A stretch of DNA of 64,000 bases from an uncultured Treponema sp. (GTDB lineage Bacteria; Spirochaetota; Spirochaetia; Treponematales; Treponemataceae). Where the stretch lies: contig NZ_CAMHSK010000001.1 of the NCBI RefSeq assembly GCF_946187725.1, forward strand, positions 62,001-126,000, read 5' to 3'. Of this stretch, positions 1 through 64,000 are shown piece after piece. The position numbers and the translations under genes are program-made. Below the pieces are notes generated by a model that was not told the origin of the DNA, made no database searches, and saw only the letters and a program-made list of their open reading frames with translations. The first letter of the stretch is position 1. Every line of letters begins with the position of its first letter.

Positions 1-484
1 CAGGAACTTGCGTATTATATGGAACAATTTCGTTCGCACGGTTCAGGCGCTTTCCGTCATAGTTTTTTACAGATTCGACAACGGCACTTACGATTTTGAA
101 AAGATGCTCCGGATCACGAGTGAGTGCACTGCCCGCATTTGATTTAATGATTTTTGGAACAGGGCATCCACCGTTAATGTCGATGCACTCACAGCTGGTT
201 TTTTCCAGAACGATTCGTGCAGCCTGAGCCATTGTTTCTGGATTTCCGCCGAAAATCTGTACGGCATAAGCCGATTCATTTGGAGCACGACGCATCAGGG
301 TTTCAGTTTTTTCGTTGTTGCGTGTAAGAGCTTCTGAACTGACCATTTCTGTGTATGCAAAATCTGCTCCACATTCCGCACATATAGAACGGAACGCACG
401 GTCAGAATATCCCGCCACAGGGGCAAGAAACAGATTGCCTGGAAGAGAAAGATTGCCGATTTGAACAGGGTGATATAGCGACAT
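1..484 (-). CDS. dus: tRNA-dihydrouridine synthase (partial, C-terminus off window)
   Basis: Flavoenzyme that reduces uridine to dihydrouridine in tRNA D-loops. Reading leftward from ATG 484, the first 161 residues show the family start PVQIGNLSLPGNLFLAPVAG, then the region EMVSSEAL, the stretch YAVQIFGG, and the signature DINGGCPVPKI with the catalytic cysteine. The frame stays open to the window edge, so the remaining barrel and C-terminal domain are outside. Around residues 138-158 there is an Asn/Arg-rich loop (DGKRLNRANEIVPYN) before the expected VKIRSG strand, which looks like a lineage insertion. The gene follows tatD, with an intrinsic terminator in the short gap. A sequence shape of DusB type is likely, but DusA/B/C assignment is not secure from the fragment. 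Confidence 0.9.
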   Translation of the reverse strand, partial: MSLYHPVQIGNLSLPGNLFLAPVAGYSDRAFRSICAECGADFAYTEMVSSEALTRNNEKTETLMRRAPNESAYAVQIFGGNPETMAQAARIVLEKTSCECIDINGGCPVPKIIKSNAGSALTRDPEHLFKIVSAVVESVKNYDGKRLNRANEIVPYNTQVP

Positions 485-497
485 AAATAGAACTTCT

Positions 498-526
498 CAA
501 AAAATGCCCCGCACGGATGCGGGGTA
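498..526 (-). terminator. Intrinsic terminator after tatD, just before dus
   Basis: On the minus strand CCCCGCA-TCCG-TGCGGGG is followed by CATTTTTTG. It ends about 14 nt before the dus ATG, so it either ends tatD transcripts or limits read-through into dus. Confidence 0.75.
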
Positions 527-562
527 AAAGCAAAGAGAGAATTTTCTGAAAGAAAATCCCAA

Positions 563-1345
563 TTACTCTGGTAAACGGAAAATCTTGCAGCTGTTAGTCC
601 ACAGAATCTTGCTCAATTCCTCAAGATCGATTTCGAGCATTTCTGAAAGGAAGCGGGCTGTTGAAGGCAAATATGCCGGCATTGCACGCTTTCGTTCCCG
701 GAATTCTGCCGGAACCATGAACGGACTTTCTGTTTCAATCAGCATTCGGTCAGTCGGAATATTAAGGACTGTTTCATGCAGATTTCTTGCATTGCGGTAA
801 GTCAAATTTCCAGCGAATGAGAAATAAACATTAAGGCCTGCTTCGAGACATTTTTTTGCATAAGCGGCATCTTCACCGTAGCAGTGCAAAATTGCTCCAG
901 CCGGCGGAATTCGCTCTTTAAGGATGTCGAAAACATCTTTTCCGGCTTCACGGCTATGAATGATTACCGGCTTGTCGTATTTTTTAGCGATTTCAAGCTG
1001 AGTGATAAAAAGCTCAGTCTGCATTCGCTTGTCACCGAACTGCTTGTAATAGTCGAGACCACATTCACCGACAGCAATTACATTCGGCAGTTTGAGACCT
1101 TCTTCAATTGTTTTAATCCAGTCTTTCCCAGGATTCATTACTTCGACAGGAGCAACGCCAACAGCGTGATACACTCCAGGCATAGATTTGATATTTGGGT
1201 AGACTTTCTTGAAATCATGAAGACTGTTATTAATGCTTACGATACGCGTAACGCCGGCCTGTTTTGCCTGCTGAATAACGCGTAACTGTTCAATCGGGTC
1301 CTCATAAATGAGCCCGATATGGGCGTGAGTATCAAAAAACTGCAT
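563..1345 (-). CDS. tatD: TatD family metal-dependent hydrolase / deoxyribonuclease
   Basis: A 260-residue TatD-type TIM-barrel metal hydrolase, the usual length; family members are 3'-5' nucleases or quality-control DNases in the cytoplasm. Visible motifs in order are DTHAHIG at residues 5-11 (HxH metal ligands), GECGLDYY near 93-100 (metal-bridging Glu), HSREAGKD near 130, HCYG near 155 and ETESP near 206. The last is normally ETDSP or ETDAP, so the family Asp is a Glu here. ATG 1345 is preceded by GGAAGAAAG as ribosome binding site. It lies upstream of dus in the same direction. Assignment to the family is firm, substrate is not. Confidence 0.9.
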   Translation of the reverse strand: MQFFDTHAHIGLIYEDPIEQLRVIQQAKQAGVTRIVSINNSLHDFKKVYPNIKSMPGVYHAVGVAPVEVMNPGKDWIKTIEEGLKLPNVIAVGECGLDYYKQFGDKRMQTELFITQLEIAKKYDKPVIIHSREAGKDVFDILKERIPPAGAILHCYGEDAAYAKKCLEAGLNVYFSFAGNLTYRNARNLHETVLNIPTDRMLIETESPFMVPAEFRERKRAMPAYLPSTARFLSEMLEIDLEELSKILWTNSCKIFRLPE

Positions 1346-1461
1346 GGCTTTCTTCCAATATAGATATGATGATAAAGAAGCTCCGTTGAGTGCGGAGATT
1401 CATACTTTTAAACAATGTTGTTTTGTTTATTCTAATAGAATAGCAGAGAAAATCGTAACTG

Positions 1462-2346
1462 TCAAATTGCAGTTGATTTGTAGGTTAAAAGGAAATTCCA
1501 GATAGGGTCGTACCAGTTTTCAGATTTCGCCCCTTCAGCAAAATAGTTTTCGTAAGTTGAAAGTATATGATTTCGAATCAGTTTTGCATCTTCATTTGAG
1601 AAGCCTTCTGGTGAAGCGAACATGCCTGAGATGAATTTTCTGGCATCTTCAGTGCTAACAAGTTCCGGGAAATTCGCCGTGGCAAGATAAATAGCCGCAG
1701 GAATGCAGTTTACCGAATGCTGTTTGACATACAGAACAGTTTCCGTGATTTCGAGAGCGCAATTGTATAATTCTTTTTCCCAGAACGTTTTTTCGATTTC
1801 GGTGAAGGCCTCTTCAGAAAAAATCTTTCGATAGAAACCCCATGCAAGAAAGACCGTTGAAACATGAAGACTTGGAACGCACAGGAAATGAGGATCAAGG
1901 GCGTGAATCTGGCGGAATTCACGCATTTCTTTGTAGTTCGGGCGGTTTGTGGTCGTAAGTCGGAAGTGATAAATTTTTCCGCAGCACTGATAAAGTTTTC
2001 TGAATCGTAACATCCACTTTTTTGTAAGAACAGATGCGTGCCAGAATCCGAATTTTTTTACAAGCATTGCCAGCGGGCGAACCCACATATTGATAAAGTC
2101 GAGATAAACGGAAACTTTTGAAGGCGTAAACGGAATCTTTTGGTCGAGCGGATGGTCAACATGAACAACCGGAATGTGCAGAATATGGAATTTTTCAAAA
2201 TACTGGAGAAAGAAAAATTCTTTAAGAATCGTGGCAAAACATTTAAAATTTGTGATGAAACTAGGCGGTCCAAACAGAACGCCCGCGTACGCAACGAGTG
2301 GATTGAATGTTTTTAAGGGTTTATTGTCGTATACTTTTGGTTTCAT
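1462..2346 (-). CDS. Hypothetical protein with PAP2-like His motif
   Basis: A 294-residue protein I cannot assign to a named family. It is rich in aromatic and hydrophobic residues, with a hydrophobic N-terminal third but no clear signal peptide. Residues near 155-165 read VPSLHVSTVFLAWGF and near 207 KQHSVNCIPAA; the spacing of PSxH and a second His recalls PAP2-type phosphatases, but the Arg and Asp of that active site are not obvious, so this is only a hint. There is no convincing Shine-Dalgarno sequence. It is transcribed away from a repeat element that separates it from pheT. Confidence 0.7.
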   Translation of the reverse strand: MKPKVYDNKPLKTFNPLVAYAGVLFGPPSFITNFKCFATILKEFFFLQYFEKFHILHIPVVHVDHPLDQKIPFTPSKVSVYLDFINMWVRPLAMLVKKFGFWHASVLTKKWMLRFRKLYQCCGKIYHFRLTTTNRPNYKEMREFRQIHALDPHFLCVPSLHVSTVFLAWGFYRKIFSEEAFTEIEKTFWEKELYNCALEITETVLYVKQHSVNCIPAAIYLATANFPELVSTEDARKFISGMFASPEGFSNEDAKLIRNHILSTYENYFAEGAKSENWYDPIWNFLLTYKSTAI

Positions 2347-2385
2347 CTTTTGAAAGGTTGGGATTTTTGTTGTGGTTCTGAATGA

Positions 2386-2567
2386 GCCTGAAGACTTTGG
2401 GCGTTACCTGCCTTTCGGCAGGTCGGGCTTTCCGCCCTTCGCTAACGCTCATAGCCTACGGCTACTTCGGGGCTACAATCCCTAACGCAGGGAGCGACGG
2501 CGAAGCCGTAAAAACTCACGAGGTGAGTTTTTAGCGAGTCTCCGAGCAGCTACGCTGCGAAGGCGTA
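2386..2567. repeat. Dispersed hairpin-rich repeat, copy A
   Basis: About 180 bp between pheT and the unknown gene consist of successive short inverted repeats: CCTGC/GCAGG, TAGCC/GGCTA, ACGGCGAAGCCGT, ACTCACGAGGTGAGT and GCAGCTACGCTGC. The block CCCTTCGCTAACGCTCAT recurs in copies near 9.6 and 11.9 kb, the block CTACAATCC recurs near 5.2 kb, and the half from GGGAGCGAC to the end recurs near 30.7 kb. No open reading frame of note is present. Confidence 0.8.
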
Positions 2568-2568
2568 T

Positions 2569-4332
2569 TTACATTAATTCCTCTATATCAATTTCACCGG
2601 CGACACATGGAACTGCGATCTGCCAGTTTTCGAGAACCTGCGGGTGGATTTCACCGAAGATTCCGACCTGCTTGCCTTTGACGATGATTGCTGCCTGACG
2701 GCCTGGGATAAAGCGCGGGTCGTTTGCTTCTTTGACCTCATATTTGTGATCGAGGAAGTAAAGGATAGAGGCGACTTCAGAAGCCAAGTCGTTGAAGTTT
2801 GCGTTGTTTGCTGCAGTCATGAATCCGAGTGACTGGATTGTTTTTGTGCCTGTGTTCTCGCTTTCGTCAAGGAATGCAACTTTACCAATCTCAAAAATCT
2901 TGTGCGGGAAGATTGCGTTTGCAGCGGCACTTTCTGCACGGAGCAATGAAGCGATGATTGACGGGCGAACGAACTGATAGTTCTCGCTCATCGGGTTCAA
3001 AATCTCGATTACTTTGTCAGCAGAAATGTTCATGCGGTCGATATAATCTCGTTTTGAGCCGAGATAGTTGAAAATCATCTCCTGATAGCCCAAGCCGACC
3101 ATGATTTCTTTTGTCTTTCGGCTGAACAATGTGACATCAGAAAGTTTGCCGATTGTGAAGTCGTTTGGTTTCTGTGGCTTGAAGTAGTCGAGACTCATGC
3201 CAATCATTACGTCTTCGATAACGTCAACTTCGTGGAGGAAGTCGTTGCGGTATGGAGCCGGCTGAACTGTGAATTCAACGTCGCTCTTGTTTGCTGCGCA
3301 ATATTTTGCTGTCTTTTCGCTTACAGGAATGTCTTTTGCAACAACATCGTTGTCCATTCGGCTGAGCGCGTCGAGAACCTGCTCTTTTGTGAGGTCACTG
3401 CCCAGCTTTTTGTTGATTGCGGCCAGGGTTGCCTTTGCTTCTTTCTGGAAGTAGAACGGAACAGTGATTTCTTTGCCAAAGCCTGTTTCGTAAGGATGAA
3501 CGACTTTAACCGGAAGAATTTCGTATCCTGCATCGTGGAAGTCACATGCAACGATATTTGCGGCGAGAATCAAGTTCTCCATGTTGTCGCCAGTAAGCTC
3601 AACCATCAAATCTTTGTCACCAACCTGAACGGCTCCCAAAGTCGCCGAGTTGATGATTGGTGCCATTGAAAGAACTTCGTCTTTATCGTCTGTAAGGAGC
3701 GGGAATTTTTTGAGGCCCTCGAGAATCCAGCCAAAATCCTTTCCTTTTGGATGCTCAGTGAGAATCTGGCGGCAAGTCATCGGGGAATCACAAGCGAGCG
3801 GAACGAATGAAGTTTTGTCCGGATCAACAGCCTTGTAGTGGCATGGCCATTTGATTTCGCTCATGCGGTAAACGCCCATTGAAATTGACTTTCGTTTGCG
3901 GCCGAAGTTCCAGCAGAGCTTTTCCTGAGTCTGGATGATGTCTTTGAGCATCGGATCGTCGATTGGTTTGCCAGAAATTACGAAACTGACCATGAACGGT
4001 CGGACATCTTTGAGGCCCTCTTCGACAGTGATTGTGCGATTGCCACAGTCTTTGATTGCTCCCTTGCGAGAGATGAATGAAGAGTAGTCAGAGCGTTTTG
4101 CGCCTTCGTGCAAGCGGAGCTGACGAGTAACGCCGCCGGTTGACCACAAATCAGGGCGGTTTGTATCGTTAAGTTCGATTTTGATGACGCGTTCATCTTC
4201 GCTCATTGACATGTCAGGCTTTTCGTCAAGCTCGGCCTTTCCGCAGACAAGCTTTTTCTCAAGCGTGTCGTAGTCATATTTTTTCCCAAGAAGATTAAAA
4301 AAAAGTTTTTCGTTTACTTCAATTTTTGGCAT
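2569..4332 (-). CDS. pheT: Phenylalanine--tRNA ligase beta subunit, archaeal/eukaryotic type
   Basis: Beta subunit of the (alpha-beta)2 synthetase that charges tRNA-Phe. At 587 residues it is much shorter than the roughly 800-residue bacterial form and starts directly with a B1-like domain (MPKIEVNEKLFFNLLGKKY), lacking the bacterial N-terminal tRNA-binding extension. The stretch VELTGDNMENLILAANIVAC and the C-terminal core (DEVDVIEDVMIGMSLDYFKP, then VGIFGEIHPQVLENW) fit the archaeal/eukaryotic beta subunit that spirochaetes are known to carry. ATG 4332 has GAGGAA at good spacing. pheS is not adjacent but lies 53 kb away in this window. Confidence 0.95.
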   Translation of the reverse strand: MPKIEVNEKLFFNLLGKKYDYDTLEKKLVCGKAELDEKPDMSMSEDERVIKIELNDTNRPDLWSTGGVTRQLRLHEGAKRSDYSSFISRKGAIKDCGNRTITVEEGLKDVRPFMVSFVISGKPIDDPMLKDIIQTQEKLCWNFGRKRKSISMGVYRMSEIKWPCHYKAVDPDKTSFVPLACDSPMTCRQILTEHPKGKDFGWILEGLKKFPLLTDDKDEVLSMAPIINSATLGAVQVGDKDLMVELTGDNMENLILAANIVACDFHDAGYEILPVKVVHPYETGFGKEITVPFYFQKEAKATLAAINKKLGSDLTKEQVLDALSRMDNDVVAKDIPVSEKTAKYCAANKSDVEFTVQPAPYRNDFLHEVDVIEDVMIGMSLDYFKPQKPNDFTIGKLSDVTLFSRKTKEIMVGLGYQEMIFNYLGSKRDYIDRMNISADKVIEILNPMSENYQFVRPSIIASLLRAESAAANAIFPHKIFEIGKVAFLDESENTGTKTIQSLGFMTAANNANFNDLASEVASILYFLDHKYEVKEANDPRFIPGRQAAIIVKGKQVGIFGEIHPQVLENWQIAVPCVAGEIDIEELM

Positions 4333-4428
4333 GATATTCCTCGAATTTTATTCAATAGAACCTTTATTATATAGAAAAAAGTTAGCGCAATCAACGGTAA
4401 AACGCCCTCTTTTCTTTTCTGTGCAATG

Positions 4429-4437
4429 TGATATAAT
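4429..4437 (+). promoter_or_regulatory. Extended -10 promoter of the hyp operon
   Basis: TG-A-TATAAT is a perfect extended -10 element upstream of hypB; the -35 region is pyrimidine-rich and weak. The start point would be near 4444, so the palindrome at 4451 lies just inside the transcript. Confidence 0.7.
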
Positions 4438-4450
4438 AGGACACAAATTT

Positions 4451-4465
4451 GATAGTGGTGCTATC
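4451..4465. promoter_or_regulatory. Palindromic operator candidate, copy 1 (GATAG-N5-CTATC)
   Basis: GATAGTGGTGCTATC, extendable to a 17-bp palindrome by flanking T and A, lies about 8 nt downstream of the predicted start of the hypB transcript. The same motif with a different core occurs at 10480-10494 at the promoter of the facing two-gene operon. No other copy was noticed. Confidence 0.55.
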
Positions 4466-4505
4466 ATTTCTTAAAACTCTCTGTATTTTTCTAAGGCGGT
4501 CGATT

Positions 4506-5174
4506 ATGGATACAGTTCGCGTGATTGAAGTGAAGGAAAATATCCTTGCTGACAACGACAAGGAAGCCGAGATTTTACGGCAGAAGCTCAAATCTAAGAA
4601 AACTTTTTTGATGAATCTTATGTCATCGCCGGGGAGCGGAAAAACTACCACTTTGCTCCGAACCGTTGAGGCTCTCAAAGACAAAATCAAAATCGGAATT
4701 ATGGAAGCGGACATTGATTCGAGCGTCGATGCCGAGACGATGGCAAATGCGGGCGTAAAATCGATTCAGCTGCACACGGGCGGAATGTGCCACTTGGATG
4801 CGGCAATGACCGAGCAGGGATTGAATGAACTTGGCTATGACGGACTTGATTTGGTCGTGCTTGAAAATGTCGGAAATTTGATTTGCCCGGCAGAATTTGA
4901 TACTGGGTCTGCAAAGAATGTGATGATTCTTTCGGTGCCGGAAGGTCATGACAAGCCGCTCAAATATCCGCTCATGTTCAGCAAGGTTGATGCTCTGATT
5001 ATCAACAAAATTGATGTCATGCCGTATTTTGATTTTGACATGTCGAAAGTGCGGGAATATGTAACAAAGCTCAACAAAGATGTAAAAATCTTCCCGATTA
5101 GCGCAAAAACCGGCGAGGGTGTCAAAGAATGGACGGATTGGCTTGCCGAAGAGTTGAATGCTCATAACAAATAA
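4506..5174 (+). CDS. hypB: Hydrogenase nickel-incorporation GTPase HypB
   Basis: GTPase of the SIMIBI class that passes nickel to HypA during assembly of NiFe enzymes. From ATG 4506 (AAGGCGG upstream) it is 222 residues. SSPGSGKTT near residue 40 is the P-loop, EADIDSSVDAE and HTGGMCHLDAAM carry the switch and metal-site Cys/His, ENVGNLICPAEFD is the G3 region, and NKID near 160 gives guanine specificity. The N-terminal His-rich nickel storage stretch and CXXCGC motif of some HypB proteins are absent. It opens an operon with a flavin/Fe-S oxidoreductase and hypA. No hydrogenase subunit is in the window, so the nickel client is unknown. Confidence 0.93.
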   Translation: MDTVRVIEVKENILADNDKEAEILRQKLKSKKTFLMNLMSSPGSGKTTTLLRTVEALKDKIKIGIMEADIDSSVDAETMANAGVKSIQLHTGGMCHLDAAMTEQGLNELGYDGLDLVVLENVGNLICPAEFDTGSAKNVMILSVPEGHDKPLKYPLMFSKVDALIINKIDVMPYFDFDMSKVREYVTKLNKDVKIFPISAKTGEGVKEWTDWLAEELNAHNK

Positions 5175-5283
5175 TTTCACGCGCTGGATTGTAGCACCGC
5201 CGAAGGCGTTCCGAAGCGAAGCGTAGGAATGGAACGAAAGTGGAAGTGCGAAAAGCCAGGAGACGGTTGATTCGCGCAATAGT
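5175..5283. repeat. Dispersed hairpin-rich repeat, copy B
   Basis: The 130-bp gap between hypB and the oxidoreductase holds short inverted repeats around CCGCCGAAGGCG and CGAAGCGAAGCG. Read on the minus strand it begins GCGCGAATCAACCGTCT, close to the start of copies C and D, and ends with CTACAATCC as in copy A. A related short motif, GCGCAATCAACGGT, lies at 4385-4398 in front of hypB. Confidence 0.65.
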
Positions 5284-5304
5284 ATAGAAGAAAGAGGTAC
5301 GAAA

Positions 5305-8031
5305 ATGGCAGAAAAAGAAACAGTCAGGCCGCTTATTTTACAGCTTGGTCAGAAGATTACGGACAGGCTTGGTCGAAAAATTAACGAGAATGACCCGGAA
5401 TACTGGGGATTGAACGAAATTGTGACCGACGAAATGGCAGAAGTCGCGCTCAAAATGGATGTGCGAAAGCCGGTGACTTTGCCGCAGCTTGCTAAAAAGA
5501 CCGGAAAGGACGAAAAATATCTCGAAAAGATTCTCATGGATATGGCGATGGCGGGTCTTATCGAATACAACTGGGAGAATCCTAAGCGCGAAAAGCAGTA
5601 CATTTTGCCGATGTATGTTCCGGGAAGCGCTGAGTTTACGAACATGAATCAGAAACAGCTTGAAGAGCATCCGAAATTGGGTCGTTTCTTCGAGAGAATG
5701 AGCTTTGAACCGCTTACTAAGGTCGTTCCGATGGTTCCGGAGGGCGGTGCCGGAATCGGTATGCATGTTATTCCTGTTGAAAAGGCGATTGAGGCCGAGA
5801 ATCAGAGTGTTAGCGTAGAGCACATTTCTCACTGGCTCGACAAATACGATGGAAAATATGCGGCTTCTCCTTGTTCATGCCGATTGAGCCGAAGAACTTT
5901 CGATGAAGGCTGTGCCGATGACCCTGAAGACTGGTGTATCGGTGTTGGTGACATGGCTGACTATCTCGTTGAGACAAAACGCGGTCATTATGTCACACGC
6001 GAAAAGGTTCTTGAGATTTTGAAACACGCTGAAGACTGCGGATTTGTTCATCAGATTACGAACATTGACGGCGAAAACAAGATTTTTGCTATTTGTAACT
6101 GTAATGTGAATGTTTGCTACGCGCTCCGAACAAGCCAGCTTTTCAACACGCCGAATCTTTCGCGCTCGGCTTATGTTGCCCGCGTTGAATCTGACAAATG
6201 TGTTGCTTGTGGCCGTTGTGTTGAATATTGTCCGGCTGGTGCAGTTAAGCTTGGTCAGAAACTTTGCAAAAAAGACGGAAAGAAAGTCGAATATCCGAAG
6301 CACATTTTGCCGGATAATCATAGATGGTCTGAGAAAAACTGGGACATTAACTATCGCGATACAAACCGCACAAACTGCTATTCGACAGGAACGGCTCCTT
6401 GTAAGACTGCTTGCCCGGCTCACATCGGAATTCAGGGCTATTTGAAGATGGCAAGCGAAGGCCGTTACACTGAGGCACTTGAGCTGATTAAGAAAGAAAA
6501 TCCGTTCCCGGCTGTTTGTGGCCGAATTTGTAACAAAAGGTGTGAGGCGGCTTGTACCCGTGGCACAATCGATGAAGCAATTGCTATTGATGAAGTCAAA
6601 AAATTCATCGCTCAGAAAGATTTGGATGCGGCAACACGCTTTATTCCGAAGAAGGTAATTCCTTCAAACCGCGGTGAATTTGAGCAGAAAATTGCGATTA
6701 TCGGAGGCGGTCCTGCTGGCCTTTCATGTGCGTTCTACCTTGCAGAAAAAGGCTATCGTCCGACTGTGTTTGAAAAGAACAAAGTTGCGGGCGGTATGCT
6801 CGTTTACGGAATTCCAAGCTTCAAACTCGAAAAAAATGTCGTTCAGGCTGAAATCGATGTCATGAAGGAAATGGGCGTTGAAATCAAAACTGGCGTTGAA
6901 GTTGGAAAAGATGTCACAATTGCCCAGCTTCGTGAACAGGGATACAAGGCTTTCTACATTGCGATTGGCTGTCAGGGCGGTCGAAAAGCCGGAATTGCTG
7001 GTGAGGATGCCGAGGGCGTTATGACTGCGGTTGATTTCCTTCGCACTGTTGCAGACGACCATGATTACAAAGTGACTGGTCGAACAGTTGTTGTTGGCGG
7101 TGGAAATGTTGCAATCGATGTGAGCCGTACTGCATGGCGATGTGGCGGAACAGAGGTTCAGCAGTTCTGTCTTGAGCAGCGTAAAGAAATGCCTGCAACC
7201 CTTGAAGAAATCGAAGAAGCCGAAGAGGAAGGAATCAAAATCAACTGCGGCTGGGGACCAAAAGAGATTCTTACCGAGAACGGAAAAGTCAAAGGAATCG
7301 TGTTCAAGAAGTGCGTTTCTGTAAAAGACGAAACAGGCCGTTTCAACCCGAAATATGATGAAAACGACACAATCACAATCGAGTGCGAAAATGTGTTCCT
7401 TTCAATCGGACAGGCAATCGTCTGGGGTGACATGCTTGCTGGAACAAAAGTTGAGCTTGGTCGCGGAAACGGCGTTGTTGCTGACGGCGTGACTTACCAG
7501 ACAGCTGAGCCGGACATTTTTGCGGGCGGCGATGTTTACACAGGTCCGAAATTTGCGATTGATGCGATTGCGGCTGGAAAGAAGGCGGCTGTTTCAATCC
7601 ATAGATTCGTTCAGCCACATTCTAGCATGACAATTGGCCGTGATAAGCGAGAATTCATCGAGCTTAATAAAGAAGATATTTTCGTTAAGGGCTACGATGA
7701 CACACCTCGTCAGGTTCCGGCTAAAAAGACTATCAGTGAAGTCGGAAGCAAGTTCAAGGAAACACAGCTTTGCTTCACAGAAGAGCAGATTAAAAAGGAA
7801 ACTGCCCGCTGTTTGAGCTGTGGTCAGAGCGTTGTTGACGAGAACAAGTGTATCGGCTGTGGTGTTTGTACGACAAAATGTGCCTTCGATGCAATCCACT
7901 TGCACCGCGAGCACCCGAAAGCAAGCCGCATGATTCCGAGTGAGGACAAGCTCAAGGCAATCCTGCCGAACATCGTCAAACGCGAAATCAAAGTTCTGCT
8001 CAACCCGAACAGGAATTCGCTGGAGAAGTAA
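5305..8031 (+). CDS. FAD-dependent NAD(P)-linked oxidoreductase with ferredoxin domains
   Basis: A 908-residue multidomain cytoplasmic redox enzyme. Residues 1-290 include a winged-helix-like region and scattered cysteines (CSCR near 191, CNCNVNVC near 265). A 4Fe-4S ferredoxin motif CVACGRCVEYCP starts near 299. From about 365 the protein is like the small subunit of glutamate synthase and NfnB/SudA: cysteine region CKTACPAHIG and CGRICNKRCEAAC, FAD site IIGGGPAGLSCAF near 466, NADPH site VVVGGGNVAIDVSR near 595, FAGGDV near 745. A C-terminal ferredoxin CIGCGVCTTKC lies near 848. ATG 5305 has AGAGG upstream. Electron transfer between NAD(P)H and ferredoxin or a partner is likely. Sandwiched between hypB and hypA, its partner may be a nickel enzyme, which is inference. 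Confidence 0.85.
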   Translation: MAEKETVRPLILQLGQKITDRLGRKINENDPEYWGLNEIVTDEMAEVALKMDVRKPVTLPQLAKKTGKDEKYLEKILMDMAMAGLIEYNWENPKREKQYILPMYVPGSAEFTNMNQKQLEEHPKLGRFFERMSFEPLTKVVPMVPEGGAGIGMHVIPVEKAIEAENQSVSVEHISHWLDKYDGKYAASPCSCRLSRRTFDEGCADDPEDWCIGVGDMADYLVETKRGHYVTREKVLEILKHAEDCGFVHQITNIDGENKIFAICNCNVNVCYALRTSQLFNTPNLSRSAYVARVESDKCVACGRCVEYCPAGAVKLGQKLCKKDGKKVEYPKHILPDNHRWSEKNWDINYRDTNRTNCYSTGTAPCKTACPAHIGIQGYLKMASEGRYTEALELIKKENPFPAVCGRICNKRCEAACTRGTIDEAIAIDEVKKFIAQKDLDAATRFIPKKVIPSNRGEFEQKIAIIGGGPAGLSCAFYLAEKGYRPTVFEKNKVAGGMLVYGIPSFKLEKNVVQAEIDVMKEMGVEIKTGVEVGKDVTIAQLREQGYKAFYIAIGCQGGRKAGIAGEDAEGVMTAVDFLRTVADDHDYKVTGRTVVVGGGNVAIDVSRTAWRCGGTEVQQFCLEQRKEMPATLEEIEEAEEEGIKINCGWGPKEILTENGKVKGIVFKKCVSVKDETGRFNPKYDENDTITIECENVFLSIGQAIVWGDMLAGTKVELGRGNGVVADGVTYQTAEPDIFAGGDVYTGPKFAIDAIAAGKKAAVSIHRFVQPHSSMTIGRDKREFIELNKEDIFVKGYDDTPRQVPAKKTISEVGSKFKETQLCFTEEQIKKETARCLSCGQSVVDENKCIGCGVCTTKCAFDAIHLHREHPKASRMIPSEDKLKAILPNIVKREIKVLLNPNRNSLEK

Positions 8032-8089
8032 TTGGGATTTTAAGGGGCTTGCTCCCTTCCAATTGCTCACTGCTAATTGCTAATTATAT

Positions 8090-8434
8090 ATGCACGAACT
8101 TGGAATTGTCTTTCATGTTATAAAACGACTCGAAGAACTGGCAGAAGAACAGCGTCTTGCCAAAATTCAGAGCGTTACGCTCGAAATCGGTGAGGTTAGC
8201 GGCGTTGTGCCTGACTACTTGCATGACTGCTGGAAATGGGCAATCAAAAAATCCGAAGTGATGAAAGAAGCTGCCCTTAAAATCGAGACTATCGAAGCCG
8301 TAACAGTCTGCAATGACTGCGAAAAGACTTACAAAACGGTCGAATTCGGCCGCACTTGTCCTTTCTGTCAAAGCGAAAACACCGTGCTGCAGAAAGGCAA
8401 TGAGATGAATATCAAGCAGATTGAAGCGTGTTAG
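8090..8434 (+). CDS. hypA: Hydrogenase nickel-insertion metallochaperone HypA
   Basis: A 114-residue HypA/HybF protein, the normal length. The nickel-binding MHE motif is at residues 1-3, and the structural zinc site is formed by CNDC near 77 and CPFC near 93. HypA receives nickel from HypB and delivers it to the enzyme precursor. The ATG at 8090 has no clear ribosome binding site; the 58-bp gap holds an imperfect hairpin (AAGGGG/CTCCCTT inside AATTGG/CCAATT) and repeated CTAATTG units. Translation may rely on the neighbouring structure or be weak. Splitting hypB and hypA by an unrelated oxidoreductase gene is unusual. Confidence 0.93.
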   Translation: MHELGIVFHVIKRLEELAEEQRLAKIQSVTLEIGEVSGVVPDYLHDCWKWAIKKSEVMKEAALKIETIEAVTVCNDCEKTYKTVEFGRTCPFCQSENTVLQKGNEMNIKQIEAC

Positions 8435-8469
8435 TGCTTTTTACGGCACGGCACACTCAGGAGGATAAA

Positions 8470-9552
8470 ATGTTATTTCAACTTTATGGAGACGGCGTTC
8501 TCTGGCAGCTTTTGGGCTGGGTCGCTGTATTTGTCGGTTTGATTCTTGCAAACGAAATCGCAAGAAGAACAAAGGCTGGTGGAATTGCACTTCTGGTCGC
8601 TCTTCCGCTCGGACTTACCGTTTACTTTATCGTCGTTGCAGTGGCAGCTGCGGGCGGTGCACAGTGGGCTTTGAACAATCAGACCTATCTTTACATGAAC
8701 GGCTGGTTCCATTATGCAAAATTGTATGCGGCAGACATCGGCTGTATCGGTTTCATGGTGCTCAAATACAAATGGGGCAAACTTGGAAAGTCACACTGGT
8801 TCAAGGCATGGCCATTCGTAATCGTTGGAATCAACATTTTGATTGCAGTTGCTTCTGATTTTGAAAGCGCAATCAAAGGCGGTTCTCTTGCAGGTGGCTG
8901 GTGGAAATCAAGCGAAAATGTATGGCTTTACGGCGGCTGGTGGAATGTCGCAAACGGAATCGCTGGTCTCATCAACATTCTCTGTATGACAGGCTGGTGG
9001 GGAATCTATTCTTCAAAAGACAAACATCATCAGGATATGCTCTGGCCGGACATGACAATCTGGTTCATCCTTGCTTACGATGTATGGAACTTCCAGTACA
9101 CATATGCAAACTTGCCGACACATACATGGTACTGTGGCGTTGCACTTTTGCTCGCACCGACATTTGCGGCTGCATTCTGGAACAAGGGCGGCTGGATTCA
9201 GAACCGTGCAAACACTCTTGCACTATGGTGTATGTTCGCACAGGTATTCCCGCTCTTCGAGATTAAAAATGCAACAGCTGTACTTCCGACCCTCTATCAG
9301 GGAGCCGCTGAAGCCGGACTTAACGCATTCGACATGACTGCAATCAATTCTGCAGCAGAACTCGCATCAAAGGGAATCACGGCAAATCCTGTACCGCAGG
9401 GCGTAGTTTCAATGCTCGCACTTGCAATCAATGTTGTCGCACTGTTCGTAATCATTAAGCGCGCAAAAGCCGCTGGAAAAAATCCTTACACCAATGAGAT
9501 TTTCGTCGGAACAAAGGATTACGAAGAAGCAATGGAACGCGCTGAACGCTAA
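8470..9552 (+). CDS. DUF5692-like polytopic membrane protein
   Basis: A 360-residue integral membrane protein with about eight hydrophobic segments, rich in Trp and Gly, starting at ATG 8470 after an excellent AGGAGG. I recognise the overall pattern (N-terminal NEIARRTKAGG, then YMNGWFHYAKLYAADIGCIG, LKYKWGK, and a Trp-rich block) as the uncharacterised DUF5692 family; no function is known to me. It closes the hypB operon, 36 bp after hypA, and is followed by a strong terminator. The conserved His/Trp/Tyr residues in or near the membrane could bind a cofactor, but nothing in the sequence proves this. Confidence 0.8.
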   Translation: MLFQLYGDGVLWQLLGWVAVFVGLILANEIARRTKAGGIALLVALPLGLTVYFIVVAVAAAGGAQWALNNQTYLYMNGWFHYAKLYAADIGCIGFMVLKYKWGKLGKSHWFKAWPFVIVGINILIAVASDFESAIKGGSLAGGWWKSSENVWLYGGWWNVANGIAGLINILCMTGWWGIYSSKDKHHQDMLWPDMTIWFILAYDVWNFQYTYANLPTHTWYCGVALLLAPTFAAAFWNKGGWIQNRANTLALWCMFAQVFPLFEIKNATAVLPTLYQGAAEAGLNAFDMTAINSAAELASKGITANPVPQGVVSMLALAINVVALFVIIKRAKAAGKNPYTNEIFVGTKDYEEAMERAER

Positions 9553-9565
9553 CTGACAGAAAAAC

Positions 9566-9599
9566 AAAAAGGAGCCTCGTTATGAAGCTCCTTTTTTTA
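9566..9599 (+). terminator. Intrinsic terminator of the hyp operon
   Basis: AAAGGAGC and GCTCCTTT pair around a 9-nt loop and run into TTTTTTT, right after the DUF5692-like gene. Confidence 0.9.
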
Positions 9600-9601
9600 T
9601 G

Positions 9602-9695
9602 GGCGCAATCAACTGTCTGCCGCTGTTCCGCGCTTCGCTAACGCTCATTGCCGCAAGCGGCAACTAAAGGCGCTCCATAGCGGGCGCGGCATTTT
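9602..9695. repeat. Dispersed hairpin-rich repeat, copy C
   Basis: The gap between the two facing operons holds GCGCAATCAACTGTCTGCCG, then CGCTTCGCTAACGCTCATTG and the hairpin GCCGCAAGCGGC, then GGCGC...GCGCGGC. The first 75 bp align closely with copy D at 11.9 kb, where the hairpin reads GCCGTAAACGGC. Confidence 0.85.
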
Positions 9696-9711
9696 TTGTT
9701 CTTTACGAATT

Positions 9712-10023
9712 TTATTTCTTCAATAAAGCCTTTCTTACGATTCCTTTCGGGTCTTTTACGAGCAGAATCACGAGCCAGATTACAAGGCCCAATGCCACTA
9801 CTGAAAGCCCCAGGAACAAATCATTGAGCATATCAAGCGGTGCCGGTGTAAAAAATTCTGCACCTGCTTCGCCGTATTCAAAAACGGCATCGATGAGCCA
9901 CATCAAAGATGCTCCCCAAAACATAAAGCAGAGAGTGCTGACTTTAAGCTCTCGTGCTGATTCATTTTTATACCAGATAGTCGTGCATATTGCGGCTGCG
10001 AAAACTGTTGTTAAAAGTGTCAT
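9712..10023 (-). CDS. Small membrane protein, second gene of pair
   Basis: A 103-residue protein starting at ATG 10023, which overlaps the stop of the preceding gene by the classic ATGA, so the two are translationally coupled. Three hydrophobic segments are visible: the N-terminal MTLLTTVFAAAICTTIWY, LCFMFWGASLMWLIDAVF, and LFLGLSVVALGLVIWLVILLV, followed by a basic tail. I do not recognise a named family. It is read towards the hyp operon, from a promoter carrying the same palindrome as the hypB promoter, which hints at a shared physiological role. Confidence 0.75.
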   Translation of the reverse strand: MTLLTTVFAAAICTTIWYKNESARELKVSTLCFMFWGASLMWLIDAVFEYGEAGAEFFTPAPLDMLNDLFLGLSVVALGLVIWLVILLVKDPKGIVRKALLKK

Positions 10024-10424
10024 GCCTGTACCGCTCCTGTGACTTTCGCTTTGTTCTGATTTTTTTCCATGATTGAAGTAACTCCGACCATGATTCCCCA
10101 TACTGATGTGACCAGAAGAGCCATTGAAATTCCAGCGGTTCCCATCTCTTGAAGCATTTCTGCAACATTTCCGTCTTTTACAGCTGTAAGGAACGGGAAG
10201 AATGGAACGACCTCACCGTGCCATACATGCTCAAAAGCAAGGAGTGCTGAGCCGCCCCAGAGCATATTATTGAGCCAGCCAAGTTTTGTTGAAAACGGGA
10301 TTTTTACTGTGCTGTCAGCCAATTCAGGTTTTGAAAGGGCAATTTTGTTTTCTTTAGATTTGATTGCCTTTGCCAGGATTGTTGTGACGATTGCTTCTGT
10401 TGTTGGAACTAAAAAACAAGCCAT
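10020..10424 (-). CDS. Small membrane protein, first gene of pair
   Basis: A 134-residue protein from ATG 10424, chosen because GGAG sits 8 nt upstream; an earlier in-frame ATG at 10436 is less well placed. The N-terminus MACFLVPTTEAIVTTILAK may insert in the membrane, and two further segments lie around GWLNNMLWGGSALLAFEHVW and GISMALLVTSVWGIMVGV. The motif EHVWHGEVVPFFPF, with two His and a Glu next to a membrane segment, is a possible metal or haem site, which is inference. No family name is recognised. It is coupled to the next gene by ATGA. Confidence 0.75.
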   Translation of the reverse strand: MACFLVPTTEAIVTTILAKAIKSKENKIALSKPELADSTVKIPFSTKLGWLNNMLWGGSALLAFEHVWHGEVVPFFPFLTAVKDGNVAEMLQEMGTAGISMALLVTSVWGIMVGVTSIMEKNQNKAKVTGAVQA

Positions 10425-10463
10425 ATTTTTCTCCATTAAAATAGAAAGAATTTTACGGAAAAT

Positions 10464-10494
10464 ATTATACCACATCTCTGATAGTAATGCTATC
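10464..10494 (-). promoter_or_regulatory. Promoter with GATAG palindrome, copy 2
   Basis: On the minus strand TG-G-TATAAT (10464-10469 is the hexamer) is an extended -10. GATAGTAATGCTATC at 10480-10494 covers the -35 position. The palindrome matches 4451-4465 in both arms (GATAG and CTATC) and in most of the core. Confidence 0.6.
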
Positions 10495-10571
10495 GTTTTT
10501 TAGAGCTGTTGCCTGTCTCTGTTGCACGGCATACCCTAGCACAAAATCCTCAGAAAAATTATAATGAACCT

Positions 10572-10886
10572 ATGGAAATTAACGCAAAACAGAGAAAATT
10601 ATTGGAAAAAAACGCTCAGCCGCTTAATCCACTTGTTCAGGTTGGTGGTGCTGGTGTGACCGAAGAGCAGATTAAGCAGATTACACGCCTGCTTGCTGAA
10701 CATGAACTTATCAAAGTCAAATTCAATGAGTTTAAAGAAGAAAAACGCGAACTAAGTGCTCAAATTTCAGAAAAAACAGATTCTACACTTGTCCGCCTTA
10801 TTGGAAATGTCCTGATTCTTTATCGTCCTGCAAAAGAAGCCAAAGACCGCAAATTTGAAAAGGATTTGGACAAACTCGCCAAATAG
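10572..10886 (+). CDS. yhbY: YhbY/CRS1 family RNA-binding protein
   Basis: A 104-residue CRM-domain protein that associates with pre-50S ribosomal particles. The sequence KQRKLLEKNAQPLNPLVQVG, then GVTEEQIKQI, HELIKVKF and the C-terminal IGNVLILYRP are the normal family landmarks, and the length is typical. ATG 10572 has TATAAT (10560-10565) ending 6 nt before it and no Shine-Dalgarno sequence, so the mRNA may be leaderless. It is a single gene ended by a hairpin shared with the convergent gene. Confidence 0.92.
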   Translation: MEINAKQRKLLEKNAQPLNPLVQVGGAGVTEEQIKQITRLLAEHELIKVKFNEFKEEKRELSAQISEKTDSTLVRLIGNVLILYRPAKEAKDRKFEKDLDKLAK

Positions 10887-10892
10887 TTCCGG

Positions 10893-10936
10893 GAAGTGCT
10901 GAATAACCGCATCAAATGTTAATCAGCACTTTTTTA
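10893..10936. terminator. Terminator between yhbY and the convergent gene
   Basis: AAGTGCTGA pairs with TCAGCACTT over a 24-nt loop, followed by TTTTTT; the T run serves yhbY and the hairpin could also stop the opposite strand. Confidence 0.75.
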
Positions 10937-11980
10937 TTTATCCATCGAAAGCAGTAAATCCATTGTCCATGCACCTTCACCGACACGCAATGTCACAAGA
11001 TTTCCGGTTCTGTCGGCGGAGAGTGCGTTCTTTTTTGTCAGCTGATACAGATACGAATATTGGTTCTCATAGTCCTGACTAACAGCCGGTGTGATGGTGT
11101 ATTTTGTGACTCCATTTTCGGTGCCTTTGGCATGGAAATAGAAATAAAAGGTTTCGCTTCGGACTTTGTTTTCTGACATGTATTTGCGGTCGCCGGTAAG
11201 CAAAAATGTTCCGTCGGCTTCTTCTTCCGAAAAATAGATTTTTTTGCATGTTGGAAGGATATCGTAGCCATTCACGACAAAGCGGAGAATTTTCGGTTCT
11301 TTTTTAACGATGTTTGAAAAAGTGTTTTCTCCGGCATTGCGTTCACTTACGCTGGTTCCGCTGGCCACTTTGTTTTTCAGTTCCGTCAATTCACCCAAAA
11401 TTTGCTGCAATGTCGCAGAATCAACTGTATTTGCCGAAACCATGTTTTGATTTGAAAGAAGCTGGCTCTGCAAGTTTGAGTTTCCGCGTCCGAGAAGGCC
11501 CGAAAGCGAGCCTAAAACACCGAGATTGTTCATCGATGAAATGTCATCTGCGGTAAGCTGATTGAGTGAAGATGAAGCGGATTTTGCAAGCGTGTTGAGT
11601 TTTTTTGTTTGATTGAGCGTGGCATTCTGATTTTGAGTGCTTGAGTCTGATGCAGAAGATGCTGAAGAATTTTGTGTAACGGACTTGGAATCCGTGGTTT
11701 GTGATGAAGGTGTCTGCTTTTTCCTTTGCAGATTCGGATTGTAGAAATCACTGCGACCTGGAGCATAAAAACCGCTTCCAACGCTGGGCATTGAAACTGC
11801 CGGGCTGGAAGGCATTGACGGCATGGTGAGCGAGCCGGATTTTTCTTCGGTCTTTACCTCAGCGAAAAGTATTGCGTTTAACAGTAAAAGCCCGCCCGCC
11901 GTGAAGCCCCGTAGTTGCCGTTTACGGCAATGAGCGTTAGTGAAGGGCGAAAGGGCGGCAGACAGTTGATTTGCGGCCAT
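10934..11980 (-). CDS. Secreted hypothetical protein whose N-terminus is encoded by a repeat
   Basis: A 348-residue protein if translation starts at ATG 11980, directly after the stop of the upstream gene; an ATG at 12037 inside that gene is a less likely start. Residues 1-29 come from repeat copy D, and residues from about 30 form the hydrophobic core (GGLLLLNAILFAEV) of a signal peptide. Then follow a Ser/Pro/Met-rich stretch (SMPSMPSSPAVSMPSVG), a long Ser/Thr/Asn/Gln-rich linker near 85-200, and a C-terminal folded part from about 215 that contains ILRFVVNGYDILPTCKKIYF. No family recognised. It sits downstream of a HEYTHH protein with one base between the stop and ATG, so coupling is likely. 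Confidence 0.75.
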   Translation of the reverse strand: MAANQLSAALSPFTNAHCRKRQLRGFTAGGLLLLNAILFAEVKTEEKSGSLTMPSMPSSPAVSMPSVGSGFYAPGRSDFYNPNLQRKKQTPSSQTTDSKSVTQNSSASSASDSSTQNQNATLNQTKKLNTLAKSASSSLNQLTADDISSMNNLGVLGSLSGLLGRGNSNLQSQLLSNQNMVSANTVDSATLQQILGELTELKNKVASGTSVSERNAGENTFSNIVKKEPKILRFVVNGYDILPTCKKIYFSEEEADGTFLLTGDRKYMSENKVRSETFYFYFHAKGTENGVTKYTITPAVSQDYENQYSYLYQLTKKNALSADRTGNLVTLRVGEGAWTMDLLLSMDK

Positions 11981-11982
11981 AT
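11885..11982. repeat. Dispersed hairpin-rich repeat, copy D, inside a coding sequence
   Basis: Read on the minus strand this begins GCCGCAAATCAACTGTCTGC and continues through CCCTTCACTAACGCTCATTG and the hairpin GCCGTAAACGGC to GGGGCTTCACGGCGGGCGGG. It matches intergenic copy C closely but here is in frame and gives the first residues of the secreted protein. Confidence 0.85.
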
Positions 11983-12788
11983 TATAAACTTTCAAGGCTT
12001 TCTTCCACATATTGCAATCTCTGCTGAAGTGCTTCAATGGTTTTTGTGAGGCGGTTCTTTTCTTTTTCGAGTTTTGCGCGGGGATCGCTGTTTGACGAGG
12101 CCTTTTTCATGAGTTCAGTTACCGTGTCAGGTGATTTTCCGCTGAGAATCTGTTTTGAGGCTGAATCGCGGTCTTCGCTCTTTTTGAGCATGGCGACCTT
12201 TTTCATGTTGTCGAAACCAAGTGCCGGATCAACTTCAACCTTGCCGAGTTTTGTGATGTCTTTGGCGGAATTTCGGGGCAGACAGAGGATGCGGTCAAGG
12301 TAATCTTCGTAGCGGATATTTGCCTTTTCGCACAGTTCGTGTGCTTGAGCGAGCAGTTTTCCGAATTCCTGCATGAGTTTACCGTTTACTTCCATATATT
12401 CTTTGCGGATTTTTTCGGTAAGTTCTTTAAGTTCAGGAGATTCGTCCAAATCGATTTTGTAGATTCCGAGTTCTTCGGCTTTTTGAAGGAGAATGTGGAA
12501 TTTTGTCCAGAAGGCGGTCGTGTGGACTTTGCTGCCTTTCATTGGAAGTTTGCCGCCTGTTTCAGCCAGAAATTCTTCGGTCAGAAGATGATGAGTGTAT
12601 TCATGAATCGCGGTGTAAATGAGCTGCATGTCACTCTTAAAATTTTTGTTGTGAAGCAGAATTTCGTGAGTTTCTGGCTTGTAAAGACCGTTTACGCGTG
12701 TGCTTTCTTTACCTGTCATTGTGACGGTGAATTCCAGGTCTGTATTTTCAATTTGCAAAAGTTTTTGTTTGATTTCTTCGTTGTCCAT
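11982..12788 (-). CDS. Hypothetical protein with HEYTHH zinc-peptidase motif
   Basis: A 268-residue, probably cytoplasmic protein (no signal peptide). AIHEYTHH near residues 61-68 is an HExxH zinc motif preceded by LIYTA, as in small zincin domains, with KVHTTAFWTKFHILL downstream as a possible third-ligand region. Residues 115-160 and 225-268 are charged and predicted coiled coil; the tail KNRLTKTIEALQQRLQYVEE is clearly helical. I do not know the family. ATG 12788 has TATAAT (12796-12801) seven bases upstream and only a weak AGAAAGA, so a leaderless start is possible. It precedes the secreted protein in a two-gene unit. Confidence 0.75.
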   Translation of the reverse strand: MDNEEIKQKLLQIENTDLEFTVTMTGKESTRVNGLYKPETHEILLHNKNFKSDMQLIYTAIHEYTHHLLTEEFLAETGGKLPMKGSKVHTTAFWTKFHILLQKAEELGIYKIDLDESPELKELTEKIRKEYMEVNGKLMQEFGKLLAQAHELCEKANIRYEDYLDRILCLPRNSAKDITKLGKVEVDPALGFDNMKKVAMLKKSEDRDSASKQILSGKSPDTVTELMKKASSNSDPRAKLEKEKNRLTKTIEALQQRLQYVEESLESL

Positions 12789-12854
12789 TCTTTCTATTAT
12801 ATCGATTTTAGTTGTGTTTGGATAGAAATGAATTCTTATAAGGTTACGAAATCG

Positions 12855-12883
12855 TTGTATTAAAATTAAAAAAGATATATTAT
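12855..12883 (+). promoter_or_regulatory. Promoter of the LacI-type regulator
   Basis: TTGTAT, 17-bp spacer, TATTAT; the transcript would start about 27 nt before the TTG start codon. Confidence 0.5.
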
Positions 12884-12916
12884 GTTTGAAAATGAAATTC
12901 TGTCTGGAGTTTTAAT

Positions 12917-13927
12917 TTGGTAACACTCAAAGATATTGCGCGTGAATGTAAGGTCTCTTTTTCAACAGTGAGTAAAGCACTCAAAGGCAGTCCGGAAATC
13001 GGGCTTGAAACGACTGAATTTGTACGAAAAAAAGCCCGCGAAATGGGATATCATCCGAATCTTGCAGCACGAACGCTCAGAACCAACCGCACTTACGATA
13101 TTGGTGTGATTTTTGAGGAAAAAACGGGTGTCGGTCTTCAGCATGAATATTTTGCTACGGTCGTTTCTGGGATTCAGAGCGTTGCTTTTAAGAAAGGTTA
13201 CGACATAACTTTTATCGGGGGAAATTCCCTTCAGAATTACGATTATCACTCGCATGCCAGAGCCAGGAGCTATGACGGTGTAGCCATTCTTTCATGTGAT
13301 TTTTCATCTTCGGGTATAATTGATTTGATTAAGAGCGAAATTCCCACGGTTACTTTGGATTTTGCATTGGATGCCCAACATTCTGCGGTTTTAAGTGATA
13401 CTGCGGCAGGAATCGAGGAATTGTGTGAATATGTGATTTCGATGGGGCACAGGAAAATCGCTATGATTCACGGTGAAAAAACATGGGTTACGGATCAGCG
13501 GGTCGAAGCTTTCAAAAAAACTTGTGAAAAGCACGGAATTTCTATTCCTGATGATTATTTTGCGGAAGTGCTTTACCATGATACGCTTGGATGCTCTGTA
13601 GCGACTAAAAAACTTCTTTCTTTAAATGAGCCGCCTACCTGCATTTTTTATCCTGATGATTATGCTGCTCTCGGTGGAATTTATGAACTCCGGGGCATGA
13701 ATTTGACTCCCGGAAAAGATATAAGCATTGTTGGTTATGATGGAATTAATCTCACTTCGATGATGGTGCCGCCACTTACAACTTACGAGCAGAACGGAAA
13801 AGTTGCAGGGCAGACCATGGCAGAATTTCTTTTTGCACTGATAGAAGATTCCGCCCGGTCGAAGCCTAAACACGAATTTATTAACGGAAGGCTGATTCAG
13901 GGCGGAACCGTAGTTAAAATCAATTAG
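12917..13927 (+). CDS. LacI family transcriptional regulator
   Basis: A 336-residue repressor-type regulator. Residues 3-50 form the LacI helix-turn-helix and hinge helix (LKDIARECKVSFSTVSKALK, then HPNLAARTLR), followed by a periplasmic-binding-protein-like sensor domain with IGVIF near 60, DYAALGG near 248 and SIVGYDG near 273. The start is TTG 12917, supported by CTGGAGT upstream and by the exact family N-terminus VTLKDIA. No transporter or sugar catabolic gene is next to it, so the effector is unknown. Confidence 0.93.
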   Translation: MVTLKDIARECKVSFSTVSKALKGSPEIGLETTEFVRKKAREMGYHPNLAARTLRTNRTYDIGVIFEEKTGVGLQHEYFATVVSGIQSVAFKKGYDITFIGGNSLQNYDYHSHARARSYDGVAILSCDFSSSGIIDLIKSEIPTVTLDFALDAQHSAVLSDTAAGIEELCEYVISMGHRKIAMIHGEKTWVTDQRVEAFKKTCEKHGISIPDDYFAEVLYHDTLGCSVATKKLLSLNEPPTCIFYPDDYAALGGIYELRGMNLTPGKDISIVGYDGINLTSMMVPPLTTYEQNGKVAGQTMAEFLFALIEDSARSKPKHEFINGRLIQGGTVVKIN

Positions 13928-13937
13928 ACGGTATTGC

Positions 13938-14891
13938 CTATCGGTGATGGCCGCCGCCACCGTGTGAACCACCGCCTGAGTGGCCGCCACCAGAATGACC
14001 GCCAGAGCTTGAAGATGAGTGGTGCCGCTTTGAGGTGTGCTCGCGGAGGAATGTGTCTGACATTTCATTGAATTCTGATTTTTCTTTTGAAATGTAAATA
14101 TCAGCTTCAACAGGGGTGACGAAAACATATTCCTTTTTGACAGATGCCGCAAAAATCCTTGAAACTATGAAGCCAAGCAGAAGAGCGAAAAGGCAAATCA
14201 TGAACCGCTGTTTTGGCGGTCGTGAATAGGTGACATAAAGTGTATCGCCCAGATAATAAAGATACTTGCCGGTATTTGGACTTTGGAAATAGGAGGTCTT
14301 TTCATCGAAAGTTTCTGCATAATATTCAAGTTCGTCCAAAAATACGAGAATTGCCTTTTTTATATCTTCACGATAAGGTTCATAGCCGTTTTCGGCAACT
14401 TCATAAGAAGCCGGAAGATAATTGTCGAGTTTTGAGAAAATGTTTTCTTTTTTTTCTTGATAGAAAAGAACGGCCTTTCCGCTTGTGGAAAGGTAATCGT
14501 AAGCGGGGCGTTTGCCTGACATGTCAAGATAATAGAAAATACCGTCTGTGTCCTTACCGTAAATTTCATCATAGCTTGAATCGGCAAATTCTCTGGTATC
14601 TTCATCGCTGACTGGTGTCCGGCTTGCGAACACGATGATGTTCATCTTTAGTTTTTCAGAAACCTCCCGGATGGCAAGGGTGAGCTGCAATCTTTCCATC
14701 TCTGAAAAGAAAGCGTCTTCATCATCGGATTCCATGAAAATACTTTGGTTTGAATCACCGTTGAAGCCTTTCGCATCATTTTTTGCATTGAGCGGCATGA
14801 AAGAAAAATGCCATGCACCAATTATTGCCAGTACAATTAGTGCGATTCCGACAAGAGTTGCCGGACTGAATGATTTTTTAGATTCGCTCAA
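13938..14891 (-). CDS. TPM-domain membrane protein, YdjH-like
   Basis: A 317-residue protein if started at TTG 14891, which overlaps the upstream stop as TTGA and has a strong GGAGG seven bases ahead; an ATG at 14960 inside the previous gene is less likely. Residues 10-30 form a membrane anchor, residues 55-200 a TPM-type extracytoplasmic domain (LQLTLAIREVSEKLKMNIIVF, then GIFYYLD), a second membrane segment lies near 228-248 (FMICLFALLLGFIVSRIF), and the tail is Ser/Gly/His-rich, a common end of TPM proteins. With the next two genes it resembles the Bacillus ydjGHI set, so a role in envelope stress is inferred. Confidence 0.85.
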   Translation of the reverse strand: MSESKKSFSPATLVGIALIVLAIIGAWHFSFMPLNAKNDAKGFNGDSNQSIFMESDDEDAFFSEMERLQLTLAIREVSEKLKMNIIVFASRTPVSDEDTREFADSSYDEIYGKDTDGIFYYLDMSGKRPAYDYLSTSGKAVLFYQEKKENIFSKLDNYLPASYEVAENGYEPYREDIKKAILVFLDELEYYAETFDEKTSYFQSPNTGKYLYYLGDTLYVTYSRPPKQRFMICLFALLLGFIVSRIFAASVKKEYVFVTPVEADIYISKEKSEFNEMSDTFLREHTSKRHHSSSSSGGHSGGGHSGGGSHGGGGHHR

Positions 14892-15991
14892 AATATACCT
14901 CCAAGAAGTAAACAGCCGGAAAAAGCGGTGAGAAGCGAGCAGGCTGCCATAATAGTCCATGAGTAGAGCCTGAGTTTGCCTTTATCGAGCGGCGGAGTTC
15001 CGGCGATTTTACCTGTCTGGCCGTTCATAACGAATTCATATACTTTTTCTTTATATTTGTAGCTCATGAACCACACCGGCAGCATCGCGTAATCCATTTT
15101 GACATCAGAGACATCATAAGATTCATTGGCGATTTTGACAGAACTGTAGTCTTTGACGGTGTTCATTATGATTTTTTTGCAGGCCCTGGAGAGTCTGTTT
15201 TTTATGTTTGGAAGCATCATGATATCGTCCATGTCGTATTTTTCTGCGAAAAATCCGCTGAGGTACGACATTGAGAAATCCTGCATTTCGGAGTAGTCAA
15301 ATGGTTCAATAGCTTCCATTAAACTGTCTTCGATGCGTTTTGAACCGTCAGCAGGAACTCCTTCAGCAACAAGCTTTCCGTTTCGTTTGACGAGGAATTC
15401 TTTTGTTTCCGTGTAATCATAGCTTCCGCTGGTCCACCTGCGCACTTTATAGCCATTTGCTGAAAAATCAAATTTTACTTTGCCGTCGGAAAGCCAGAAT
15501 GGAACATAGAGACCGGTGATTTTTTCGAGCTGCTGGTCAGTCTTAAAATCTTTTGGTACAAAGCGTTTGAAGCACCATTTTTTGAAAGTTTTGATTGCTT
15601 CATCTCTGCTTACTTTGAAACCGATGACTTTCTTGGGACGGAATTTTCCGGTCATCTTTCCGGAGAGAATTACAGGATTGTGGCAGTAATAACAGAACAA
15701 GGCTGTCTGCTGGGTAGTTGCCATGATTTCTGCACCACAGCTTGAACAGTGATAGAGCTTAGTGTTTTCAGAAAAATCATCTGACTGGGGCTGTTCACTT
15801 TCATCGGATTTATCGGTCTGAGCTTTATCCTTCTGTTCATTGTTGAGTGAACTTTCTGTTTTTGCGAAAATCTTTTTAATTTCTTCTATAGTAAATGAAC
15901 CGCCGCAGTAATCGCAGCTCAGTCTCTGTGATGAAGGCTGGAATTTGAGGTCTGCGGTACAGTTGGGGCATTTATATTCAACGATATCCAC
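14888..15991 (-). CDS. TFIIB-type zinc-ribbon membrane protein, YdjG-like
   Basis: A 367-residue protein with two N-terminal zinc ribbons: CPNC...CDYC at residues 8-29 and CSSC...CYYC near 83-103. A Ser/Asp/Lys-rich linker separates them. The body (KVIGFKVSRDEAIKTFKKW, then LYVPFWLSDGKVKFDFSANG) is that of the zinc-ribbon YdjG-type proteins, and a C-terminal hydrophobic segment (YSWTIMAACSLLTAFSGCLL) anchors it. ATG 15991 has AAGGAG upstream. It is the middle gene of three, with 10 bp to the SPFH gene and a 4-bp overlap to the TPM gene. In Bacillus, YdjG pairs with YdjH and recruits YdjI. Confidence 0.85.
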   Translation of the reverse strand: MDIVEYKCPNCTADLKFQPSSQRLSCDYCGGSFTIEEIKKIFAKTESSLNNEQKDKAQTDKSDESEQPQSDDFSENTKLYHCSSCGAEIMATTQQTALFCYYCHNPVILSGKMTGKFRPKKVIGFKVSRDEAIKTFKKWCFKRFVPKDFKTDQQLEKITGLYVPFWLSDGKVKFDFSANGYKVRRWTSGSYDYTETKEFLVKRNGKLVAEGVPADGSKRIEDSLMEAIEPFDYSEMQDFSMSYLSGFFAEKYDMDDIMMLPNIKNRLSRACKKIIMNTVKDYSSVKIANESYDVSDVKMDYAMLPVWFMSYKYKEKVYEFVMNGQTGKIAGTPPLDKGKLRLYSWTIMAACSLLTAFSGCLLLGGIF

Positions 15992-16001
15992 AATATGCTC
16001 C

Positions 16002-17408
16002 TTAGCCTACGATGTCGCCCGTGTCGAAAGGGTCCCCGCATTCAGGGCAGAATTTTGGTGGGTTGTGCGGGTCAGCAGGTTCCCAGCCACATTTGTCGCA
16101 TTTGTAGAGTGGTGCGCCCGCAGGTTTTGGCTTGCCACATTCGGAGCAGAATTTGCCCTTGTTGACGGTTCCACATGCACATGTCCAGCCGATCGTTGCG
16201 GCAGGTTTTTGAGTTCCGCATTCTGGACAGAATTTGCCTGAAGCAGTTGAGCCGCATTTTGGGCATTTCCAGCTGTCTGAACCTGCGTTTGCGGATGCTG
16301 TCTGGGCTGGCTGTGACGGTGGAGTTTGCGGGTTTGCCTGGAACTGATAGCCGCCCATCATTCCTGCCATACCCATTCCCATAAAGCCGCTCATCGTGCC
16401 GTTTGCATTGTTTGCGGCATCCCTCATTGCCTGTGCCTGTGAAGCTGCAAGTCTTGCGTTTAATCCGCCACCATATAAATCAGCTTCTTCTTTGCCGGTG
16501 TAAATATCTGCCCGTTTTGCCTGAACAGACTTCTGCATTTCGCGGATTTCTTTTTCAACTTCTTCGTCTGCCTTTAATGATGAAATGCCGAATGAGACAA
16601 TCTCGATACCCCTGAGGTTTCGCCATTTTTCAGAAAGGACTTCGTTCAGGAAATTTGAAAGTTCTGTTGTGTGGCCTGAGATTGCTGAATATCGGATTCC
16701 CATTTCAGAAATTCGCGCGAATGCTGGCTGAAGGGCATTAAGAAGTTCAGCACGCAACTGGCTTTCGATAGAATCTCGTTTGTAGCTTTCGCTTATGTTT
16801 CCGCAGACATTGGTATAGAACAAAATCGGATTTGAGATATGGTAACTGTATTCGCCGAAACACTTGATTCCTATGTCGAGGTCGATGAAAGCGTTTTTGT
16901 CGACTACTCGGAAAGGAATTGGGGCGGCAGTGCCATATTTGTTGCCGATTATTTCCTTTGTGTTGATATAATAAACTCTCTGGTCTTTTGGAGGTTCTCC
17001 ACCAAAAGTGAATCTTCGCCCGATTTCCTTAAAAGAATCTATGATGCTTGAACCGAGTTTTCCTGCGAAAATTGAAGGCTCTGTTGATGAATTGTATACA
17101 AATTCGCCTGGTTCCGCACAAAGTTCTGCAACTTTGCCATTATCTACTATAATCATGCATTGACCATCAGCTACTGTAATAACTGAACCTTTTGTGATTA
17201 TGTTGTCAGTGCTCTTTGTATTTGCAGAGCGTTTACCTGTCCGTTTTTGACCTTTGACAATAAGTGTGTCCGCATCCATAGCGTCACAATAAAAAAACTC
17301 TTTCCACTGATCGGCAAGAGTGCCGCCCAAACTTCCGGCAAGTGAGGAAATTGCCCCGATTCCTGTTGCACCACCGACAGCATTTGCTGCTAACGCCATA
17401 AGACCCAT
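16002..17408 (-). CDS. SPFH/Band 7 family protein with C-terminal zinc ribbons, YdjI-like
   Basis: A 468-residue protein from ATG 17408 (TGGAGAAC upstream); the open frame extends further but without a start of similar quality. A Gly/Ala-rich N-terminus (MALAANAVGGATGIGAI) is followed by the SPFH core of the 'virion core protein' type: ADQWKEFFYCDAMDADTLIV, a middle with FRVVDKNAFIDLDIGIKCFG, and SLKADEEVEKEIREMQKSVQ. The end holds a Met/Gly-rich linker and three zinc ribbons (CPKC, CACG...CSEC, CDKC...CPEC). It opens the ydjI-ydjG-ydjH-like operon; no PspA homologue is in the window. Confidence 0.88.
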   Translation of the reverse strand: MGLMALAANAVGGATGIGAISSLAGSLGGTLADQWKEFFYCDAMDADTLIVKGQKRTGKRSANTKSTDNIITKGSVITVADGQCMIIVDNGKVAELCAEPGEFVYNSSTEPSIFAGKLGSSIIDSFKEIGRRFTFGGEPPKDQRVYYINTKEIIGNKYGTAAPIPFRVVDKNAFIDLDIGIKCFGEYSYHISNPILFYTNVCGNISESYKRDSIESQLRAELLNALQPAFARISEMGIRYSAISGHTTELSNFLNEVLSEKWRNLRGIEIVSFGISSLKADEEVEKEIREMQKSVQAKRADIYTGKEEADLYGGGLNARLAASQAQAMRDAANNANGTMSGFMGMGMAGMMGGYQFQANPQTPPSQPAQTASANAGSDSWKCPKCGSTASGKFCPECGTQKPAATIGWTCACGTVNKGKFCSECGKPKPAGAPLYKCDKCGWEPADPHNPPKFCPECGDPFDTGDIVG

Positions 17409-17754
17409 TTTTGTTCTCCATTTGAGCTGCCTGGAAATTGCTTTTTGTGAATGGCTTTCTCCGGGCAATTCTGTTTTTTTATTGAAAGTATTTGCCGGAC
17501 AATTTAAGAATGACAAAAACCATCATATATAAACTGAGTTTTTGTAAGGCTTTAGCCTGAAAAAACTCGCAAAGACTGGTGAGGAAACATAGGTTTCCGA
17601 ACAAGTCTATTATATTTCATTTTAAGATAATAACAATGTTTTTTTGATAATTGCTTTGATTTTGAAAGCGGTTTTTGATTATTTCAATATTGCTAGACTC
17701 GCTCCATAGATGTAAAATATTAACTATTCTAAATATTCTAAAGGAGTAAATTTT
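17409..17754. other. Divergent intergenic region with a structured element
   Basis: This 346-bp gap separates the SPFH operon from a secreted-protein gene. Positions 17528-17610 hold nested inverted repeats: GAGTTTTT/AAAAAACTC around GGCTTTAGCC, then GACT/AGTC around GGAAAC/GTTTCC. The outer sequence GAGTTTTT...GCGAGT recalls part of copies A and E but is not a clear copy. No open frame is seen. Confidence 0.5.
17690..17718 (+). promoter_or_regulatory. Promoter of the secreted protein at 17755
   Basis: TTGCTA, 17-bp spacer, TAAAAT; followed by AAGGAG before ATG 17755. Confidence 0.55.
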
Positions 17755-18486
17755 ATGAAAAAACTTATCGCAATTTTGACTGCTGGTATTGCACTTGCAG
17801 GAAGCATTTTTGCAGAGGCACCAGTTTATTCAGAAGACCCGAACGCTTACATCATTGATACTCAAGACCGAGTTGGGGAATTAAAGGGCAACGCTGAAAT
17901 TACAAATGTTTCTACTTCAAACAACTTTGAGGTTGTTCTCTATGGCTGGCACGATAACAGACAGGAGTGGCTCGAATTCGGCAAAACCCGTCTTTATGGA
18001 ATTGGTGACAAGCAGGTAATCAAGTCTGTTGATAAATACAACCGCGCACTCTCAAGTTTCAGATATATTGCAGTTACTACAAATACCGGCAAGACATTCA
18101 AATACAGCTGGGGAAAGGCAAACAAAGACCTTCATGTCTGGTTCTATGATGACCGTGAAATCGACGAATCTCACTCTAAAAAATACGATGTGTCGCTTCT
18201 GAATTCAACATTCTCTGGTCTTAAAATTGCTGCAGGAAAATCTTTCAGACTCGGTGCTTCATTCCGAATCTACGCTTATGATGACGAAGAAGAAGAGGAG
18301 AAAGCCGGAACAATTGCAATCCTCAAAGGACCAAAAGCATCTGATACATATGCAGTTACAACAGCTGGCAAGAAATTCGGTGATTACAAGTACATTAAAA
18401 TCATTTCACGCGAAGAAAAAGATTTCAAATATACTACAAGTTTTGAAAGAGGAAATCTTGTTATTACAGTTGACGAGATGAACTAA
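17755..18486 (+). CDS. Secreted hypothetical protein
   Basis: A 243-residue protein with a classical signal peptide, MKKLIAILTAGIALAGSIFA, cleaved before EAPVYSED. The mature part is rich in aromatic and charged residues with repeated beta-strand character: NFEVVLYGWHDNRQEWLEFG and YRYIAVTTN-like strands, then DDEEEEEKAGTIA, an acidic turn. No cysteine and no lipobox are seen. I do not recognise a family; it looks like a Treponema periplasmic or surface beta-sandwich protein. AAGGAG is 8 nt upstream of the ATG. It is followed by fabV after 70 bp with its own promoter, so it is probably monocistronic. Confidence 0.8.
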   Translation: MKKLIAILTAGIALAGSIFAEAPVYSEDPNAYIIDTQDRVGELKGNAEITNVSTSNNFEVVLYGWHDNRQEWLEFGKTRLYGIGDKQVIKSVDKYNRALSSFRYIAVTTNTGKTFKYSWGKANKDLHVWFYDDREIDESHSKKYDVSLLNSTFSGLKIAAGKSFRLGASFRIYAYDDEEEEEKAGTIAILKGPKASDTYAVTTAGKKFGDYKYIKIISREEKDFKYTTSFERGNLVITVDEMN

Positions 18487-18491
18487 GTTTA

Positions 18492-18530
18492 TTTTGACAC
18501 ATTGACTGTTTTTGTCAAAATAGATAGTAT
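18492..18530 (+). promoter_or_regulatory. fabV promoter with overlapping inverted repeat
   Basis: TTGACT at 18502-18507 and TAGTAT at 18525-18530 are 17 bp apart. An inverted repeat, TTTTGACA at 18492-18499 and TGTCAAAA at 18513-18520, brackets the -35 box and fills the spacer, so it is a likely repressor site. Confidence 0.55.
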
Positions 18531-18556
18531 TGTTCCGTTATACATAGGAGATAAAC

Positions 18557-19774
18557 ATGGCTGTAATTAAACCGATGATTCGCTCGAATATTTGTATTAA
18601 CGCTCATCCGGTCGGATGTGCAAAAGATACAGAGAATCAAATTGAATATGCAATCGCACAGAAATCAAAGAAGGGCATTAAATCTGCTAAAGAAGGCGGA
18701 TATGCTCCAAAAAATGTTCTTGTGCTTGGTTGTTCAACAGGATATGGTCTTTCAAGTCGAATCATGGCGGCTTTTGAATATGGCGCTGATACAATCGGTG
18801 TTTCTTTTGAAAAAGAGCCAACTGTTTCAAAGGGAGGCACTCCAGGCTGGTACAATAACAAGGCCTTTGACCGTGCAGCTGCTAAAGCTGGTCTTCGAAC
18901 AGCAACTTTCAACATGGATGCATACAGCGATGAATGTCGCCAGACTGTAATCGACGAGGCAAAAAAATGGGGAGTGAAATTCGATCTCATCGTTTACTCA
19001 CTTGCTTCTCCAGTTCGTACTGACCCGGACACAAAGGTAATGTATCGTTCTGTTCTTAAACCGGTCGGTAAGCCGTATGGTGGAGCTTCATTGGACATGA
19101 TGACCGAAAAATTCGGAACAATGGAAGCACAGCCTGCTGAAGGTGATGACATTGCCAATACTGTAAAAGTAATGGGCGGTGAAGACTGGGAACGATGGAT
19201 TAAATATCTTGGTGATGCAGATCTTCTTGCTGAAGGATGCCGCACTCTCGCATATTCATATATTGGTCCAAAATATACACACCCGATTTACCGTGACGGC
19301 ACAATTGGTGCTGCCAAAAAAGACCTTGAAGCACGCGCAAAGAACATTGATGCTCAGCTCAAAAAAATTGGCGGTGCAGCTTATGTTTCAGTAAACAAAG
19401 GTCTTATCACTCGTTCAAGTTCTGTAATTCCTGTAATTGCAATGTACCTTGGCTGTCTTTTCCTTGTTCAGAAAAAGCATGGCACACACGAGGGCTGCAA
19501 AGAGCAGATTGAACGACTCTTTACAGAGCGCCTTTACACTGCAGATAAAAATGTTCCGGTTGATGAAGAAGGTCGAATCCGAATCGATGACTGGGAACTT
19601 GATCCTGCAATTCAGGCAGAAATCGACGAGCACATGAAGGTCGTTAACGAACAGAATATTCGTGAGCATATTGATATCGACGGAATTCGTAAAGACTTCC
19701 TCAATATCAACGGCTTTGCTGTAGATGGCGTTGATTATGAAAAAGATGTCACTGACATGACAGCAATCGACTAA
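18557..19774 (+). CDS. fabV: FabV-type trans-2-enoyl-CoA/ACP reductase
   Basis: A 405-residue NADH-dependent enoyl reductase that reduces trans-2-enoyl-CoA or -ACP, the last step of fatty-acid elongation or of butyryl-CoA formation. LGCSTGYGLSSR near 58-69 is the Rossmann dinucleotide loop, YSLASPVR near 147-154 the substrate region, and Y245-RDGTIGAA-K254 is the Y-x8-K catalytic pair that sets FabV/TER apart from FabI. The length matches the family and the T. denticola TER enzyme. AGGAG precedes ATG 18557. It has its own regulated promoter and terminator. Confidence 0.95.
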   Translation: MAVIKPMIRSNICINAHPVGCAKDTENQIEYAIAQKSKKGIKSAKEGGYAPKNVLVLGCSTGYGLSSRIMAAFEYGADTIGVSFEKEPTVSKGGTPGWYNNKAFDRAAAKAGLRTATFNMDAYSDECRQTVIDEAKKWGVKFDLIVYSLASPVRTDPDTKVMYRSVLKPVGKPYGGASLDMMTEKFGTMEAQPAEGDDIANTVKVMGGEDWERWIKYLGDADLLAEGCRTLAYSYIGPKYTHPIYRDGTIGAAKKDLEARAKNIDAQLKKIGGAAYVSVNKGLITRSSSVIPVIAMYLGCLFLVQKKHGTHEGCKEQIERLFTERLYTADKNVPVDEEGRIRIDDWELDPAIQAEIDEHMKVVNEQNIREHIDIDGIRKDFLNINGFAVDGVDYEKDVTDMTAID

Positions 19775-19788
19775 GATTGAGTAAAATG

Positions 19789-19819
19789 AAAGGCTGCCCG
19801 ATTGGACAGCCTTTTTTTT
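19789..19819 (+). terminator. Intrinsic terminator of fabV
   Basis: AAAGGCTG and CAGCCTTT pair around a 10-nt loop and continue into TTTTTT; the facing gene ends at 19818, so it can act in both directions. Confidence 0.9.
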
Positions 19820-20546
19820 ATTTGTTTTTGTTGATTATCCGCTCTTCGTATTTGCCGCTTGCAATATCGATGAAGCGTACAAAAAGCGATACTTTATTTT
19901 CTTCATTGAGTGAATTCCAAATCATCTGCGCGAATTCATCAATGGAACCTTTGATTTCGACCTTTTCTGGCTCACCTTCAAAACTTGGCAAAGGATTTCC
20001 GTTTTCTTTATATGTATGGATGAAATGACCTTCACCGTTTTGCGGATTGTCGTAGGTGTATGTGAAGCGAAGGCAGTTGTCACCGTTTCCGCAATCACTC
20101 TTCAGAATTGAAATTGCATAATCATACTTGCCGTTTTCTACATTTAAAAGCGAAGAGATTCTCGGAGTGAAATTTGGTGCATCATGCTCATATTTTCGTA
20201 CTCTGAGTGACTGCTCAAAAGTTTCACCGTTTTTTAAGCCTTCAAAAATAGTGTCAGTCTGGTCGCCATTTGTGACGATTGTTTTGTTTCCGAGCTGGCG
20301 GACTGCCGCATAAATGATGAGTGACGGGTCTCCAGCAATCAGGCTTTCATCGAATGCTTTTGTGCGGACGACTTCTGTACCATTTTCTGTTTCAGTAACA
20401 AAAACACGGTTCCTGCTTCCGGCACTGCGCCCCATTGTCCAATAGGCCGAAACAGCGTATTTGCCGTCGCTTGATTTTCCGGCAACGATTCCTCGGCCCG
20501 GATACTCATTTTCTGACAAGATTTTGTTCAACTTTTTGATTTCCAT
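19818..20546 (-). CDS. PurO-like IMP cyclohydrolase
   Basis: A 242-residue protein of the IMP cyclohydrolase family first known from archaeal PurO, which closes FAICAR to IMP. The family landmarks are visible: YPGRGIVAGKSSDGKYAV near 15-32, TNGDQTDTIFEG near 92-103 (archaeal VSNGSHTDTI), and YEHDAPNFTPRIS near 119-131. The protein is longer than PurO by a C-terminal region of about 40 residues (PEKVEIKGSIDEFAQMIWNS). ATG 20546 has AGGAG. It follows the DUF308 gene by 9 bp. Whether it replaces or backs up a PurH cyclohydrolase cannot be told from this window. Confidence 0.85.
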   Translation of the reverse strand: MEIKKLNKILSENEYPGRGIVAGKSSDGKYAVSAYWTMGRSAGSRNRVFVTETENGTEVVRTKAFDESLIAGDPSLIIYAAVRQLGNKTIVTNGDQTDTIFEGLKNGETFEQSLRVRKYEHDAPNFTPRISSLLNVENGKYDYAISILKSDCGNGDNCLRFTYTYDNPQNGEGHFIHTYKENGNPLPSFEGEPEKVEIKGSIDEFAQMIWNSLNEENKVSLFVRFIDIASGKYEERIINKNK

Positions 20547-20555
20547 ATTTTTCTC

Positions 20556-21125
20556 CTATTCGGTAGAATCCTCAACATCTTCGACTGAATCCGGTACAAT
20601 TACTTCTGGGCGGCTTTTCCACTGAATGATAATTAAACCGATTCCGATTACAAGAAGTACGATTCCGAAAAGACGGATGATAAAGTGCCCTGCAGTTTGA
20701 GCCGGAATGATGAAAAGAACAAGCGCAATCACAAGGGAAGAAAGCACTTCGATTAGTGACTGGCGTACCATGATTCCATTGCGATGAAGTTTTGTGATTG
20801 TGTAGATTTGCATTGCTGCAGAAACAATCAGATAAAATGCAAGTGTGTAAGCCATTGCCTTCCAAACTACTGCAGCCACTGCTATCGGAAGAATTACGGA
20901 AAGAAGACCGACGACAATACTTAGAACGCCACGAACGGTAACAATCAGTTTGTACTGCGGGTCAATAATCAAATCGCGTGTTGTAGCAAGGATAAAAACA
21001 CCGTCAATAATTGCGGCAACTCCAAGTAAAATCACGAAGAAAGAGATAAAAGTATCTGGCGAAATGAGCAGAAAAAGTCCCAGAGCGGCAGTCATGAATC
21101 CAAGGAAAAATTTGTTTTTGTCCAT
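20556..21125 (-). CDS. DUF308/HdeD-like membrane protein
   Basis: A 189-residue protein from ATG 21125 (AAGGAAG upstream; a GTG three codons earlier is too close to it). It has six hydrophobic segments arranged in two similar halves, starting FFLGFMTAALGLFLLI and continuing SFFVILLGVAAIIDGVFIL, as in HdeD/DUF308 proteins. The C-terminus is acidic (VPDSVEDVEDSTE). HdeD is linked to acid resistance in enterobacteria, but function here is not known. It lies directly upstream of the IMP cyclohydrolase gene and 14 bp downstream of the substrate-binding lipoprotein gene, so the three may be one transcript. Confidence 0.85.
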   Translation of the reverse strand: MDKNKFFLGFMTAALGLFLLISPDTFISFFVILLGVAAIIDGVFILATTRDLIIDPQYKLIVTVRGVLSIVVGLLSVILPIAVAAVVWKAMAYTLAFYLIVSAAMQIYTITKLHRNGIMVRQSLIEVLSSLVIALVLFIIPAQTAGHFIIRLFGIVLLVIGIGLIIIQWKSRPEVIVPDSVEDVEDSTE

Positions 21126-21138
21126 ACTAAGCACTTCC

Positions 21139-22122
21139 TTAATTATTTTTCTTGTAATAGTTTATATCGATTTTTCTTTCGACGCGGTATTCGTATTCAA
21201 GATTGTTTATGCTAACCAGGAAACTGATTGTGTCCTGAAGGGCATCAATGTCTTCGCGAGTGATTTCGACAGCGAAATCGTATTTCTGGGAAATTGATTT
21301 GATTTGGTCTGCACTGATTTTGAGTGCCAGTGACAGTTTTGAAAGCATTTCTTCGTCAAGGGTGGGGATTTGCTTTACTGCTTCGGCATATTGATTGAGG
21401 ATTTCGGAAATGATGTCTTCGTTCCCTGTGAGATATTCTTCGCGGACTACAAAACCGTTTGTGCCCCTTAGGTCAGTTTCATCACCCTGAGCGATGATTT
21501 TTGCGACACCTTTGTCTACAAGGCGAGTGATGTTTGGTTCCCAAATTACAATAGCATCAGCTTTGCCTGTCCTGAGCACATATTCTGCATCAGAAGCGGC
21601 AATGTTGAGGAAAGAAATATCTTCGAAAGAGAGCTTTGCTTTTTCGAGCAGTTTTTTGATGAAATTATGACCAGTTGAACCGAACACAGTTGCAATCTTT
21701 TTGCCCTTGATGTCTTTGTAGGAATTTAATGTTTTATCTTCCAAATTTGCGAGCATGGCATACGCATTTGGGCCGCTTGCAGGAATGCCGACAAGTTTCA
21801 TTTTTGTGCTGCTGGAAAGAGCACGGATAGTTGGAACATCCCCGATTACGCCTATGTCTGTTAAATCAGCTTCAAGAGAATCATTCATTGGTGGACCAGA
21901 TTCAAAGTCCTGCCAGACAACAGTGACATTTTTTGGAGCGAGGGCATTTTCGATGAGATTTGAATATCTTGCGATGTAGAGCGGAATAAATGCGGCTGAA
22001 GGCTGGATTGCGATTCTGACAGTGCGTGGTGGATACGATTTTTCTTTACAAGAGAAAGATAAAATCGATAAAACGACAAGAATAAAAAGCGTGAATTTTT
22101 TTGAAAGACTGTGGCTTTGCAT
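21139..22122 (-). CDS. Orphan ABC-type substrate-binding lipoprotein (SsuA/NMT1-like)
   Basis: A 327-residue protein from ATG 22122 with lipobox LSFSC near residue 25 after KKFTLFILVVLSI. The mature protein is like the aliphatic-sulfonate/nitrate/thiamine-precursor binding proteins: VRIAIQPSAAFIPLYIAR at the start, DIGVIGDVPTIRAL near 90, KGKKIATVFGSTGHNFIKK near 145, and ADAIVIWEPN near 195. No permease or ATPase gene adjoins; instead a chemoreceptor gene starts 147 bp away in the opposite direction. It could serve a transporter elsewhere or deliver a ligand to the receptor, which is speculation. TATAAT ends 6 nt before the ATG. Confidence 0.88.
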   Translation of the reverse strand: MQSHSLSKKFTLFILVVLSILSFSCKEKSYPPRTVRIAIQPSAAFIPLYIARYSNLIENALAPKNVTVVWQDFESGPPMNDSLEADLTDIGVIGDVPTIRALSSSTKMKLVGIPASGPNAYAMLANLEDKTLNSYKDIKGKKIATVFGSTGHNFIKKLLEKAKLSFEDISFLNIAASDAEYVLRTGKADAIVIWEPNITRLVDKGVAKIIAQGDETDLRGTNGFVVREEYLTGNEDIISEILNQYAEAVKQIPTLDEEMLSKLSLALKISADQIKSISQKYDFAVEITREDIDALQDTISFLVSINNLEYEYRVERKIDINYYKKNN

Positions 22123-22128
22123 GAACTG

Positions 22129-22157
22129 ATTATAATACAAATCATGATTCGTGTAAA
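22129..22157 (-). promoter_or_regulatory. Promoter of the substrate-binding protein, leaderless type
   Basis: On the minus strand TTTACA, 17 bp, TATAAT, then 6 nt to ATG 22122; no ribosome binding site. Confidence 0.65.
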
Positions 22158-22206
22158 ATCCAAAATTCTGGCTTAAATTGAACTTATACTTGTCTTAATA
22201 AAAAAC

Positions 22207-22235
22207 TTGCGGAATGTAATTTTCGGATTTACAAT
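22207..22235 (+). promoter_or_regulatory. Promoter of the chemoreceptor gene
   Basis: TTGCGG, 17 bp, TACAAT, followed by a short leader with AAAGGAG. Confidence 0.5.
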
Positions 22236-22269
22236 ACTTTAACAACTGTCACTTCTAAAGGAGCTTGCT

Positions 22270-24432
22270 ATGAAACAAATCAGAATAACAGTCTTTTCAA
22301 AAATCATCATCGGTATTACAACATTAACGGTCTTTGTTTTAATGTCCTTTGGTGCAATCATCTACAATAAAATGACAAAAATCGACAGGGAAGCCTTTGA
22401 AAGTTCATTCATGAACATCATTTCCGAAGTCGATGTCGCAATAGAGAATTATTTTGAAAGTTTTGATACTTTTTCAAACGCTTTCGCAAAAATTGAGCTT
22501 ATTAAAGAAGATAACGACGGAATTACTTCTTATGTCAACATGACGGATCCGAGTGGAAAGATTCCTGTTGATCCAGACAAATTCGGTGCTTACGAACGCT
22601 CTGTTTACGAGCTTGAAAAAGCATTCACCGATGAAAAGCCTGAAATCACAGGAATTTCGGTCTCGCTTGAATCAAACGGTGCCTATGTCCGCTATCCGGT
22701 AGAACCTCGTCCAAACAATTATGATGCAAGAACTCGCTCATGGTACAAAAACGCAAAGAACAATCACGGAAAAACCTTTATCTCAAATGTATACGAAACG
22801 GCGCTTGGCGGAAGAACAATTGTTGCATCGAAGTATTTCAATGATGTGAACGGCAAGCCTCGTGGTGTTATTGCAACCGATGTTAAATTTGATTATCTGG
22901 ATTCTTTGATGAAAGCCTTCAAAAAGAACAAAACTGATTTGTCATTCATCATTCTGGATAACAGCGGAAACATCATTTTGAATCAGCTTGACCCAGATAC
23001 CGAATTCAAGAAAATCGACACACTTAATATAGAAGAACTCAAGAATTTCAAGCACGGTGACAAAATTACCTTTACAACTTCTTACAATGACATTGATTAT
23101 GAATTTACTTCTATCCGGTCAGAAAATGCTTATGTTGAACTTGATTACATCGTTGTAGCTCCACTTGAATATATCAACAAGGCGAATGGCGTTATTCTGT
23201 CAGTAATTGTGATTGTTGCGCTTGTAACTGTTGTGGTCAGCGTTCTTGTTGCGTTCTTCCTTGCCAAGAAAATCACGGATCCTTTGAAGTCTACTGTTTC
23301 TCTCTTAAAGGATATTTCTGAAGGTGACGGTGATTTGACAAAGCGGCTCCCTCAGGAAGGAAATGACGAACTTTCAGATTTGGCGATTTATTTCAACAAA
23401 ACGATTGAAAAAATCAGCACGCTCATTAAATCAATCAAAAATGAATCAACGGTAATGGACTCGGTTGCATCAAATCTTGCTGTTAACATGAATGAAACTA
23501 CAAATGCGGTTCAAAAGATTGATGAAAATGTCGTGGTTATCAAAAATCAGATTGGTGTTCAACGAGCAGATGTTGCAGAAAGTTCAAGCAAAATGAAGCG
23601 AATTTCTGAGAACATCGACAAATTAAATTCAAACATCGCAGAACAGGCGCTTAGCGTTTCTCAGGGTTCAAGTGCAATCGAAGAGATGGTCGCAAATATC
23701 CGCTCGGTCACAGATATTCTCGATAAAAATGTCGTGTCTGTTCGGGAGCTTACGGATTCTGCAGAAAAGGGCCGTGAAGTTGTACGAAAGACCGTTGAGC
23801 TTACGAACAGGATTGTCGAAAATTCAGACGGCCTGCTTGAAGCATCCAACATCATTTCAAACATCGCGAGCCAGACCAACCTTCTCGCTATGAATGCCGC
23901 AATCGAAGCTTCTCATGCTGGTGAAGTAGGAAAGGGCTTTGCGGTCGTTTCGGGCGAAATCAGAAAACTTGCGGAAGATTCTACAACTCAGGGCAAAAAG
24001 ATTTCCGAGGCACTTATCGGTTTGAAGGATTTGATTAGCAATATTTCGACCGCTTCAAAAGACATAAAAGACCAGTTCGAGAAAATCTTTAACAATACAA
24101 AAGAAGTTTCTGAGCAGGAATCTGTCATTAAAGCCGCTATGGACGAGCAGACTTCTGGCAGTCAGCAGATTTTGAATGTAATCCACGACATAAACAGCCT
24201 TTCACAGGATGTAAAGAGTGGTGTCGTTGAAATCAACAAAGACGGTCAGGATGTTCGTGAAGAAATTGAACGGCTTGCCGGTCTTTCTGTAGAACTTTCT
24301 GGTAACATGGATAAAATTTCAGGCGAAATCAGCGAGATTACTCACTCAGTTTCGGATGTAAATAAGCAGGCTCACAAAAACCGTGATTCGATTGTTAATG
24401 TAACAACTGAAATTAACAAATTCCGAATCTGA
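22270..24432 (+). CDS. Methyl-accepting chemotaxis protein with dCache sensor
   Basis: A 720-residue transmembrane receptor. Membrane segment 1 is near residues 10-30 ([20 protein letters not shown]). A long extracytoplasmic region to about 305 contains a dCache-type core ([20 protein letters not shown], then [20 protein letters not shown]). Membrane segment 2 is near 310-335, then HAMP ([20 protein letters not shown]) and the signalling domain. The hairpin tip [20 protein letters not shown] near 538-557 contacts CheA and CheW. There is no C-terminal CheR/CheB pentapeptide. dCache receptors of this kind bind amino acids or organic acids. AAAGGAG precedes the ATG. It is divergent from the orphan binding protein. 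Confidence 0.95.
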
Positions 24433-24451
24433 TTTTGATGTTCCGCTGGGC

Positions 24452-25408
24452 TTACTGGTTGCCGATTAATTCGGGGTGGTACTCAAAGTGCATATTATCA
24501 AAAATAAGCCAGTAGCCACCCCAGATAAACCCTTCGTCCTCAAAGATTTTGATTACTTTGCTGCCGGGGGTCCAGCGTTTTTCCAGCGGAACAAGCATCC
24601 AGTTATCACCAGAACGATTTCTTTCCCAATCCCAGTAAATTGACCTTCCGGCTAAGCGCTTTGGAAGCACATCGATGGCAATTCCGTACGAATGAAATGA
24701 TTTTCGCGATGTACCGGCAATTTCACGCCAGCAATAGGCATCTGCGGATTTCAATGTGTCAATAAATGTTTTGACTTCGGCATCATCCGCATTTTCGAGG
24801 ATTTTTTTCTCAATTCTTTTAAGCGCATCATAAACTCGTTCATGAATCCGTGTTGATTTTCCTAAAAATTTTGTGCGGATTATATGGTCTTCAATGATTA
24901 CGCGAGACTGTGCTGAATACAGGAAATCAAAGAAAAACATCGGTGAACCGCCGCCATTTTTACGATTTTCGGTCGAACTGAATTTTCTGATTTGTTCAAG
25001 CTCTTCGTCTGTAAAAGTTTTTGGGTCACGGAGCGTGTTTGAATACGGATAGCGGAGCGTCCAGTAATTGTCTTTTTGGGGAAGCTCTTCCTTCGGCAAC
25101 ATTCGGCCGTCTGCCCAATAAAACACGGCAGTTTTGCGGCCTTTGGGTTTGTTAGTTCTTTCATAAAATAAGTCAGCACTCAAATCAATCTTCCAGTCTT
25201 GAACTTCAATATCGTAAATCGCAGAATATTCCAAATCGGGGTAAAAAGCCATGAATTCTTTGATTTCAGCCGGGCAAAAGGCAGGCGATGAAAGTCCTTG
25301 TGTAAACAGGTCAAGATTGGGTGACGAATTTTTTGAACCTGAATCTTTTTGCGCCGTTAAATTTGAGAGAAGAAAAACTGTGGTACAAATCAGAACAAAT
25401 CGTTTCAT
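24452..25408 (-). CDS. Secreted M15 family peptidase (D-Ala-D-Ala carboxypeptidase-like)
   Basis: A 318-residue protein with signal peptide MKRFVLICTTVFLLSNLTAQ. The C-terminal 110 residues form an M15-type metallopeptidase domain: KSFHSYGIAIDVLPK near 230-244 gives the His and Asp zinc ligands, GGYWLIFDNMHFEYHPEL near 296-313 gives the catalytic Asp and the third ligand His (DxMHFE). Such enzymes trim peptidoglycan stem peptides. The N-terminal 150 residues are not recognised. Lies between the chemoreceptor (convergent) and murE (divergent). A TATACT box is about 20 bp upstream of ATG 25408. Confidence 0.88.
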   Translation of the reverse strand: MKRFVLICTTVFLLSNLTAQKDSGSKNSSPNLDLFTQGLSSPAFCPAEIKEFMAFYPDLEYSAIYDIEVQDWKIDLSADLFYERTNKPKGRKTAVFYWADGRMLPKEELPQKDNYWTLRYPYSNTLRDPKTFTDEELEQIRKFSSTENRKNGGGSPMFFFDFLYSAQSRVIIEDHIIRTKFLGKSTRIHERVYDALKRIEKKILENADDAEVKTFIDTLKSADAYCWREIAGTSRKSFHSYGIAIDVLPKRLAGRSIYWDWERNRSGDNWMLVPLEKRWTPGSKVIKIFEDEGFIWGGYWLIFDNMHFEYHPELIGNQ

Positions 25409-25523
25409 CTGAAAAACTAATGGTTAAGTATAACACAGATTTTTTCACATAGAAGAAAAAATGCATTTAAGCAATTCTTGAATTCCGTCTTGTAAAACAT
25501 TAAACTGTCATTTGGTGGGAAAA

Positions 25524-27296
25524 ATGAAAAAATCTCTATTTGAAACACTTTCTTCTATTAATTACACCGTCGTCGCTTCTGACGGTAAAACAAAAATTGA
25601 TTCAGCAAATGTTGTAAATCCCGAAATAACATCCCTTGTATTTGACAGCCGCGATGTAAAGCCCGGTTCTCTCTTTTTTGCGCTTCCCGGAACGCACACC
25701 ACAGGCAATGTGTTTATTCCAAAAGCAATTGAAAATGGTGCAAGTGCTGTCGTTTTCCAGGACGATTTTGACGAAAAGACCGCACAGGCAATTTCAGCTT
25801 CCCTTGAAAATTTAAAGGGGGAAGTCTCCCCCTCACTCCAGCCAGCATCGCTGTCTTCCGCTACCCCCTCTGCGGGGGATGCCCCCGCAACGCCCCCTGT
25901 CTTCATTCGTGTTGAGAATGCACGCAAGGTGATGGCACCGGTCTCTGCAAATTTCTATGACAATCCTTCTTCAAAACTCGCTGTGATTGGCGTTACTGGC
26001 ACAGAAGGCAAATCTTCAACAGTTTCATTCGTCTGGCAGCTTTTGAGACTTTCTGGTCACAAAGCAGGTTTTATTTCAACCGTTCAGTATTCTTTGGGCG
26101 GAGAGGCAATTGCAAATCCTCAGCATCAGACCACACCGGAAGCCACGATTATTCAGCGGCAGCTTTATGAAATGGTCGAAAATGGCTGTGAATATGCCGT
26201 AGTCGAAACTTCAAGTCACGGTCTTTCTCCAAAGCTCAACCGCACCGGAAACCTTCTTTTTGACTGCGGAATTTTCATGAATGTCACTCTGGAGCATCTT
26301 GAATTCCATGGTACTTTTGAGCAGTACCGTGATGACAAGGCAAATCTTTTCAGAAAACTTGATGAACACAACCATGAAAAAATGATTTTGGGTAAAAAGA
26401 TAAAAGTTCCTTCATTCGGAATCGTGAATCTTGAAGACCCAAGTGCAGAATTCTTTATTAAGGCAACAAAGCAGCCTGTTTTGGGTTTCACGACCGAAGG
26501 AAAGGCCGGAAAATCAGCAGGGGAGGGAGCAGGAGCACAGGCTTTGCCAAAAATCCCGGATTCAATTCCTGTTTTGCTTGGCCGCAATATTGCATCGGCT
26601 AGATTCGGTCTTACTTTTGACATGACCGAGCCGCATGTAATTGACTCAAACGCAAAACCTGTTCCTCCAAAGGTTTTCCATGTAAAATCAAGCTTGCCCG
26701 GAGCTTTCAACACATACAATCTCATGGCTGCAATAGAAGCTGTGAGCAGACTGACAAGTGAACCTATTGAAAAAATTGCCACTCTAGTCGAAAAATTGGT
26801 TCCTGTAAAAGGCCGCATGACCGTAATCGACAAAGGTCAGCCTTTTGAATTGATTGTTGATTATGCGCACACTCCTTCGAGTTTTGAAACGATTTTCCCG
26901 CCTTTGCGCCGCCGTTGTTCAGGCAAAATGATTTCGCTCTTTGGAAGCGGTGGAGAACGCGATTTAAAAAAACGCCCGCTTCAAGGTGAAATTGCTGCCC
27001 GTTTCTGTGATGTAGTGATTCTTACTGATGAAGACCCTCGTGGAGAAGACAGCGTTGAACTTTTGAAAATGATTGCAGTCGGTGCAGAAAAATGTGGTAA
27101 AACGATGGGTAAAGATTTGTTCATCACACCAGATCGCCCCACGGCAATACGACAGGCTTTTAAGCTGGCTGGCAAGGATGACATTGTTCTTTTGCTCGGA
27201 AAAGCGCATGAAAACAGCATCATTTTTAAAGACAGAGTAATGCCCTATGATGAAATTGGTGAGGCAGAAAAAGCACTTACAGAGATGGGGTTTTAA
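25524..27296 (+). CDS. murE: UDP-N-acetylmuramoyl-tripeptide synthetase MurE with a low-complexity insertion
   Basis: Cytoplasmic ligase adding the third stem-peptide residue; 590 residues against about 500 for the family. Visible are the N-terminal domain (SLVFDSRDVKPGSLFFALPG), P-loop GVTGTEGKSS near 158, the HQTTPEA block near 205, and in the C-terminal domain VDYAHTPSSFE and the specificity region DEDPRGED (DNPR in meso-DAP enzymes). Residues about 97-127 are a Ser/Pro/Ala-rich insertion encoded by a GC-rich hairpin stretch, and about 320-335 is a second Gly/Ala-rich loop. ATG 25524 has GGTGGG five bases upstream; TTG 25512 is an alternative. ddl follows in the same operon. The third residue may be ornithine, as known for treponemes, but the sequence does not prove it. 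Confidence 0.93.
   Translation: MKKSLFETLSSINYTVVASDGKTKIDSANVVNPEITSLVFDSRDVKPGSLFFALPGTHTTGNVFIPKAIENGASAVVFQDDFDEKTAQAISASLENLKGEVSPSLQPASLSSATPSAGDAPATPPVFIRVENARKVMAPVSANFYDNPSSKLAVIGVTGTEGKSSTVSFVWQLLRLSGHKAGFISTVQYSLGGEAIANPQHQTTPEATIIQRQLYEMVENGCEYAVVETSSHGLSPKLNRTGNLLFDCGIFMNVTLEHLEFHGTFEQYRDDKANLFRKLDEHNHEKMILGKKIKVPSFGIVNLEDPSAEFFIKATKQPVLGFTTEGKAGKSAGEGAGAQALPKIPDSIPVLLGRNIASARFGLTFDMTEPHVIDSNAKPVPPKVFHVKSSLPGAFNTYNLMAAIEAVSRLTSEPIEKIATLVEKLVPVKGRMTVIDKGQPFELIVDYAHTPSSFETIFPPLRRRCSGKMISLFGSGGERDLKKRPLQGEIAARFCDVVILTDEDPRGEDSVELLKMIAVGAEKCGKTMGKDLFITPDRPTAIRQAFKLAGKDDIVLLLGKAHENSIIFKDRVMPYDEIGEAEKALTEMGF
25813..25903. repeat. GC-rich hairpin insertion within murE
   Basis: In an otherwise balanced gene, 25813-25903 holds GGGGGAAGTCTCCCCC and TGCGGGGGATGCCCCCGCA. 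The reading frame stays open. It codes the Ser/Pro/Ala-rich loop and is unlike the family sequence on either side. Confidence 0.7.
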
Positions 27297-27315
27297 CAAA
27301 ATATCAGGAGAAAAT

Positions 27316-28446
27316 ATGACAGTCACAGTAGTTTACGGTGGAAAATCTGGAGAGCACGAAATTTCTCTGGTTTCAGCAGCAGCGGTAGCAAGAAATATCG
27401 ATTTAAAAAATAATGTTCAGCTCATCGCAATCACAAAAAATGGAAGATGGTTTTTGCAGCCACAGAGTGAATTTGAGCGAATCAAGGCTGACACAAAAGC
27501 TGCTTTCAAGATAATTGAGGATGAGTCTCAGGAAGTGAGCGTTATTCCTGCTGGTGGAACAAAACGCACTTTCCGTGTCGGTGATAAAGTAATTGCAACA
27601 GATGTTGTTTTCCCGGTTCTGCATGGGCCTTTCGGAGAAGACGGTACGATTCAGGGACTTTTTGAAATGGTCGATGTGCCGTATGTCGGATGTACAACCC
27701 TTGGAAGTGCAATCACAATGGATAAAGAAAAGACAAAAGTTGCGCTTGCTCAGGCTGGAATTCCTGTTGTGCCGGGAATTTGTATCCGTCGTTCAGATTT
27801 GGCAGATTGGAAGCGCTACGATGACCTTTTGGAATATGCAAAAAATACGCTCGGATTCCCGCTTTTCGTTAAACCTTGTGCCGCTGGAAGCTCAGATGGT
27901 GCGACACTGGCAAAAGATTTGCGTTATTTGAACGGTGCGATTGTCGAGGCTTTTTTGTGGGATGATAAAATCTTGATTGAAAAGGCAATTAATGCCCGCG
28001 AAATCGAATGTTCGGTCACAGGTAACCCGACTATCGACGATGATTCTGTTCCTGCAGAAAAAACAACTGCTTATGGTCCAGGAGAAATTGCTCCAAAACA
28101 TGATTTTTATGATTACGATGCGAAGTACAATGACCCTGATGGAGCAGATTTACTGATTCCAGCAAACTTGCCGGAAGAGAGACTTGAAGAAGTTCGTACT
28201 TTGGCCAAAAAAGCATTTTCTGCCCTTGATTTGGCAGGATTGAGCCGTGTTGATTTCTTCATTGATAAGGATACTGACAAGCTTTATCTTAACGAAATCA
28301 ATACAATGCCGGGATTTACTCAAATCAGCATGTTCCCGAAAATGTGTGCTGCTTTCGGCCTTGATTTTACATCGCTTACAAATCTTCTGATTGAAGAAGC
28401 TGTTTCACGATTCCATAAAACAAGAAAGCTTCAGACTTCAAGATAA
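27316..28446 (+). CDS. ddl: D-alanine--D-alanine ligase
   Basis: ATP-grasp ligase that makes D-Ala-D-Ala for peptidoglycan; 376 residues from ATG 27316 with CAGGAG six bases before it. Landmarks are VVYGGKSGEHEISLVSA at residues 4-20, VFPVLHGPFGEDGTIQG near 98-114 (catalytic Glu/His region), VGCTTLGSAITMDKEKTK near 123, KPCAAGSSDGA near 190 and the C-terminal metal site YLNEINTMPGFTQISMFPK near 340. It follows murE by 19 bp, so the two are co-transcribed, and a terminator follows. Confidence 0.97.
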   Translation: MTVTVVYGGKSGEHEISLVSAAAVARNIDLKNNVQLIAITKNGRWFLQPQSEFERIKADTKAAFKIIEDESQEVSVIPAGGTKRTFRVGDKVIATDVVFPVLHGPFGEDGTIQGLFEMVDVPYVGCTTLGSAITMDKEKTKVALAQAGIPVVPGICIRRSDLADWKRYDDLLEYAKNTLGFPLFVKPCAAGSSDGATLAKDLRYLNGAIVEAFLWDDKILIEKAINAREIECSVTGNPTIDDDSVPAEKTTAYGPGEIAPKHDFYDYDAKYNDPDGADLLIPANLPEERLEEVRTLAKKAFSALDLAGLSRVDFFIDKDTDKLYLNEINTMPGFTQISMFPKMCAAFGLDFTSLTNLLIEEAVSRFHKTRKLQTSR

Positions 28447-28465
28447 AAAAAATTACCAATAAAGA

Positions 28466-28508
28466 AAATGCCCCGCTGTTCGACTTGCTGCCGGACGCGG
28501 GGCAATTT
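28466..28508. terminator. Bidirectional terminator after ddl
   Basis: AAATGCCCCGC and GCGGGGCATTT-type arms (TGCCCCGC/GCGGGGCA) pair and are followed by ATTTGTTTT; A-rich sequence before the stem gives T residues on the opposite strand for the facing gene. Confidence 0.8.
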
Positions 28509-28527
28509 GTTTTAGGAAAACACAAAA

Positions 28528-29211
28528 CTATTGAGATGTCGTGAGACGCACTTTTGTTGCGAGTGCGCTTTCTTCGCCATCTGCTCCATGTTTTGCATTG
28601 TATTTTCCAGCCGGAATGTCGCTCAGAGCGGTTTTATTGCACTTTACGGCAATTGGAATATAATCAGTTGCGGCGGTTTTGAGTGCATCGGCGGCCAGAA
28701 TTATGAGTGAGGCCAGTCCATTGTTGCTGCTTGCTCCAGTTGATGTGTCACAAACAATTGTTGCGTCACGATGATAGAGAACTTCATTTGTCTTCGTTGA
28801 TTTGAAGATATACTCGATTTCTATCGTAATTCTTGAGCCGATTACAGATTTATCCCATGCCTTGATAATCGTAAAAATTGCAACATCCGCACCAAATATC
28901 GAACCGAATTTTGACAGATTGCCGTCTATGAACATTTCTGAATCATAGGCGCTTTCCCTCTGCAAAGTTGCCATCGTCATGGCTGGTGGTAGAACATAGT
29001 AGCCAGCCTCTGCGAGCGGCACACTCATCGTAGTATAGAAATAATCTTTTGCCTCAACATTATCGCTGTTGTTGATTGGCGGCATGACGAGCATTACAAG
29101 CGGTTCTTCCTCATACATTTTGGGAAAAGCGGTTTTTTTCGTTGTGCCACATGAAGTCAGCAAAAAGACTGAAAGAAGTGCTGTGAGCGTAATAATCAGT
29201 GATTTTTTCAT
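28528..29211 (-). CDS. GNA1162-family (DUF799) lipoprotein
   Basis: A 227-residue lipoprotein: signal MKKSLIITLTALLSVF, lipobox LLTSC, then GTTKK. The body matches the DUF799/GNA1162 family: MYEEEPLVMLVMPPINNSDN, then EAKDYFYTTMSVPLAEAGYY, VLPPAMTM and FGADVAIFTIIKAW. It is the last gene of a three-lipoprotein operon with a DUF4810 protein (4-bp overlap) and a CsgG-like protein, a gene order also known from Neisseria and other Gram-negatives. The family is thought to assist outer-membrane or surface export; the role here is inferred only. Confidence 0.9.
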   Translation of the reverse strand: MKKSLIITLTALLSVFLLTSCGTTKKTAFPKMYEEEPLVMLVMPPINNSDNVEAKDYFYTTMSVPLAEAGYYVLPPAMTMATLQRESAYDSEMFIDGNLSKFGSIFGADVAIFTIIKAWDKSVIGSRITIEIEYIFKSTKTNEVLYHRDATIVCDTSTGASSNNGLASLIILAADALKTAATDYIPIAVKCNKTALSDIPAGKYNAKHGADGEESALATKVRLTTSQ

Positions 29212-29570
29212 TGTGCGTACCTCTTTAACAAAGTTCCGACAAAGACTTCCGATTCAGGATAAAGCTCGATTTCCTTCATGAGCATTGCTTTTCCTTCTTC
29301 AGCCTTTCCGTTCTGCAAGAGCAGCCAGCCGTAATCTGCGTAAATTCCCGGCGGCACGACACCCCGAATATCCTTTTGCTTGGTAATGATTACCTGATAA
29401 GTCTGAAGAAGCCTTTCCTGCGATTTTTCATCTGCATTCTTCAGATAGTGATAATAATCACTCTGATAATTATACCAGCTGTACAATTCTGTTGAACTGC
29501 ATGATATGGCAAGCAAGGCGATTGAAGAAATGACCGCAATTTTGATTGCGTTCACCAGTGATTTTTTCAT
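29208..29570 (-). CDS. DUF4810 lipoprotein
   Basis: A 120-residue lipoprotein with signal NAIKIAVISSIALLAIS and lipobox AISC at about residue 24. The mature part (STELYSWYNYQSDYYHYLKN, then PPGIYADYGWLLLQNGKAEE) fits DUF4810, a small TPR-like family found between CsgG-like and GNA1162-like proteins. AGGAGG precedes ATG 29570. It overlaps the next gene by ATGA, so translation is coupled. Confidence 0.9.
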   Translation of the reverse strand: MKKSLVNAIKIAVISSIALLAISCSSTELYSWYNYQSDYYHYLKNADEKSQERLLQTYQVIITKQKDIRGVVPPGIYADYGWLLLQNGKAEEGKAMLMKEIELYPESEVFVGTLLKRYAQ

Positions 29571-29596
29571 CGGCAGCCTCCTTTATATAGTAAGAA

Positions 29597-30538
29597 TTAT
29601 TTGTCTTGAATCACATAGGAAGCAAGATTTGCCGAATTGACCGAACCATCTGTTAACTCGACGATTGCATATTCATCAGTGATTGTGGTTCCACCGAGCA
29701 TGAGAACAGAAACTTTTGCAACCTGTTTTCCTGGAAGTTCAATCATCATGCCTGTCTGCGGATTTTTAACCTGCTTTCCGCGTTCGTAGACAGAAAGCAC
29801 AGAACCGACTTTGAGCCCCTGTTTTGCACCGCCCGCGATAATTATTCCGTCTTTGTCATAAGAAAGGAAATATGATTTCCACGGTCTGTCCATACAGGTC
29901 TGTTCGATGTTATCAACCAGCTTTTCGATTGCGGCAGAAATTGCCTTGTCGCTCAATGTTGCATCGTAGCCCTGAACACCACCCATTCCAAGTGTTGTTG
30001 AAGATTCTGTTTCTGCTTCGCCATGACCTTCTTCTGAGTACACAATCTGACCAGTTGCGACATCAACAAGGCGAAGACTTACACCTGCCTGAACAGTCTG
30101 TCGTTTTGTGCGTGAAACCAGTCCGACATCGCCAGTCGTCTTTCGGCCAAATTCTGTAATTGAACCGATAATGAGGTAATCAGCAGCGACTTTCTGGGCA
30201 CTTCCGCCGTAATTGTTGATTTCAGCCTGAATCTTTTCGGCATCAGCGCGTTCCAAAAGAACAAATTTGCCTTTTGCTGCGAGTTTTGCGGAAAGAATAT
30301 CGACAGCCTGTTTTCCGAGCGGATCGTTTTCTTTGTCGTAGAAAGCACCTTTCGCATATTCTGTTTCGTTTGAGAATCGTGCTATTGCGACAGTTCTTTT
30401 TAATCCCTGATAAGAAGCGGCATTTACGCCTTCATTTAGAGTTCCCTCTGTTTTGCTGACTGTGGTGGTTGCCGTTGAGCCACAACTGAGCATTGCGAAC
30501 GAAATCAGGCCTAAACCAAGGAATTTGAATAATTTCAT
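29597..30538 (-). CDS. CsgG/HfaB-family lipoprotein
   Basis: A 313-residue lipoprotein starting at ATG 30538, six bases after TAGGAG; an ATG two codons earlier touches the binding site. Lipobox is FAMLSC near residue 19. The CsgG core is visible: LKRTVAIARFSNETEYAKG, LERADAEKIQAEIN, ADYLIIGSITEFGR near 122, and VSLRLVDVATGQIVYSEEGHG near 150. CsgG in E. coli is the curli export pore, but this protein and its operon partners lack curli subunits here. It is the first gene of the lipoprotein trio and probably forms a multimer in the outer membrane or periplasm. Confidence 0.9.
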   Translation of the reverse strand: MKLFKFLGLGLISFAMLSCGSTATTTVSKTEGTLNEGVNAASYQGLKRTVAIARFSNETEYAKGAFYDKENDPLGKQAVDILSAKLAAKGKFVLLERADAEKIQAEINNYGGSAQKVAADYLIIGSITEFGRKTTGDVGLVSRTKRQTVQAGVSLRLVDVATGQIVYSEEGHGEAETESSTTLGMGGVQGYDATLSDKAISAAIEKLVDNIEQTCMDRPWKSYFLSYDKDGIIIAGGAKQGLKVGSVLSVYERGKQVKNPQTGMMIELPGKQVAKVSVLMLGGTTITDEYAIVELTDGSVNSANLASYVIQDK

Positions 30539-30687
30539 ATACATCTCCTATAAAGTTGTATTTTGTCTTAAAATTGACACTTCAAATTTAACACGGAAAT
30601 TCTCAAAAAACAAGGAAATAAAGCCATTTGTGAACGCTCATGGACTGAAGAGAAAATTCCTAAAATAAACTGTTTCTATTGACATAG

Positions 30688-30776
30688 GGAGCGACCCGAA
30701 GGGGCAAAACTCATGAGATGAGTTTTGAGCGAGTCTCGGTCGAAGCTAAGCTTCGACCGCTCAAGAACTGAAGCGA
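30688..30776. repeat. Dispersed hairpin-rich repeat, copy E
   Basis: GGGAGCGACCCGAAGGGGC, ACTCATGAGATGAGT, GCGAGTCTC and GGTCGAAG/CTTCGACC in this order match the right half of copy A. Arms differ by paired changes (ACTCAC...GTGAGT in A, ACTCAT...ATGAGT here). Confidence 0.85.
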
Positions 30777-30801
30777 AAATTTCTAAAACAGGATGATTCT
30801 A

Positions 30802-30845
30802 TTGACAGAAACAAAATTTCTCACTATACTGTTTCTATAAACAGT
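30802..30845 (+). promoter_or_regulatory. trpE promoter with overlapping palindrome
   Basis: TTGACA at 30802-30807, 17 bp, TATACT at 30825-30830 is near consensus. ACTGTTTCTATAAACAGT at 30828-30845 is a perfect inverted repeat (7-bp arms) over the start point and a likely operator. Confidence 0.75.
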
Positions 30846-30881
30846 AACAACAGCACGCTTCCAAGTTTGAAGGAGATTTCT

Positions 30882-32363
30882 ATGACACGAACAGATTCAA
30901 TATATTTTTCGATTCCATGCGACCGATATACCCCGTTTAGTCTTGCCCGTAAAATCGGAGCGACCGCAATTCTTGAAAGCGCAAGTTTTGCCCGTGGAAA
31001 GGAGAGGTATTCAATTCTTCTTCTGGAACCGGCTTTTCATATTGTACAGGATGATGAAGGAGTCGCCTTTTTGATTGACGGTCGCCGCCTGCCATATAAA
31101 GGAAAGAATACGACAGGTGAAACAATTGCCCCAGGAAGCCGGGTTTTGCACACGCCGGATATTCTCGATGCACTTTTGTATGTTGCAGAACAGAATGATT
31201 TGACAGTAGTTCATGATGAAGAAGGAAATGAAATCCCTAATACGATTCCAGTTCCTTCAAGCGGATTGGGCTATCTCAGCTATGAATTTTCTGCCCGCTG
31301 TGACACGATTAATCTGGCACCGCAAACGGATGAACTGCATATCCCTGAAAGTGAATTCGTTGCAGGTCATATTTATATTGTTTTTGATCATTTTACGGAA
31401 AAACTTCATATTTTTGCACTCAATTATAATGAGCATCAGATTGATTTGGATGCTTCGGTTGCAAACCTTAAAAAGCGCCTGAATGACATGGATTTTTCTT
31501 ATCTTTCGGCACCAGAAGAGCCTTGTCCTGTCCGAACAATTACAAATCTTGAACAGAGCGAACGGGAATACAAAGAAAAAGTTGAGGCAATCAAAAAAGA
31601 AATCATCGCCGGAAATCTTCTGCAGGCCGTTCCAAGCCGCCGTCTCCAGTTTGAATGTGATAACTCAGCCCTGGAGATTTACCGAAGACTTCGTGCTGTG
31701 AATCCAAGTCCTTATCTTTTCTACATTGATTTTGGTGAGCGCCAGTTAATCGGTTCATCGCCGGAAAGTCTTGTTCGTGTGCGTGAAGGAATTGCTTCAA
31801 TCCGACCGATTGCAGGCACCCGCCGTCGTGGAAAGAATTCTGCTGAAGACGAAGCATTGAAAAACGAGCTTCTGAATGACGGAAAAGAACGCGCTGAACA
31901 TTTGATGCTTGTTGATTTGGCACGCAATGATTTGGGACGAGTTTGTACGAACGGAAGCGTTGAAGTTGCCCGTTTTATGGATGTTGAACTCTTTAGCCAT
32001 GTAATGCACATTGTCAGCGATGTTCAGGGAAAAGTTTCTCCTGCATACAAAGCAATTCAGGTACTGAGGGCGGCTTTCCCTGCCGGAACGGTTTCTGGTG
32101 CCCCAAAAATCAGTGCAATTGAAATCCTGAGCCGAATTGAAAAAATCAAGCGCCGATTCTATGCAGGTGCAGTTGGCTACATCCAGTCGAACGGTGATTT
32201 GGATTTCTGTATTGCAATCCGTTGTGCCTTAAAGCAGGATAAAGTCTGGAGTTTGCAGGCCGGCGGCGGAATCGTTTATGACTCAAATGCCGACCGTGAA
32301 TGGGAAGAAACAAATGAAAAACTCGGTGCATTGCGCTCAGTCTTCGAAGGAACGAAAAAATAG
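30882..32363 (+). CDS. trpE: Anthranilate synthase component I
   Basis: Chorismate-using enzyme that makes anthranilate with a glutamine amidotransferase partner; 493 residues from ATG 30882 (AAGGAG). The N-terminal half holds the regulatory domain (AILESASFARGKERYSILLL, comparable to the LLES feedback motif). The catalytic half shows NLLQAVPSRR, SPESLVRV, RPIAGTRRRG near 305, EHLMLVDLARNDLGRV near 340, FPAGTVSGAPK near 400 and the final GGGIVYDSNADREWEET. It has its own strong promoter and possible operator. No trpG or other trp gene is nearby, so the partner subunit must lie elsewhere; a p-aminobenzoate role is less likely from the sequence. Confidence 0.93.
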   Translation: MTRTDSIYFSIPCDRYTPFSLARKIGATAILESASFARGKERYSILLLEPAFHIVQDDEGVAFLIDGRRLPYKGKNTTGETIAPGSRVLHTPDILDALLYVAEQNDLTVVHDEEGNEIPNTIPVPSSGLGYLSYEFSARCDTINLAPQTDELHIPESEFVAGHIYIVFDHFTEKLHIFALNYNEHQIDLDASVANLKKRLNDMDFSYLSAPEEPCPVRTITNLEQSEREYKEKVEAIKKEIIAGNLLQAVPSRRLQFECDNSALEIYRRLRAVNPSPYLFYIDFGERQLIGSSPESLVRVREGIASIRPIAGTRRRGKNSAEDEALKNELLNDGKERAEHLMLVDLARNDLGRVCTNGSVEVARFMDVELFSHVMHIVSDVQGKVSPAYKAIQVLRAAFPAGTVSGAPKISAIEILSRIEKIKRRFYAGAVGYIQSNGDLDFCIAIRCALKQDKVWSLQAGGGIVYDSNADREWEETNEKLGALRSVFEGTKK

Positions 32364-32390
32364 CTGATTTTGCGGATTTTTGTTTAAGCA

Positions 32391-32419
32391 TTGCAAAAAA
32401 TCCCGTAAACCGCTAATAT
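32391..32419 (+). promoter_or_regulatory. pyrG promoter
   Basis: TTGCAA, 17 bp, TAATAT, downstream of the trpE stop; start expected near 32426, just before the hairpin at 32440. Confidence 0.55.
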
Positions 32420-32439
32420 ATTCGGCGAAATACGACAAC

Positions 32440-32498
32440 GAAGCCGTGGATTTTACGCAGAAAAAGTCTCTGTGTAAGGTCTACGGCTTTCTTTTTTT
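32440..32498 (+). terminator. Long terminator hairpin in front of pyrG
   Basis: AAGCCGTGGA and TTTACGCAGA pair with TCTGTGTAAG and TCTACGGCTT around a short loop, followed by CTTTTTTT. It ends trpE transcripts, but because a promoter lies upstream of it and the pyrG binding site CTGAGG starts only 7 nt after it, it may also work as an attenuator for pyrG. Confidence 0.8.
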
Positions 32499-32500
32499 AA

Positions 32501-34120
<1,620 letters not shown>

Positions 34121-34125
34121 TCTGT

Positions 34126-34845
34126 TTATCTGATTTCGACTGTTCCGTCACCATGAGCGATGAAAGCCGTGGGGCGGAGCCTTGTGAAGAATCCTACTTC
34201 AACAACGCCAGTGATTTTAGCGATTTTGTCTTCCATTTCGACCGGGTTGACCGGCTTTTCCCAGGTGCAGTCAAGGATTTGATTTCCGTTGTCAGTGATT
34301 ACGGGGCCGCATTTTCGCACGCCTTCACGAAGGACGCATTTTGCACCGATTTTATTGAGTTCTTTTTCAACGGCACGCCTTGCACCACCGATGATTTCAA
34401 CCGGGAGCGGGAATTTTGTTCCCAAATCTGGCACTGATTTTGATTCATCGGCTACGACAGCAAATGCCTTTGAGTTGTAAGCAACGATTTTTTCGAGGAG
34501 AAGAGCCGCACCGCCGCCTTTAACGAGATTGTTTTGTGGGTCAATTTCGTCAGCACCGTCAATAGCAAGATCAAGTTCTCCATCGATTACGCGGTCATTG
34601 AGCGTGTAAACAGGAATTCCCAAATCCTTGCAGTAATTTTCGGTCTGGAAGCTTGTGACAACTGCCTTGATATCATGAAGGGTTCCGTCTTCGATTCGTT
34701 CAGAAAGGCGTTTTACGGCAGGAAGTGCCGTGCTGCCTGTTCCCAATCCGATTTTCATGCCTGAGAAGATTTTGCCTTGCTCAATCAGTGTGTCGATTGC
34801 GGTTTTTGCCGCAAGAACCTTCTGTTCATCCTTAGAAATTGCCAT
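34126..34845 (-). CDS. rpiA: Ribose-5-phosphate isomerase A
   Basis: Interconverts ribose-5-phosphate and ribulose-5-phosphate in the pentose phosphate pathway; 239 residues. Motifs are GLGTGSTALPAVKRL near 33-47, TSFQTE near 65, DLAIDGADEIDPQNNLVKGG near 91-110 (catalytic Asp/Glu/Lys), ADESKSVPDLG near 130 and the end GDGTVEIR. ATG 34845 has CGAGGAA. It lies 29 bp after aroDE on the same strand and is probably co-transcribed, supplying the link of pentose and aromatic metabolism. Confidence 0.97.
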   Translation of the reverse strand: MAISKDEQKVLAAKTAIDTLIEQGKIFSGMKIGLGTGSTALPAVKRLSERIEDGTLHDIKAVVTSFQTENYCKDLGIPVYTLNDRVIDGELDLAIDGADEIDPQNNLVKGGGAALLLEKIVAYNSKAFAVVADESKSVPDLGTKFPLPVEIIGGARRAVEKELNKIGAKCVLREGVRKCGPVITDNGNQILDCTWEKPVNPVEMEDKIAKITGVVEVGFFTRLRPTAFIAHGDGTVEIR

Positions 34846-34874
34846 AAATTCCTCGCTTGTGCTAAGTTTTGTAT

Positions 34875-36365
34875 TTATTTTGCTGACATAAACAATTTGA
34901 ACTGTTCGTCAGCCTGATATTTAAGCATTGTGTAGCCGTTATTTACCTTGCAGCCGGCTTTTTTTGCGCGGGCCATAATCGGTGTGACTTCCGGCTCGTA
35001 AACGATGTCATAAATCATTTCTGTGCCAGCAAAGTCGTAGAACCAGAGCGGGTCGTTCTTTTCGTTTGAAGGCTCTGTGCTTCCCATGCCCTTTGATGTA
35101 GTCTGAATTATGATATCCTTGTATTTTTTGAGCGTGGTTATTGATTCAGGACCGAGCGGAGCGTATTCAAATCCGTATTTTTTGCCGAGAACGCGTGCTT
35201 TTGCAATGGTTCTGTTGAAAATACATGCTTTTCCGCCCAATTTTTTGACGGCGTAAGCGATTGCCTTTGCAGCACCACCTGCCCCGATGATTGCAACATG
35301 CTTTTTCTTGAGATTTTTTTCGCCCGTGAATTCGAGAACTGCTTTTGTGAAACCAATGCAGTCCGTATTGTAGCCGAGCCACACACCGCTTTCATTTATG
35401 ACAGTATTACACGCCCCGATTTCATCAACCTTTTTTTCTACGGTAAACAGATTTTTAATGATTTCTTCTTTGTGTGGAATAGTGACGGAAAAACCTTTGA
35501 TTCCAAGCTCATGTGCGAATTCGAAGGCTTCAGTTGCTTTTTCTGCCCTGAACGGAATGTAAACCGCGTTCATGCCTTCTTGCTTGAATCCTGCATTGTG
35601 AAGTTTAGGGCTTGAAGTGTATTTTAACGGCCATCCTGTGATTCCGAAGATTTTAGTCTCATCGTTAATGGCATGGAAATTGTATGTTTCTTCAAGAGTT
35701 TGCGGATCAATCTGACCAATATCCGAAAGAAGCAAATCAGGGTCTGCCGGAGAAGTGTAGCTCAGATAAGAATGGAATTTTTGCGCCAGAATTCGTGATG
35801 GAAGACCGAGCTGACCCATTGCCACAACAATCTGCTCAGAATTCTTGAATTTTTGCATTTCTTTGTACATTTTTGTGACATCATCGAGAGTGTGCGGCAT
35901 GAAAGCAATTTTTGGAATCTCGAAGCGTGAACTCTGCATTGAACGGAGTTTTTCAGCAAAATTCTCGATTGGATTCTTCATGTCATGGAACGAACGGATG
36001 ATTTTTGTGCCGTAAGCCATGGCCGCATCCTGAAGGCTTGAAATATGAAAATCTTCTTCAAAATCGACATAAGCGAAATTCTTTTTGCTGTCTTCGCTTG
36101 CATAAGCCAGAGCGCGTGCAAAAAGCATGGAACGGGCAGCTTCACCCTCAGAGAATTTTCCGCCGTCAACTGTTCGTCTGATTGTTAAAATGCAGGGAAT
36201 TTTTGCAAGGGCCGGAAAATCGCGGATATTGAGCCTTTCGTCATCTTCAAGAAGGTCAACGCGCAGTTCAACTAAATCGATATATGGACGGTATTTATCA
36301 ACAAGAGCTAAATCTTTTTCGATGGTGTCAGCCGTAAGGCAAAGGCAAATCAAAGGTTTCGACAT
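34875..36365 (-). CDS. aroDE: Bifunctional 3-dehydroquinate dehydratase / shikimate dehydrogenase
   Basis: A 496-residue fusion for shikimate pathway steps 3 and 4. Residues 1-225 are type I dehydroquinase: ICLCLTADTIEKDLALVDKY, VELRVDLL, IRSFHDMKNP near 133 (catalytic His) and FMPHTLDD near 165 where the Schiff-base lysine of the family lies nearby in KIAFMPH. From about 230 is shikimate dehydrogenase: FGITGWPLKYTSSPKLHNAG, SVTIPHKEEI (catalytic Lys), GACNTVI, and the NADP loop AIIGAGGAAKAIAYAVKKLG near 356. Such fusions occur in plants and some bacteria. ATG 36365 lies 6 nt after a TATTAT box without Shine-Dalgarno. Confidence 0.95.
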   Translation of the reverse strand: MSKPLICLCLTADTIEKDLALVDKYRPYIDLVELRVDLLEDDERLNIRDFPALAKIPCILTIRRTVDGGKFSEGEAARSMLFARALAYASEDSKKNFAYVDFEEDFHISSLQDAAMAYGTKIIRSFHDMKNPIENFAEKLRSMQSSRFEIPKIAFMPHTLDDVTKMYKEMQKFKNSEQIVVAMGQLGLPSRILAQKFHSYLSYTSPADPDLLLSDIGQIDPQTLEETYNFHAINDETKIFGITGWPLKYTSSPKLHNAGFKQEGMNAVYIPFRAEKATEAFEFAHELGIKGFSVTIPHKEEIIKNLFTVEKKVDEIGACNTVINESGVWLGYNTDCIGFTKAVLEFTGEKNLKKKHVAIIGAGGAAKAIAYAVKKLGGKACIFNRTIAKARVLGKKYGFEYAPLGPESITTLKKYKDIIIQTTSKGMGSTEPSNEKNDPLWFYDFAGTEMIYDIVYEPEVTPIMARAKKAGCKVNNGYTMLKYQADEQFKLFMSAK

Positions 36366-36371
36366 ATCTTA

Positions 36372-36400
36372 ATAATATCTATAATCAAATCCTCAATCAA
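36372..36400 (-). promoter_or_regulatory. aroDE promoter, leaderless type
   Basis: On the minus strand TTGATT, 17 bp, TATTAT, then 6 nt to ATG 36365. Confidence 0.65.
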
Positions 36401-36423
36401 CTGTTTTTACCGCCACATTTCTA

Positions 36424-36452
36424 TAGTAAAAATTCGTAAAATCCATTATATT
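36424..36452 (+). promoter_or_regulatory. hisD promoter, leaderless type
   Basis: TATATT at 36447-36452 ends 6 nt before ATG 36459; the -35 (TAGTAA at 17 bp) is weak. Confidence 0.5.
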
Positions 36453-36458
36453 AATTCC

Positions 36459-37829
36459 ATGATAAGAATACAAAAATACGCAGAAATAGAGCCTGATTTT
36501 TTTGATGGCCGTGATTTCGGCGGTTCTATTGATATTGTAAAAGATGTTCTTTCCGATGTAAAAAAACGTGGTGATGAAGCGCTTGCTGAATATGGTGCAA
36601 AATTTGATGTTTCAGCTCCGTCTTCACTCGAAATCCCTCAGGAAGAACTGAAGGCCGCTGCCGAAAAAATGCAGCGTGAAAATCCTGATTTATACAAATC
36701 ACTTCAATACAGTCATGATTTGGCATTGCGCTTTGCCAAAAAACAGCGGGAATCTTTCGATGATTTTGAAGTCGAACTTGAACCGGGCGTGTTCACTGGT
36801 CAGAAAAACATTCCTGTTGACCGTGCCGGCGTTTATGTTCCTGCAGGCCGGTTCCCGCTCGTTTCTACTGTTGTCATGACAATTACTCCGGCAGTAGCGG
36901 CTGGTGTCAAAGAAGTCATTTTGTGCACGCCTCCACGCGTTCATCCAAGTGACCTTGCCGCTGCCCAAAAAGCTGGCACTGGTGTTCCCGGCAAACCTTT
37001 TGTCGGAGGCAAGCCTTATGCAGACGAAAATATCATGGCGGCAGCATATATTTGTGGCGTAACAAAGGCATTCGCTTGCGGAGGCTCACAGGCAATCGGT
37101 GCAATGGCTTTTGGCACAAAATCTGTTCCACGCACAGATGTAATCGTTGGGCCTGGCAATAAATTCGTCGCTGAGGCAAAAAAACTTGTTTACGGCACGG
37201 TCGGAATCGACATGATTGCCGGTCCAACAGAAGTTTTCATCATTGCCGACAAGGCAGCTCATCCTGCATGGGTTGCCGCAGACCTTCTTGCACAGGCAGA
37301 GCATGATGTCGTTGCCCAGCCGGTTCTTGCAACTGATTCAGAAGAACTTGCAAAAGCGGTCGCTTCAGAAATCGAAAAGCAGCTTGAAACTCTCGAAACA
37401 AAGGCCACCGCAGAACAGAGCATCAAAAATTGTGGAAGAATCATCATTTGCGAAAATCTGGAACAGGCGGCAGAAGCGGCAAACAGAAAGGCTCCTGAGC
37501 ATCTTGAACTTGCAATGGATGAAGGGCCTGCTCGTGACAAGATTGCCTCGCTCGTTCACAATTACGGTTCGCTGTTCATCGGTCACGGAAGTGCAGAAGT
37601 TTTCGGTGATTATGCAGCAGGTTTGAATCACACTTTGCCTACAAGTGGAAGTGCACGATTCACCGGCGGATTGAGCGTCCGTGTGTTCTTAAAGACTGTC
37701 ACTACGCTGCGGGCAATTCCTGGCTCAAAAGGTGCTGTAGCTTCGGCAGAGGCTTCGGGATTTTTGGGAGATGCTGAAGGTCTGGCAGGTCATGCAAGGG
37801 CGGCCCGAATAAGACTCGGCAAAAATTAA
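36459..37829 (+). CDS. hisD: Histidinol dehydrogenase
   Basis: Zinc enzyme doing the last two oxidations of histidine synthesis; 456 residues, slightly longer than the usual 430. GRFPLVSTVVMTITPAVAAG near 130 and GGSQAIGAMAFGT near 208 are the Rossmann regions, VGPGNKFVAEAKK near 230, AGPTEVFIIAD near 250, AQAEHDVVAQP near 277 (Gln and His zinc ligands), KAPEHLEL near 347 (catalytic Glu) and NHTLPTSG near 390. Residues about 168-190 (AQKAGTGVPGKPFVGGKPYA) are an extra loop. No other his gene is near. No ribosome binding site precedes ATG 36459. Confidence 0.93.
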   Translation: MIRIQKYAEIEPDFFDGRDFGGSIDIVKDVLSDVKKRGDEALAEYGAKFDVSAPSSLEIPQEELKAAAEKMQRENPDLYKSLQYSHDLALRFAKKQRESFDDFEVELEPGVFTGQKNIPVDRAGVYVPAGRFPLVSTVVMTITPAVAAGVKEVILCTPPRVHPSDLAAAQKAGTGVPGKPFVGGKPYADENIMAAAYICGVTKAFACGGSQAIGAMAFGTKSVPRTDVIVGPGNKFVAEAKKLVYGTVGIDMIAGPTEVFIIADKAAHPAWVAADLLAQAEHDVVAQPVLATDSEELAKAVASEIEKQLETLETKATAEQSIKNCGRIIICENLEQAAEAANRKAPEHLELAMDEGPARDKIASLVHNYGSLFIGHGSAEVFGDYAAGLNHTLPTSGSARFTGGLSVRVFLKTVTTLRAIPGSKGAVASAEASGFLGDAEGLAGHARAARIRLGKN

Positions 37830-37877
37830 GTTTGAATTGGTCAGCGTTGACCAAGTATTTGATTGTTGGAGAATTAA

Positions 37878-38453
37878 ATGAAAATTTACAAATTAGGCGA
37901 AGAAGTATTAAGGAAGAAATGTGTTCCAGTTGAGCCGGAAGAAATTAATGATTCACTCCGCGAAACATTCAATGAAATGTTCGAGACCATGATTGAAGCT
38001 GATGGAGTTGGTCTTGCAGCTCCTCAGGTCGGTATTTCAAAACGATATTTCGTGATTATTTCAGACGATGATATTCGAAGAGTTTTTATCAATCCGCAGA
38101 TTATCGGAACAAGTGCTGATTTGTGCGATTATGATGAAGGATGCCTTTCACTTCCAGGTTTCAATGAAACAATCAAACGGCCTTCAAAGGTTACGGTTCA
38201 GGCATTAAACGAGTTCGGAAAGCCGTTCACCCTTAATGCAGAAGGCTTGCTTGCACGAATCATTCAACACGAATATGATCATCTTGAAGGAATCGTGTAC
38301 ATCGATCGTGGCGATCCTCAATATGCCGCAAAAGTCACAGAGCAGATGAAAAAACGGCAGGAACGAGCTGCCAAAAAAGAAGCAGAGAAGGCAAGAAAAG
38401 CCGCAAGCATAGCAGCAAAACTTGCCGCAAAGCAAGCAAAAAAATCACAATAG
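37878..38453 (+). CDS. def: Peptide deformylase
   Basis: Removes the formyl group from nascent proteins; 191 residues. The three family motifs are GVGLAAPQVG near 41-50, EGCLSLPG near 89-96 (metal-binding Cys) and QHEYDHLEG near 132-140 (HExxH). The last 45 residues form a Lys/Ala-rich helical tail (KKEAEKARKAASIAAKLAAK) not needed for catalysis and possibly ribosome binding. TTGGAG precedes ATG 37878. It heads a set with the NifU-type protein and the radical SAM gene. Confidence 0.97.
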   Translation: MKIYKLGEEVLRKKCVPVEPEEINDSLRETFNEMFETMIEADGVGLAAPQVGISKRYFVIISDDDIRRVFINPQIIGTSADLCDYDEGCLSLPGFNETIKRPSKVTVQALNEFGKPFTLNAEGLLARIIQHEYDHLEGIVYIDRGDPQYAAKVTEQMKKRQERAAKKEAEKARKAASIAAKLAAKQAKKSQ

Positions 38454-38463
38454 GAGTAAAACT

Positions 38464-38700
38464 ATGACAAAAGAACAGGAAGCTACCGTAATGGAAGCAC
38501 TTGATATGTTCCGCCCTCAGTTACAGGCAGACGGCGGTGATATGGAATTCGTTTCAATCGACGAGCAGAACCGCGTACACTTGCGCCTCACAGGAGCATG
38601 TGGCTCTTGCCCGATGGCACTTATGACCCTCAAAATGGGCGTAGAGCGTTACCTCAAAGACGCATGCCCAGAAGTTTCTGAGGTCGTTCAGGAACAGTGA
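38464..38700 (+). CDS. NifU C-terminal domain protein (Fe-S scaffold/carrier)
   Basis: A 78-residue stand-alone Nfu domain: ALDMFRPQLQADGGDMEFV, then HLRLTGACGSCPMALMTLKM with the CxxC that binds a 4Fe-4S cluster, and ERYLKDACPEV. ATG 38464 has TAGGAG 8 nt upstream. It sits 10 bp after def and overlaps the start of the radical SAM gene by GTGA; a cluster carrier coupled to an Fe-S enzyme gene makes functional sense. Confidence 0.95.
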   Translation: MTKEQEATVMEALDMFRPQLQADGGDMEFVSIDEQNRVHLRLTGACGSCPMALMTLKMGVERYLKDACPEVSEVVQEQ

Positions 38701-40550
38701 GCCTTTTTCTTCCAGTTTCAAAACAAGACCTTCTCGACCGTGGCATAGACGAGCCTGACTTTGTTTTTGTGTCAGGTGACGCTTATGTTGACCATGCTTC
38801 TTTTGCCTCGGCTCTTCTGGGGCGGCTTCTCGAAGCGAACGGCTACAGCGTGGCGATTCTGCCTCAGCCGGACTGGAAGAATGTCGAAGAATTCCGCAAG
38901 TTCGGGCGCCCAAAGCTTGGATTTCTGGTGAGTGCTGGAGCCATGGACAGCATGGTCTCAAACTATACCGCCAACAACAAGCCCCGGAGCGAAGACGTTT
39001 ATGCTCACGGCGGAGTCGCGGGCCACAGGCCGGACAGGGCTTTAATCACTTACATTTCAAAAATCCGTGAAGCCTACAAGGGCGTGAATATCCTTATCGG
39101 CGGAATTGAGGCAAGCTTGCGCCGCACGAGCCACTACGATTACTGGTCAAACACCGTGCGCCGTTCGATTCTCCTTGATTCAAAGGCTGATTTGCTCATG
39201 TACGGCATGGGCGAACATTCTATCCTCGAAATAGCCGCAAAACTCCGTGAAGGAATCCCTGCCAAAGCTATCCGTGGTGTGCGCGGAACTGTCTGGTACA
39301 CGAGCAAGGCCGAAGAATTGCCGGAACATGTAAGCTGGAACGAGCGCAATCAGAATAACGCCGCAATCATGCTCCCTTCTTACGCCGAAATTGCCAAAAA
39401 CACGCCGGAATGCAAGAGGCTCTTTGCCGAAAGCTATCTCGTTCAGGAGCAGAACACCGATGCGATTAACGGCCATCTTCTGATTGAGCCGGTTGATGCC
39501 CGCTTTATTGTGCAGGAGCCGGCCGCCCTCCCCCTCACCACACAAGAATTCGATGCGATTTACGAGCTTCCTTTTACACGAAGATGGCACCCCATGTACG
39601 ACTCTCCTGCCGAAAACGGAAAGACAGGCATTCCCGCGCTCTCCGAAGTTCAGTTCAGTCTCGTAAGCTCACGCGGATGCTTTGGAGCCTGTTCATTCTG
39701 TGCGATTACCTTTCATCAGGGCCGGCGCATTCAGGCACGGAGCCACGAAAGCCTCATTAAAGAAGCAAAAATCATCACCGAAAACCCGGATTTTAAGGGC
39801 TACATTCACGATGTCGGTGGCCCCACGGCAAATTTCCGCCACGATGCGTGCCGCTTCCAAAAAGACCGTGGAGCCTGCCCGAACAAAGACTGCATGGGAA
39901 CCAATCCATGCAAAAACGTGAATGTCGATCACACGGAATACGTCGAGCTTTTGCGAAAATTGCGCGCGCTTCCAAAAGTCAAAAAAGTCTTTATCCGCTC
40001 TGGAATCCGATTTGACTATCTGATGATGGACAAGGACAAAACTTTCTTCAAGGAACTGGTGGAGCATCACATTTCAGGCCAGCTCAAAGTCGCGCCTGAA
40101 CACGTGTCAAACAAACTTCTCCGCCTCATGCGAAAGAGCAGCCACGAGCTTTACGAAGAATTTGCCGAAGAGTATGCCGAATGGAACAAAAAACTCGGCA
40201 AAAAACAGTATCTCGTGCCCTATTACATCTGCTCGCACCCGGGAGCAGGCCTTGCCGAAGCAATTGAAGTCGCACTTTATCTCAAAAAGACAGGCTTCGT
40301 CCCAGACCAGGTTCAGGACTTCTACCCTACTCCGGGAAGCCTTTCAACCTGCATGTACTGGACAGGCCTCAACCCGCGTAACCGCCTTGAAAACGGCGAA
40401 TTTGAAGAAGTCTACGTAGCCCGTGGAGCACACGAACGCCGCTTACAGCGCGCGCTCCTGCAATTCAACCGCCGCGAAAACTGGCCTTTAGTAAAAGAAG
40501 CCCTGGAAAAGGCCGGAAGAAGGGATTTGATTAAAGTGCTGATGAAGTAA
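38697..40550 (+). CDS. YgiQ-family radical SAM protein
   Basis: A 617-residue protein of the YgiQ group (UPF0313). The start is GTG 38697, overlapping the previous stop as GTGA, and gives the family N-terminus FLPVSKQDLLDRGIDEPDFV. A cobalamin-binding-like N-terminal region contains DAYVDHASFASALLGRLLEA; the radical SAM motif RGCFGACSFCAI is near 325-336 and the family tail has DQVQDFYPTPGSLSTCMYWT near 540. The biological reaction of YgiQ is not known. Base composition is GC-richer than the following island. It is the last gene of the def unit. Confidence 0.95.
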   Translation: MSLFLPVSKQDLLDRGIDEPDFVFVSGDAYVDHASFASALLGRLLEANGYSVAILPQPDWKNVEEFRKFGRPKLGFLVSAGAMDSMVSNYTANNKPRSEDVYAHGGVAGHRPDRALITYISKIREAYKGVNILIGGIEASLRRTSHYDYWSNTVRRSILLDSKADLLMYGMGEHSILEIAAKLREGIPAKAIRGVRGTVWYTSKAEELPEHVSWNERNQNNAAIMLPSYAEIAKNTPECKRLFAESYLVQEQNTDAINGHLLIEPVDARFIVQEPAALPLTTQEFDAIYELPFTRRWHPMYDSPAENGKTGIPALSEVQFSLVSSRGCFGACSFCAITFHQGRRIQARSHESLIKEAKIITENPDFKGYIHDVGGPTANFRHDACRFQKDRGACPNKDCMGTNPCKNVNVDHTEYVELLRKLRALPKVKKVFIRSGIRFDYLMMDKDKTFFKELVEHHISGQLKVAPEHVSNKLLRLMRKSSHELYEEFAEEYAEWNKKLGKKQYLVPYYICSHPGAGLAEAIEVALYLKKTGFVPDQVQDFYPTPGSLSTCMYWTGLNPRNRLENGEFEEVYVARGAHERRLQRALLQFNRRENWPLVKEALEKAGRRDLIKVLMK

Positions 40551-40592
40551 AATTTATTATTTGTAGGTTTATATTTTTGAACTTTTAACTAA

Positions 40593-40895
40593 CTACTCTG
40601 CTTTATCAAACACAGCGTTCACAGACTGCAATACACTTTCAATTACTTCCGATCGTAAATTTTCTAAATTGTGAAACTCGAAGCCACCCTTATCAAATAA
40701 ATCCAAAGAATCAACATTAAGTGCCGCTGCAATCTGACGAAGCATCGGTAGTGATGGAAAATATCTGCCATTTTCAATCATAGCAATGTAATTTGCAGAG
40801 GCTTTTGCTTCTTCTGCAAGTTTTTCCTGAGAAAAATGTAATTGTTTTCGATATCGTTTCATATTGCTCGCAAGACAAGCCTGTATCTTATCCAT
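40593..40895 (-). CDS. XRE-family transcriptional regulator
   Basis: A 100-residue Cro/C1-type protein. The helix-turn-helix spans about residues 8-65 (RKQLHFSQEKLAEEAKASAN, then YIAMIENGRYFPSLPMLRQI), with a short C-terminal helix for dimerisation. The gene is divergent from a candidate nuclease and shares with it an AT-rich control region with repeated half-sites. The size and layout fit an autoregulator, such as the controller proteins of restriction systems, but a methyltransferase is missing. Base composition is clearly more AT-rich than the genes to its left. Confidence 0.9.
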   Translation of the reverse strand: MDKIQACLASNMKRYRKQLHFSQEKLAEEAKASANYIAMIENGRYFPSLPMLRQIAAALNVDSLDLFDKGGFEFHNLENLRSEVIESVLQSVNAVFDKAE

Positions 40896-40941
40896 AAATT
40901 TTATAATTCACAGTGATATAAATTATTTTTCTATAAATATT

Positions 40942-41000
40942 GCTTATTTACTATTAAGTATTGCGGATATAAACTTATATATATAAGCAATGCTTATAAT
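40942..41000. promoter_or_regulatory. Divergent control region with ATAAGC half-sites
   Basis: ATAAGCAATGCTTAT at 40983-40997 is a palindrome that overlaps TATAAT at 40995-41000, the -10 of the nuclease gene. Another GCTTAT half-site is at 40942-40947 and a related AAGTATTGC is at 40957-40965. The -35 region is poor. This suits binding of the XRE protein. Confidence 0.55.
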
Positions 41001-41025
41001 ATTCTTACTAGGCGAAGGAATGACA

Positions 41026-41832
41026 ATGTTTTCAAAATTCCGAATATTCTCTCACCTTGAAACCTACAAAAAAGCTGTTTTGAAAACCAAAGCTAAAGGA
41101 AATTTCAGAAGTCAAGACTATTCGCATATTCTCCCAAAAGATGAAATCGAGAAAAATCTCTTACAAACAGATTTCAAAGAAAAACTGCACGCGACATTTT
41201 CTGAACTGAAATCAAAAAATCAGATTCATCGGTATTTTCACCACCTTAATTCTTCACAAGCATTTGCACTAAATCTTTTTGTTCCAGTAATGGAAGGAGA
41301 GTTGTATCAAGATTTTCTTGAAAAGGAAATTGGTAATGTTTCAAAAGCGGAATTTGAACATATTGAAGAAAATTCGTTCGAGAAGAATGAAAATCGAAAG
41401 ACAAATTTTGATTTTTATATTTGTGCGGATAAAAAGAATTATTTTTTTGAAGTGAAATACACAGAAGATTCGTTTGGTAAAGCAAAAAATGATACTAGTC
41501 ACCAAGAAAAATACAATAGAACTTATAAAGCAGAATTAGAAAAAATCTGTTCCAAAAATATCGATGAAAAACGATTTCTAAAAGAATACCAATTGTGGCG
41601 AAACCTATGTCATGTTCAGTATGGTGAAGTCTATTTTGTTTTTCCCTCGTTTCGCTCTGACCTCAAGGCAAAAGTTGAAGAAGCGAAATCCCTATTAAAG
41701 ACCGAACATCAAGATTCGGTTCATGTTTTGGAAATTGATGATTTCGTAAAACGAATGACTGGCAGTAATAGTGAAAAAATTTCTGCACATTATAAGGAAT
41801 TCAAGAAGAAATATCTTGATTTTTTAGTGTAG
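41026..41832 (+). CDS. Candidate PD-(D/E)XK nuclease (restriction-endonuclease-like)
   Basis: A 268-residue protein from ATG 41026, six bases after GAAGGA; an ATG at 41020 touches the binding site. KTNFDFYICADKKNYFFEVK near residues 124-143 has the Asp, hydrophobic strand and E-x-K of the PD-(D/E)XK fold (D128, E141, K143). The earlier HRYFHHLNSSQAFALNLFVP near 66-85 recalls a group of putative restriction endonucleases of the PGN_0703 type; I am not certain of the name. It is divergent from the XRE gene. No methyltransferase gene is in the window, so it is either solitary or not a classical restriction enzyme. Codon use is AT-rich, suggesting acquisition. Confidence 0.65.
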   Translation: MFSKFRIFSHLETYKKAVLKTKAKGNFRSQDYSHILPKDEIEKNLLQTDFKEKLHATFSELKSKNQIHRYFHHLNSSQAFALNLFVPVMEGELYQDFLEKEIGNVSKAEFEHIEENSFEKNENRKTNFDFYICADKKNYFFEVKYTEDSFGKAKNDTSHQEKYNRTYKAELEKICSKNIDEKRFLKEYQLWRNLCHVQYGEVYFVFPSFRSDLKAKVEEAKSLLKTEHQDSVHVLEIDDFVKRMTGSNSEKISAHYKEFKKKYLDFLV

Positions 41833-41839
41833 CGAGATT

Positions 41840-42847
41840 TTGAAAAAGATTTTATGTTTTGGAGTTACCATAATTGCCTTTTTATTAACAAGTTGTATAA
41901 CAGGTGCGGCCTTGGTTGGAAAATCTTCTGGAGTTACACAGGAAGTATGGCTATAGCGTAATGAGGAGTCCTTTAGCAAATGGGCAGATATAAAATGGAC
42001 GACCGTAACTTCGTATTCAGATTTATTTGAGTGGGGGGCCAGAAAGGCACTAGCACCGCTTCCTTCAGAAATGGTGACAATTCAGTTTAGCTCTGGTCGA
42101 TTTCCATCTGCTAGTTTAACAAGAAGCAATCCTGAGCAATTTCCTAACAAAGAGGGCTGGGAAAGTTTTGAGTGGAAATTTCCACAACTGGTTGGCAAAG
42201 AAAAATGGGCAAAAGGTTATGAATCACAATTAGAAAAATCGCCAGATATACAGAAAAAATTTTCTGAATTAAAAGATAAATACAAGGATATATCTAAGTA
42301 TGACTATGTTGTTGAAGTTCAGTTCGATGCAAGCGACATTGAATTTAAAAAGAATGAATATTCAGATTCAAGTTCTTTTTATAATGAGATTTGGTATGAA
42401 GCTTATATTCCAGAAGGCAAAGTAAAAAATATAAAAGTTTATGAATGGTCTTTACCAAATGAAGTTCCTGTTATTTTAAATGGGAAAGAAGTAGGAAAAC
42501 GTAAAATTTCCAATAACAACACTTTTGCAGCATCTTTTGAATGTACAAAAATGAAGGATGTCATTGATGGATTTAAATTCAATGGATATACAGGAAGAGC
42601 AGTACTAGTTCTCCCTTTACAAGTAACCCGCGTTGGCGACCATTATTCTTGTGAGGGGTATGAGTTCTGGTGTGACTATGATAGTCTTGTTCAAGGTGGA
42701 CACATTCAAACAAAAGTCACATATGAGTATGCAACAGTATTTAGCAGAGAGCGTACTTGGATAAAAACATTCTTTTGTTTTGAGTTTGATGAAAAATCCG
42801 GTACTTACAGATTAGAATTACATAGAGGAGATGATATATTTTACTAA
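41840..42847 (+). pseudogene. Lipoprotein gene interrupted by an in-frame amber codon
   Basis: From TTG 41840 a lipoprotein signal is read, KKILCFGVTIIAFLLTSC, then ITGAALVGKSSGVTQEVWL, and an amber TAG at 41954-41956. The same frame continues without another stop to 42847: RNEESFSKWADIKWTTVTSY and on into a 258-residue stretch that has its own ATG at 42071. So a protein of about 335 residues is broken by one nonsense codon. The downstream part has beta-rich character (DYVVEVQFDASDIEFKKNEY) and no recognised family. It follows the nuclease gene by 7 bp. It may be a recent mutation, a sequencing error, or a case of read-through. Confidence 0.7.
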
Positions 42848-42858
42848 TATTTCATAGA

Positions 42859-42898
42859 TATCCCGCATTGCCCGATTTTTCGCCAGTGCGGGATTTTA
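42859..42898 (+). terminator. Intrinsic terminator after the interrupted lipoprotein
   Basis: ATCCCGCA and TGCGGGAT pair around a loop of about 20 nt and are followed by TTTATTTAT. Confidence 0.7.
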
Positions 42899-43027
42899 TT
42901 TATAAAAAAAGTGTTCTTTCTATTCTACAATTCCAAAGAAAAACTAAACCAATAAAGATTATAGTATTAACTTGACATTTATAATTAAATTATTGTATAG
43001 TAAATACAAATTGGAGGTCAGAATTTT

Positions 43028-43714
43028 ATGAACAGCAAAGTGTTTGACTATGCAAAAGAACGCTATGATTGGGAACATAGCCGAAAAAATGAGCTTAACA
43101 ACATAATTTCTATTCCTTTAGGCTTGCTTTCTTTAATTTTTGGATGTATTGCATATTTCTTTTCAAATTTACCGGAAAATAATTCTTTGCCACTTTTTAT
43201 CCTTTTTTGGGCATGCCTCATAATATCTTGTTTTGGATTTGGTTTTTGTATTTTTCTTTTTTATTCTCATCAAACTGGTTATACTTATATTTATACCGCA
43301 AATCCGAAAGATTTCTATGATTTTGAACAAACCTATATCAAAAATTTCAATGATGCAAATGTTCCTGTAAACCAAGATTTAATTAACGAAAAAGTAGATG
43401 AAATCTTATATACACAATATATCGAATCTACAAATAAAAATATAAATAATAATGAACAAAAAATAAAATATTATCGTTTTTTGATAATTACAATAATGGT
43501 AACGATTGTTTTTTTACTTGGAAGTTTCATATGTAAAATGTTTTTGCCAAATAAATTGACTGAACCTCTTTCTGTAAAAACTATAAATCCTATTGAAATA
43601 AAAGCTGATGAAGAACTTTCTATAAAAGTAAGCAAGCCATTGAAAATAGAAACAGATAAGGCTATCATTATAAATGAGTTAAAGGAGAATGAAAATGAAC
43701 AATCCACAGAATAA
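43028..43714 (+). CDS. Membrane protein of unknown function
   Basis: A 228-residue protein. A charged N-terminal helix (VFDYAKERYDWEHSRKNELN) leads into two membrane segments near 27-47 (ISIPLGLLSLIFGCIAYFF) and 53-78 (LFILFWACLIISCFGFGFCI), then a cytoplasmic or periplasmic helical part, a third segment near 150-172, and a Thr/Ile/Glu-rich tail with repeated PxEIKADE / PLKIETDK units. No family recognised; the N-terminal helix plus two membrane segments recalls SLATT-type effector proteins only in shape. GGAGG precedes ATG 43028. A 54-residue gene overlaps its end. Confidence 0.8.
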   Translation: MNSKVFDYAKERYDWEHSRKNELNNIISIPLGLLSLIFGCIAYFFSNLPENNSLPLFILFWACLIISCFGFGFCIFLFYSHQTGYTYIYTANPKDFYDFEQTYIKNFNDANVPVNQDLINEKVDEILYTQYIESTNKNINNNEQKIKYYRFLIITIMVTIVFLLGSFICKMFLPNKLTEPLSVKTINPIEIKADEELSIKVSKPLKIETDKAIIINELKENENEQSTE

Positions 43715-43859
43715 TGACAAAACAAAAATTACTGCCAAAGATGTAAAAGTTCCGCCAGCTCCAAAAATGCAGTATGTTACAGAAAGTTATAATCCAAGCG
43801 AATTGCTAAATCTAAAGCAGATGGTAAATTTTTCAAAAAGCGGTACAAAAAAAACTTAA
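43695..43859 (+). CDS. 54-residue hypothetical protein
   Basis: ATG 43695 has AAAGGAG 7 nt upstream and lies in another frame within the last 20 bp of the membrane-protein gene. The peptide starts MNNPQNNDKTKITAKDVKVP and is Lys-, Pro- and Asn-rich without a membrane segment; it ends SKSGTKKT at 43859, overlapping the end of the convergent MATE gene by 4 bp. The good binding site and the tight overlap support a real gene coupled to the membrane protein. Confidence 0.6.
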   Translation: MNNPQNNDKTKITAKDVKVPPAPKMQYVTESYNPSELLNLKQMVNFSKSGTKKT

Positions 43860-45229
43860 TATCTCGTTACGTTTCTAAGCCACTTACCCGACTTAACCCG
43901 CCAGATTCCGCACAGAGTCTTTAAAATCTGCTCGGTTTCCAAGCAAAGCATTATTGTCCATGCAGGGCTTTGCCACATGAAGGTTGCCAGACAGGCAAGC
44001 GGGATTGCAATCAGCCACATCCAGCCGTTGTCTATCAGTGAGGCAAAGATTGTGTCGCCGCCCGCACGGCAAATTCCTACGATAATCAGCATGTTAAAGG
44101 CCCGGCTCGGATACATGCACATCAAAACGAGCATCATCGACTGAGAAATTGCGATAATATGTGGCTCTACATTGAAAATGAATGGCAAAAGTCTTGAAAG
44201 CGGGAACAAAAGAAGGCCGATAATCGCGCCCATGAGCGGCATGAACCAGCAGAATCGGTGCGCGTAGGCCCTTGCGCCTTCTTCGTCCTTTGCGCCGATT
44301 TTTTTGCCGAGAATGATTGATGCCGCGCTTCCCATTCCGATGAAAAAGACCCAGGTGAGCTGGTTCACGGTGTTCATGATGCTGAACGCCGCAAAAGAAT
44401 CTGTGCCTGAGTGCGAGAAAATTGAATTCTGCGTGGTGATTCCCAGTCCCCATAAAGATTCGGAAAGCAAAACCGGGATTCCGACTTTGACAAGTTTGAG
44501 CAAAAACGCCCGGTCGAAGCCCAAAAGCTCGCGGATTTTGCCCATTGCCTCGTATTTTTTAACGCTCGCAACTACAATCGTGATTATCATTTCTATTGCG
44601 CGGGAAATTACCGTTGCCAGAGCCGCGCCTCGAACGCCCATCCGCGGGATTGAAAGCGGAGCAAAGCCGAAAATCAAAAGATAATTGAGGGAAATGTTCG
44701 TTACAAAGGAAATTGCGGTCGTTACCATGGGCAGGATGACCCGCTCAGTGCTTCTGAATGTCATCTGGCACGAAAAACAAATCGCGAACAATGGATAACA
44801 GAGCGAAACAAGTCTGAGATACTGAACGCCCTCGTTTATTACGGCCTCGTCGTTTGTGTAAAGACGGAGAATCTTCTCTGGAATCAGCGTACCGCCCGCC
44901 AGAAAAATCAGCGAAAAGCCGAAGCAAAGCGTGAGCATGATGCCAAAAGTCTTTCGGATTCCCTTAAAATCCTGCGCTCCCCAGAACTGCGAGATAAAAA
45001 TTGCACAGCCCGAAGAAACGCCGAATGTGACCATGTTGAGCAGGAAGAAAATCTGATTTCCCAGACCGACGCTCGCAATCGCCACCGAACCAAGCCGCCC
45101 GACCATGATTGTATCCATCATGTTTACGAAAGTCTGCAAAAGATTCTGCAGGATTATTGGAATGGCGATTGAGAAAAGTGTTTTATAGAAGCCTTTTAGA
45201 TGAGGAGAATTCCTGTTGAGTGAAAGCAT
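43856..45229 (-). CDS. MATE family efflux transporter
   Basis: A 457-residue transporter with twelve hydrophobic segments. The N-terminus FSIAIPIILQNLLQTFVNMM is the family's first helix, followed by DTIMVGRLGSVAIASVGLG; both halves of the MATE repeat are visible (the second starting GIPVLLSESLWGLG near 240). These proteins export cationic drugs or metabolites with Na+ or H+; substrate unknown. The C-terminal tail after about 430 is unusually long and basic. ATG 45229 lies 6 nt after an extended -10 (TGCTATACT on its strand) with no Shine-Dalgarno sequence. Confidence 0.95.
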   Translation of the reverse strand: MLSLNRNSPHLKGFYKTLFSIAIPIILQNLLQTFVNMMDTIMVGRLGSVAIASVGLGNQIFFLLNMVTFGVSSGCAIFISQFWGAQDFKGIRKTFGIMLTLCFGFSLIFLAGGTLIPEKILRLYTNDEAVINEGVQYLRLVSLCYPLFAICFSCQMTFRSTERVILPMVTTAISFVTNISLNYLLIFGFAPLSIPRMGVRGAALATVISRAIEMIITIVVASVKKYEAMGKIRELLGFDRAFLLKLVKVGIPVLLSESLWGLGITTQNSIFSHSGTDSFAAFSIMNTVNQLTWVFFIGMGSAASIILGKKIGAKDEEGARAYAHRFCWFMPLMGAIIGLLLFPLSRLLPFIFNVEPHIIAISQSMMLVLMCMYPSRAFNMLIIVGICRAGGDTIFASLIDNGWMWLIAIPLACLATFMWQSPAWTIMLCLETEQILKTLCGIWRVKSGKWLRNVTRY

Positions 45230-45235
45230 TGGATG

Positions 45236-45264
45236 AGTATAGCAGAATTCATTTTATCTGCCCA
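45236..45264 (-). promoter_or_regulatory. MATE promoter, leaderless type
   Basis: TGGGCA, 17 bp, TATACT with TG one base upstream (extended -10), then 6 nt to ATG 45229. Confidence 0.55.
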
Positions 45265-45326
45265 TATAACAATTTTAATTGCTGAAAGTGAAAGCAGGGT
45301 TTAGAATCAGAATATAAGGTGATTAT

Positions 45327-46172
45327 ATGAAACTTTTTTTACGCTTTCTGCTTGTGACGGCGGGTGCCTTGCTTATGGCAGTCAATTTAAACACTTTCGT
45401 TCACTCGGCTCACTTGCTTCCAGGCGGATTCACGGGAATTACACTTCTTCTTCAAGAGATTTTCTCGCACTTTCTTAAAATCAATGTTCCTTTTGCTTTG
45501 TTTTATTGGATTTTAAACATAATTCCTGCTGCAATCTGTTTTAAGTATGTTGGCAGGAATTTTACAATGCTTTCACTCTGGATGATTGTTGCGTCTGGTA
45601 TTTTTACGGATTTCATTCCGGGGCTTGATGTGACTGATGATGTCCTTTTGTGTACGATTTTTGGCGGAATCCTTAACGGCATAGCAATCAGTTTGAGCCT
45701 TTTGGCGGGAGCAACAAGCGGTGGTACGGACTTCATTTCAATTTATGTCTCCGAAAAAACTGGCCGCAGCATCTGGTATCATATCTTTGCCGGAAATGTC
45801 GTGATTCTTGCGATTTTCGGTCTTCTTTTCGGCTGGTCTCGTGCGCTTTATTCAATAATCTTTCAATATGCAAGCACGCAGGTTTTGAATACCCTTTACA
45901 AGCGCTATCAAAAATCCACGCTCTTCATAATTTCTGATAAAACTGATGAGCTGATTATAACAATCCGCGAAACGACCGGTCATGACGCGACTCTATTCAC
46001 CGGAAAAGGCTGTTACAAAGGGGCAGAGCGAAAAATGCTCTACACAGTGATTTCAAGCGATGAGGAAGAAAAACTTATCCGTTCAATCAAGAAGATTGAC
46101 CCTCTGGCCTTTGTGAATATCATGCAGACGAAAATGCTCAAAGGCACTTTCATCATGAAAAAACAGGATTAA
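45327..46172 (+). CDS. YitT family membrane protein
   Basis: A 281-residue protein: five to six hydrophobic segments up to about residue 190, with the family motif HLLPGGFTGITLLLQEIF near 29-46 and SLLAGATSGGTDFISIY near 120-136, followed by a cytoplasmic DUF2179 domain (STLFIISDKTDELIITIRET, then GCYKGAERKMLYTVISSDEE). YitT proteins are poorly understood; transport has been suggested. AAGGTGAT precedes ATG 45327. It is divergent from the MATE gene. Confidence 0.93.
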   Translation: MKLFLRFLLVTAGALLMAVNLNTFVHSAHLLPGGFTGITLLLQEIFSHFLKINVPFALFYWILNIIPAAICFKYVGRNFTMLSLWMIVASGIFTDFIPGLDVTDDVLLCTIFGGILNGIAISLSLLAGATSGGTDFISIYVSEKTGRSIWYHIFAGNVVILAIFGLLFGWSRALYSIIFQYASTQVLNTLYKRYQKSTLFIISDKTDELIITIRETTGHDATLFTGKGCYKGAERKMLYTVISSDEEEKLIRSIKKIDPLAFVNIMQTKMLKGTFIMKKQD

Positions 46173-46228
46173 AATCATGTTGCAGCTCGTGTTCAGTGAC
46201 GGATTTTTCACAGCAGATTCTTCAAAAT

Positions 46229-46257
46229 TTGACTTTTTCTTTATCGCACGACATACT
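46229..46257 (+). promoter_or_regulatory. Promoter of the DUF4846 gene, leaderless type
   Basis: TTGACT, 17 bp, CATACT, then 7 nt to ATG 46265; no ribosome binding site. Confidence 0.55.
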
Positions 46258-46264
46258 TTTAGAC

Positions 46265-47125
46265 ATGAAGAAAATCTTTCTCGCAGCTTCCTTGATTCTC
46301 TTTCCGATTTTTGCACATGCTGATTCGTTTTATCCGCTTACAGCCACCACAAACGAAGGAATGACACTCGAAGAAAGAATCGCCGTACCTGTAGATTTTG
46401 TGAGAGTCAAAGCCGAAAAAGGCAGTTTTGCTGAATATATACGAAAATACCCTCTAAAAGAGGCAGAAAGTCCTGTTCTCCTGTACGATGGCCGCAAAAA
46501 GCTCAATCAGGAAGCTCATGTGGCAGTTTTTTCACTTCCGCTTCATAACAATGAATTTCAGACGGCATCAGGTTCAATTATAAGACTGTACGCTGAATAT
46601 ATGCGAAAAGCTGGACTTGATAAAAAAATCGCATTTCATCTTGCTAACGGCACTGTATCCAGGTGGACGGACTGGCTTGAGCGATTCTCCACAAGGCGGA
46701 ATTTTCGGACGAAACTGGCCGGAAATCTAAAAAAATGGACTGAATATGAAAATCGGCCGAACGAAGATGAAATCTTTGAAAACTATTTAAAAAGCATCCT
46801 TTCGAATACTAATGTCCTTTCGGTTCAAATTTATGAATCTGAGCCGATTTCATTTAAAAAGCTCAAAATCGGTGATGTCCTTTGGGACTTGGGAAATCCT
46901 GAGCATCTTTGTCTTGTCGTTGACCTTTGCGTTAATCCCGAAACTGGAGAAAAAGCGGTTCTTCTTGCACAAGGCGGCTCACCGGCGCAGGACTTTCTTG
47001 TTCTAAAAAATCTAAAACGGATTAACAATCCATGGTATCACGAAAATGATTTCATACTTCCGCTTAGAACTCCTGAACATACCTTTCCCAATGAAAGCTG
47101 GCGGCATCTGAAATATCTGGACTAA
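46265..47125 (+). CDS. Secreted DUF4846-type protein
   Basis: A 286-residue protein with signal peptide MKKIFLAASLILFPIFAHA. The mature part fits DUF4846: GMTLEERIAVPVDFVRVKAE, then SFAEYIRKYPLK, DGRKKLNQEAHVAVF, IIRLYAEYMRKAG, and near 215-250 GDVLWDLGNPEHLCLVVDLC and VLLAQGGSPAQDFLVL. The family function is unknown; the terminal strand pair with a conserved His resembles a cysteine-peptidase-like or transglutaminase-like fold only loosely. The ATG at 46265 is chosen because it gives a complete signal peptide. queH starts 5 bp after its stop. Confidence 0.88.
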   Translation: MKKIFLAASLILFPIFAHADSFYPLTATTNEGMTLEERIAVPVDFVRVKAEKGSFAEYIRKYPLKEAESPVLLYDGRKKLNQEAHVAVFSLPLHNNEFQTASGSIIRLYAEYMRKAGLDKKIAFHLANGTVSRWTDWLERFSTRRNFRTKLAGNLKKWTEYENRPNEDEIFENYLKSILSNTNVLSVQIYESEPISFKKLKIGDVLWDLGNPEHLCLVVDLCVNPETGEKAVLLAQGGSPAQDFLVLKNLKRINNPWYHENDFILPLRTPEHTFPNESWRHLKYLD

Positions 47126-47130
47126 AACTT

Positions 47131-47829
47131 ATGACAACTCAAAAAATCAACTATCAAAAAGAACTGGAAAAAATCATCTCTCAAATAGAAGCTGAAAGAA
47201 GTTCGAATCCTGATTTCAAAAAGCCGACTTTGCTTCTTCATGCCTGCTGCGGGCCGTGTTCGTCTTATGTTATCGAATATCTTTCTCAAATTTTCGACAT
47301 CACGATTTACTATTACAATCCGAATATTCATCCCAAAGAAGAATATTTCCGCCGTCTTGAAGAATTGAAAAAATTCCTTACAGAATTTCCAGATGCGTTA
47401 AAAAATAGCGTAAAACTCGTGGTTGATGATTACAATCCGGAAGATTATTTTGAAGCGACAAATGTACACACAGAAGTTGAATTGCAGAATGAGCCAGAAA
47501 AGGGAGAACGGTGCCGAAGATGCTACAAATTCCGCATGAAAAAAGCGTTCATCTATGCCTGTCAGAATGATTTTGACTGGTTCACTACAACTTTGAGCAT
47601 AAGTCCGCACAAAGACAGTGAAAAAATAAATGTGATTGGAAGAGAACTTGAAGAAAATAAAAAAGTGCTTGTTGAATTGGAAGAAACTTTATCTTCTTTG
47701 CAGCATACAAAGTTTCTTCCTTCAGATTTTAAAAAGAAGGGCGGATTTTTACGCAGCACGCAATTGAGCGAAGAATATGGCTTGTGGCGCCAGGACTATT
47801 GCGGCTGCGTGTTTTCTATGCGTAAATAA
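47131..47829 (+). CDS. queH: Epoxyqueuosine reductase QueH
   Basis: Last enzyme of queuosine synthesis in tRNA, the QueH type (formerly DUF208), which uses an Fe-S cluster and an adjacent Fe, unlike cobalamin-dependent QueG. 232 residues. LLLHACCGPCSSYVIEYLSQ near 31-50 holds the CCxxC cysteines, YNPNIHPKEEYFRRLEE near 63-79 is the family signature, RCRRCYKFRM near 128-137 gives CxxC, and DYCGC near 225 closes the site. The gene follows the DUF4846 gene by 5 bp and is convergent with the UPF0210 gene. Confidence 0.95.
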   Translation: MTTQKINYQKELEKIISQIEAERSSNPDFKKPTLLLHACCGPCSSYVIEYLSQIFDITIYYYNPNIHPKEEYFRRLEELKKFLTEFPDALKNSVKLVVDDYNPEDYFEATNVHTEVELQNEPEKGERCRRCYKFRMKKAFIYACQNDFDWFTTTLSISPHKDSEKINVIGRELEENKKVLVELEETLSSLQHTKFLPSDFKKKGGFLRSTQLSEEYGLWRQDYCGCVFSMRK

Positions 47830-47834
47830 AACGC

Positions 47835-49196
47835 TTAGTTTCTGAAGCTGTGGATTGGTGCAGGGATTCGACCGCCACGGTTGATGAAGTCTGCACAGCT
47901 GAATTTGCTTACCGGCATTACAGGGCATCCACCGAGCAATCCGCCGAACTCAATCCAGTCGCCAGCTTTTTTGCCAGGAGCCGGAATCAAGCGGACTGCG
48001 GTTGTCTTGTTGTTGACCATACCGATTGCAAATTCGTCTGCCATGATGCCTGAGATTGTTGTGGCCGGTGTGTCGCCAGGGATTGCAATCATGTCCAAAC
48101 CGACTGAACAAACTGTTGTCATAGCTTCGAGTTTTTCGAGGCAGATTGAGCCTTGTTTGACTGCGTTAATCATGCCTTCGTCTTCAGAAACCGGAATGAA
48201 TGCGCCAGAAAGACCGCCGACGCTTGTTGAAGCCATTACGCCGCCTTTTTTGACCATATCTGTGAGCATAGCGAGTGCCGCTGTTGTTCCAGGGCATCCA
48301 GCTCCTTCAAGACCAATTTCTTCGAGGATTCGTGCAACTGAATCACCGACGGCTGGAGTTGGGGCAAGTGAAAGGTCAAGGATACCGAAGTTTACGCCCA
48401 AGCGATTTGCGGCCTCTGTTCCGACAAGCTGACCCAAGCGGGTGATTTTGAATGCCATCTTTTTGATGCCTTCTGCAAGCTCGTTAATCGGGCGGCCTTT
48501 GTATTCGCGGACTGCGGCAAGGATTACGCCAGGACCAGAAACACCGACATTGATTACGCTGTCAGCTTCGCCAGGTCCGTGGAATGCGCCTGCCATGAAA
48601 GGATTGTCCTCAGGTGCGTTACAGAATACGACGAGCTTTGAGCAGCCGTTTACTGCACAGTGCGCACTTGCTTCGGAAGTCTTTTTGATTGTCTCGCCCA
48701 TGAGTTTTACGGCGTCCATGTTGATTCCAGATTTTGTTGAACCGACATTTACGCTTGAACAGACGAATTCAGTAGTGGCAAGTGCTTCTGGAATTGAATC
48801 AATCAAAATGCGGTCAGCAGGAGTGATTCCTTTTTGAACGAGGGCAGAAAAGCCGCCGATGAAGTTGATTCCAAGTTCGTGAGCACATTTATCGAGGGTT
48901 TTGCAATATTCGACATAAGATTTTGCTTCGCTGGCACCTGCGACAAGTGCAATCGGAGTGACAGAAATACGCTTGTTGATGATTGGAACACCAAGTTCTT
49001 TTTCAATATCCTGTCCGACTTTAACAAGGTTTCCGGCTTTGCGCATGATTTTATCGTAAATCCTCTGGTTAGCCTTTTTTGAATCAGAATCGGCACAATC
49101 CAAAAGGGAAATTCCCATTGTTATACAGCGCACATCAAGTTTGTGACGCAAAAACATATTTACAGTTTCTTGAATTTCAACAGGTGTAAATAACAT
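47835..49196 (-). CDS. UPF0210 (DUF711, PFL-type) protein
   Basis: A 453-residue member of UPF0210/DUF711: [20 protein letters not shown] at the start, [28 protein letters not shown] near 68-87, GFSALVQKG near 120, [20 protein letters not shown] near 152-171, [20 protein letters not shown] near 206 and [16 protein letters not shown] near 262. It is related in fold to pyruvate-formate-lyase-like barrels, but no glycyl radical or catalytic cysteine pair is evident, and its function is unknown. CTGGAG precedes ATG 49196. An ACT-domain partner that often accompanies the family is not adjacent. Confidence 0.93.
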
Positions 49197-49360
49197 ATCA
49201 TTCTCCAGATGTTTTCGTAATTGCCAGTTTGGAAAGCAATTATGCTTATCATATTATAAAATCGCTTAAAGTTCAAATAGATGTCGGTTTATGTCATGGA
49301 CGGCAGAAAAATCAACCTTTAATATATTACTGACTAAATTCCAACATAAAGAGGTTTATT

Positions 49361-49549
49361 ATGGCTGCAAATACACTTCAGAAAAATTCTTCTCGTTTTG
49401 ATTCTCTTCCAATTGCTGTTCAGATGCTGATTGGAATCGCTCTCCTTTTGCTCATTGCAGTGGTAGGGTTTGCGGTTTTCTTCGCACTCGACATCCTTCT
49501 TCTTGATTTTGATCCAATCGGTAAACTTGCAAGCTTGATTTTCGGCTAA
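49361..49549 (+). CDS. Small single-pass membrane protein
   Basis: A 62-residue protein with AAAGAGG before ATG 49361. The N-terminal 20 residues are Asn/Ser-rich, then one long hydrophobic segment (VQMLIGIALLLLIAVVGFAV) and LLLDFDPIGKLASLIFG. No family recognised. It is expressed between the UPF0210 gene (divergent) and the M48 protease gene. The codon pattern and binding site support a real gene. Confidence 0.65.
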   Translation: MAANTLQKNSSRFDSLPIAVQMLIGIALLLLIAVVGFAVFFALDILLLDFDPIGKLASLIFG

Positions 49550-49624
49550 TAACATAGGAGGGGAACTCTTTCCCCTCGTTCCAGAAAAGATAATCCTCAT
49601 TGCCGGCGTGTCAGTGCTGGCTCA

Positions 49625-49653
49625 TTGCTGAAAGCACAATTAAGTGTTACTAT
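49625..49653 (+). promoter_or_regulatory. Promoter of the M48 protease gene
   Basis: TTGCTG, 17 bp, TACTAT; the start would be about 4 nt before ATG 49664, so the leader is almost absent. Confidence 0.45.
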
Positions 49654-49663
49654 CTCTTCCATA

Positions 49664-50932
49664 ATGGATTTATCTAATATTTTCGTATTGATTTTTTTGG
49701 CTGGCACTGCTTTCAGCTTTGTCATGGATATGATTCTGGAGCGTGTTGATTTTTCTTTCCGCAAAAAGCATGGCCGTGAAATCCCCGAAATTCTGACTGG
49801 TCATGTTGATTTTGAAACTCTCGATAAAACATGCCTTTATGAAGATGCAAAATATCATCTCTGGATTCCAAGTGCTATCCTAGAATTGCTTTTGACTCTC
49901 TATCTGGTTTTTTGCGATTTTTATCCTGCTCTCTTTGAGCGAATCTGGACATGGACAGATAATTCATTCTTTGTTGCCATGATTTTCCTTGTTTTGGGCG
50001 GAATTCCTGGTGCTCTTCTTTCCCTTCCATTTGCACTTTATTCAGAATTCGGTATCGAAAAACGCTTCGGTTTCAGCAATATGACTTTCGGAATGTGGAT
50101 TTCCGACGAAATCAAAGGCTTCCTCGTCAATATAGTGATTTTTGCGCCGCTCCTTCTCGTAATGACAGGGCTTTTTAAGTACGCTTCTGCCTGGTGGTGG
50201 ATTCTTCTTGGCTGTGTATATTTTATTTTTTCGCTGTCAATTTCTATTATATATCCAATTTTCATTGCCCCGATTTTCAATAAATTCACTCCACTTGAAG
50301 ATGGTGAACTTAAAACTCGCCTTGAAGAGCTGCTCGAAAAATGCGGATTTAAGGCCAGCGGTCTTTTTGTAATGGATGCCTCTCGCCGTTCTGGTCATTC
50401 AAATGCTTATTTTACAGGCTTCGGAAAATCAAAAAGGGTAGTTCTTTATGATACATTGATTGAACAGCTGACGATTGATGAAATTGAAGCGGTTCTTGGC
50501 CATGAGCTTGGACATTATAAGCACCATCACATTCTTAAAAGAATGCTGATTATGATTCCTGCCGTGTTTGCCGTGCTTTTTGTTGTGAGCTTTTTAGTCA
50601 AACTTCCTTCCCTTTATACAGGATTTGGATTTAACTTTATTGAAGAAACTGTTCCTTATCAGATGATGTTCATCGGAATCTTTTTGATGAGCCTTGTTTT
50701 TGGTGAATGGGGAACTCTTTTGAGTCCGATTATGAACACTTTAAGCAGGCATGATGAATTTCAGGCTGACGCTTTCGCAAAAAATATCTGCGGTACAGGA
50801 ACGCATCTTTGTACAGCATTGGTTAAGCTCAATAAAGAAAATTTAAGCGAAATTCAAGTGCCAAAGATTTACAGTGTATTCAATTATAATCATCCACCGC
50901 TTTTAGAGCGAATTTCTGCTTTAAAAGATTAA
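49664..50932 (+). CDS. M48 family membrane metalloprotease (Ste24/CAAX-protease-like)
   Basis: A 422-residue protein from ATG 49664. Hydrophobic segments lie at the N-terminus, near 60-80, 95-125, 145-200 and 310-350. VLGHELGHYKHHH near 279-291 is the HExxH zinc site and EFQADAFAKNICG near 362-374 supplies the third ligand Glu. SRRSGHSNAYFTGFGKSKRV near 236 is the conserved loop of Ste24-type proteases. The length and six or seven segments fit the eukaryote-like Ste24 type rather than HtpX. In bacteria such enzymes take part in membrane-protein quality control. No ribosome binding site precedes the ATG. Confidence 0.93.
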   Translation: MDLSNIFVLIFLAGTAFSFVMDMILERVDFSFRKKHGREIPEILTGHVDFETLDKTCLYEDAKYHLWIPSAILELLLTLYLVFCDFYPALFERIWTWTDNSFFVAMIFLVLGGIPGALLSLPFALYSEFGIEKRFGFSNMTFGMWISDEIKGFLVNIVIFAPLLLVMTGLFKYASAWWWILLGCVYFIFSLSISIIYPIFIAPIFNKFTPLEDGELKTRLEELLEKCGFKASGLFVMDASRRSGHSNAYFTGFGKSKRVVLYDTLIEQLTIDEIEAVLGHELGHYKHHHILKRMLIMIPAVFAVLFVVSFLVKLPSLYTGFGFNFIEETVPYQMMFIGIFLMSLVFGEWGTLLSPIMNTLSRHDEFQADAFAKNICGTGTHLCTALVKLNKENLSEIQVPKIYSVFNYNHPPLLERISALKD

Positions 50933-50972
50933 TATTGCAAAATCTGTCAGGGAATACAGTGGAGTCTCTCTC

Positions 50973-51001
50973 TTGATTTGAACTGCATTTTCTGATATAG
51001 T
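50973..51001 (+). promoter_or_regulatory. ffs promoter
   Basis: TTGATT, 17 bp, TATAGT, start expected near 51008, right before the SRP RNA. Confidence 0.65.
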
Positions 51002-51010
51002 CTTTTTGTT

Positions 51011-51102
51011 GGTCAGGCGCCAGCAAATCCTTTCTTCAAAACCGAGTCAGGGCGGAAGCAGCAGCTCTATGATGTAAAGGATTGTGCATGGTCTCCCTGA
51101 CC
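51011..51102 (+). ncRNA. ffs: Signal recognition particle RNA (bacterial small type, 4.5S-like)
   Basis: The ends GGTCAGG and CCCTGACC pair. The conserved domain IV is GTCAGGGCGGAAGCAGCAGC: a GGAA tetraloop closed by GC pairs, next to the asymmetric AGCAGC loop where Ffh binds. The length of about 92 nt is right for the small bacterial form, a promoter lies 10 bp upstream, and a run of T (51103-51109) follows. Confidence 0.93.
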
Positions 51103-51162
51103 TTTTTTTATGCCAAAAAAAAGCACTGATTTAGCTTTTTGTAGCCAATCAGTGCTTTGTAG

Positions 51163-51912
51163 TTAGCGTGCTTTCTTTTCAAGATACTTCATTTTATCCT
51201 GCCGGAAGAATGCGTCTATCTCACGCGAAAAGAAATCTATGTTTGTTTCGGCTTCGAGCTGGTAAAGGTTGTAAGAGAATTCTTCCAAATCACAACCACG
51301 CTCATAATCGGTAGGAATTCGGTTCGGAATGCAGTAGCACTTATAAACAGCACGGTCTCCATCAAAGTAAAGGATGATGCGGTAAAAGTGCGTAGGAACC
51401 GCAAGTTTATTATTGTGCATGTATTTTACTTTGAGCATTTCTTTTTCGAAGATTGGACCGGAATATACATAGCTTCTTCCGTATTGTGTAGTGAGCTCTT
51501 CAAAAGATTTGGTAATTCTGTCCCAAACGGATTCTTTGAGCTGCTTATGCATAAAAAGAACATTTGACAGAAAGAAAGCTGAATCCTGAGCCGTGTAGTC
51601 GTTAAGTGCGTGACTTTTTGGATAAAGCTGAACGGCTTCAAGCTTGATGCTCGTAAGATCTTTTGGTGTGATTCTATAACCTTTTACACGAGTGTCGATT
51701 TTCCATTCATCTTTTTCTGAAGGAAGACCAGCCATCATCGGTGGAGTAAGTTCGTGCATTTCCCAGACAGGAAGGCCATAATTCTCTGCAAATCCGAGTT
51801 CATAAGTTGTATTTTGGATTGTATAGGCATTTTTTCCATTTGCGACAGGTGCCACAACAGGCTCTGCAAACAAAGGACATACAAGCAATAACGAAAAGAT
51901 GAGCTTTTTCAT
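51163..51912 (-). CDS. Secreted NUC1-like (DNA/RNA non-specific endonuclease-like) protein, probably degenerate
   Basis: A 249-residue protein with signal peptide MKKLIFSLLLVCPLFA. The order of elements is that of Endonuclease_NS proteins: YELGFAENYGLPVWEMHELT, then KSHALNDYTAQDSAFFLSNV near 97-117, HKQLKESVWDRI, and RSYVYSGPIFE near 143-153. The usual DRGH motif is KSH here, keeping the His, while the metal-binding Asn of the LNxxxW helix is not in place (LKESVW). So enzyme activity may be lost or changed. AGAGG precedes ATG 51912. Read by eye without alignment, so the family call is moderate. Confidence 0.65.
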   Translation of the reverse strand: MKKLIFSLLLVCPLFAEPVVAPVANGKNAYTIQNTTYELGFAENYGLPVWEMHELTPPMMAGLPSEKDEWKIDTRVKGYRITPKDLTSIKLEAVQLYPKSHALNDYTAQDSAFFLSNVLFMHKQLKESVWDRITKSFEELTTQYGRSYVYSGPIFEKEMLKVKYMHNNKLAVPTHFYRIILYFDGDRAVYKCYCIPNRIPTDYERGCDLEEFSYNLYQLEAETNIDFFSREIDAFFRQDKMKYLEKKAR

Positions 51913-52088
51913 AAAACAGACCTCTTATCCGTATTTTAGCATATTTTTGGAATTATTTGAAGAAAATTTTATTGATTTTATAAAAATTATCTGTAAAACA
52001 TTTGCTGAAAAGAATGGCGTGTAAATACAGGAATGATTTGAAATTGAAAAGGGCAAAAAAAAAGGTCAGAACTCACTGACCTTAAATC

Positions 52089-52165
52089 GTGAGACTGACA
52101 CGATTCGAACGTGCGACCTCCACCTCCGCAGGGTGGCGCTCTAATCCAACTGAGCTACAATCTCA
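52089..52165 (-). tRNA. tRNA-Arg (anticodon GCG)
   Basis: 77 nt; acceptor arms TGAGATT and AGTCTCA pair with one T-G. D-arm AGCTC/GAGC, anticodon arm CCACC-CTGCGGA-GGTGG with U33 and anticodon GCG, T-arm with GTTCGAATC. G34 instead of the near-universal A34 (ACG) is unusual for a bacterial CGN tRNA. Confidence 0.88.
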
Positions 52166-52200
52166 GAATGAACAACACTTTGGAAGAGTGATGTTTTTAA

Positions 52201-52285
52201 CGGAAGCGACAGGAGTTGAACCTGCCCACCCCTTACGGAAGTGACGGATTAGCAATCCGTTGTATTACCGCTCTACCACGCTTCC
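52201..52285 (-). tRNA. tRNA-Ser (anticodon GCT)
   Basis: 85 nt with a long variable arm as in class II tRNA. Acceptor GGAAGCG/CGCTTCC, discriminator G, anticodon arm ACGGA-TTGCTAA-TCCGT gives GCT for AGC/AGU. T-loop GTTCAACTC. Confidence 0.93.
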
Positions 52286-52305
52286 AATCTGCAATCATAA
52301 AAAAA

Positions 52306-52390
52306 CGGAGCGAGAGGGATTTGAACCCCCGATACCTTGCGGTATGCCGGTTTTCAAGACCGGTGCATTCAGCCTCTCTGCCATCGCTCC
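52306..52390 (-). tRNA. tRNA-Ser (anticodon TGA)
   Basis: 85 nt, class II. Acceptor GGAGCGA with TCGCTCC, discriminator G, anticodon arm CCGGT-CTTGAAA-ACCGG gives TGA for UCN codons, variable arm ATACCGCAAGGTAT. First of the three-tRNA cluster on this strand. Confidence 0.93.
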
Positions 52391-52474
52391 ATGAATGATG
52401 CTTAGATACTATATTACTTTTTCATCATTTGTGTCAATAGTTTTTCAAAAAAATAATCAAATTTTTCAATTTTT

Positions 52475-54343
52475 TTATTCATTATAGAATCTGAATCCGT
52501 TTTTGCCTGAATTTTTGACATTATACAAAGCTTTATCAGCGTTTTTGAATATTTCTTCGTATGAATGGCCGTGTTCCGGGAAAATGGCAATACCAATACT
52601 TGCGCTGACGCTGACCGTCGTTTTTTCGTCAAAATAATCTTCGCGCAGGAAGGTGCACATATTCTGGGCTTTTTCCTTGATGATTCGTGTTATTGTCTCC
52701 TCGTCAAGGTTGTTCCTGAATCTGAGCAGGATACAGAACTCGTCTCCACCAAATCGACTTATTAAATCTTTTTCGGAGAAGATGAGGGAGAGTTTTTTGG
52801 CTGTGTCTGTGATTGCCATGTCACCAATAAGATGACCGAGTGTGTCATTTACCTTCTTGAAATTGTCCAAGTCTACGATAAAGAGGGCACATCTGCGGCC
52901 GAGCAAATTTGTTTTGAGGAATTGCTTGATACGCTGCTCCATCGCGGTTTTGTTTAAAAGCCCTGTAAGCTTGTCCACTTCGGCGATTGATTTTAATTCC
53001 TGCTCGTGAAGAACCTGAGAATTTACATTTGTGATTGTTCCTATGGCTTTTCTTCTTTTTTCTTCGTCTTCTTTGATTAAGGTGCCTGAAATTTTAAGCC
53101 AAATGTACTCATTTTTGAAAGTCTTGTAGCGGAATTCACCGGAGTAGGTTCCTTTGCCTTTTTCCATTGCTGCACGGAAGTCTTTCATTATTGAAGCGTC
53201 ATCCGGGTGAATACGCTTGAAATATTCGTTTCTGATAAAATCCATCGGGAAATTTTTTCTTTCAGTGTTGAGTATGAAATGGGTGTCGCCGGAGAACACA
53301 ATTTCCTGTTTTTGTATGTCCTGTTCAAAAATCAATGTCTGATTTTGGCTGTTCGCAATCGTAAGTCTTTCGTTGTCTTTTTCTATTGATGAGGCCATTC
53401 TGAAAAGCGTGTAGACTACGCAGATAAACATGATGACCGTGAAAATAATGATTCCGAGAATTGCGTAAACCAAAATTGAAATGGTGAACTGCTGTTTAAG
53501 GATATAAGAATATGGAACAACGGAAATGATGTACCAGTTATTGATTCCTAGCGGCATATATGAAAAAAGCTTGTGTACGCCGTCACTGTCGCAGGTCATG
53601 AAACTTGAGCGGTTTTTAATCATGTCGGAGCGCATTTTATTGATTAGCGTGTCAGGGTTGTTTTTGACGCTGTTTTTGACGAGATCGAAGAGATTTATAT
53701 TGTAGAGATTTCGTTTTTTGTCGCGGTTACAAAGAATTACATTTCCATCGATGGCGACGATGTACATGTAGCTGTCGCCAGAAAACAGAGAAATTGTGAA
53801 CAGGTCTTTTAGAACACTGTAAGACAAAGTTCCGGTAATTAAGGCTTCTACGGACTTTTTGCGTTTTATGGGGTAGGTTAGTGTCAAAATTGGTTCAAGG
53901 TTCTCATCGACTTCAATTCGGTTTGAAACTTGCGGATTTCCGGTTTTGAATGTGTCGTAGAAGTAAGGTTTGTTGTATATGTTTGAGAGAGTTTGTCCGG
54001 TGTAATTGAAGCAGTCGCCGTCTTCGTTTGCCACGGCGATTTTTTTGAAATCACCGATGCCTTTCGTTGAAGATATTGCTTTTTTAAGGGCAGCATTGTC
54101 TTTTAAATCGACATTTTCAAAATAGCGTGCTTGACTTTCGAGCATGTTAAGTTGGTCGAAAAACTTTGACTGCAAGGACTGTGTATAAATCGCCTGGATG
54201 TCGGTAATATTGTTGATTGACATGTCGGTAAGTATGGAAGAAATTCTTTTTCTGAAGATGAAGAGCGATACACTTACCAGGGCCACAAGAATTATTATAG
54301 ATATTGCCAGAAAATAATTTCGGACATTTTTCTTTACTCGCAT
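52475..54343 (-). CDS. Membrane diguanylate cyclase with dCache and PAS domains
   Basis: A 622-residue sensor enzyme. A membrane segment near 10-28 (YFLAISIIILVALVSVSLFI) is followed by a dCache-type extracytoplasmic domain (GTLSYSVLKDLFTISLFSGD), a second segment near 285-315, a PAS domain near 345-445 (FPMDFIRNEYFKRIHPDDAS), and a GGDEF domain from about 455 (DKLTGLLNKTAMEQRIKQFL, SRFGGDEFCILLRF). The product inhibition site RxxD before GGDEF reads SEKD, so feedback control by c-di-GMP is probably lost. ATG 54343 lies 7 nt after TAATAT of a strong promoter without Shine-Dalgarno sequence. Confidence 0.93.
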   Translation of the reverse strand: MRVKKNVRNYFLAISIIILVALVSVSLFIFRKRISSILTDMSINNITDIQAIYTQSLQSKFFDQLNMLESQARYFENVDLKDNAALKKAISSTKGIGDFKKIAVANEDGDCFNYTGQTLSNIYNKPYFYDTFKTGNPQVSNRIEVDENLEPILTLTYPIKRKKSVEALITGTLSYSVLKDLFTISLFSGDSYMYIVAIDGNVILCNRDKKRNLYNINLFDLVKNSVKNNPDTLINKMRSDMIKNRSSFMTCDSDGVHKLFSYMPLGINNWYIISVVPYSYILKQQFTISILVYAILGIIIFTVIMFICVVYTLFRMASSIEKDNERLTIANSQNQTLIFEQDIQKQEIVFSGDTHFILNTERKNFPMDFIRNEYFKRIHPDDASIMKDFRAAMEKGKGTYSGEFRYKTFKNEYIWLKISGTLIKEDEEKRRKAIGTITNVNSQVLHEQELKSIAEVDKLTGLLNKTAMEQRIKQFLKTNLLGRRCALFIVDLDNFKKVNDTLGHLIGDMAITDTAKKLSLIFSEKDLISRFGGDEFCILLRFRNNLDEETITRIIKEKAQNMCTFLREDYFDEKTTVSVSASIGIAIFPEHGHSYEEIFKNADKALYNVKNSGKNGFRFYNE

Positions 54344-54350
54344 AAATTCT

Positions 54351-54379
54351 ATATTACATCTGAAATTTCAATCAGTCAA
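54351..54379 (-). promoter_or_regulatory. Promoter of the diguanylate cyclase, leaderless type
   Basis: On the minus strand TTGACT, 17 bp, TAATAT, then 7 nt to ATG 54343. Confidence 0.7.
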
Positions 54380-54468
54380 AATAATTTTTGCTTCTTAAAT
54401 TTTTCTTAAGCGTGGCGAACTGAAAAAATATTTTTTGAGACATTTTCGGTTTTTCTTTCAAAATCTGA

Positions 54469-54497
54469 TTGACATAAAATGAATGACAATCTATCAT
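54469..54497 (+). promoter_or_regulatory. nrdD promoter
   Basis: TTGACA, 17 bp, TATCAT; the start would lie about 14 bp before the first NrdR box. Confidence 0.65.
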
Positions 54498-54517
54498 CTT
54501 GTAAATCAGCGGAGAAA

Positions 54518-54564
54518 ACACTATAGATAGTGTCTTTTTGGCCAATAATGGGGTCTAGAGACAC
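54518..54564 (+). promoter_or_regulatory. NrdR boxes upstream of nrdD
   Basis: ACACTATAGATAGTGT at 54518-54533 is a near-perfect NrdR box. A degenerate second box around TCTAGA lies near 54549-54564, about three helical turns downstream as in known NrdR sites. NrdR represses ribonucleotide reductase genes when dATP is high. Confidence 0.8.
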
Positions 54565-54640
54565 TACAGAAAATTTAAAAAATGTCAAGCGTTTTTTCGC
54601 AAAAAAATAAAAAATGTCTTACGTTGGAGGGTAAAAGGGC

Positions 54641-56818
54641 ATGAAGATTATTAAACGCAACGGTGAAGAAGTCGTATTTGACATCAATAAAATCATTACG
54701 GCAATTTCAAAAGCGAACAATGAAGTTCCACCGTCGGAGCAGCTTGCAGGTACAACAATTTCAAGCATCGCGGACAATATCGAAAAACAGTGCGCTGCCG
54801 AAAATCACGAGATGAATGTCGAGGCTATTCAGGATTTAGTCGAAAAGGCAATCATGAAGGCAGGTGCTTTTGATATTGCAAAAAAATACATCACTTACCG
54901 ATACCAGCACCAGCTCATGCGTCGTGCCAATTCCACAGACTCTCAGATTCTCTCTCTTCTCGAATGTAACAACGAAGAGGTCAAACAGGAAAATTCCAAC
55001 AAAAACTCGACGGTTGTTTCTGTTCAGCGTGATTATATGGCTGGCGAAGTTTCCAAGGATATCACAAAGCGCTTCCTTCTTGATGAAGACATCGTAAAGG
55101 CTCATGAAGAGGGAATCCTTCATTTCCATGACGCTGACTATTTTGCTCAGCACATGCACAACTGTGATCTCGTAAATCTCGAAGATATGCTTCAGAACGG
55201 TACTGTCATTTCAGGAACCAAAATCGACACTCCGCACTCATTTTCAACAGCCTGTAACATTGCCACACAAATCATTGCGCAAGTTGCTTCTTCTCAGTAC
55301 GGCGGCCAGTCAATTTCACTTGCACACCTTGCTCCGTTCGTAGATGTGAGCCGCAAAAAATTCCAGCGAGAGACAATGCGCGTTGAGGAGCAGACAGGCG
55401 TAAAATTCACAGACGAGCAGTTCAACAAAATCGTCGAAATGCGAATCCGTGACGAAATTACTCGCGGTGTTCAGACAATTCAGTATCAGGTTGTCACCCT
55501 CATGACAACCAACGGTCAGTCTCCGTTCATCACAGTCTTCATGTACCTCAATGAGGCCAAAAATGAGCAGGAAAAGGCAGACCTCGCAATGATTATCGAA
55601 GAAATGCTCAAGCAGCGATATCAGGGCGTTAAAAACGAAAAAGGCTTCTGGGTCACACCTGCATTCCCGAAACTCATTTACGTTCTCGAACCGGACAACA
55701 TCGAACCAGGCTCAAAATATTATTCACTCACGGAACTTGCCGCAAAATGTACGGCACGCCGTCTGGTTCCGGATTACATTTCCGAAAAGAAGATGCTCGA
55801 ACTCAAAGTCGATGCAAACGGCAAAGGAAACTGTTATCCTTGCATGGGCTGTCGCTCATTCCTCACACCATATCTCGACGAGCATGGCAAACCAAAATAT
55901 TACGGCCGCTTCAATCAGGGCGTTGTAACTATCAACCTTGTTGATGTTGCATGTTCTTCAAATCGTGATTACAAAGCTTTCTGGGAAATCTTTGATGAGC
56001 GTCTTGAACTCTGTCACAAAGCTCTCTTGCGTCGTCATCAGCGTCTTTTGGGTACTCCAAGTGATGTCGCTCCAATTCTTTGGCAGCACGGTGCACTTGC
56101 CCGTCTCGAAAAAGGTGAAAAGATTGACAAACTTCTTTTTGGCGGATATTCAACAATTTCTCTCGGCTATGCCGGATTGTGCGAGTGTGTTCGTTTCATG
56201 ACTGGAAAACCTCACACTGACCCAAGTGCTACTCCTTTTGCAATCGAAATCATGAAGCACTTGAACGAAAAATGTGCTGAATGGCGTGAAGCTTCAAACA
56301 TTGCGTTCTCGCTTTACGGTACACCGCTTGAGTCAACAACTTACAAATTCGCTAAATGTCTTAAAAAGCGTTTTGGTGAAATTGAAGGTGTTACAGATAA
56401 AAACTACATTACAAACAGCTACCATGTTCATGTTACAGAACCGATGGACGCATTTACAAAACTCAGCTTTGAAAGTCAGTTCCAGGAGCTTTCTCCGGGC
56501 GGTGCTGTAAGCTATGTTGAGGTTCCAAATATGGAAAGCAACATTCCTGCTGTCATGACGCTTCTCAAACACATCTACGAGAACATCATGTATGCAGAGC
56601 TTAACACCAAATCTGACTGCTGCCAGAAATGTGGCTATACAGGTGAAATTCAAATCGTAACTGATAGCGACAATAAACTCATCTGGCAGTGTCCAAACTG
56701 CGGTAACAAAGACCAGGCAACAATGAATGTCGCACGACGCACTTGCGGCTATATCGGCACTCAGTACTGGAATCAGGGCCGCACTCAGGAAATCAAAGAG
56801 AGGGTGTTGCATTTGTAG
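54641..56818 (+). CDS. nrdD: Anaerobic ribonucleoside-triphosphate reductase (class III)
   Basis: Glycyl radical enzyme making deoxynucleotides without oxygen; 725 residues. An ATP-cone (KIIKRNGEEVVFDINKIITA) covers residues 1-95. The catalytic barrel contains ILHFHDADYFAQHMHNCDLV near 161-180 and NGQSPFITVFMYL near 290. The C-terminal zinc site has CCQKCGY near 653 and CPNCG near 685, and RTCGYIG holds the radical glycine at about residue 703. GGAGG precedes ATG 54641. nrdG follows after one base. The NrdR boxes, promoter and gene pair mark an anaerobe. Confidence 0.97.
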   Translation: MKIIKRNGEEVVFDINKIITAISKANNEVPPSEQLAGTTISSIADNIEKQCAAENHEMNVEAIQDLVEKAIMKAGAFDIAKKYITYRYQHQLMRRANSTDSQILSLLECNNEEVKQENSNKNSTVVSVQRDYMAGEVSKDITKRFLLDEDIVKAHEEGILHFHDADYFAQHMHNCDLVNLEDMLQNGTVISGTKIDTPHSFSTACNIATQIIAQVASSQYGGQSISLAHLAPFVDVSRKKFQRETMRVEEQTGVKFTDEQFNKIVEMRIRDEITRGVQTIQYQVVTLMTTNGQSPFITVFMYLNEAKNEQEKADLAMIIEEMLKQRYQGVKNEKGFWVTPAFPKLIYVLEPDNIEPGSKYYSLTELAAKCTARRLVPDYISEKKMLELKVDANGKGNCYPCMGCRSFLTPYLDEHGKPKYYGRFNQGVVTINLVDVACSSNRDYKAFWEIFDERLELCHKALLRRHQRLLGTPSDVAPILWQHGALARLEKGEKIDKLLFGGYSTISLGYAGLCECVRFMTGKPHTDPSATPFAIEIMKHLNEKCAEWREASNIAFSLYGTPLESTTYKFAKCLKKRFGEIEGVTDKNYITNSYHVHVTEPMDAFTKLSFESQFQELSPGGAVSYVEVPNMESNIPAVMTLLKHIYENIMYAELNTKSDCCQKCGYTGEIQIVTDSDNKLIWQCPNCGNKDQATMNVARRTCGYIGTQYWNQGRTQEIKERVLHL

Positions 56819-56819
56819 T

Positions 56820-57326
56820 ATGAACTACGGAGTCATCAAAAAAATCGATATTGCGGACGGCTTGGGCGTAAGGGTTTCGCTCTTTGTTTCAGGCTGTCGC
56901 AATCACTGTAAAGGTTGTCATAATCAAATTACATGGGATTTCAACTTCGGAAAGCCTTTCACAAAGGAAACCGAAGATGAAATAATTGAGGCACTTAAAC
57001 CGGCTCATATTGCAGGTCTTACCGTCTTGGGAGGAGAACCTTTTGAAGAAGAAAATCAAGAGGTTCTTGCACCGTTTCTGGAGCGTGTTAAAAAAGAGCT
57101 GCCAGAAAAAAACATCTGGTGTTATACGGGATATCTTTACGATAAAGATTTGCTCCCGCAGGACGGAAGAAAGCACACTCCGTTTACAAACAGGATGCTT
57201 GCCTGCATAAATGTTTTGATTGATGGACCATTTGTTGAAAGTCTTAAAGACCTCACGCTAAACTTCCGTGGGTCAAGAAATCAAAGAATAATTGATTTGG
57301 AACATAATTGTTTGATGAAGTTATAA
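56820..57326 (+). CDS. nrdG: Anaerobic ribonucleotide reductase activating protein
   Basis: Radical SAM activase that places the glycyl radical on NrdD; 168 residues from ATG 56820, one base after the nrdD stop. LFVSGCRNHCKGCHNQITWD near 20-39 holds the CxxxCxxC cluster motif, LTVLGGEPFEEENQ near 62 is the GGE SAM site. The length is normal. An intrinsic terminator follows directly. Confidence 0.96.
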   Translation: MNYGVIKKIDIADGLGVRVSLFVSGCRNHCKGCHNQITWDFNFGKPFTKETEDEIIEALKPAHIAGLTVLGGEPFEEENQEVLAPFLERVKKELPEKNIWCYTGYLYDKDLLPQDGRKHTPFTNRMLACINVLIDGPFVESLKDLTLNFRGSRNQRIIDLEHNCLMKL

Positions 57327-57328
57327 TA

Positions 57329-57374
57329 AAAAAGCTGTTTGCACTTTCTGTGAAGGTTGCAAACAGCTTTTTTT
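57329..57374. terminator. Bidirectional terminator between nrdG and pheS
   Basis: AAAGCTGTTTGCA and TGCAAACAGCTTT pair around a short loop, with A-rich and T-rich flanks on both sides. Confidence 0.92.
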
Positions 57375-57378
57375 ATCT

Positions 57379-58935
57379 CTAGAATTTTGCTTTTCTTAAT
57401 CGAACTTCTTCGATGTTTTCACTGAACAGTTCGCGGAGGTCGTTCAAGCCGAGTGCCATGAGAGCCATTCGGTCGATACCCATACCCCAGGCGAGGACAG
57501 GAACATCTACGCCCATTGATTTTGTAACTTCTGGTCGGAAAATACCTGCACCGCCAAGCTCGAACCAGCCCAAAACAGGGTGTTTGATATGAACTTCGAC
57601 AGACGGTTCTGTGAACGGGAAGTAGCCAGGAACATATTTAACTTCTGTTGCACCAGCAATTTCCTTTGCAAACATCTCAAGGAAGCCGAGCAAGGTGCGC
57701 AAGTTTACATCATCGCCCAAAACGATACCTTCTGTCTGATAGAAGTCGCTGAGGTGTGTGGCATCAACTTTGTCGTAGCGGAAACATCGTGCGATACCGA
57801 AGTATTTGCCCGGAATTTCTGCCTTGTGGAGCTGATGTGCTGAAAGGACTGTGCCCTGTGAGCGCAAAACCAAGCGGCGTGTGAATTCGTGGTCAAATTC
57901 ATAATTCCAACCACGGCTTCCTGTGTTGCCACCGTTTTTATGTGTGTTTGCTACATTTGAAAGCCACGGCTCTTCGATTTCTTTTGCGTGAGTCGGGTTT
58001 TTGATTCGGTAAACATCGTGAATGTCGCGTGCGGCGTGGAACTGTGGCATGAAGAGTGCATCACCGTTCCAGAATTCTGTTTCTACGAGCGGACCGTCAA
58101 ATTCCTGAAAACCGAGAGAGCAGAGCTTGTCTTTTACATGCTCCAGGAACTGAACATAAGGATTGGTGCGGCCCGGAATAATTCGTGCCGGCGGAATAGC
58201 GATATTGTAGCCGCGGAATGTGCCGTTTTTCCATTCGCCAGATGAAAGCATCTGCGGAGTGACAGCGCCAAGCTCATTACCAGTGATTCCGGCATTTTTA
58301 AGAGCGTTAACTACATCGGCCGCTTCAGGATTTAATTTATAGACGATTGTTTCGCGCTCAATGATTTTGAAAGGAGAATCTGCAGCTCCTCGTTTTTTAG
58401 CATAATTTGCGATGACTTTCTGTTCTTCGGCATTCAAAGAAGCGTGATCGAGCTGACCGTTTTCGGCTTTTGCGGCACGCTCAAAAAGTTCCGTTGCGAT
58501 TTTTATGTTGGCAGGAATTTCACTGCCAGAATATTCTGCTTTTTTCTCGGCATTCATTTTGAGGACGCCGGCTTTTGAGAGGGCACCAAAAGCAGAGCCT
58601 ACATCTTTCTGTTCAAGATTTGTTCCTGCTGCGATTTCAGGCAGGAGTTTTGCACCGTTTTCTTTGACAAAATTGATAATCCGCACTTCCGGGATGCCGT
58701 CTTTTGCGTAAGTTCTTCCCAAGTCGGTAATTTCATAGAATGTGTGCGGTGTTTTGCTTACGACTGAAAGTAATTCTTTTCCACCAAGCCAGCTGAATGC
58801 CTGATTTGTGTGACCTTCTTTATAGTCCAGCTCTTTCTGAAGTCTTTCTGATGTTAATTCGTCTTTGCTTGTATAGTTTAACAGAACTTTGATTTCAAGC
58901 GGGTGAAGGTTTTTTACGATGTTTTGAATGTCCAT
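57379..58935 (-). CDS. pheS: Phenylalanine--tRNA ligase alpha subunit, archaeal/eukaryotic type
   Basis: Catalytic subunit of PheRS; 518 residues from ATG 58935, against about 330-350 in typical bacteria. The first 220 residues are winged-helix domains (LHPLEIKVLLNYTSKDELTS, and LLPEIAAGTNLEQKDVGSAF) as in archaeal and eukaryotic alpha subunits. The catalytic core shows HVKDKLCSLGFQEFDGPLVE, FWNGDALFMPQFHAARDIHD, RLVLRSQGTVLSAHQLHK and WGMGIDRMALMALGLNDLRE (class II motif 3). An earlier TTG at 58947 is possible. pheT is 53 kb away in the window. Confidence 0.95.
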   Translation of the reverse strand: MDIQNIVKNLHPLEIKVLLNYTSKDELTSERLQKELDYKEGHTNQAFSWLGGKELLSVVSKTPHTFYEITDLGRTYAKDGIPEVRIINFVKENGAKLLPEIAAGTNLEQKDVGSAFGALSKAGVLKMNAEKKAEYSGSEIPANIKIATELFERAAKAENGQLDHASLNAEEQKVIANYAKKRGAADSPFKIIERETIVYKLNPEAADVVNALKNAGITGNELGAVTPQMLSSGEWKNGTFRGYNIAIPPARIIPGRTNPYVQFLEHVKDKLCSLGFQEFDGPLVETEFWNGDALFMPQFHAARDIHDVYRIKNPTHAKEIEEPWLSNVANTHKNGGNTGSRGWNYEFDHEFTRRLVLRSQGTVLSAHQLHKAEIPGKYFGIARCFRYDKVDATHLSDFYQTEGIVLGDDVNLRTLLGFLEMFAKEIAGATEVKYVPGYFPFTEPSVEVHIKHPVLGWFELGGAGIFRPEVTKSMGVDVPVLAWGMGIDRMALMALGLNDLRELFSENIEEVRLRKAKF

Positions 58936-58981
58936 TTTTAATTCCAAAATTTTAATAAATTTAGTTATCTATAATAAAAAA

Positions 58982-59069
58982 TTGCCACACTAATTCGTTA
59001 TTCCTACGGAATTCCAGTTACAGTCTGCAGCTGGATTTTTGCGTAGCAAAATCGAATCCGTGTGGCAAC
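58982..59069. repeat. Long imperfect hairpin between pheS and a secreted protein
   Basis: TTGCCACAC at the left pairs with GTGTGGCAA at the right, followed inward by AATTCG/CGAATC, and the interior holds ATTCCTACGGAATTCC, CTGCAG and TTTTGCGTAGCAAAA. It is a compact structured element upstream of pheS and downstream of the secreted-protein gene; it resembles the dispersed repeats in style but shares no long block. Confidence 0.6.
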
Positions 59070-59088
59070 CTTAAAATATTAACCTGCA

Positions 59089-59484
59089 TTATCGGTTAAA
59101 TTTAACATAAGACTGATAAGTTGCCCATTTCATGTTTTTATCGTCTTTGAAGTATTTAACTGAATCTTTGCGCAGATATTTGTAGCTGAAATACTGATTC
59201 TCTTTCTGGAAGTCCTGAAGGCAGGCAAGAACTGTATTCATTGCTTCGCCCTGATCGTAGGTGACGGCAACACAAGTGTAGTAAATATGAACTTCATCTG
59301 TGAGCGGTGTGTATTCAATAAGAACTTTTGCTGTCTTATTTGTTGTGTGCTGATCTTCAGGAACGATTGAACGAGTAGACACATCAACAAAGTTTGGATT
59401 CTTCTGAAGTTCTTCCAATTCATCTGCAAAAGTGACCCCTGCAAAGCAGAAGAGTGCTGCTATTACGGCTAGAATCTTTTTCAT
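59089..59484 (-). CDS. Secreted hypothetical protein
   Basis: A 131-residue protein with signal peptide MKKILAVIAALFCFAGVTFA and then DELEELQKNPNFVDVSTRSI. The mature part (KVLIEYTPLTDEVHIYYTCV, then YSYKYLRKDSVKYFKDDKN) is beta-rich with two cysteines (one in YTCVAV, one in LACL). No family recognised. AGGGGG precedes ATG 59484. It stands alone between the pheS gene and the rhomboid operon. Confidence 0.8.
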   Translation of the reverse strand: MKKILAVIAALFCFAGVTFADELEELQKNPNFVDVSTRSIVPEDQHTTNKTAKVLIEYTPLTDEVHIYYTCVAVTYDQGEAMNTVLACLQDFQKENQYFSYKYLRKDSVKYFKDDKNMKWATYQSYVKFNR

Positions 59485-59582
59485 AACATTCCCCCTATTT
59501 TACGCTGCATAAAAGCAGTGCTTCAAATGTTATATACAAATGAAACTTAAGACTAAGTAAAAAGTTACAAATAAGTAAAATC

Positions 59583-60266
59583 TTAAAAAGTCTTATACTC
59601 TAGTATTCTATCAGTTTCCATAAAAAAATCAAGCGTAACTTTGTATCTGCCGCTTTTCAGACCAATTTTTGGCGGTTCATACATGAATACTGTTCCGCTG
59701 ATTTCCTTTGGTTTTGATTTAATCCATTTGCGTTCGTAGCTGCGGACTGCATTTTTTAGAGCCTCGCTGCAAGCTTCCTTGATTCCGTCAAAGCCCTTTG
59801 CATAATTCGCATAGCCTTCACCCTTAATCTTTGCCTGAAGAATCGACTGCCATCCTTTGAAAATATGAATCTGCTCGTCTGAACGGCGGTATTCGACCCA
59901 GCAGTTAAGAATTGAATCTTCAATCCATGGTTTTGCGTATTGAATCGAGTTGATTTCGCTTTCAGAAAATTCAGTAACGGGCGAAAATTCAAAATATTCG
60001 GAAACGCCGCGTGCCTTATCGTAAGGAACATAAACAAATTTCCAGCCATAAACCATTCCGGAAAGTATAAAAGGCGAAATATCACGGATTTTTTTTATTG
60101 GAGTGGCAAATGAATCTTTATTAAGACTTTCAACGCCGGGGTAAGCTTCCATTGAAGCCCAGAGAGAAAAACGAACCATTCGTTCCTGGGAAACATCCTG
60201 TGCAAAAATCGGGAGAATCAGAATCATTAAATAGAGAAAAATTATCTTCTGTATGCGTCTTTCCAT
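59583..60266 (-). CDS. Secreted hypothetical protein after the rhomboid gene
   Basis: A 227-residue protein from ATG 60266, inside the end of the rhomboid gene by 25 bp. Signal peptide MERRIQKIIFLYLMILILPIF with cleavage near FAQDVS. Mature region includes FSLWASMEAYPGVESLNKDS, SGMVYGWKFVYVPYDKARGV and EGYANYAKGFDGIKEACSEA. No family recognised. It is the last gene of the four-gene operon that starts with the DUF5312 protein. The longer frame start at 60311 would lack a signal peptide at the N-terminus. Confidence 0.75.
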   Translation of the reverse strand: MERRIQKIIFLYLMILILPIFAQDVSQERMVRFSLWASMEAYPGVESLNKDSFATPIKKIRDISPFILSGMVYGWKFVYVPYDKARGVSEYFEFSPVTEFSESEINSIQYAKPWIEDSILNCWVEYRRSDEQIHIFKGWQSILQAKIKGEGYANYAKGFDGIKEACSEALKNAVRSYERKWIKSKPKEISGTVFMYEPPKIGLKSGRYKVTLDFFMETDRILEYKTF

Positions 60267-60907
60267 ATTGTGACCGGATGAATTCCCATGCGGACGATGA
60301 AATAAAGCCATGCAAAAACAAAGCCTGCCAGGTGTGTCATATGGGCAACATTGCTTGATGAAACAAACTGACTGACAAATTCAATTACGGCATATCCCAA
60401 AACCATGAGCGGTGCCGGAACTGGAATCAGTCCCCAGATGTAAATGATTGAACGCGGAAAAATGACCGCATAGGCAAAAAGAAGACCGTAAATTGCCCCG
60501 CTTGCACCTATTAATGAAATACCGAAAGTCCATGGCTGAATTCCGTTCGCAATCAAAAATCTTCCATAAAGGTAGTAAGCTCCCAGAGAAAAAAGCCCGC
60601 TTCCTACGCCAATTACAAAATACAAAAGAAGGAATTCTTTTGAACCGAGTGTTTTTTCGATTGTGCTTCCGAAAAGCAGAAGGGCAAGCATATTGAAGAA
60701 AAGATGGCTGATATCGCCGTGAATGAACATGTAAGTAAAAATCTGCCAGAAACGATGATAATAGACGATTCCAATGACATTCAGACCGAAAAACAGCCTG
60801 TTGATTCCAAGTGCCTGAAAGAGAAAATGAATGCCCGTATTTATCAGGATTATTACAAGTGATGCATTGAAAAAGGTGTATTTGAAAGGTTTTCTGAGAA
60901 GGTTCAT
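60242..60907 (-). CDS. Rhomboid family intramembrane serine protease
   Basis: A 221-residue protein with six hydrophobic segments. GASGAIYGLLFAYA near 134-147 holds the catalytic serine (GxSG), HMTHLAGFVFAWLYF near 191-205 the catalytic His, and YMFIHGDISHLFFNMLALLL near 56-75 the conserved His/Asn of segment 2. This is the core six-helix bacterial rhomboid without extra domains. ATG 60907 overlaps the diguanylate cyclase stop by one base (TAATG), so translation is coupled. The substrate might be another product of this operon, which is inference. Confidence 0.93.
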   Translation of the reverse strand: MNLLRKPFKYTFFNASLVIILINTGIHFLFQALGINRLFFGLNVIGIVYYHRFWQIFTYMFIHGDISHLFFNMLALLLFGSTIEKTLGSKEFLLLYFVIGVGSGLFSLGAYYLYGRFLIANGIQPWTFGISLIGASGAIYGLLFAYAVIFPRSIIYIWGLIPVPAPLMVLGYAVIEFVSQFVSSSNVAHMTHLAGFVFAWLYFIVRMGIHPVTIWKDAYRR

Positions 60908-62019
60908 TAGTTGTCCAGTTTGACCTCGGAAATCAATTTGGGGTCGGCAAAAGTGACACGATTACGGCCGCTTCGTTTTGAGATGTAGAGTGCCTGATCC
61001 GCCTGATCTACGAGCATTTTCGGAGAGGTAATTGGATTTTCGTTTACATCAAAAGTTGAGACACCGATAGAAATTGTAACTTTGACATGCTGGTCTTCAT
61101 AGCAGAAATCAAACTGCTCGACCTTGCTTCTGATTCTTTCTGCGACAATCATCGCGTCTTCGGTACTTGTTTCGTTTAATAAAACTGTGAATTCTTCACC
61201 ACCGTAGCGCGAAGCCATGTCCTTTTCACGAATGTTTGACTTGATAATTTTTGCCACAGTCTGAAGAACATAATCTCCGCAGGCATGACCATAAGTGTCA
61301 TTAAAGCGCTTAAAGAAATCAATATCAAACATGATGACTGAAAGATTTCCTTCGCCCGCGAGTGCATTGTCAAGTTTGTCCGCAAGAACATTGAAGAAGA
61401 AATATTTGAGTTTTAAGTGCGTCATCATGTCAGTTGATGAGCGTTCGATAAGAGCCGCATTGTTGATTGCGATTGAAGCCAGTGAAGCGATAACCGTGAG
61501 CTGTTCTTTTTCGTAGTCAGAATATCCGGCATCTTCGGCCAAGGTGATACGCTCTCCCAAAAGTAAAATGCCGTTTAAATGATTGTGCTGAACCAGCGGG
61601 ATTATAAGCGAAGGTTTGAGCGTGGTAATCATGTTTAAATCGGTGGATTCTGGAAGAATTTGTACAAGTTCAGGAACCGTATAAACTTTGTTGCTTGTTT
61701 CAAGCAAATTTACCACTGGATTTGAAATCGGGATTATATATGAAATGTTTGGATTTGGATCAATACCGTTGTAGTTTGAATCGAGATGAAGTGAATCGGC
61801 ATCGAGTGCATTTAGAACGAAAAGTCCGGCTCCAAGGACATGAAATTGCCCCATACAGGTATAGAGAATCGACTCAATCAATTTGGAAAATTCGAGCGTA
61901 GAACAAAGAGAGCGTGAAATTTCGAGAAGCTGTTGCAAGTCGTAAATCTTCTTCTCGTACTCGCTTATGATTTCCTGAGCCTTATCTTCCTGTACGATTT
62001 CGGAAATTTCGTTACTCAT
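60907..62019 (-). CDS. GAF-GGDEF diguanylate cyclase, cytoplasmic
   Basis: A 370-residue protein without membrane segments. Residues 10-35 form a coiled coil (IISEYEKKIYDLQQLLEISR), about 40-185 a GAF domain (LVQHNHLNGILLLGE), and from 205 a GGDEF domain: FFKRFNDTYGHACGDYVLQT and REKDMASRYGGEEFTVLLNE. GGEEF is an active-site form, and REKD five residues before it is an intact RxxD inhibition site. So this cyclase should be active and feedback-controlled. It overlaps the DUF5312 gene by 8 bp and is coupled to the rhomboid gene. Confidence 0.93.
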   Translation of the reverse strand: MSNEISEIVQEDKAQEIISEYEKKIYDLQQLLEISRSLCSTLEFSKLIESILYTCMGQFHVLGAGLFVLNALDADSLHLDSNYNGIDPNPNISYIIPISNPVVNLLETSNKVYTVPELVQILPESTDLNMITTLKPSLIIPLVQHNHLNGILLLGERITLAEDAGYSDYEKEQLTVIASLASIAINNAALIERSSTDMMTHLKLKYFFFNVLADKLDNALAGEGNLSVIMFDIDFFKRFNDTYGHACGDYVLQTVAKIIKSNIREKDMASRYGGEEFTVLLNETSTEDAMIVAERIRSKVEQFDFCYEDQHVKVTISIGVSTFDVNENPITSPKMLVDQADQALYISKRSGRNRVTFADPKLISEVKLDN

Positions 62020-63601
62020 GATTCTTTTCTATCTCACCAATAATCGCATAATTCTTCATAATCTTAAGGAAGAGCTTCCAGTTTTCCTGCTGCTGCTCAA
62101 TCATGCCCGCTCCATCATGATTTCGGGCTGATGTCAAAAGAACCTTAATATTAGAAACCATATCAGACTTCGATTTTTTTGAATCAAGAATAAGCTCTCC
62201 GATTTGAAGATAAAGCTGATACAAGACCCTTGTTGTTTCCTGAATCAATTTATGAGCCTGATTGTTTATATTATCGACCATTGCGCCGACTTTTTTTAGA
62301 AAATCTGCATCGGCACGGCTGTCACGCACGAGACCGCGTAATTCTGCTTCATCGTTGTTGCCGCCTCTGTCAAAAGTTGCTTCAAATTCTTCAATCATGC
62401 TTTCGATTTCATTAACTGCATAAATGGTTGAAGAAAAATCGGCCTTGTAGTTCTGATTGTTGAAGAATCCTTCGATGACGATATTGTTCAGAACTGATTT
62501 TACATTTGCTGTTATGAAAACCGACATGAAAGTCTTGATGACTTGAAGCGGTGTAATCCATACGAAGGAATATGGTGTGTTTACACGCAGGAATTCGTTT
62601 GTTTCTGCATTGTAGACCTTTAGCTCTTGAAGTTTTGCCTCTCCGAAAAGTTCATGAATTTCGAAGGATACCGTGTAATCTTTGACTTCACCTTTGATTC
62701 GCTCTGTATCAGATGCAAATTTTTTATGCATGAATTCGATGAAGTTTTTAAGGGAATTTGAGCGGTAAGTTGCAAACTGGAAGGTAATGTTTGTGTCGTT
62801 TTTACCCAGCGATATGATGTTCTTCATTACTTCTGGGGTAAGATATTTTGTAAAAACGGAATTTATCTTTTTAAGGTTGCCGGAAATGCTTTCTTTTTCG
62901 GCTTCGCTGAGCGAATGTCCGACAAGAAGCTGCTTTAAGGCGCATACAGCCCGTACTTCGGCCACATCGAGCTTGAAACTTCCAATTAAATAGAATAAAT
63001 CTTGCAAAATTGCGGCTACTGGTGCGGGCGAAGAAGCGGAAACAAGGCCGAGAGATGTTGATGCAAGACCGTCGAATTCGCGGTCAAAAAGATGGATAAG
63101 ATTTATGTAGTTGAAATGGCAGACATCAGCAAGCTGTTTAAGGGCAGAAATTGTGGAATCGATTTTTGCGAAAGCCGGTGAATTTAACTGACGGAGAAGA
63201 TTGTCGAGCGTGCGTTTTTGTGAATCAATCAGTTTGTTCATGGGCGTGTCAGAGTCCATGATTTTCTTTTTTCGGTTTTCGTATTCTAGTTCTTCAAACT
63301 TTTCCTGGGCGGCAACATCGAAACCTGTGATGATTAGCTCGTATTCAAAGCGTCCGTTGCGCTGAATGTCGCCAGTGTTTATCGTGCTGCTCAGAATGTC
63401 GTCAATGGGTTTTGCGTTTTCGTAAAGGACTCGGATGATTTCAGCAAAATTCGGCTGTAACATTCCGTTTTTGAGAATTTGAGACGGCAGAATTTTAAGT
63501 TCACCTTCGATTCGTCGCATTTCAATGCGTTTTTTGACTTCCGGCGATGAACTCATAAAAATTGATTCAAAAAATTCCTTTAAAGCCCTCAAAAATCCCA
63601 T
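62012..63601 (-). CDS. DUF5312-like spirochaete protein
   Basis: A 529-residue protein of a kind I know only from spirochaetes, probably DUF5312. No signal peptide. Start region MGFLRALKEFFESIFMSSSP, then KKRIEMRRIEGELKILPSQI; a long helical body with LKQLADVCHFNYINLIHLFD near 165-184, and near 360-375 SFVWITPLQVIKTFMSVFIT, a hydrophobic stretch that might touch a membrane. No catalytic motif is visible. It opens the operon with the GGDEF and rhomboid genes. TACAAT lies 7 nt before ATG 63601 without Shine-Dalgarno. Confidence 0.8.
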   Translation of the reverse strand: MGFLRALKEFFESIFMSSSPEVKKRIEMRRIEGELKILPSQILKNGMLQPNFAEIIRVLYENAKPIDDILSSTINTGDIQRNGRFEYELIITGFDVAAQEKFEELEYENRKKKIMDSDTPMNKLIDSQKRTLDNLLRQLNSPAFAKIDSTISALKQLADVCHFNYINLIHLFDREFDGLASTSLGLVSASSPAPVAAILQDLFYLIGSFKLDVAEVRAVCALKQLLVGHSLSEAEKESISGNLKKINSVFTKYLTPEVMKNIISLGKNDTNITFQFATYRSNSLKNFIEFMHKKFASDTERIKGEVKDYTVSFEIHELFGEAKLQELKVYNAETNEFLRVNTPYSFVWITPLQVIKTFMSVFITANVKSVLNNIVIEGFFNNQNYKADFSSTIYAVNEIESMIEEFEATFDRGGNNDEAELRGLVRDSRADADFLKKVGAMVDNINNQAHKLIQETTRVLYQLYLQIGELILDSKKSKSDMVSNIKVLLTSARNHDGAGMIEQQQENWKLFLKIMKNYAIIGEIEKNHE

Positions 63602-63608
63602 GCTATCT

Positions 63609-63637
63609 ATTGTAGACGCTTAGTTTGATTTTTACAA
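63609..63637 (-). promoter_or_regulatory. Promoter of the DUF5312 operon, leaderless type
   Basis: On the minus strand TTGTAA, 17 bp, TACAAT, then 7 nt to ATG 63601. Confidence 0.65.
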
Positions 63638-63679
63638 GGGAATCTCGAAAAACTTCATCTTCTGACGACAATTTTCTCA

Positions 63680-63708
63680 TTGTACTTTTGATGATTTTTC
63701 ACTATATT
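63680..63708 (+). promoter_or_regulatory. clpP promoter, leaderless type
   Basis: TTGTAC, 17 bp, TATATT, then 6 nt to ATG 63715; no ribosome binding site is present. Confidence 0.65.
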
Positions 63709-63714
63709 TATTTC

Positions 63715-64000
63715 ATGAGAATTTTTAACGACAAAGACGAAGAGAAAAAGTCTGAACAGAAGGAAGATTCACTTTCCGAGAAATTTTTGAAAACCCGTCA
63801 GATTATTTTGAGCGGCGAAATCAACGAAGAAAATACTGCAAAGGTCATTAAACAGCTTCTTTTGCTCGAAGCAGACAGCGACAAACCGATTTACATCTAT
63901 ATTGATTCTCCTGGAGGTTCTATCGATTCAGGATTCGGCATTTATGACATGATTCGCTTTGTAAATGCACCGGTTTATACCATTGGTACAGGTCTTATCG
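63715..64000 (+). CDS. clpP: ATP-dependent Clp protease proteolytic subunit (partial, 3' end off window)
   Basis: The first 95 residues of a ClpP-type serine protease. After a charged start (MRIFNDKDEEKKSEQKEDSL) come FLKTRQIILSGEINEENTAK, the strand KPIYIYIDSPGGSIDSGFGI with SPGG at about residues 66-69, and APVYTIGTGLI leading to the catalytic serine region just off the window. The N-terminus is acidic and about 20 residues longer before the first strand than in E. coli ClpP. Treponemes often have two ClpP genes; which one this is cannot be told. The gene diverges from the DUF5312 operon by 113 bp. Confidence 0.93.
   Translation, partial: MRIFNDKDEEKKSEQKEDSLSEKFLKTRQIILSGEINEENTAKVIKQLLLLEADSDKPIYIYIDSPGGSIDSGFGIYDMIRFVNAPVYTIGTGLI

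Follow-up and report, generated by a model that had tools for sequence, protein, structure and literature searches.

Rickettsia is the best-known source of in-frame palindromic repeats, with further examples in Wolbachia and a few enterobacterial cases. Two articles (PMC2229807, PMC10969869) describe the Rickettsia palindromic elements (RPEs; Ogata et al. 2000) as stem-loops of ~100-150 nt that occur in dozens of copies, both between genes and in frame within unrelated conserved genes, housekeeping enzymes included. The RU-2/YPAL repeat of Yersinia forms part of the signal peptide of YPO1552 (Delihas 2007, PMC2759123). A literature search, with most subscription papers outside its scope, returned no description of such elements in Treponema.

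The locus described here lies in a 64,000-nt stretch of DNA from an uncultured Treponema sp. (the window; genome G000, with relatives numbered in the same way). An earlier note on this DNA had proposed that a dispersed repeat, copy D, was taken into the gene of a secreted protein, where it encodes in frame the N-terminal part of the signal peptide. This proposal is borne out by the repeat family, the empty sites of orthologues, and the open reading frame. With a probability of approximately 0.8, the element was inserted cleanly between the start codon and the hydrophobic core and was tolerated there, without acting as the donor of the start codon. The features are collected in Table 1.

Table 1. 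Features of the window discussed in the text.
Feature	Position	Strand	Basis or remark
Palindromic repeat copy D, type 1, in-frame insert	11885..11981	-	BLAST family, covariance model, G051 junction
Intergenic copy, same repeat as copy D	9597..9694	+	BLAST, covariance model
Type 2 copy, same repeat as copy D	2399..2494	+	BLAST, covariance model
Diverged copy, same repeat as copy D	5173..5281	-	covariance model, E=7.8e-6
Secreted-protein gene with insertion, 353 aa from predicted TTG start 11995	10934..11995	-	
Hydrophobic core of signal peptide, LLLLNAILFA	11861..11890	-	host sequence apart from first bases
TTG, most likely start codon, equivalent conserved in orthologues, overlaps upstream gene	11993..11995	-	
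ATG, alternative upstream start, MWKKALKVYN...	12008..12010	-	
ATG 11980, junction codon (host AT + element G), weakest Shine-Dalgarno	11978..11980	-	
Upstream gene, 268 aa, HExxH-containing, last codons contain ancestral start of secreted-protein gene	11982..12788	-	

Structure and distribution of the repeat

The 98-mer of copy D was used as a BLAST query against its own genome, and 32 matches were obtained. Copy D is 83% identical to the copy at 9597-9694 over ~97 nt (E=1.7e-19) and 87% identical to another copy on contig 11 (E=3e-22). The former lies between an ORF ending at 9552 and the ORF 9712-10101, so that the relationship claimed earlier to an intergenic sequence at 9602-9695 holds in both similarity and position. 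An alignment of 15 copies spans ~97 positions around a strongly conserved core, CCCTTCGCTMACGCTCATTGCC..GGCAACT..GGGGCT, and two subtypes are distinguished by different outer arms. The covariance model made from these 15 copies has 97 positions and 19 pairs. In the stems 94.7% of the cells are paired, changes on both sides appear in 10 of the 19 pairs, and the covariation is 0.344 versus 0.094 for shuffled alignments (0/500). Four copies in the window are matched by the model, the three strong ones being part of its training set; the E-value of 3e-21 for copy D is to be read with this in mind. The fourth, weak match (5173-5281) sits upstream of a gene at 5305.

Matches in the whole genome number 82 at E<=0.1 and about 60 at E<=1e-3 or better, and the copy number in this Treponema is about 60-80. 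The model also finds matches in 93 of the 118 congeners. The exact core pattern was traced to 37 named stretches, every one of them (37/37) from Treponema or an unnamed Spirochaete; rumen metagenomes are the source of many, and T. ruminis is included. The core pattern is missing from viral contigs, and a phage origin was rejected on this ground. The two sense frames that are often open were found open in 34/58 and 36/58 copies; the antisense frames were open in 1-21.

No Rfam family matches the site of copy D at the gathering threshold, which led to the rejection of a known structured RNA. The outer arms may resemble integron attC; that identity was also set aside, the copies being single and dispersed and not arranged in cassette arrays. 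As a short, palindromic, and dispersed repeat, the element could in principle be a REP sequence mobilized by a Y1 transposase (RAYT). This is highly improbable, since a search of the genome (assembly 98% complete) for Y1_Tnp (PF01797) gave no match although the same search was positive in 5 of 14 control genomes.

Insertion site, start codon, and reading frame of the window gene

The frame from ATG 11980 is open through the element and into the host sequence, MAANQLSAALSPFTNAHCRKRQLRGFTAGG-LLLLNAILFAEV, and its translation is MAANQLSAALSPFTNAHCRKRQLRGFTAGGLLLLNAILFAEV. As the earlier note had it, the first 29 or so residues (about 29-30) are encoded by the element, the hydrophobic run begins at the 3' end of the element, and ATG 11980 lies one base past the upstream stop, TAA 11984-11982. 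The core itself is host-derived by comparison with orthologues, its first bases excepted. No family for the window protein was found in Pfam or NCBIfam. The AlphaFold model of the protein is confident for a beta domain at the C-terminus (about residues 230-353), and Foldseek found no PDB match with E below 0.001. The upstream gene encodes an HEYTHH motif (possible metallopeptidase), with a sub-threshold Pfam match to DUF6782.

Orthologues of the window gene were identified in 110 of the 118 congeners. In the closest relatives the best matches begin at residues 26-37, directly past the element. All of the close orthologues that were read lack the repeat; an N-terminus shared without similarity to it, named earlier as the opposing outcome, was not what they displayed. 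The junction with G051 reads TAATATTTTACT versus TAATAT[90 nt]TTTTACT in the window or, over a longer span, TGTAATATTTTACT versus TATAATAT[90 nt]TTTTACT. The inserted stretch is thus 90 nt, about 11889-11978; the two sequences differ in the core as well, by a 3-nt gap. At this one site, with this one relative, no target-site duplication is present beyond a 1-nt ambiguity. Identity to the closest relatives is only about 67%, which makes the empty site a comparison between species and not between strains.

The protein tree and that of the upstream neighbor both unite G089 and G051 and leave G000 outside the pair, with support of 92/87 and 94/89, and in both G000 is placed beside these two genomes. 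G022, which also lacks the element, is in the upstream-gene tree only. Because neither G089 nor G051 carries the element, these trees place the insertion, a derived state, on the G000 branch. At the insertion spot G089 has ATGCCCGCAA, which is similar to the left end of the element; the likeness is suggestive, and an older insertion partly lost there keeps a small probability. This similarity was treated as convergence because the trees group G089 with the element-free G051.

In 64 of the 68 orthologous junctions that were read, a TTG start falls within the last part of the upstream gene and has a strong Shine-Dalgarno (mean dG of -8.6 kcal/mol). It is located six bases downstream of GGAGG (GTGGAGGAAAGCCTTG). 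This is the ancestral start that the earlier note had proposed to seek, and its equivalent in the window is TTG 11995. The dG values for the window, calculated with an assumed anti-Shine-Dalgarno sequence that may differ from that of the host genome, are -3.3, -2.9, and -0.7 kcal/mol for TTG 11995, ATG 12010, and ATG 11980, respectively. The choice of start is uncertain because Shine-Dalgarno sequences in the clade of the window gene are weaker than those in other orthologues.

In the earlier note the element donates the region of the start codon; translation would now begin at ATG 11980, where host and element join. That codon is in frame and, by its position one base past the upstream stop, suits reinitiation; in a second gene (gene B, below) the first ATG also falls at the left end of the element in G000, G089, and G038. 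This origin of the start is nevertheless doubtful. ATG 11980 has the weakest Shine-Dalgarno of the three candidates, only its G is supplied by the element, and the overlapping TTG, conserved in nearly all orthologues, is kept in frame at 11995. For this last reason an upstream start is favored, and the element most likely landed between a pre-existing start and the hydrophobic core, widening an existing N-region. Apart from ATG 11980, neither the element nor the stretch up to the end of the hydrophobic run has an ATG, GTG, or TTG in frame. Any product bearing the signal peptide must therefore contain the element, barring initiation at a rare codon such as CTG, and if the signal peptide is made the element is most likely translated from a start upstream of it.

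The N-region with the element is 29-44 residues long, depending on the start. Its charge is +5 ahead of a core of normal hydropathy, and the element residues ...CRKRQLRGFTAGG immediately before the core are positively charged. For the mature protein dN is about 0.25-0.26 and dS about 2.5 relative to G051 and G038, which gives a dN/dS of about 0.1 (dS is saturated relative to G089 and G020); the mature part is thus under purifying selection. These values suggest that export of the window protein still works. The insertion could instead have decapitated the gene, leaving a nonworking signal peptide and a shorter product or none; the unusual length of the N-region and the Leu at -3 of the likely cleavage site, ILFA|EV, are in keeping with this. 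It is quite unlikely, given that the frame is intact across 353 codons, that the terminal branch is short (0.18) and not longer than the branches of intact orthologues, that dN/dS is similar to theirs, and that the later in-frame Met codons are all past the hydrophobic run.

On the favored reading, a clean and tolerated insertion, a small palindromic mobile repeat would have entered between the overlapping start codon and the signal-peptide core, and one of its two often-open sense frames would have fallen in register. The gene would have gained about 30 residues with its reading frame retained. The Sec signal could still work with the longer N-region because the extra residues are positively charged ahead of the core. 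We infer that the change was close to neutral.

In-frame copies in other genes and other repeats at the same sites

The genomic context was read for 70 of the 82 matches in G000. Some of the in-frame matches given below are weak, with E of about 1e-3 to 1e-5, and were assigned in part by their visible likeness to the family. In a lipoprotein (L299, G000:C1:210238-210339) the signal peptide is split by the element, MKKIF[34 aa]LLLALSGC, with the junction reading MKKIF[34 aa]LLLALSGCKEKS; the N-terminus is uninterrupted in nine relatives. G051 has a copy just upstream of its counterpart of this gene. The hydrophobic core of the lipoprotein in G089 and G020 (L302, L303) is ICVNLCNLWF from AATCTGTGTAAATCTGTGTAATCTGTGG, which looks like another repeat. 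In gene B, encoding a secreted protein of ~746 aa (L285/L217, G000:C35:20761-20859), the N-region of the signal peptide is derived from the element, which may also supply the start codon. The same is found in G089 and G038 (L216, L189), and the N-region is not element-derived in G020, G051, G100, G041, G036, and G114.

Further in-frame copies in G000 are located between the two domains of carA, in a dppF-like ATPase gene, and in earP. Two permeases probably carry one in the N-tail, just before the first hydrophobic segment, and an oppB-like gene is among the in-frame cases. The relatives have in-frame copies in uvrC (G051) and coaE (G089) and, in antisense orientation, in a pseudouridine synthase of G020. 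ORFs that run through an element but likely start downstream of it (L148, L145, L132, L275, L289, L300, and the G100 gene in L187) were not counted. Because the window gene and several others bear in-frame copies, repeat DNA can add length to bacterial export signals with the gene unbroken.

Unrelated repeats occupy some of the same sites. The G038 orthologue of the window gene (L014, G038:C31:44032-44132) has no palindromic element and carries a different insert there. The 3' half of this insert, TTTGTCATGCTGAACTCGTTTCAGCATCT, recurs at high copy number in G038 and G028 and is present in other congeners, and much of that orthologue's signal peptide consists of this unrelated repeat. A weaker, low-complexity case of a repeat is seen at the site in G036. 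The CATGCTGAAC repeat occurs three times, with a spacing of about 88 nt, at G100:C89:32104-32312. In several relatives the inter-domain linker of carA holds different repeat-like inserts (L134, L167-L175). Sites that tolerate inserts thus appear to gather repeats time and again.

A broader proposal is offered tentatively, at less than even odds: Treponema signal peptides and N-terminal tails are repeatedly rebuilt from unrelated repeats, namely the G000 element, CATGCTGAAC..TTCAGCAT in G038, and perhaps a third in G036. If true, small repeats would steadily supply new export signals and would not be rare accidents. Repeat capture at export signals might even be selected, for example if a folded mRNA near the start tunes translation or export. 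Three signal peptides and probably two permease N-tails are affected in one genome, the element of gene B is kept in frame in three species despite divergence, and G038 carries an unrelated repeat at the same site. Selection is nonetheless unlikely: the N-terminal ends ahead of a mature protein may simply be tolerant places, and internal sites (carA, dppF-like, earP) have also been struck.

Comparison with known systems

The Treponema element resembles the RPEs in its size, stem-loops, dozens of copies, and presence in housekeeping enzymes, and perhaps in its open frames. The structural trait is seen in the 97-position palindromic model with 19 pairs and stable stem-loops, the dispersal in the 82 matches and 93/118 congeners, and the genic trait in the in-frame copies of unrelated conserved genes (window gene, gene B, lipoprotein, carA, dppF-like, and earP) beside intergenic ones. 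It differs in its organism, in a multibranched core with conserved TTCGCTMACGCTCA, and in the three in-frame cases of one genome that fall in signal peptides. In mechanism the element would work like an RPE.

Yersinia RU-2/YPAL provides one main example, whereas the Treponema element affects several genes. Here, in addition, the junction is exact when set against an orthologue with an empty site, and the insertion separates the N-region from the hydrophobic core. PARCEL (PMC2996958) is likewise palindromic DNA that codes for protein, but it forms tandem 25-residue arrays, in contrast to single dispersed copies. With REP/RAYT systems the element shares short dispersed palindromes and not the Y1 transposase, none being found in this genome; the target-site duplication of MITEs was not seen at the single site resolved against G051.

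A structured in-frame family with empty sites in a genus of more than 100 sequenced species makes the absorption of mobile DNA by proteins testable, and with it the evolution of export signals. For annotation, repeat sequence can mis-set the start codons and signal peptides of such genes. Set beside the systems above, the Treponema element adds a new family to a known phenomenon, and its insertions into signal peptides are unusually clear.
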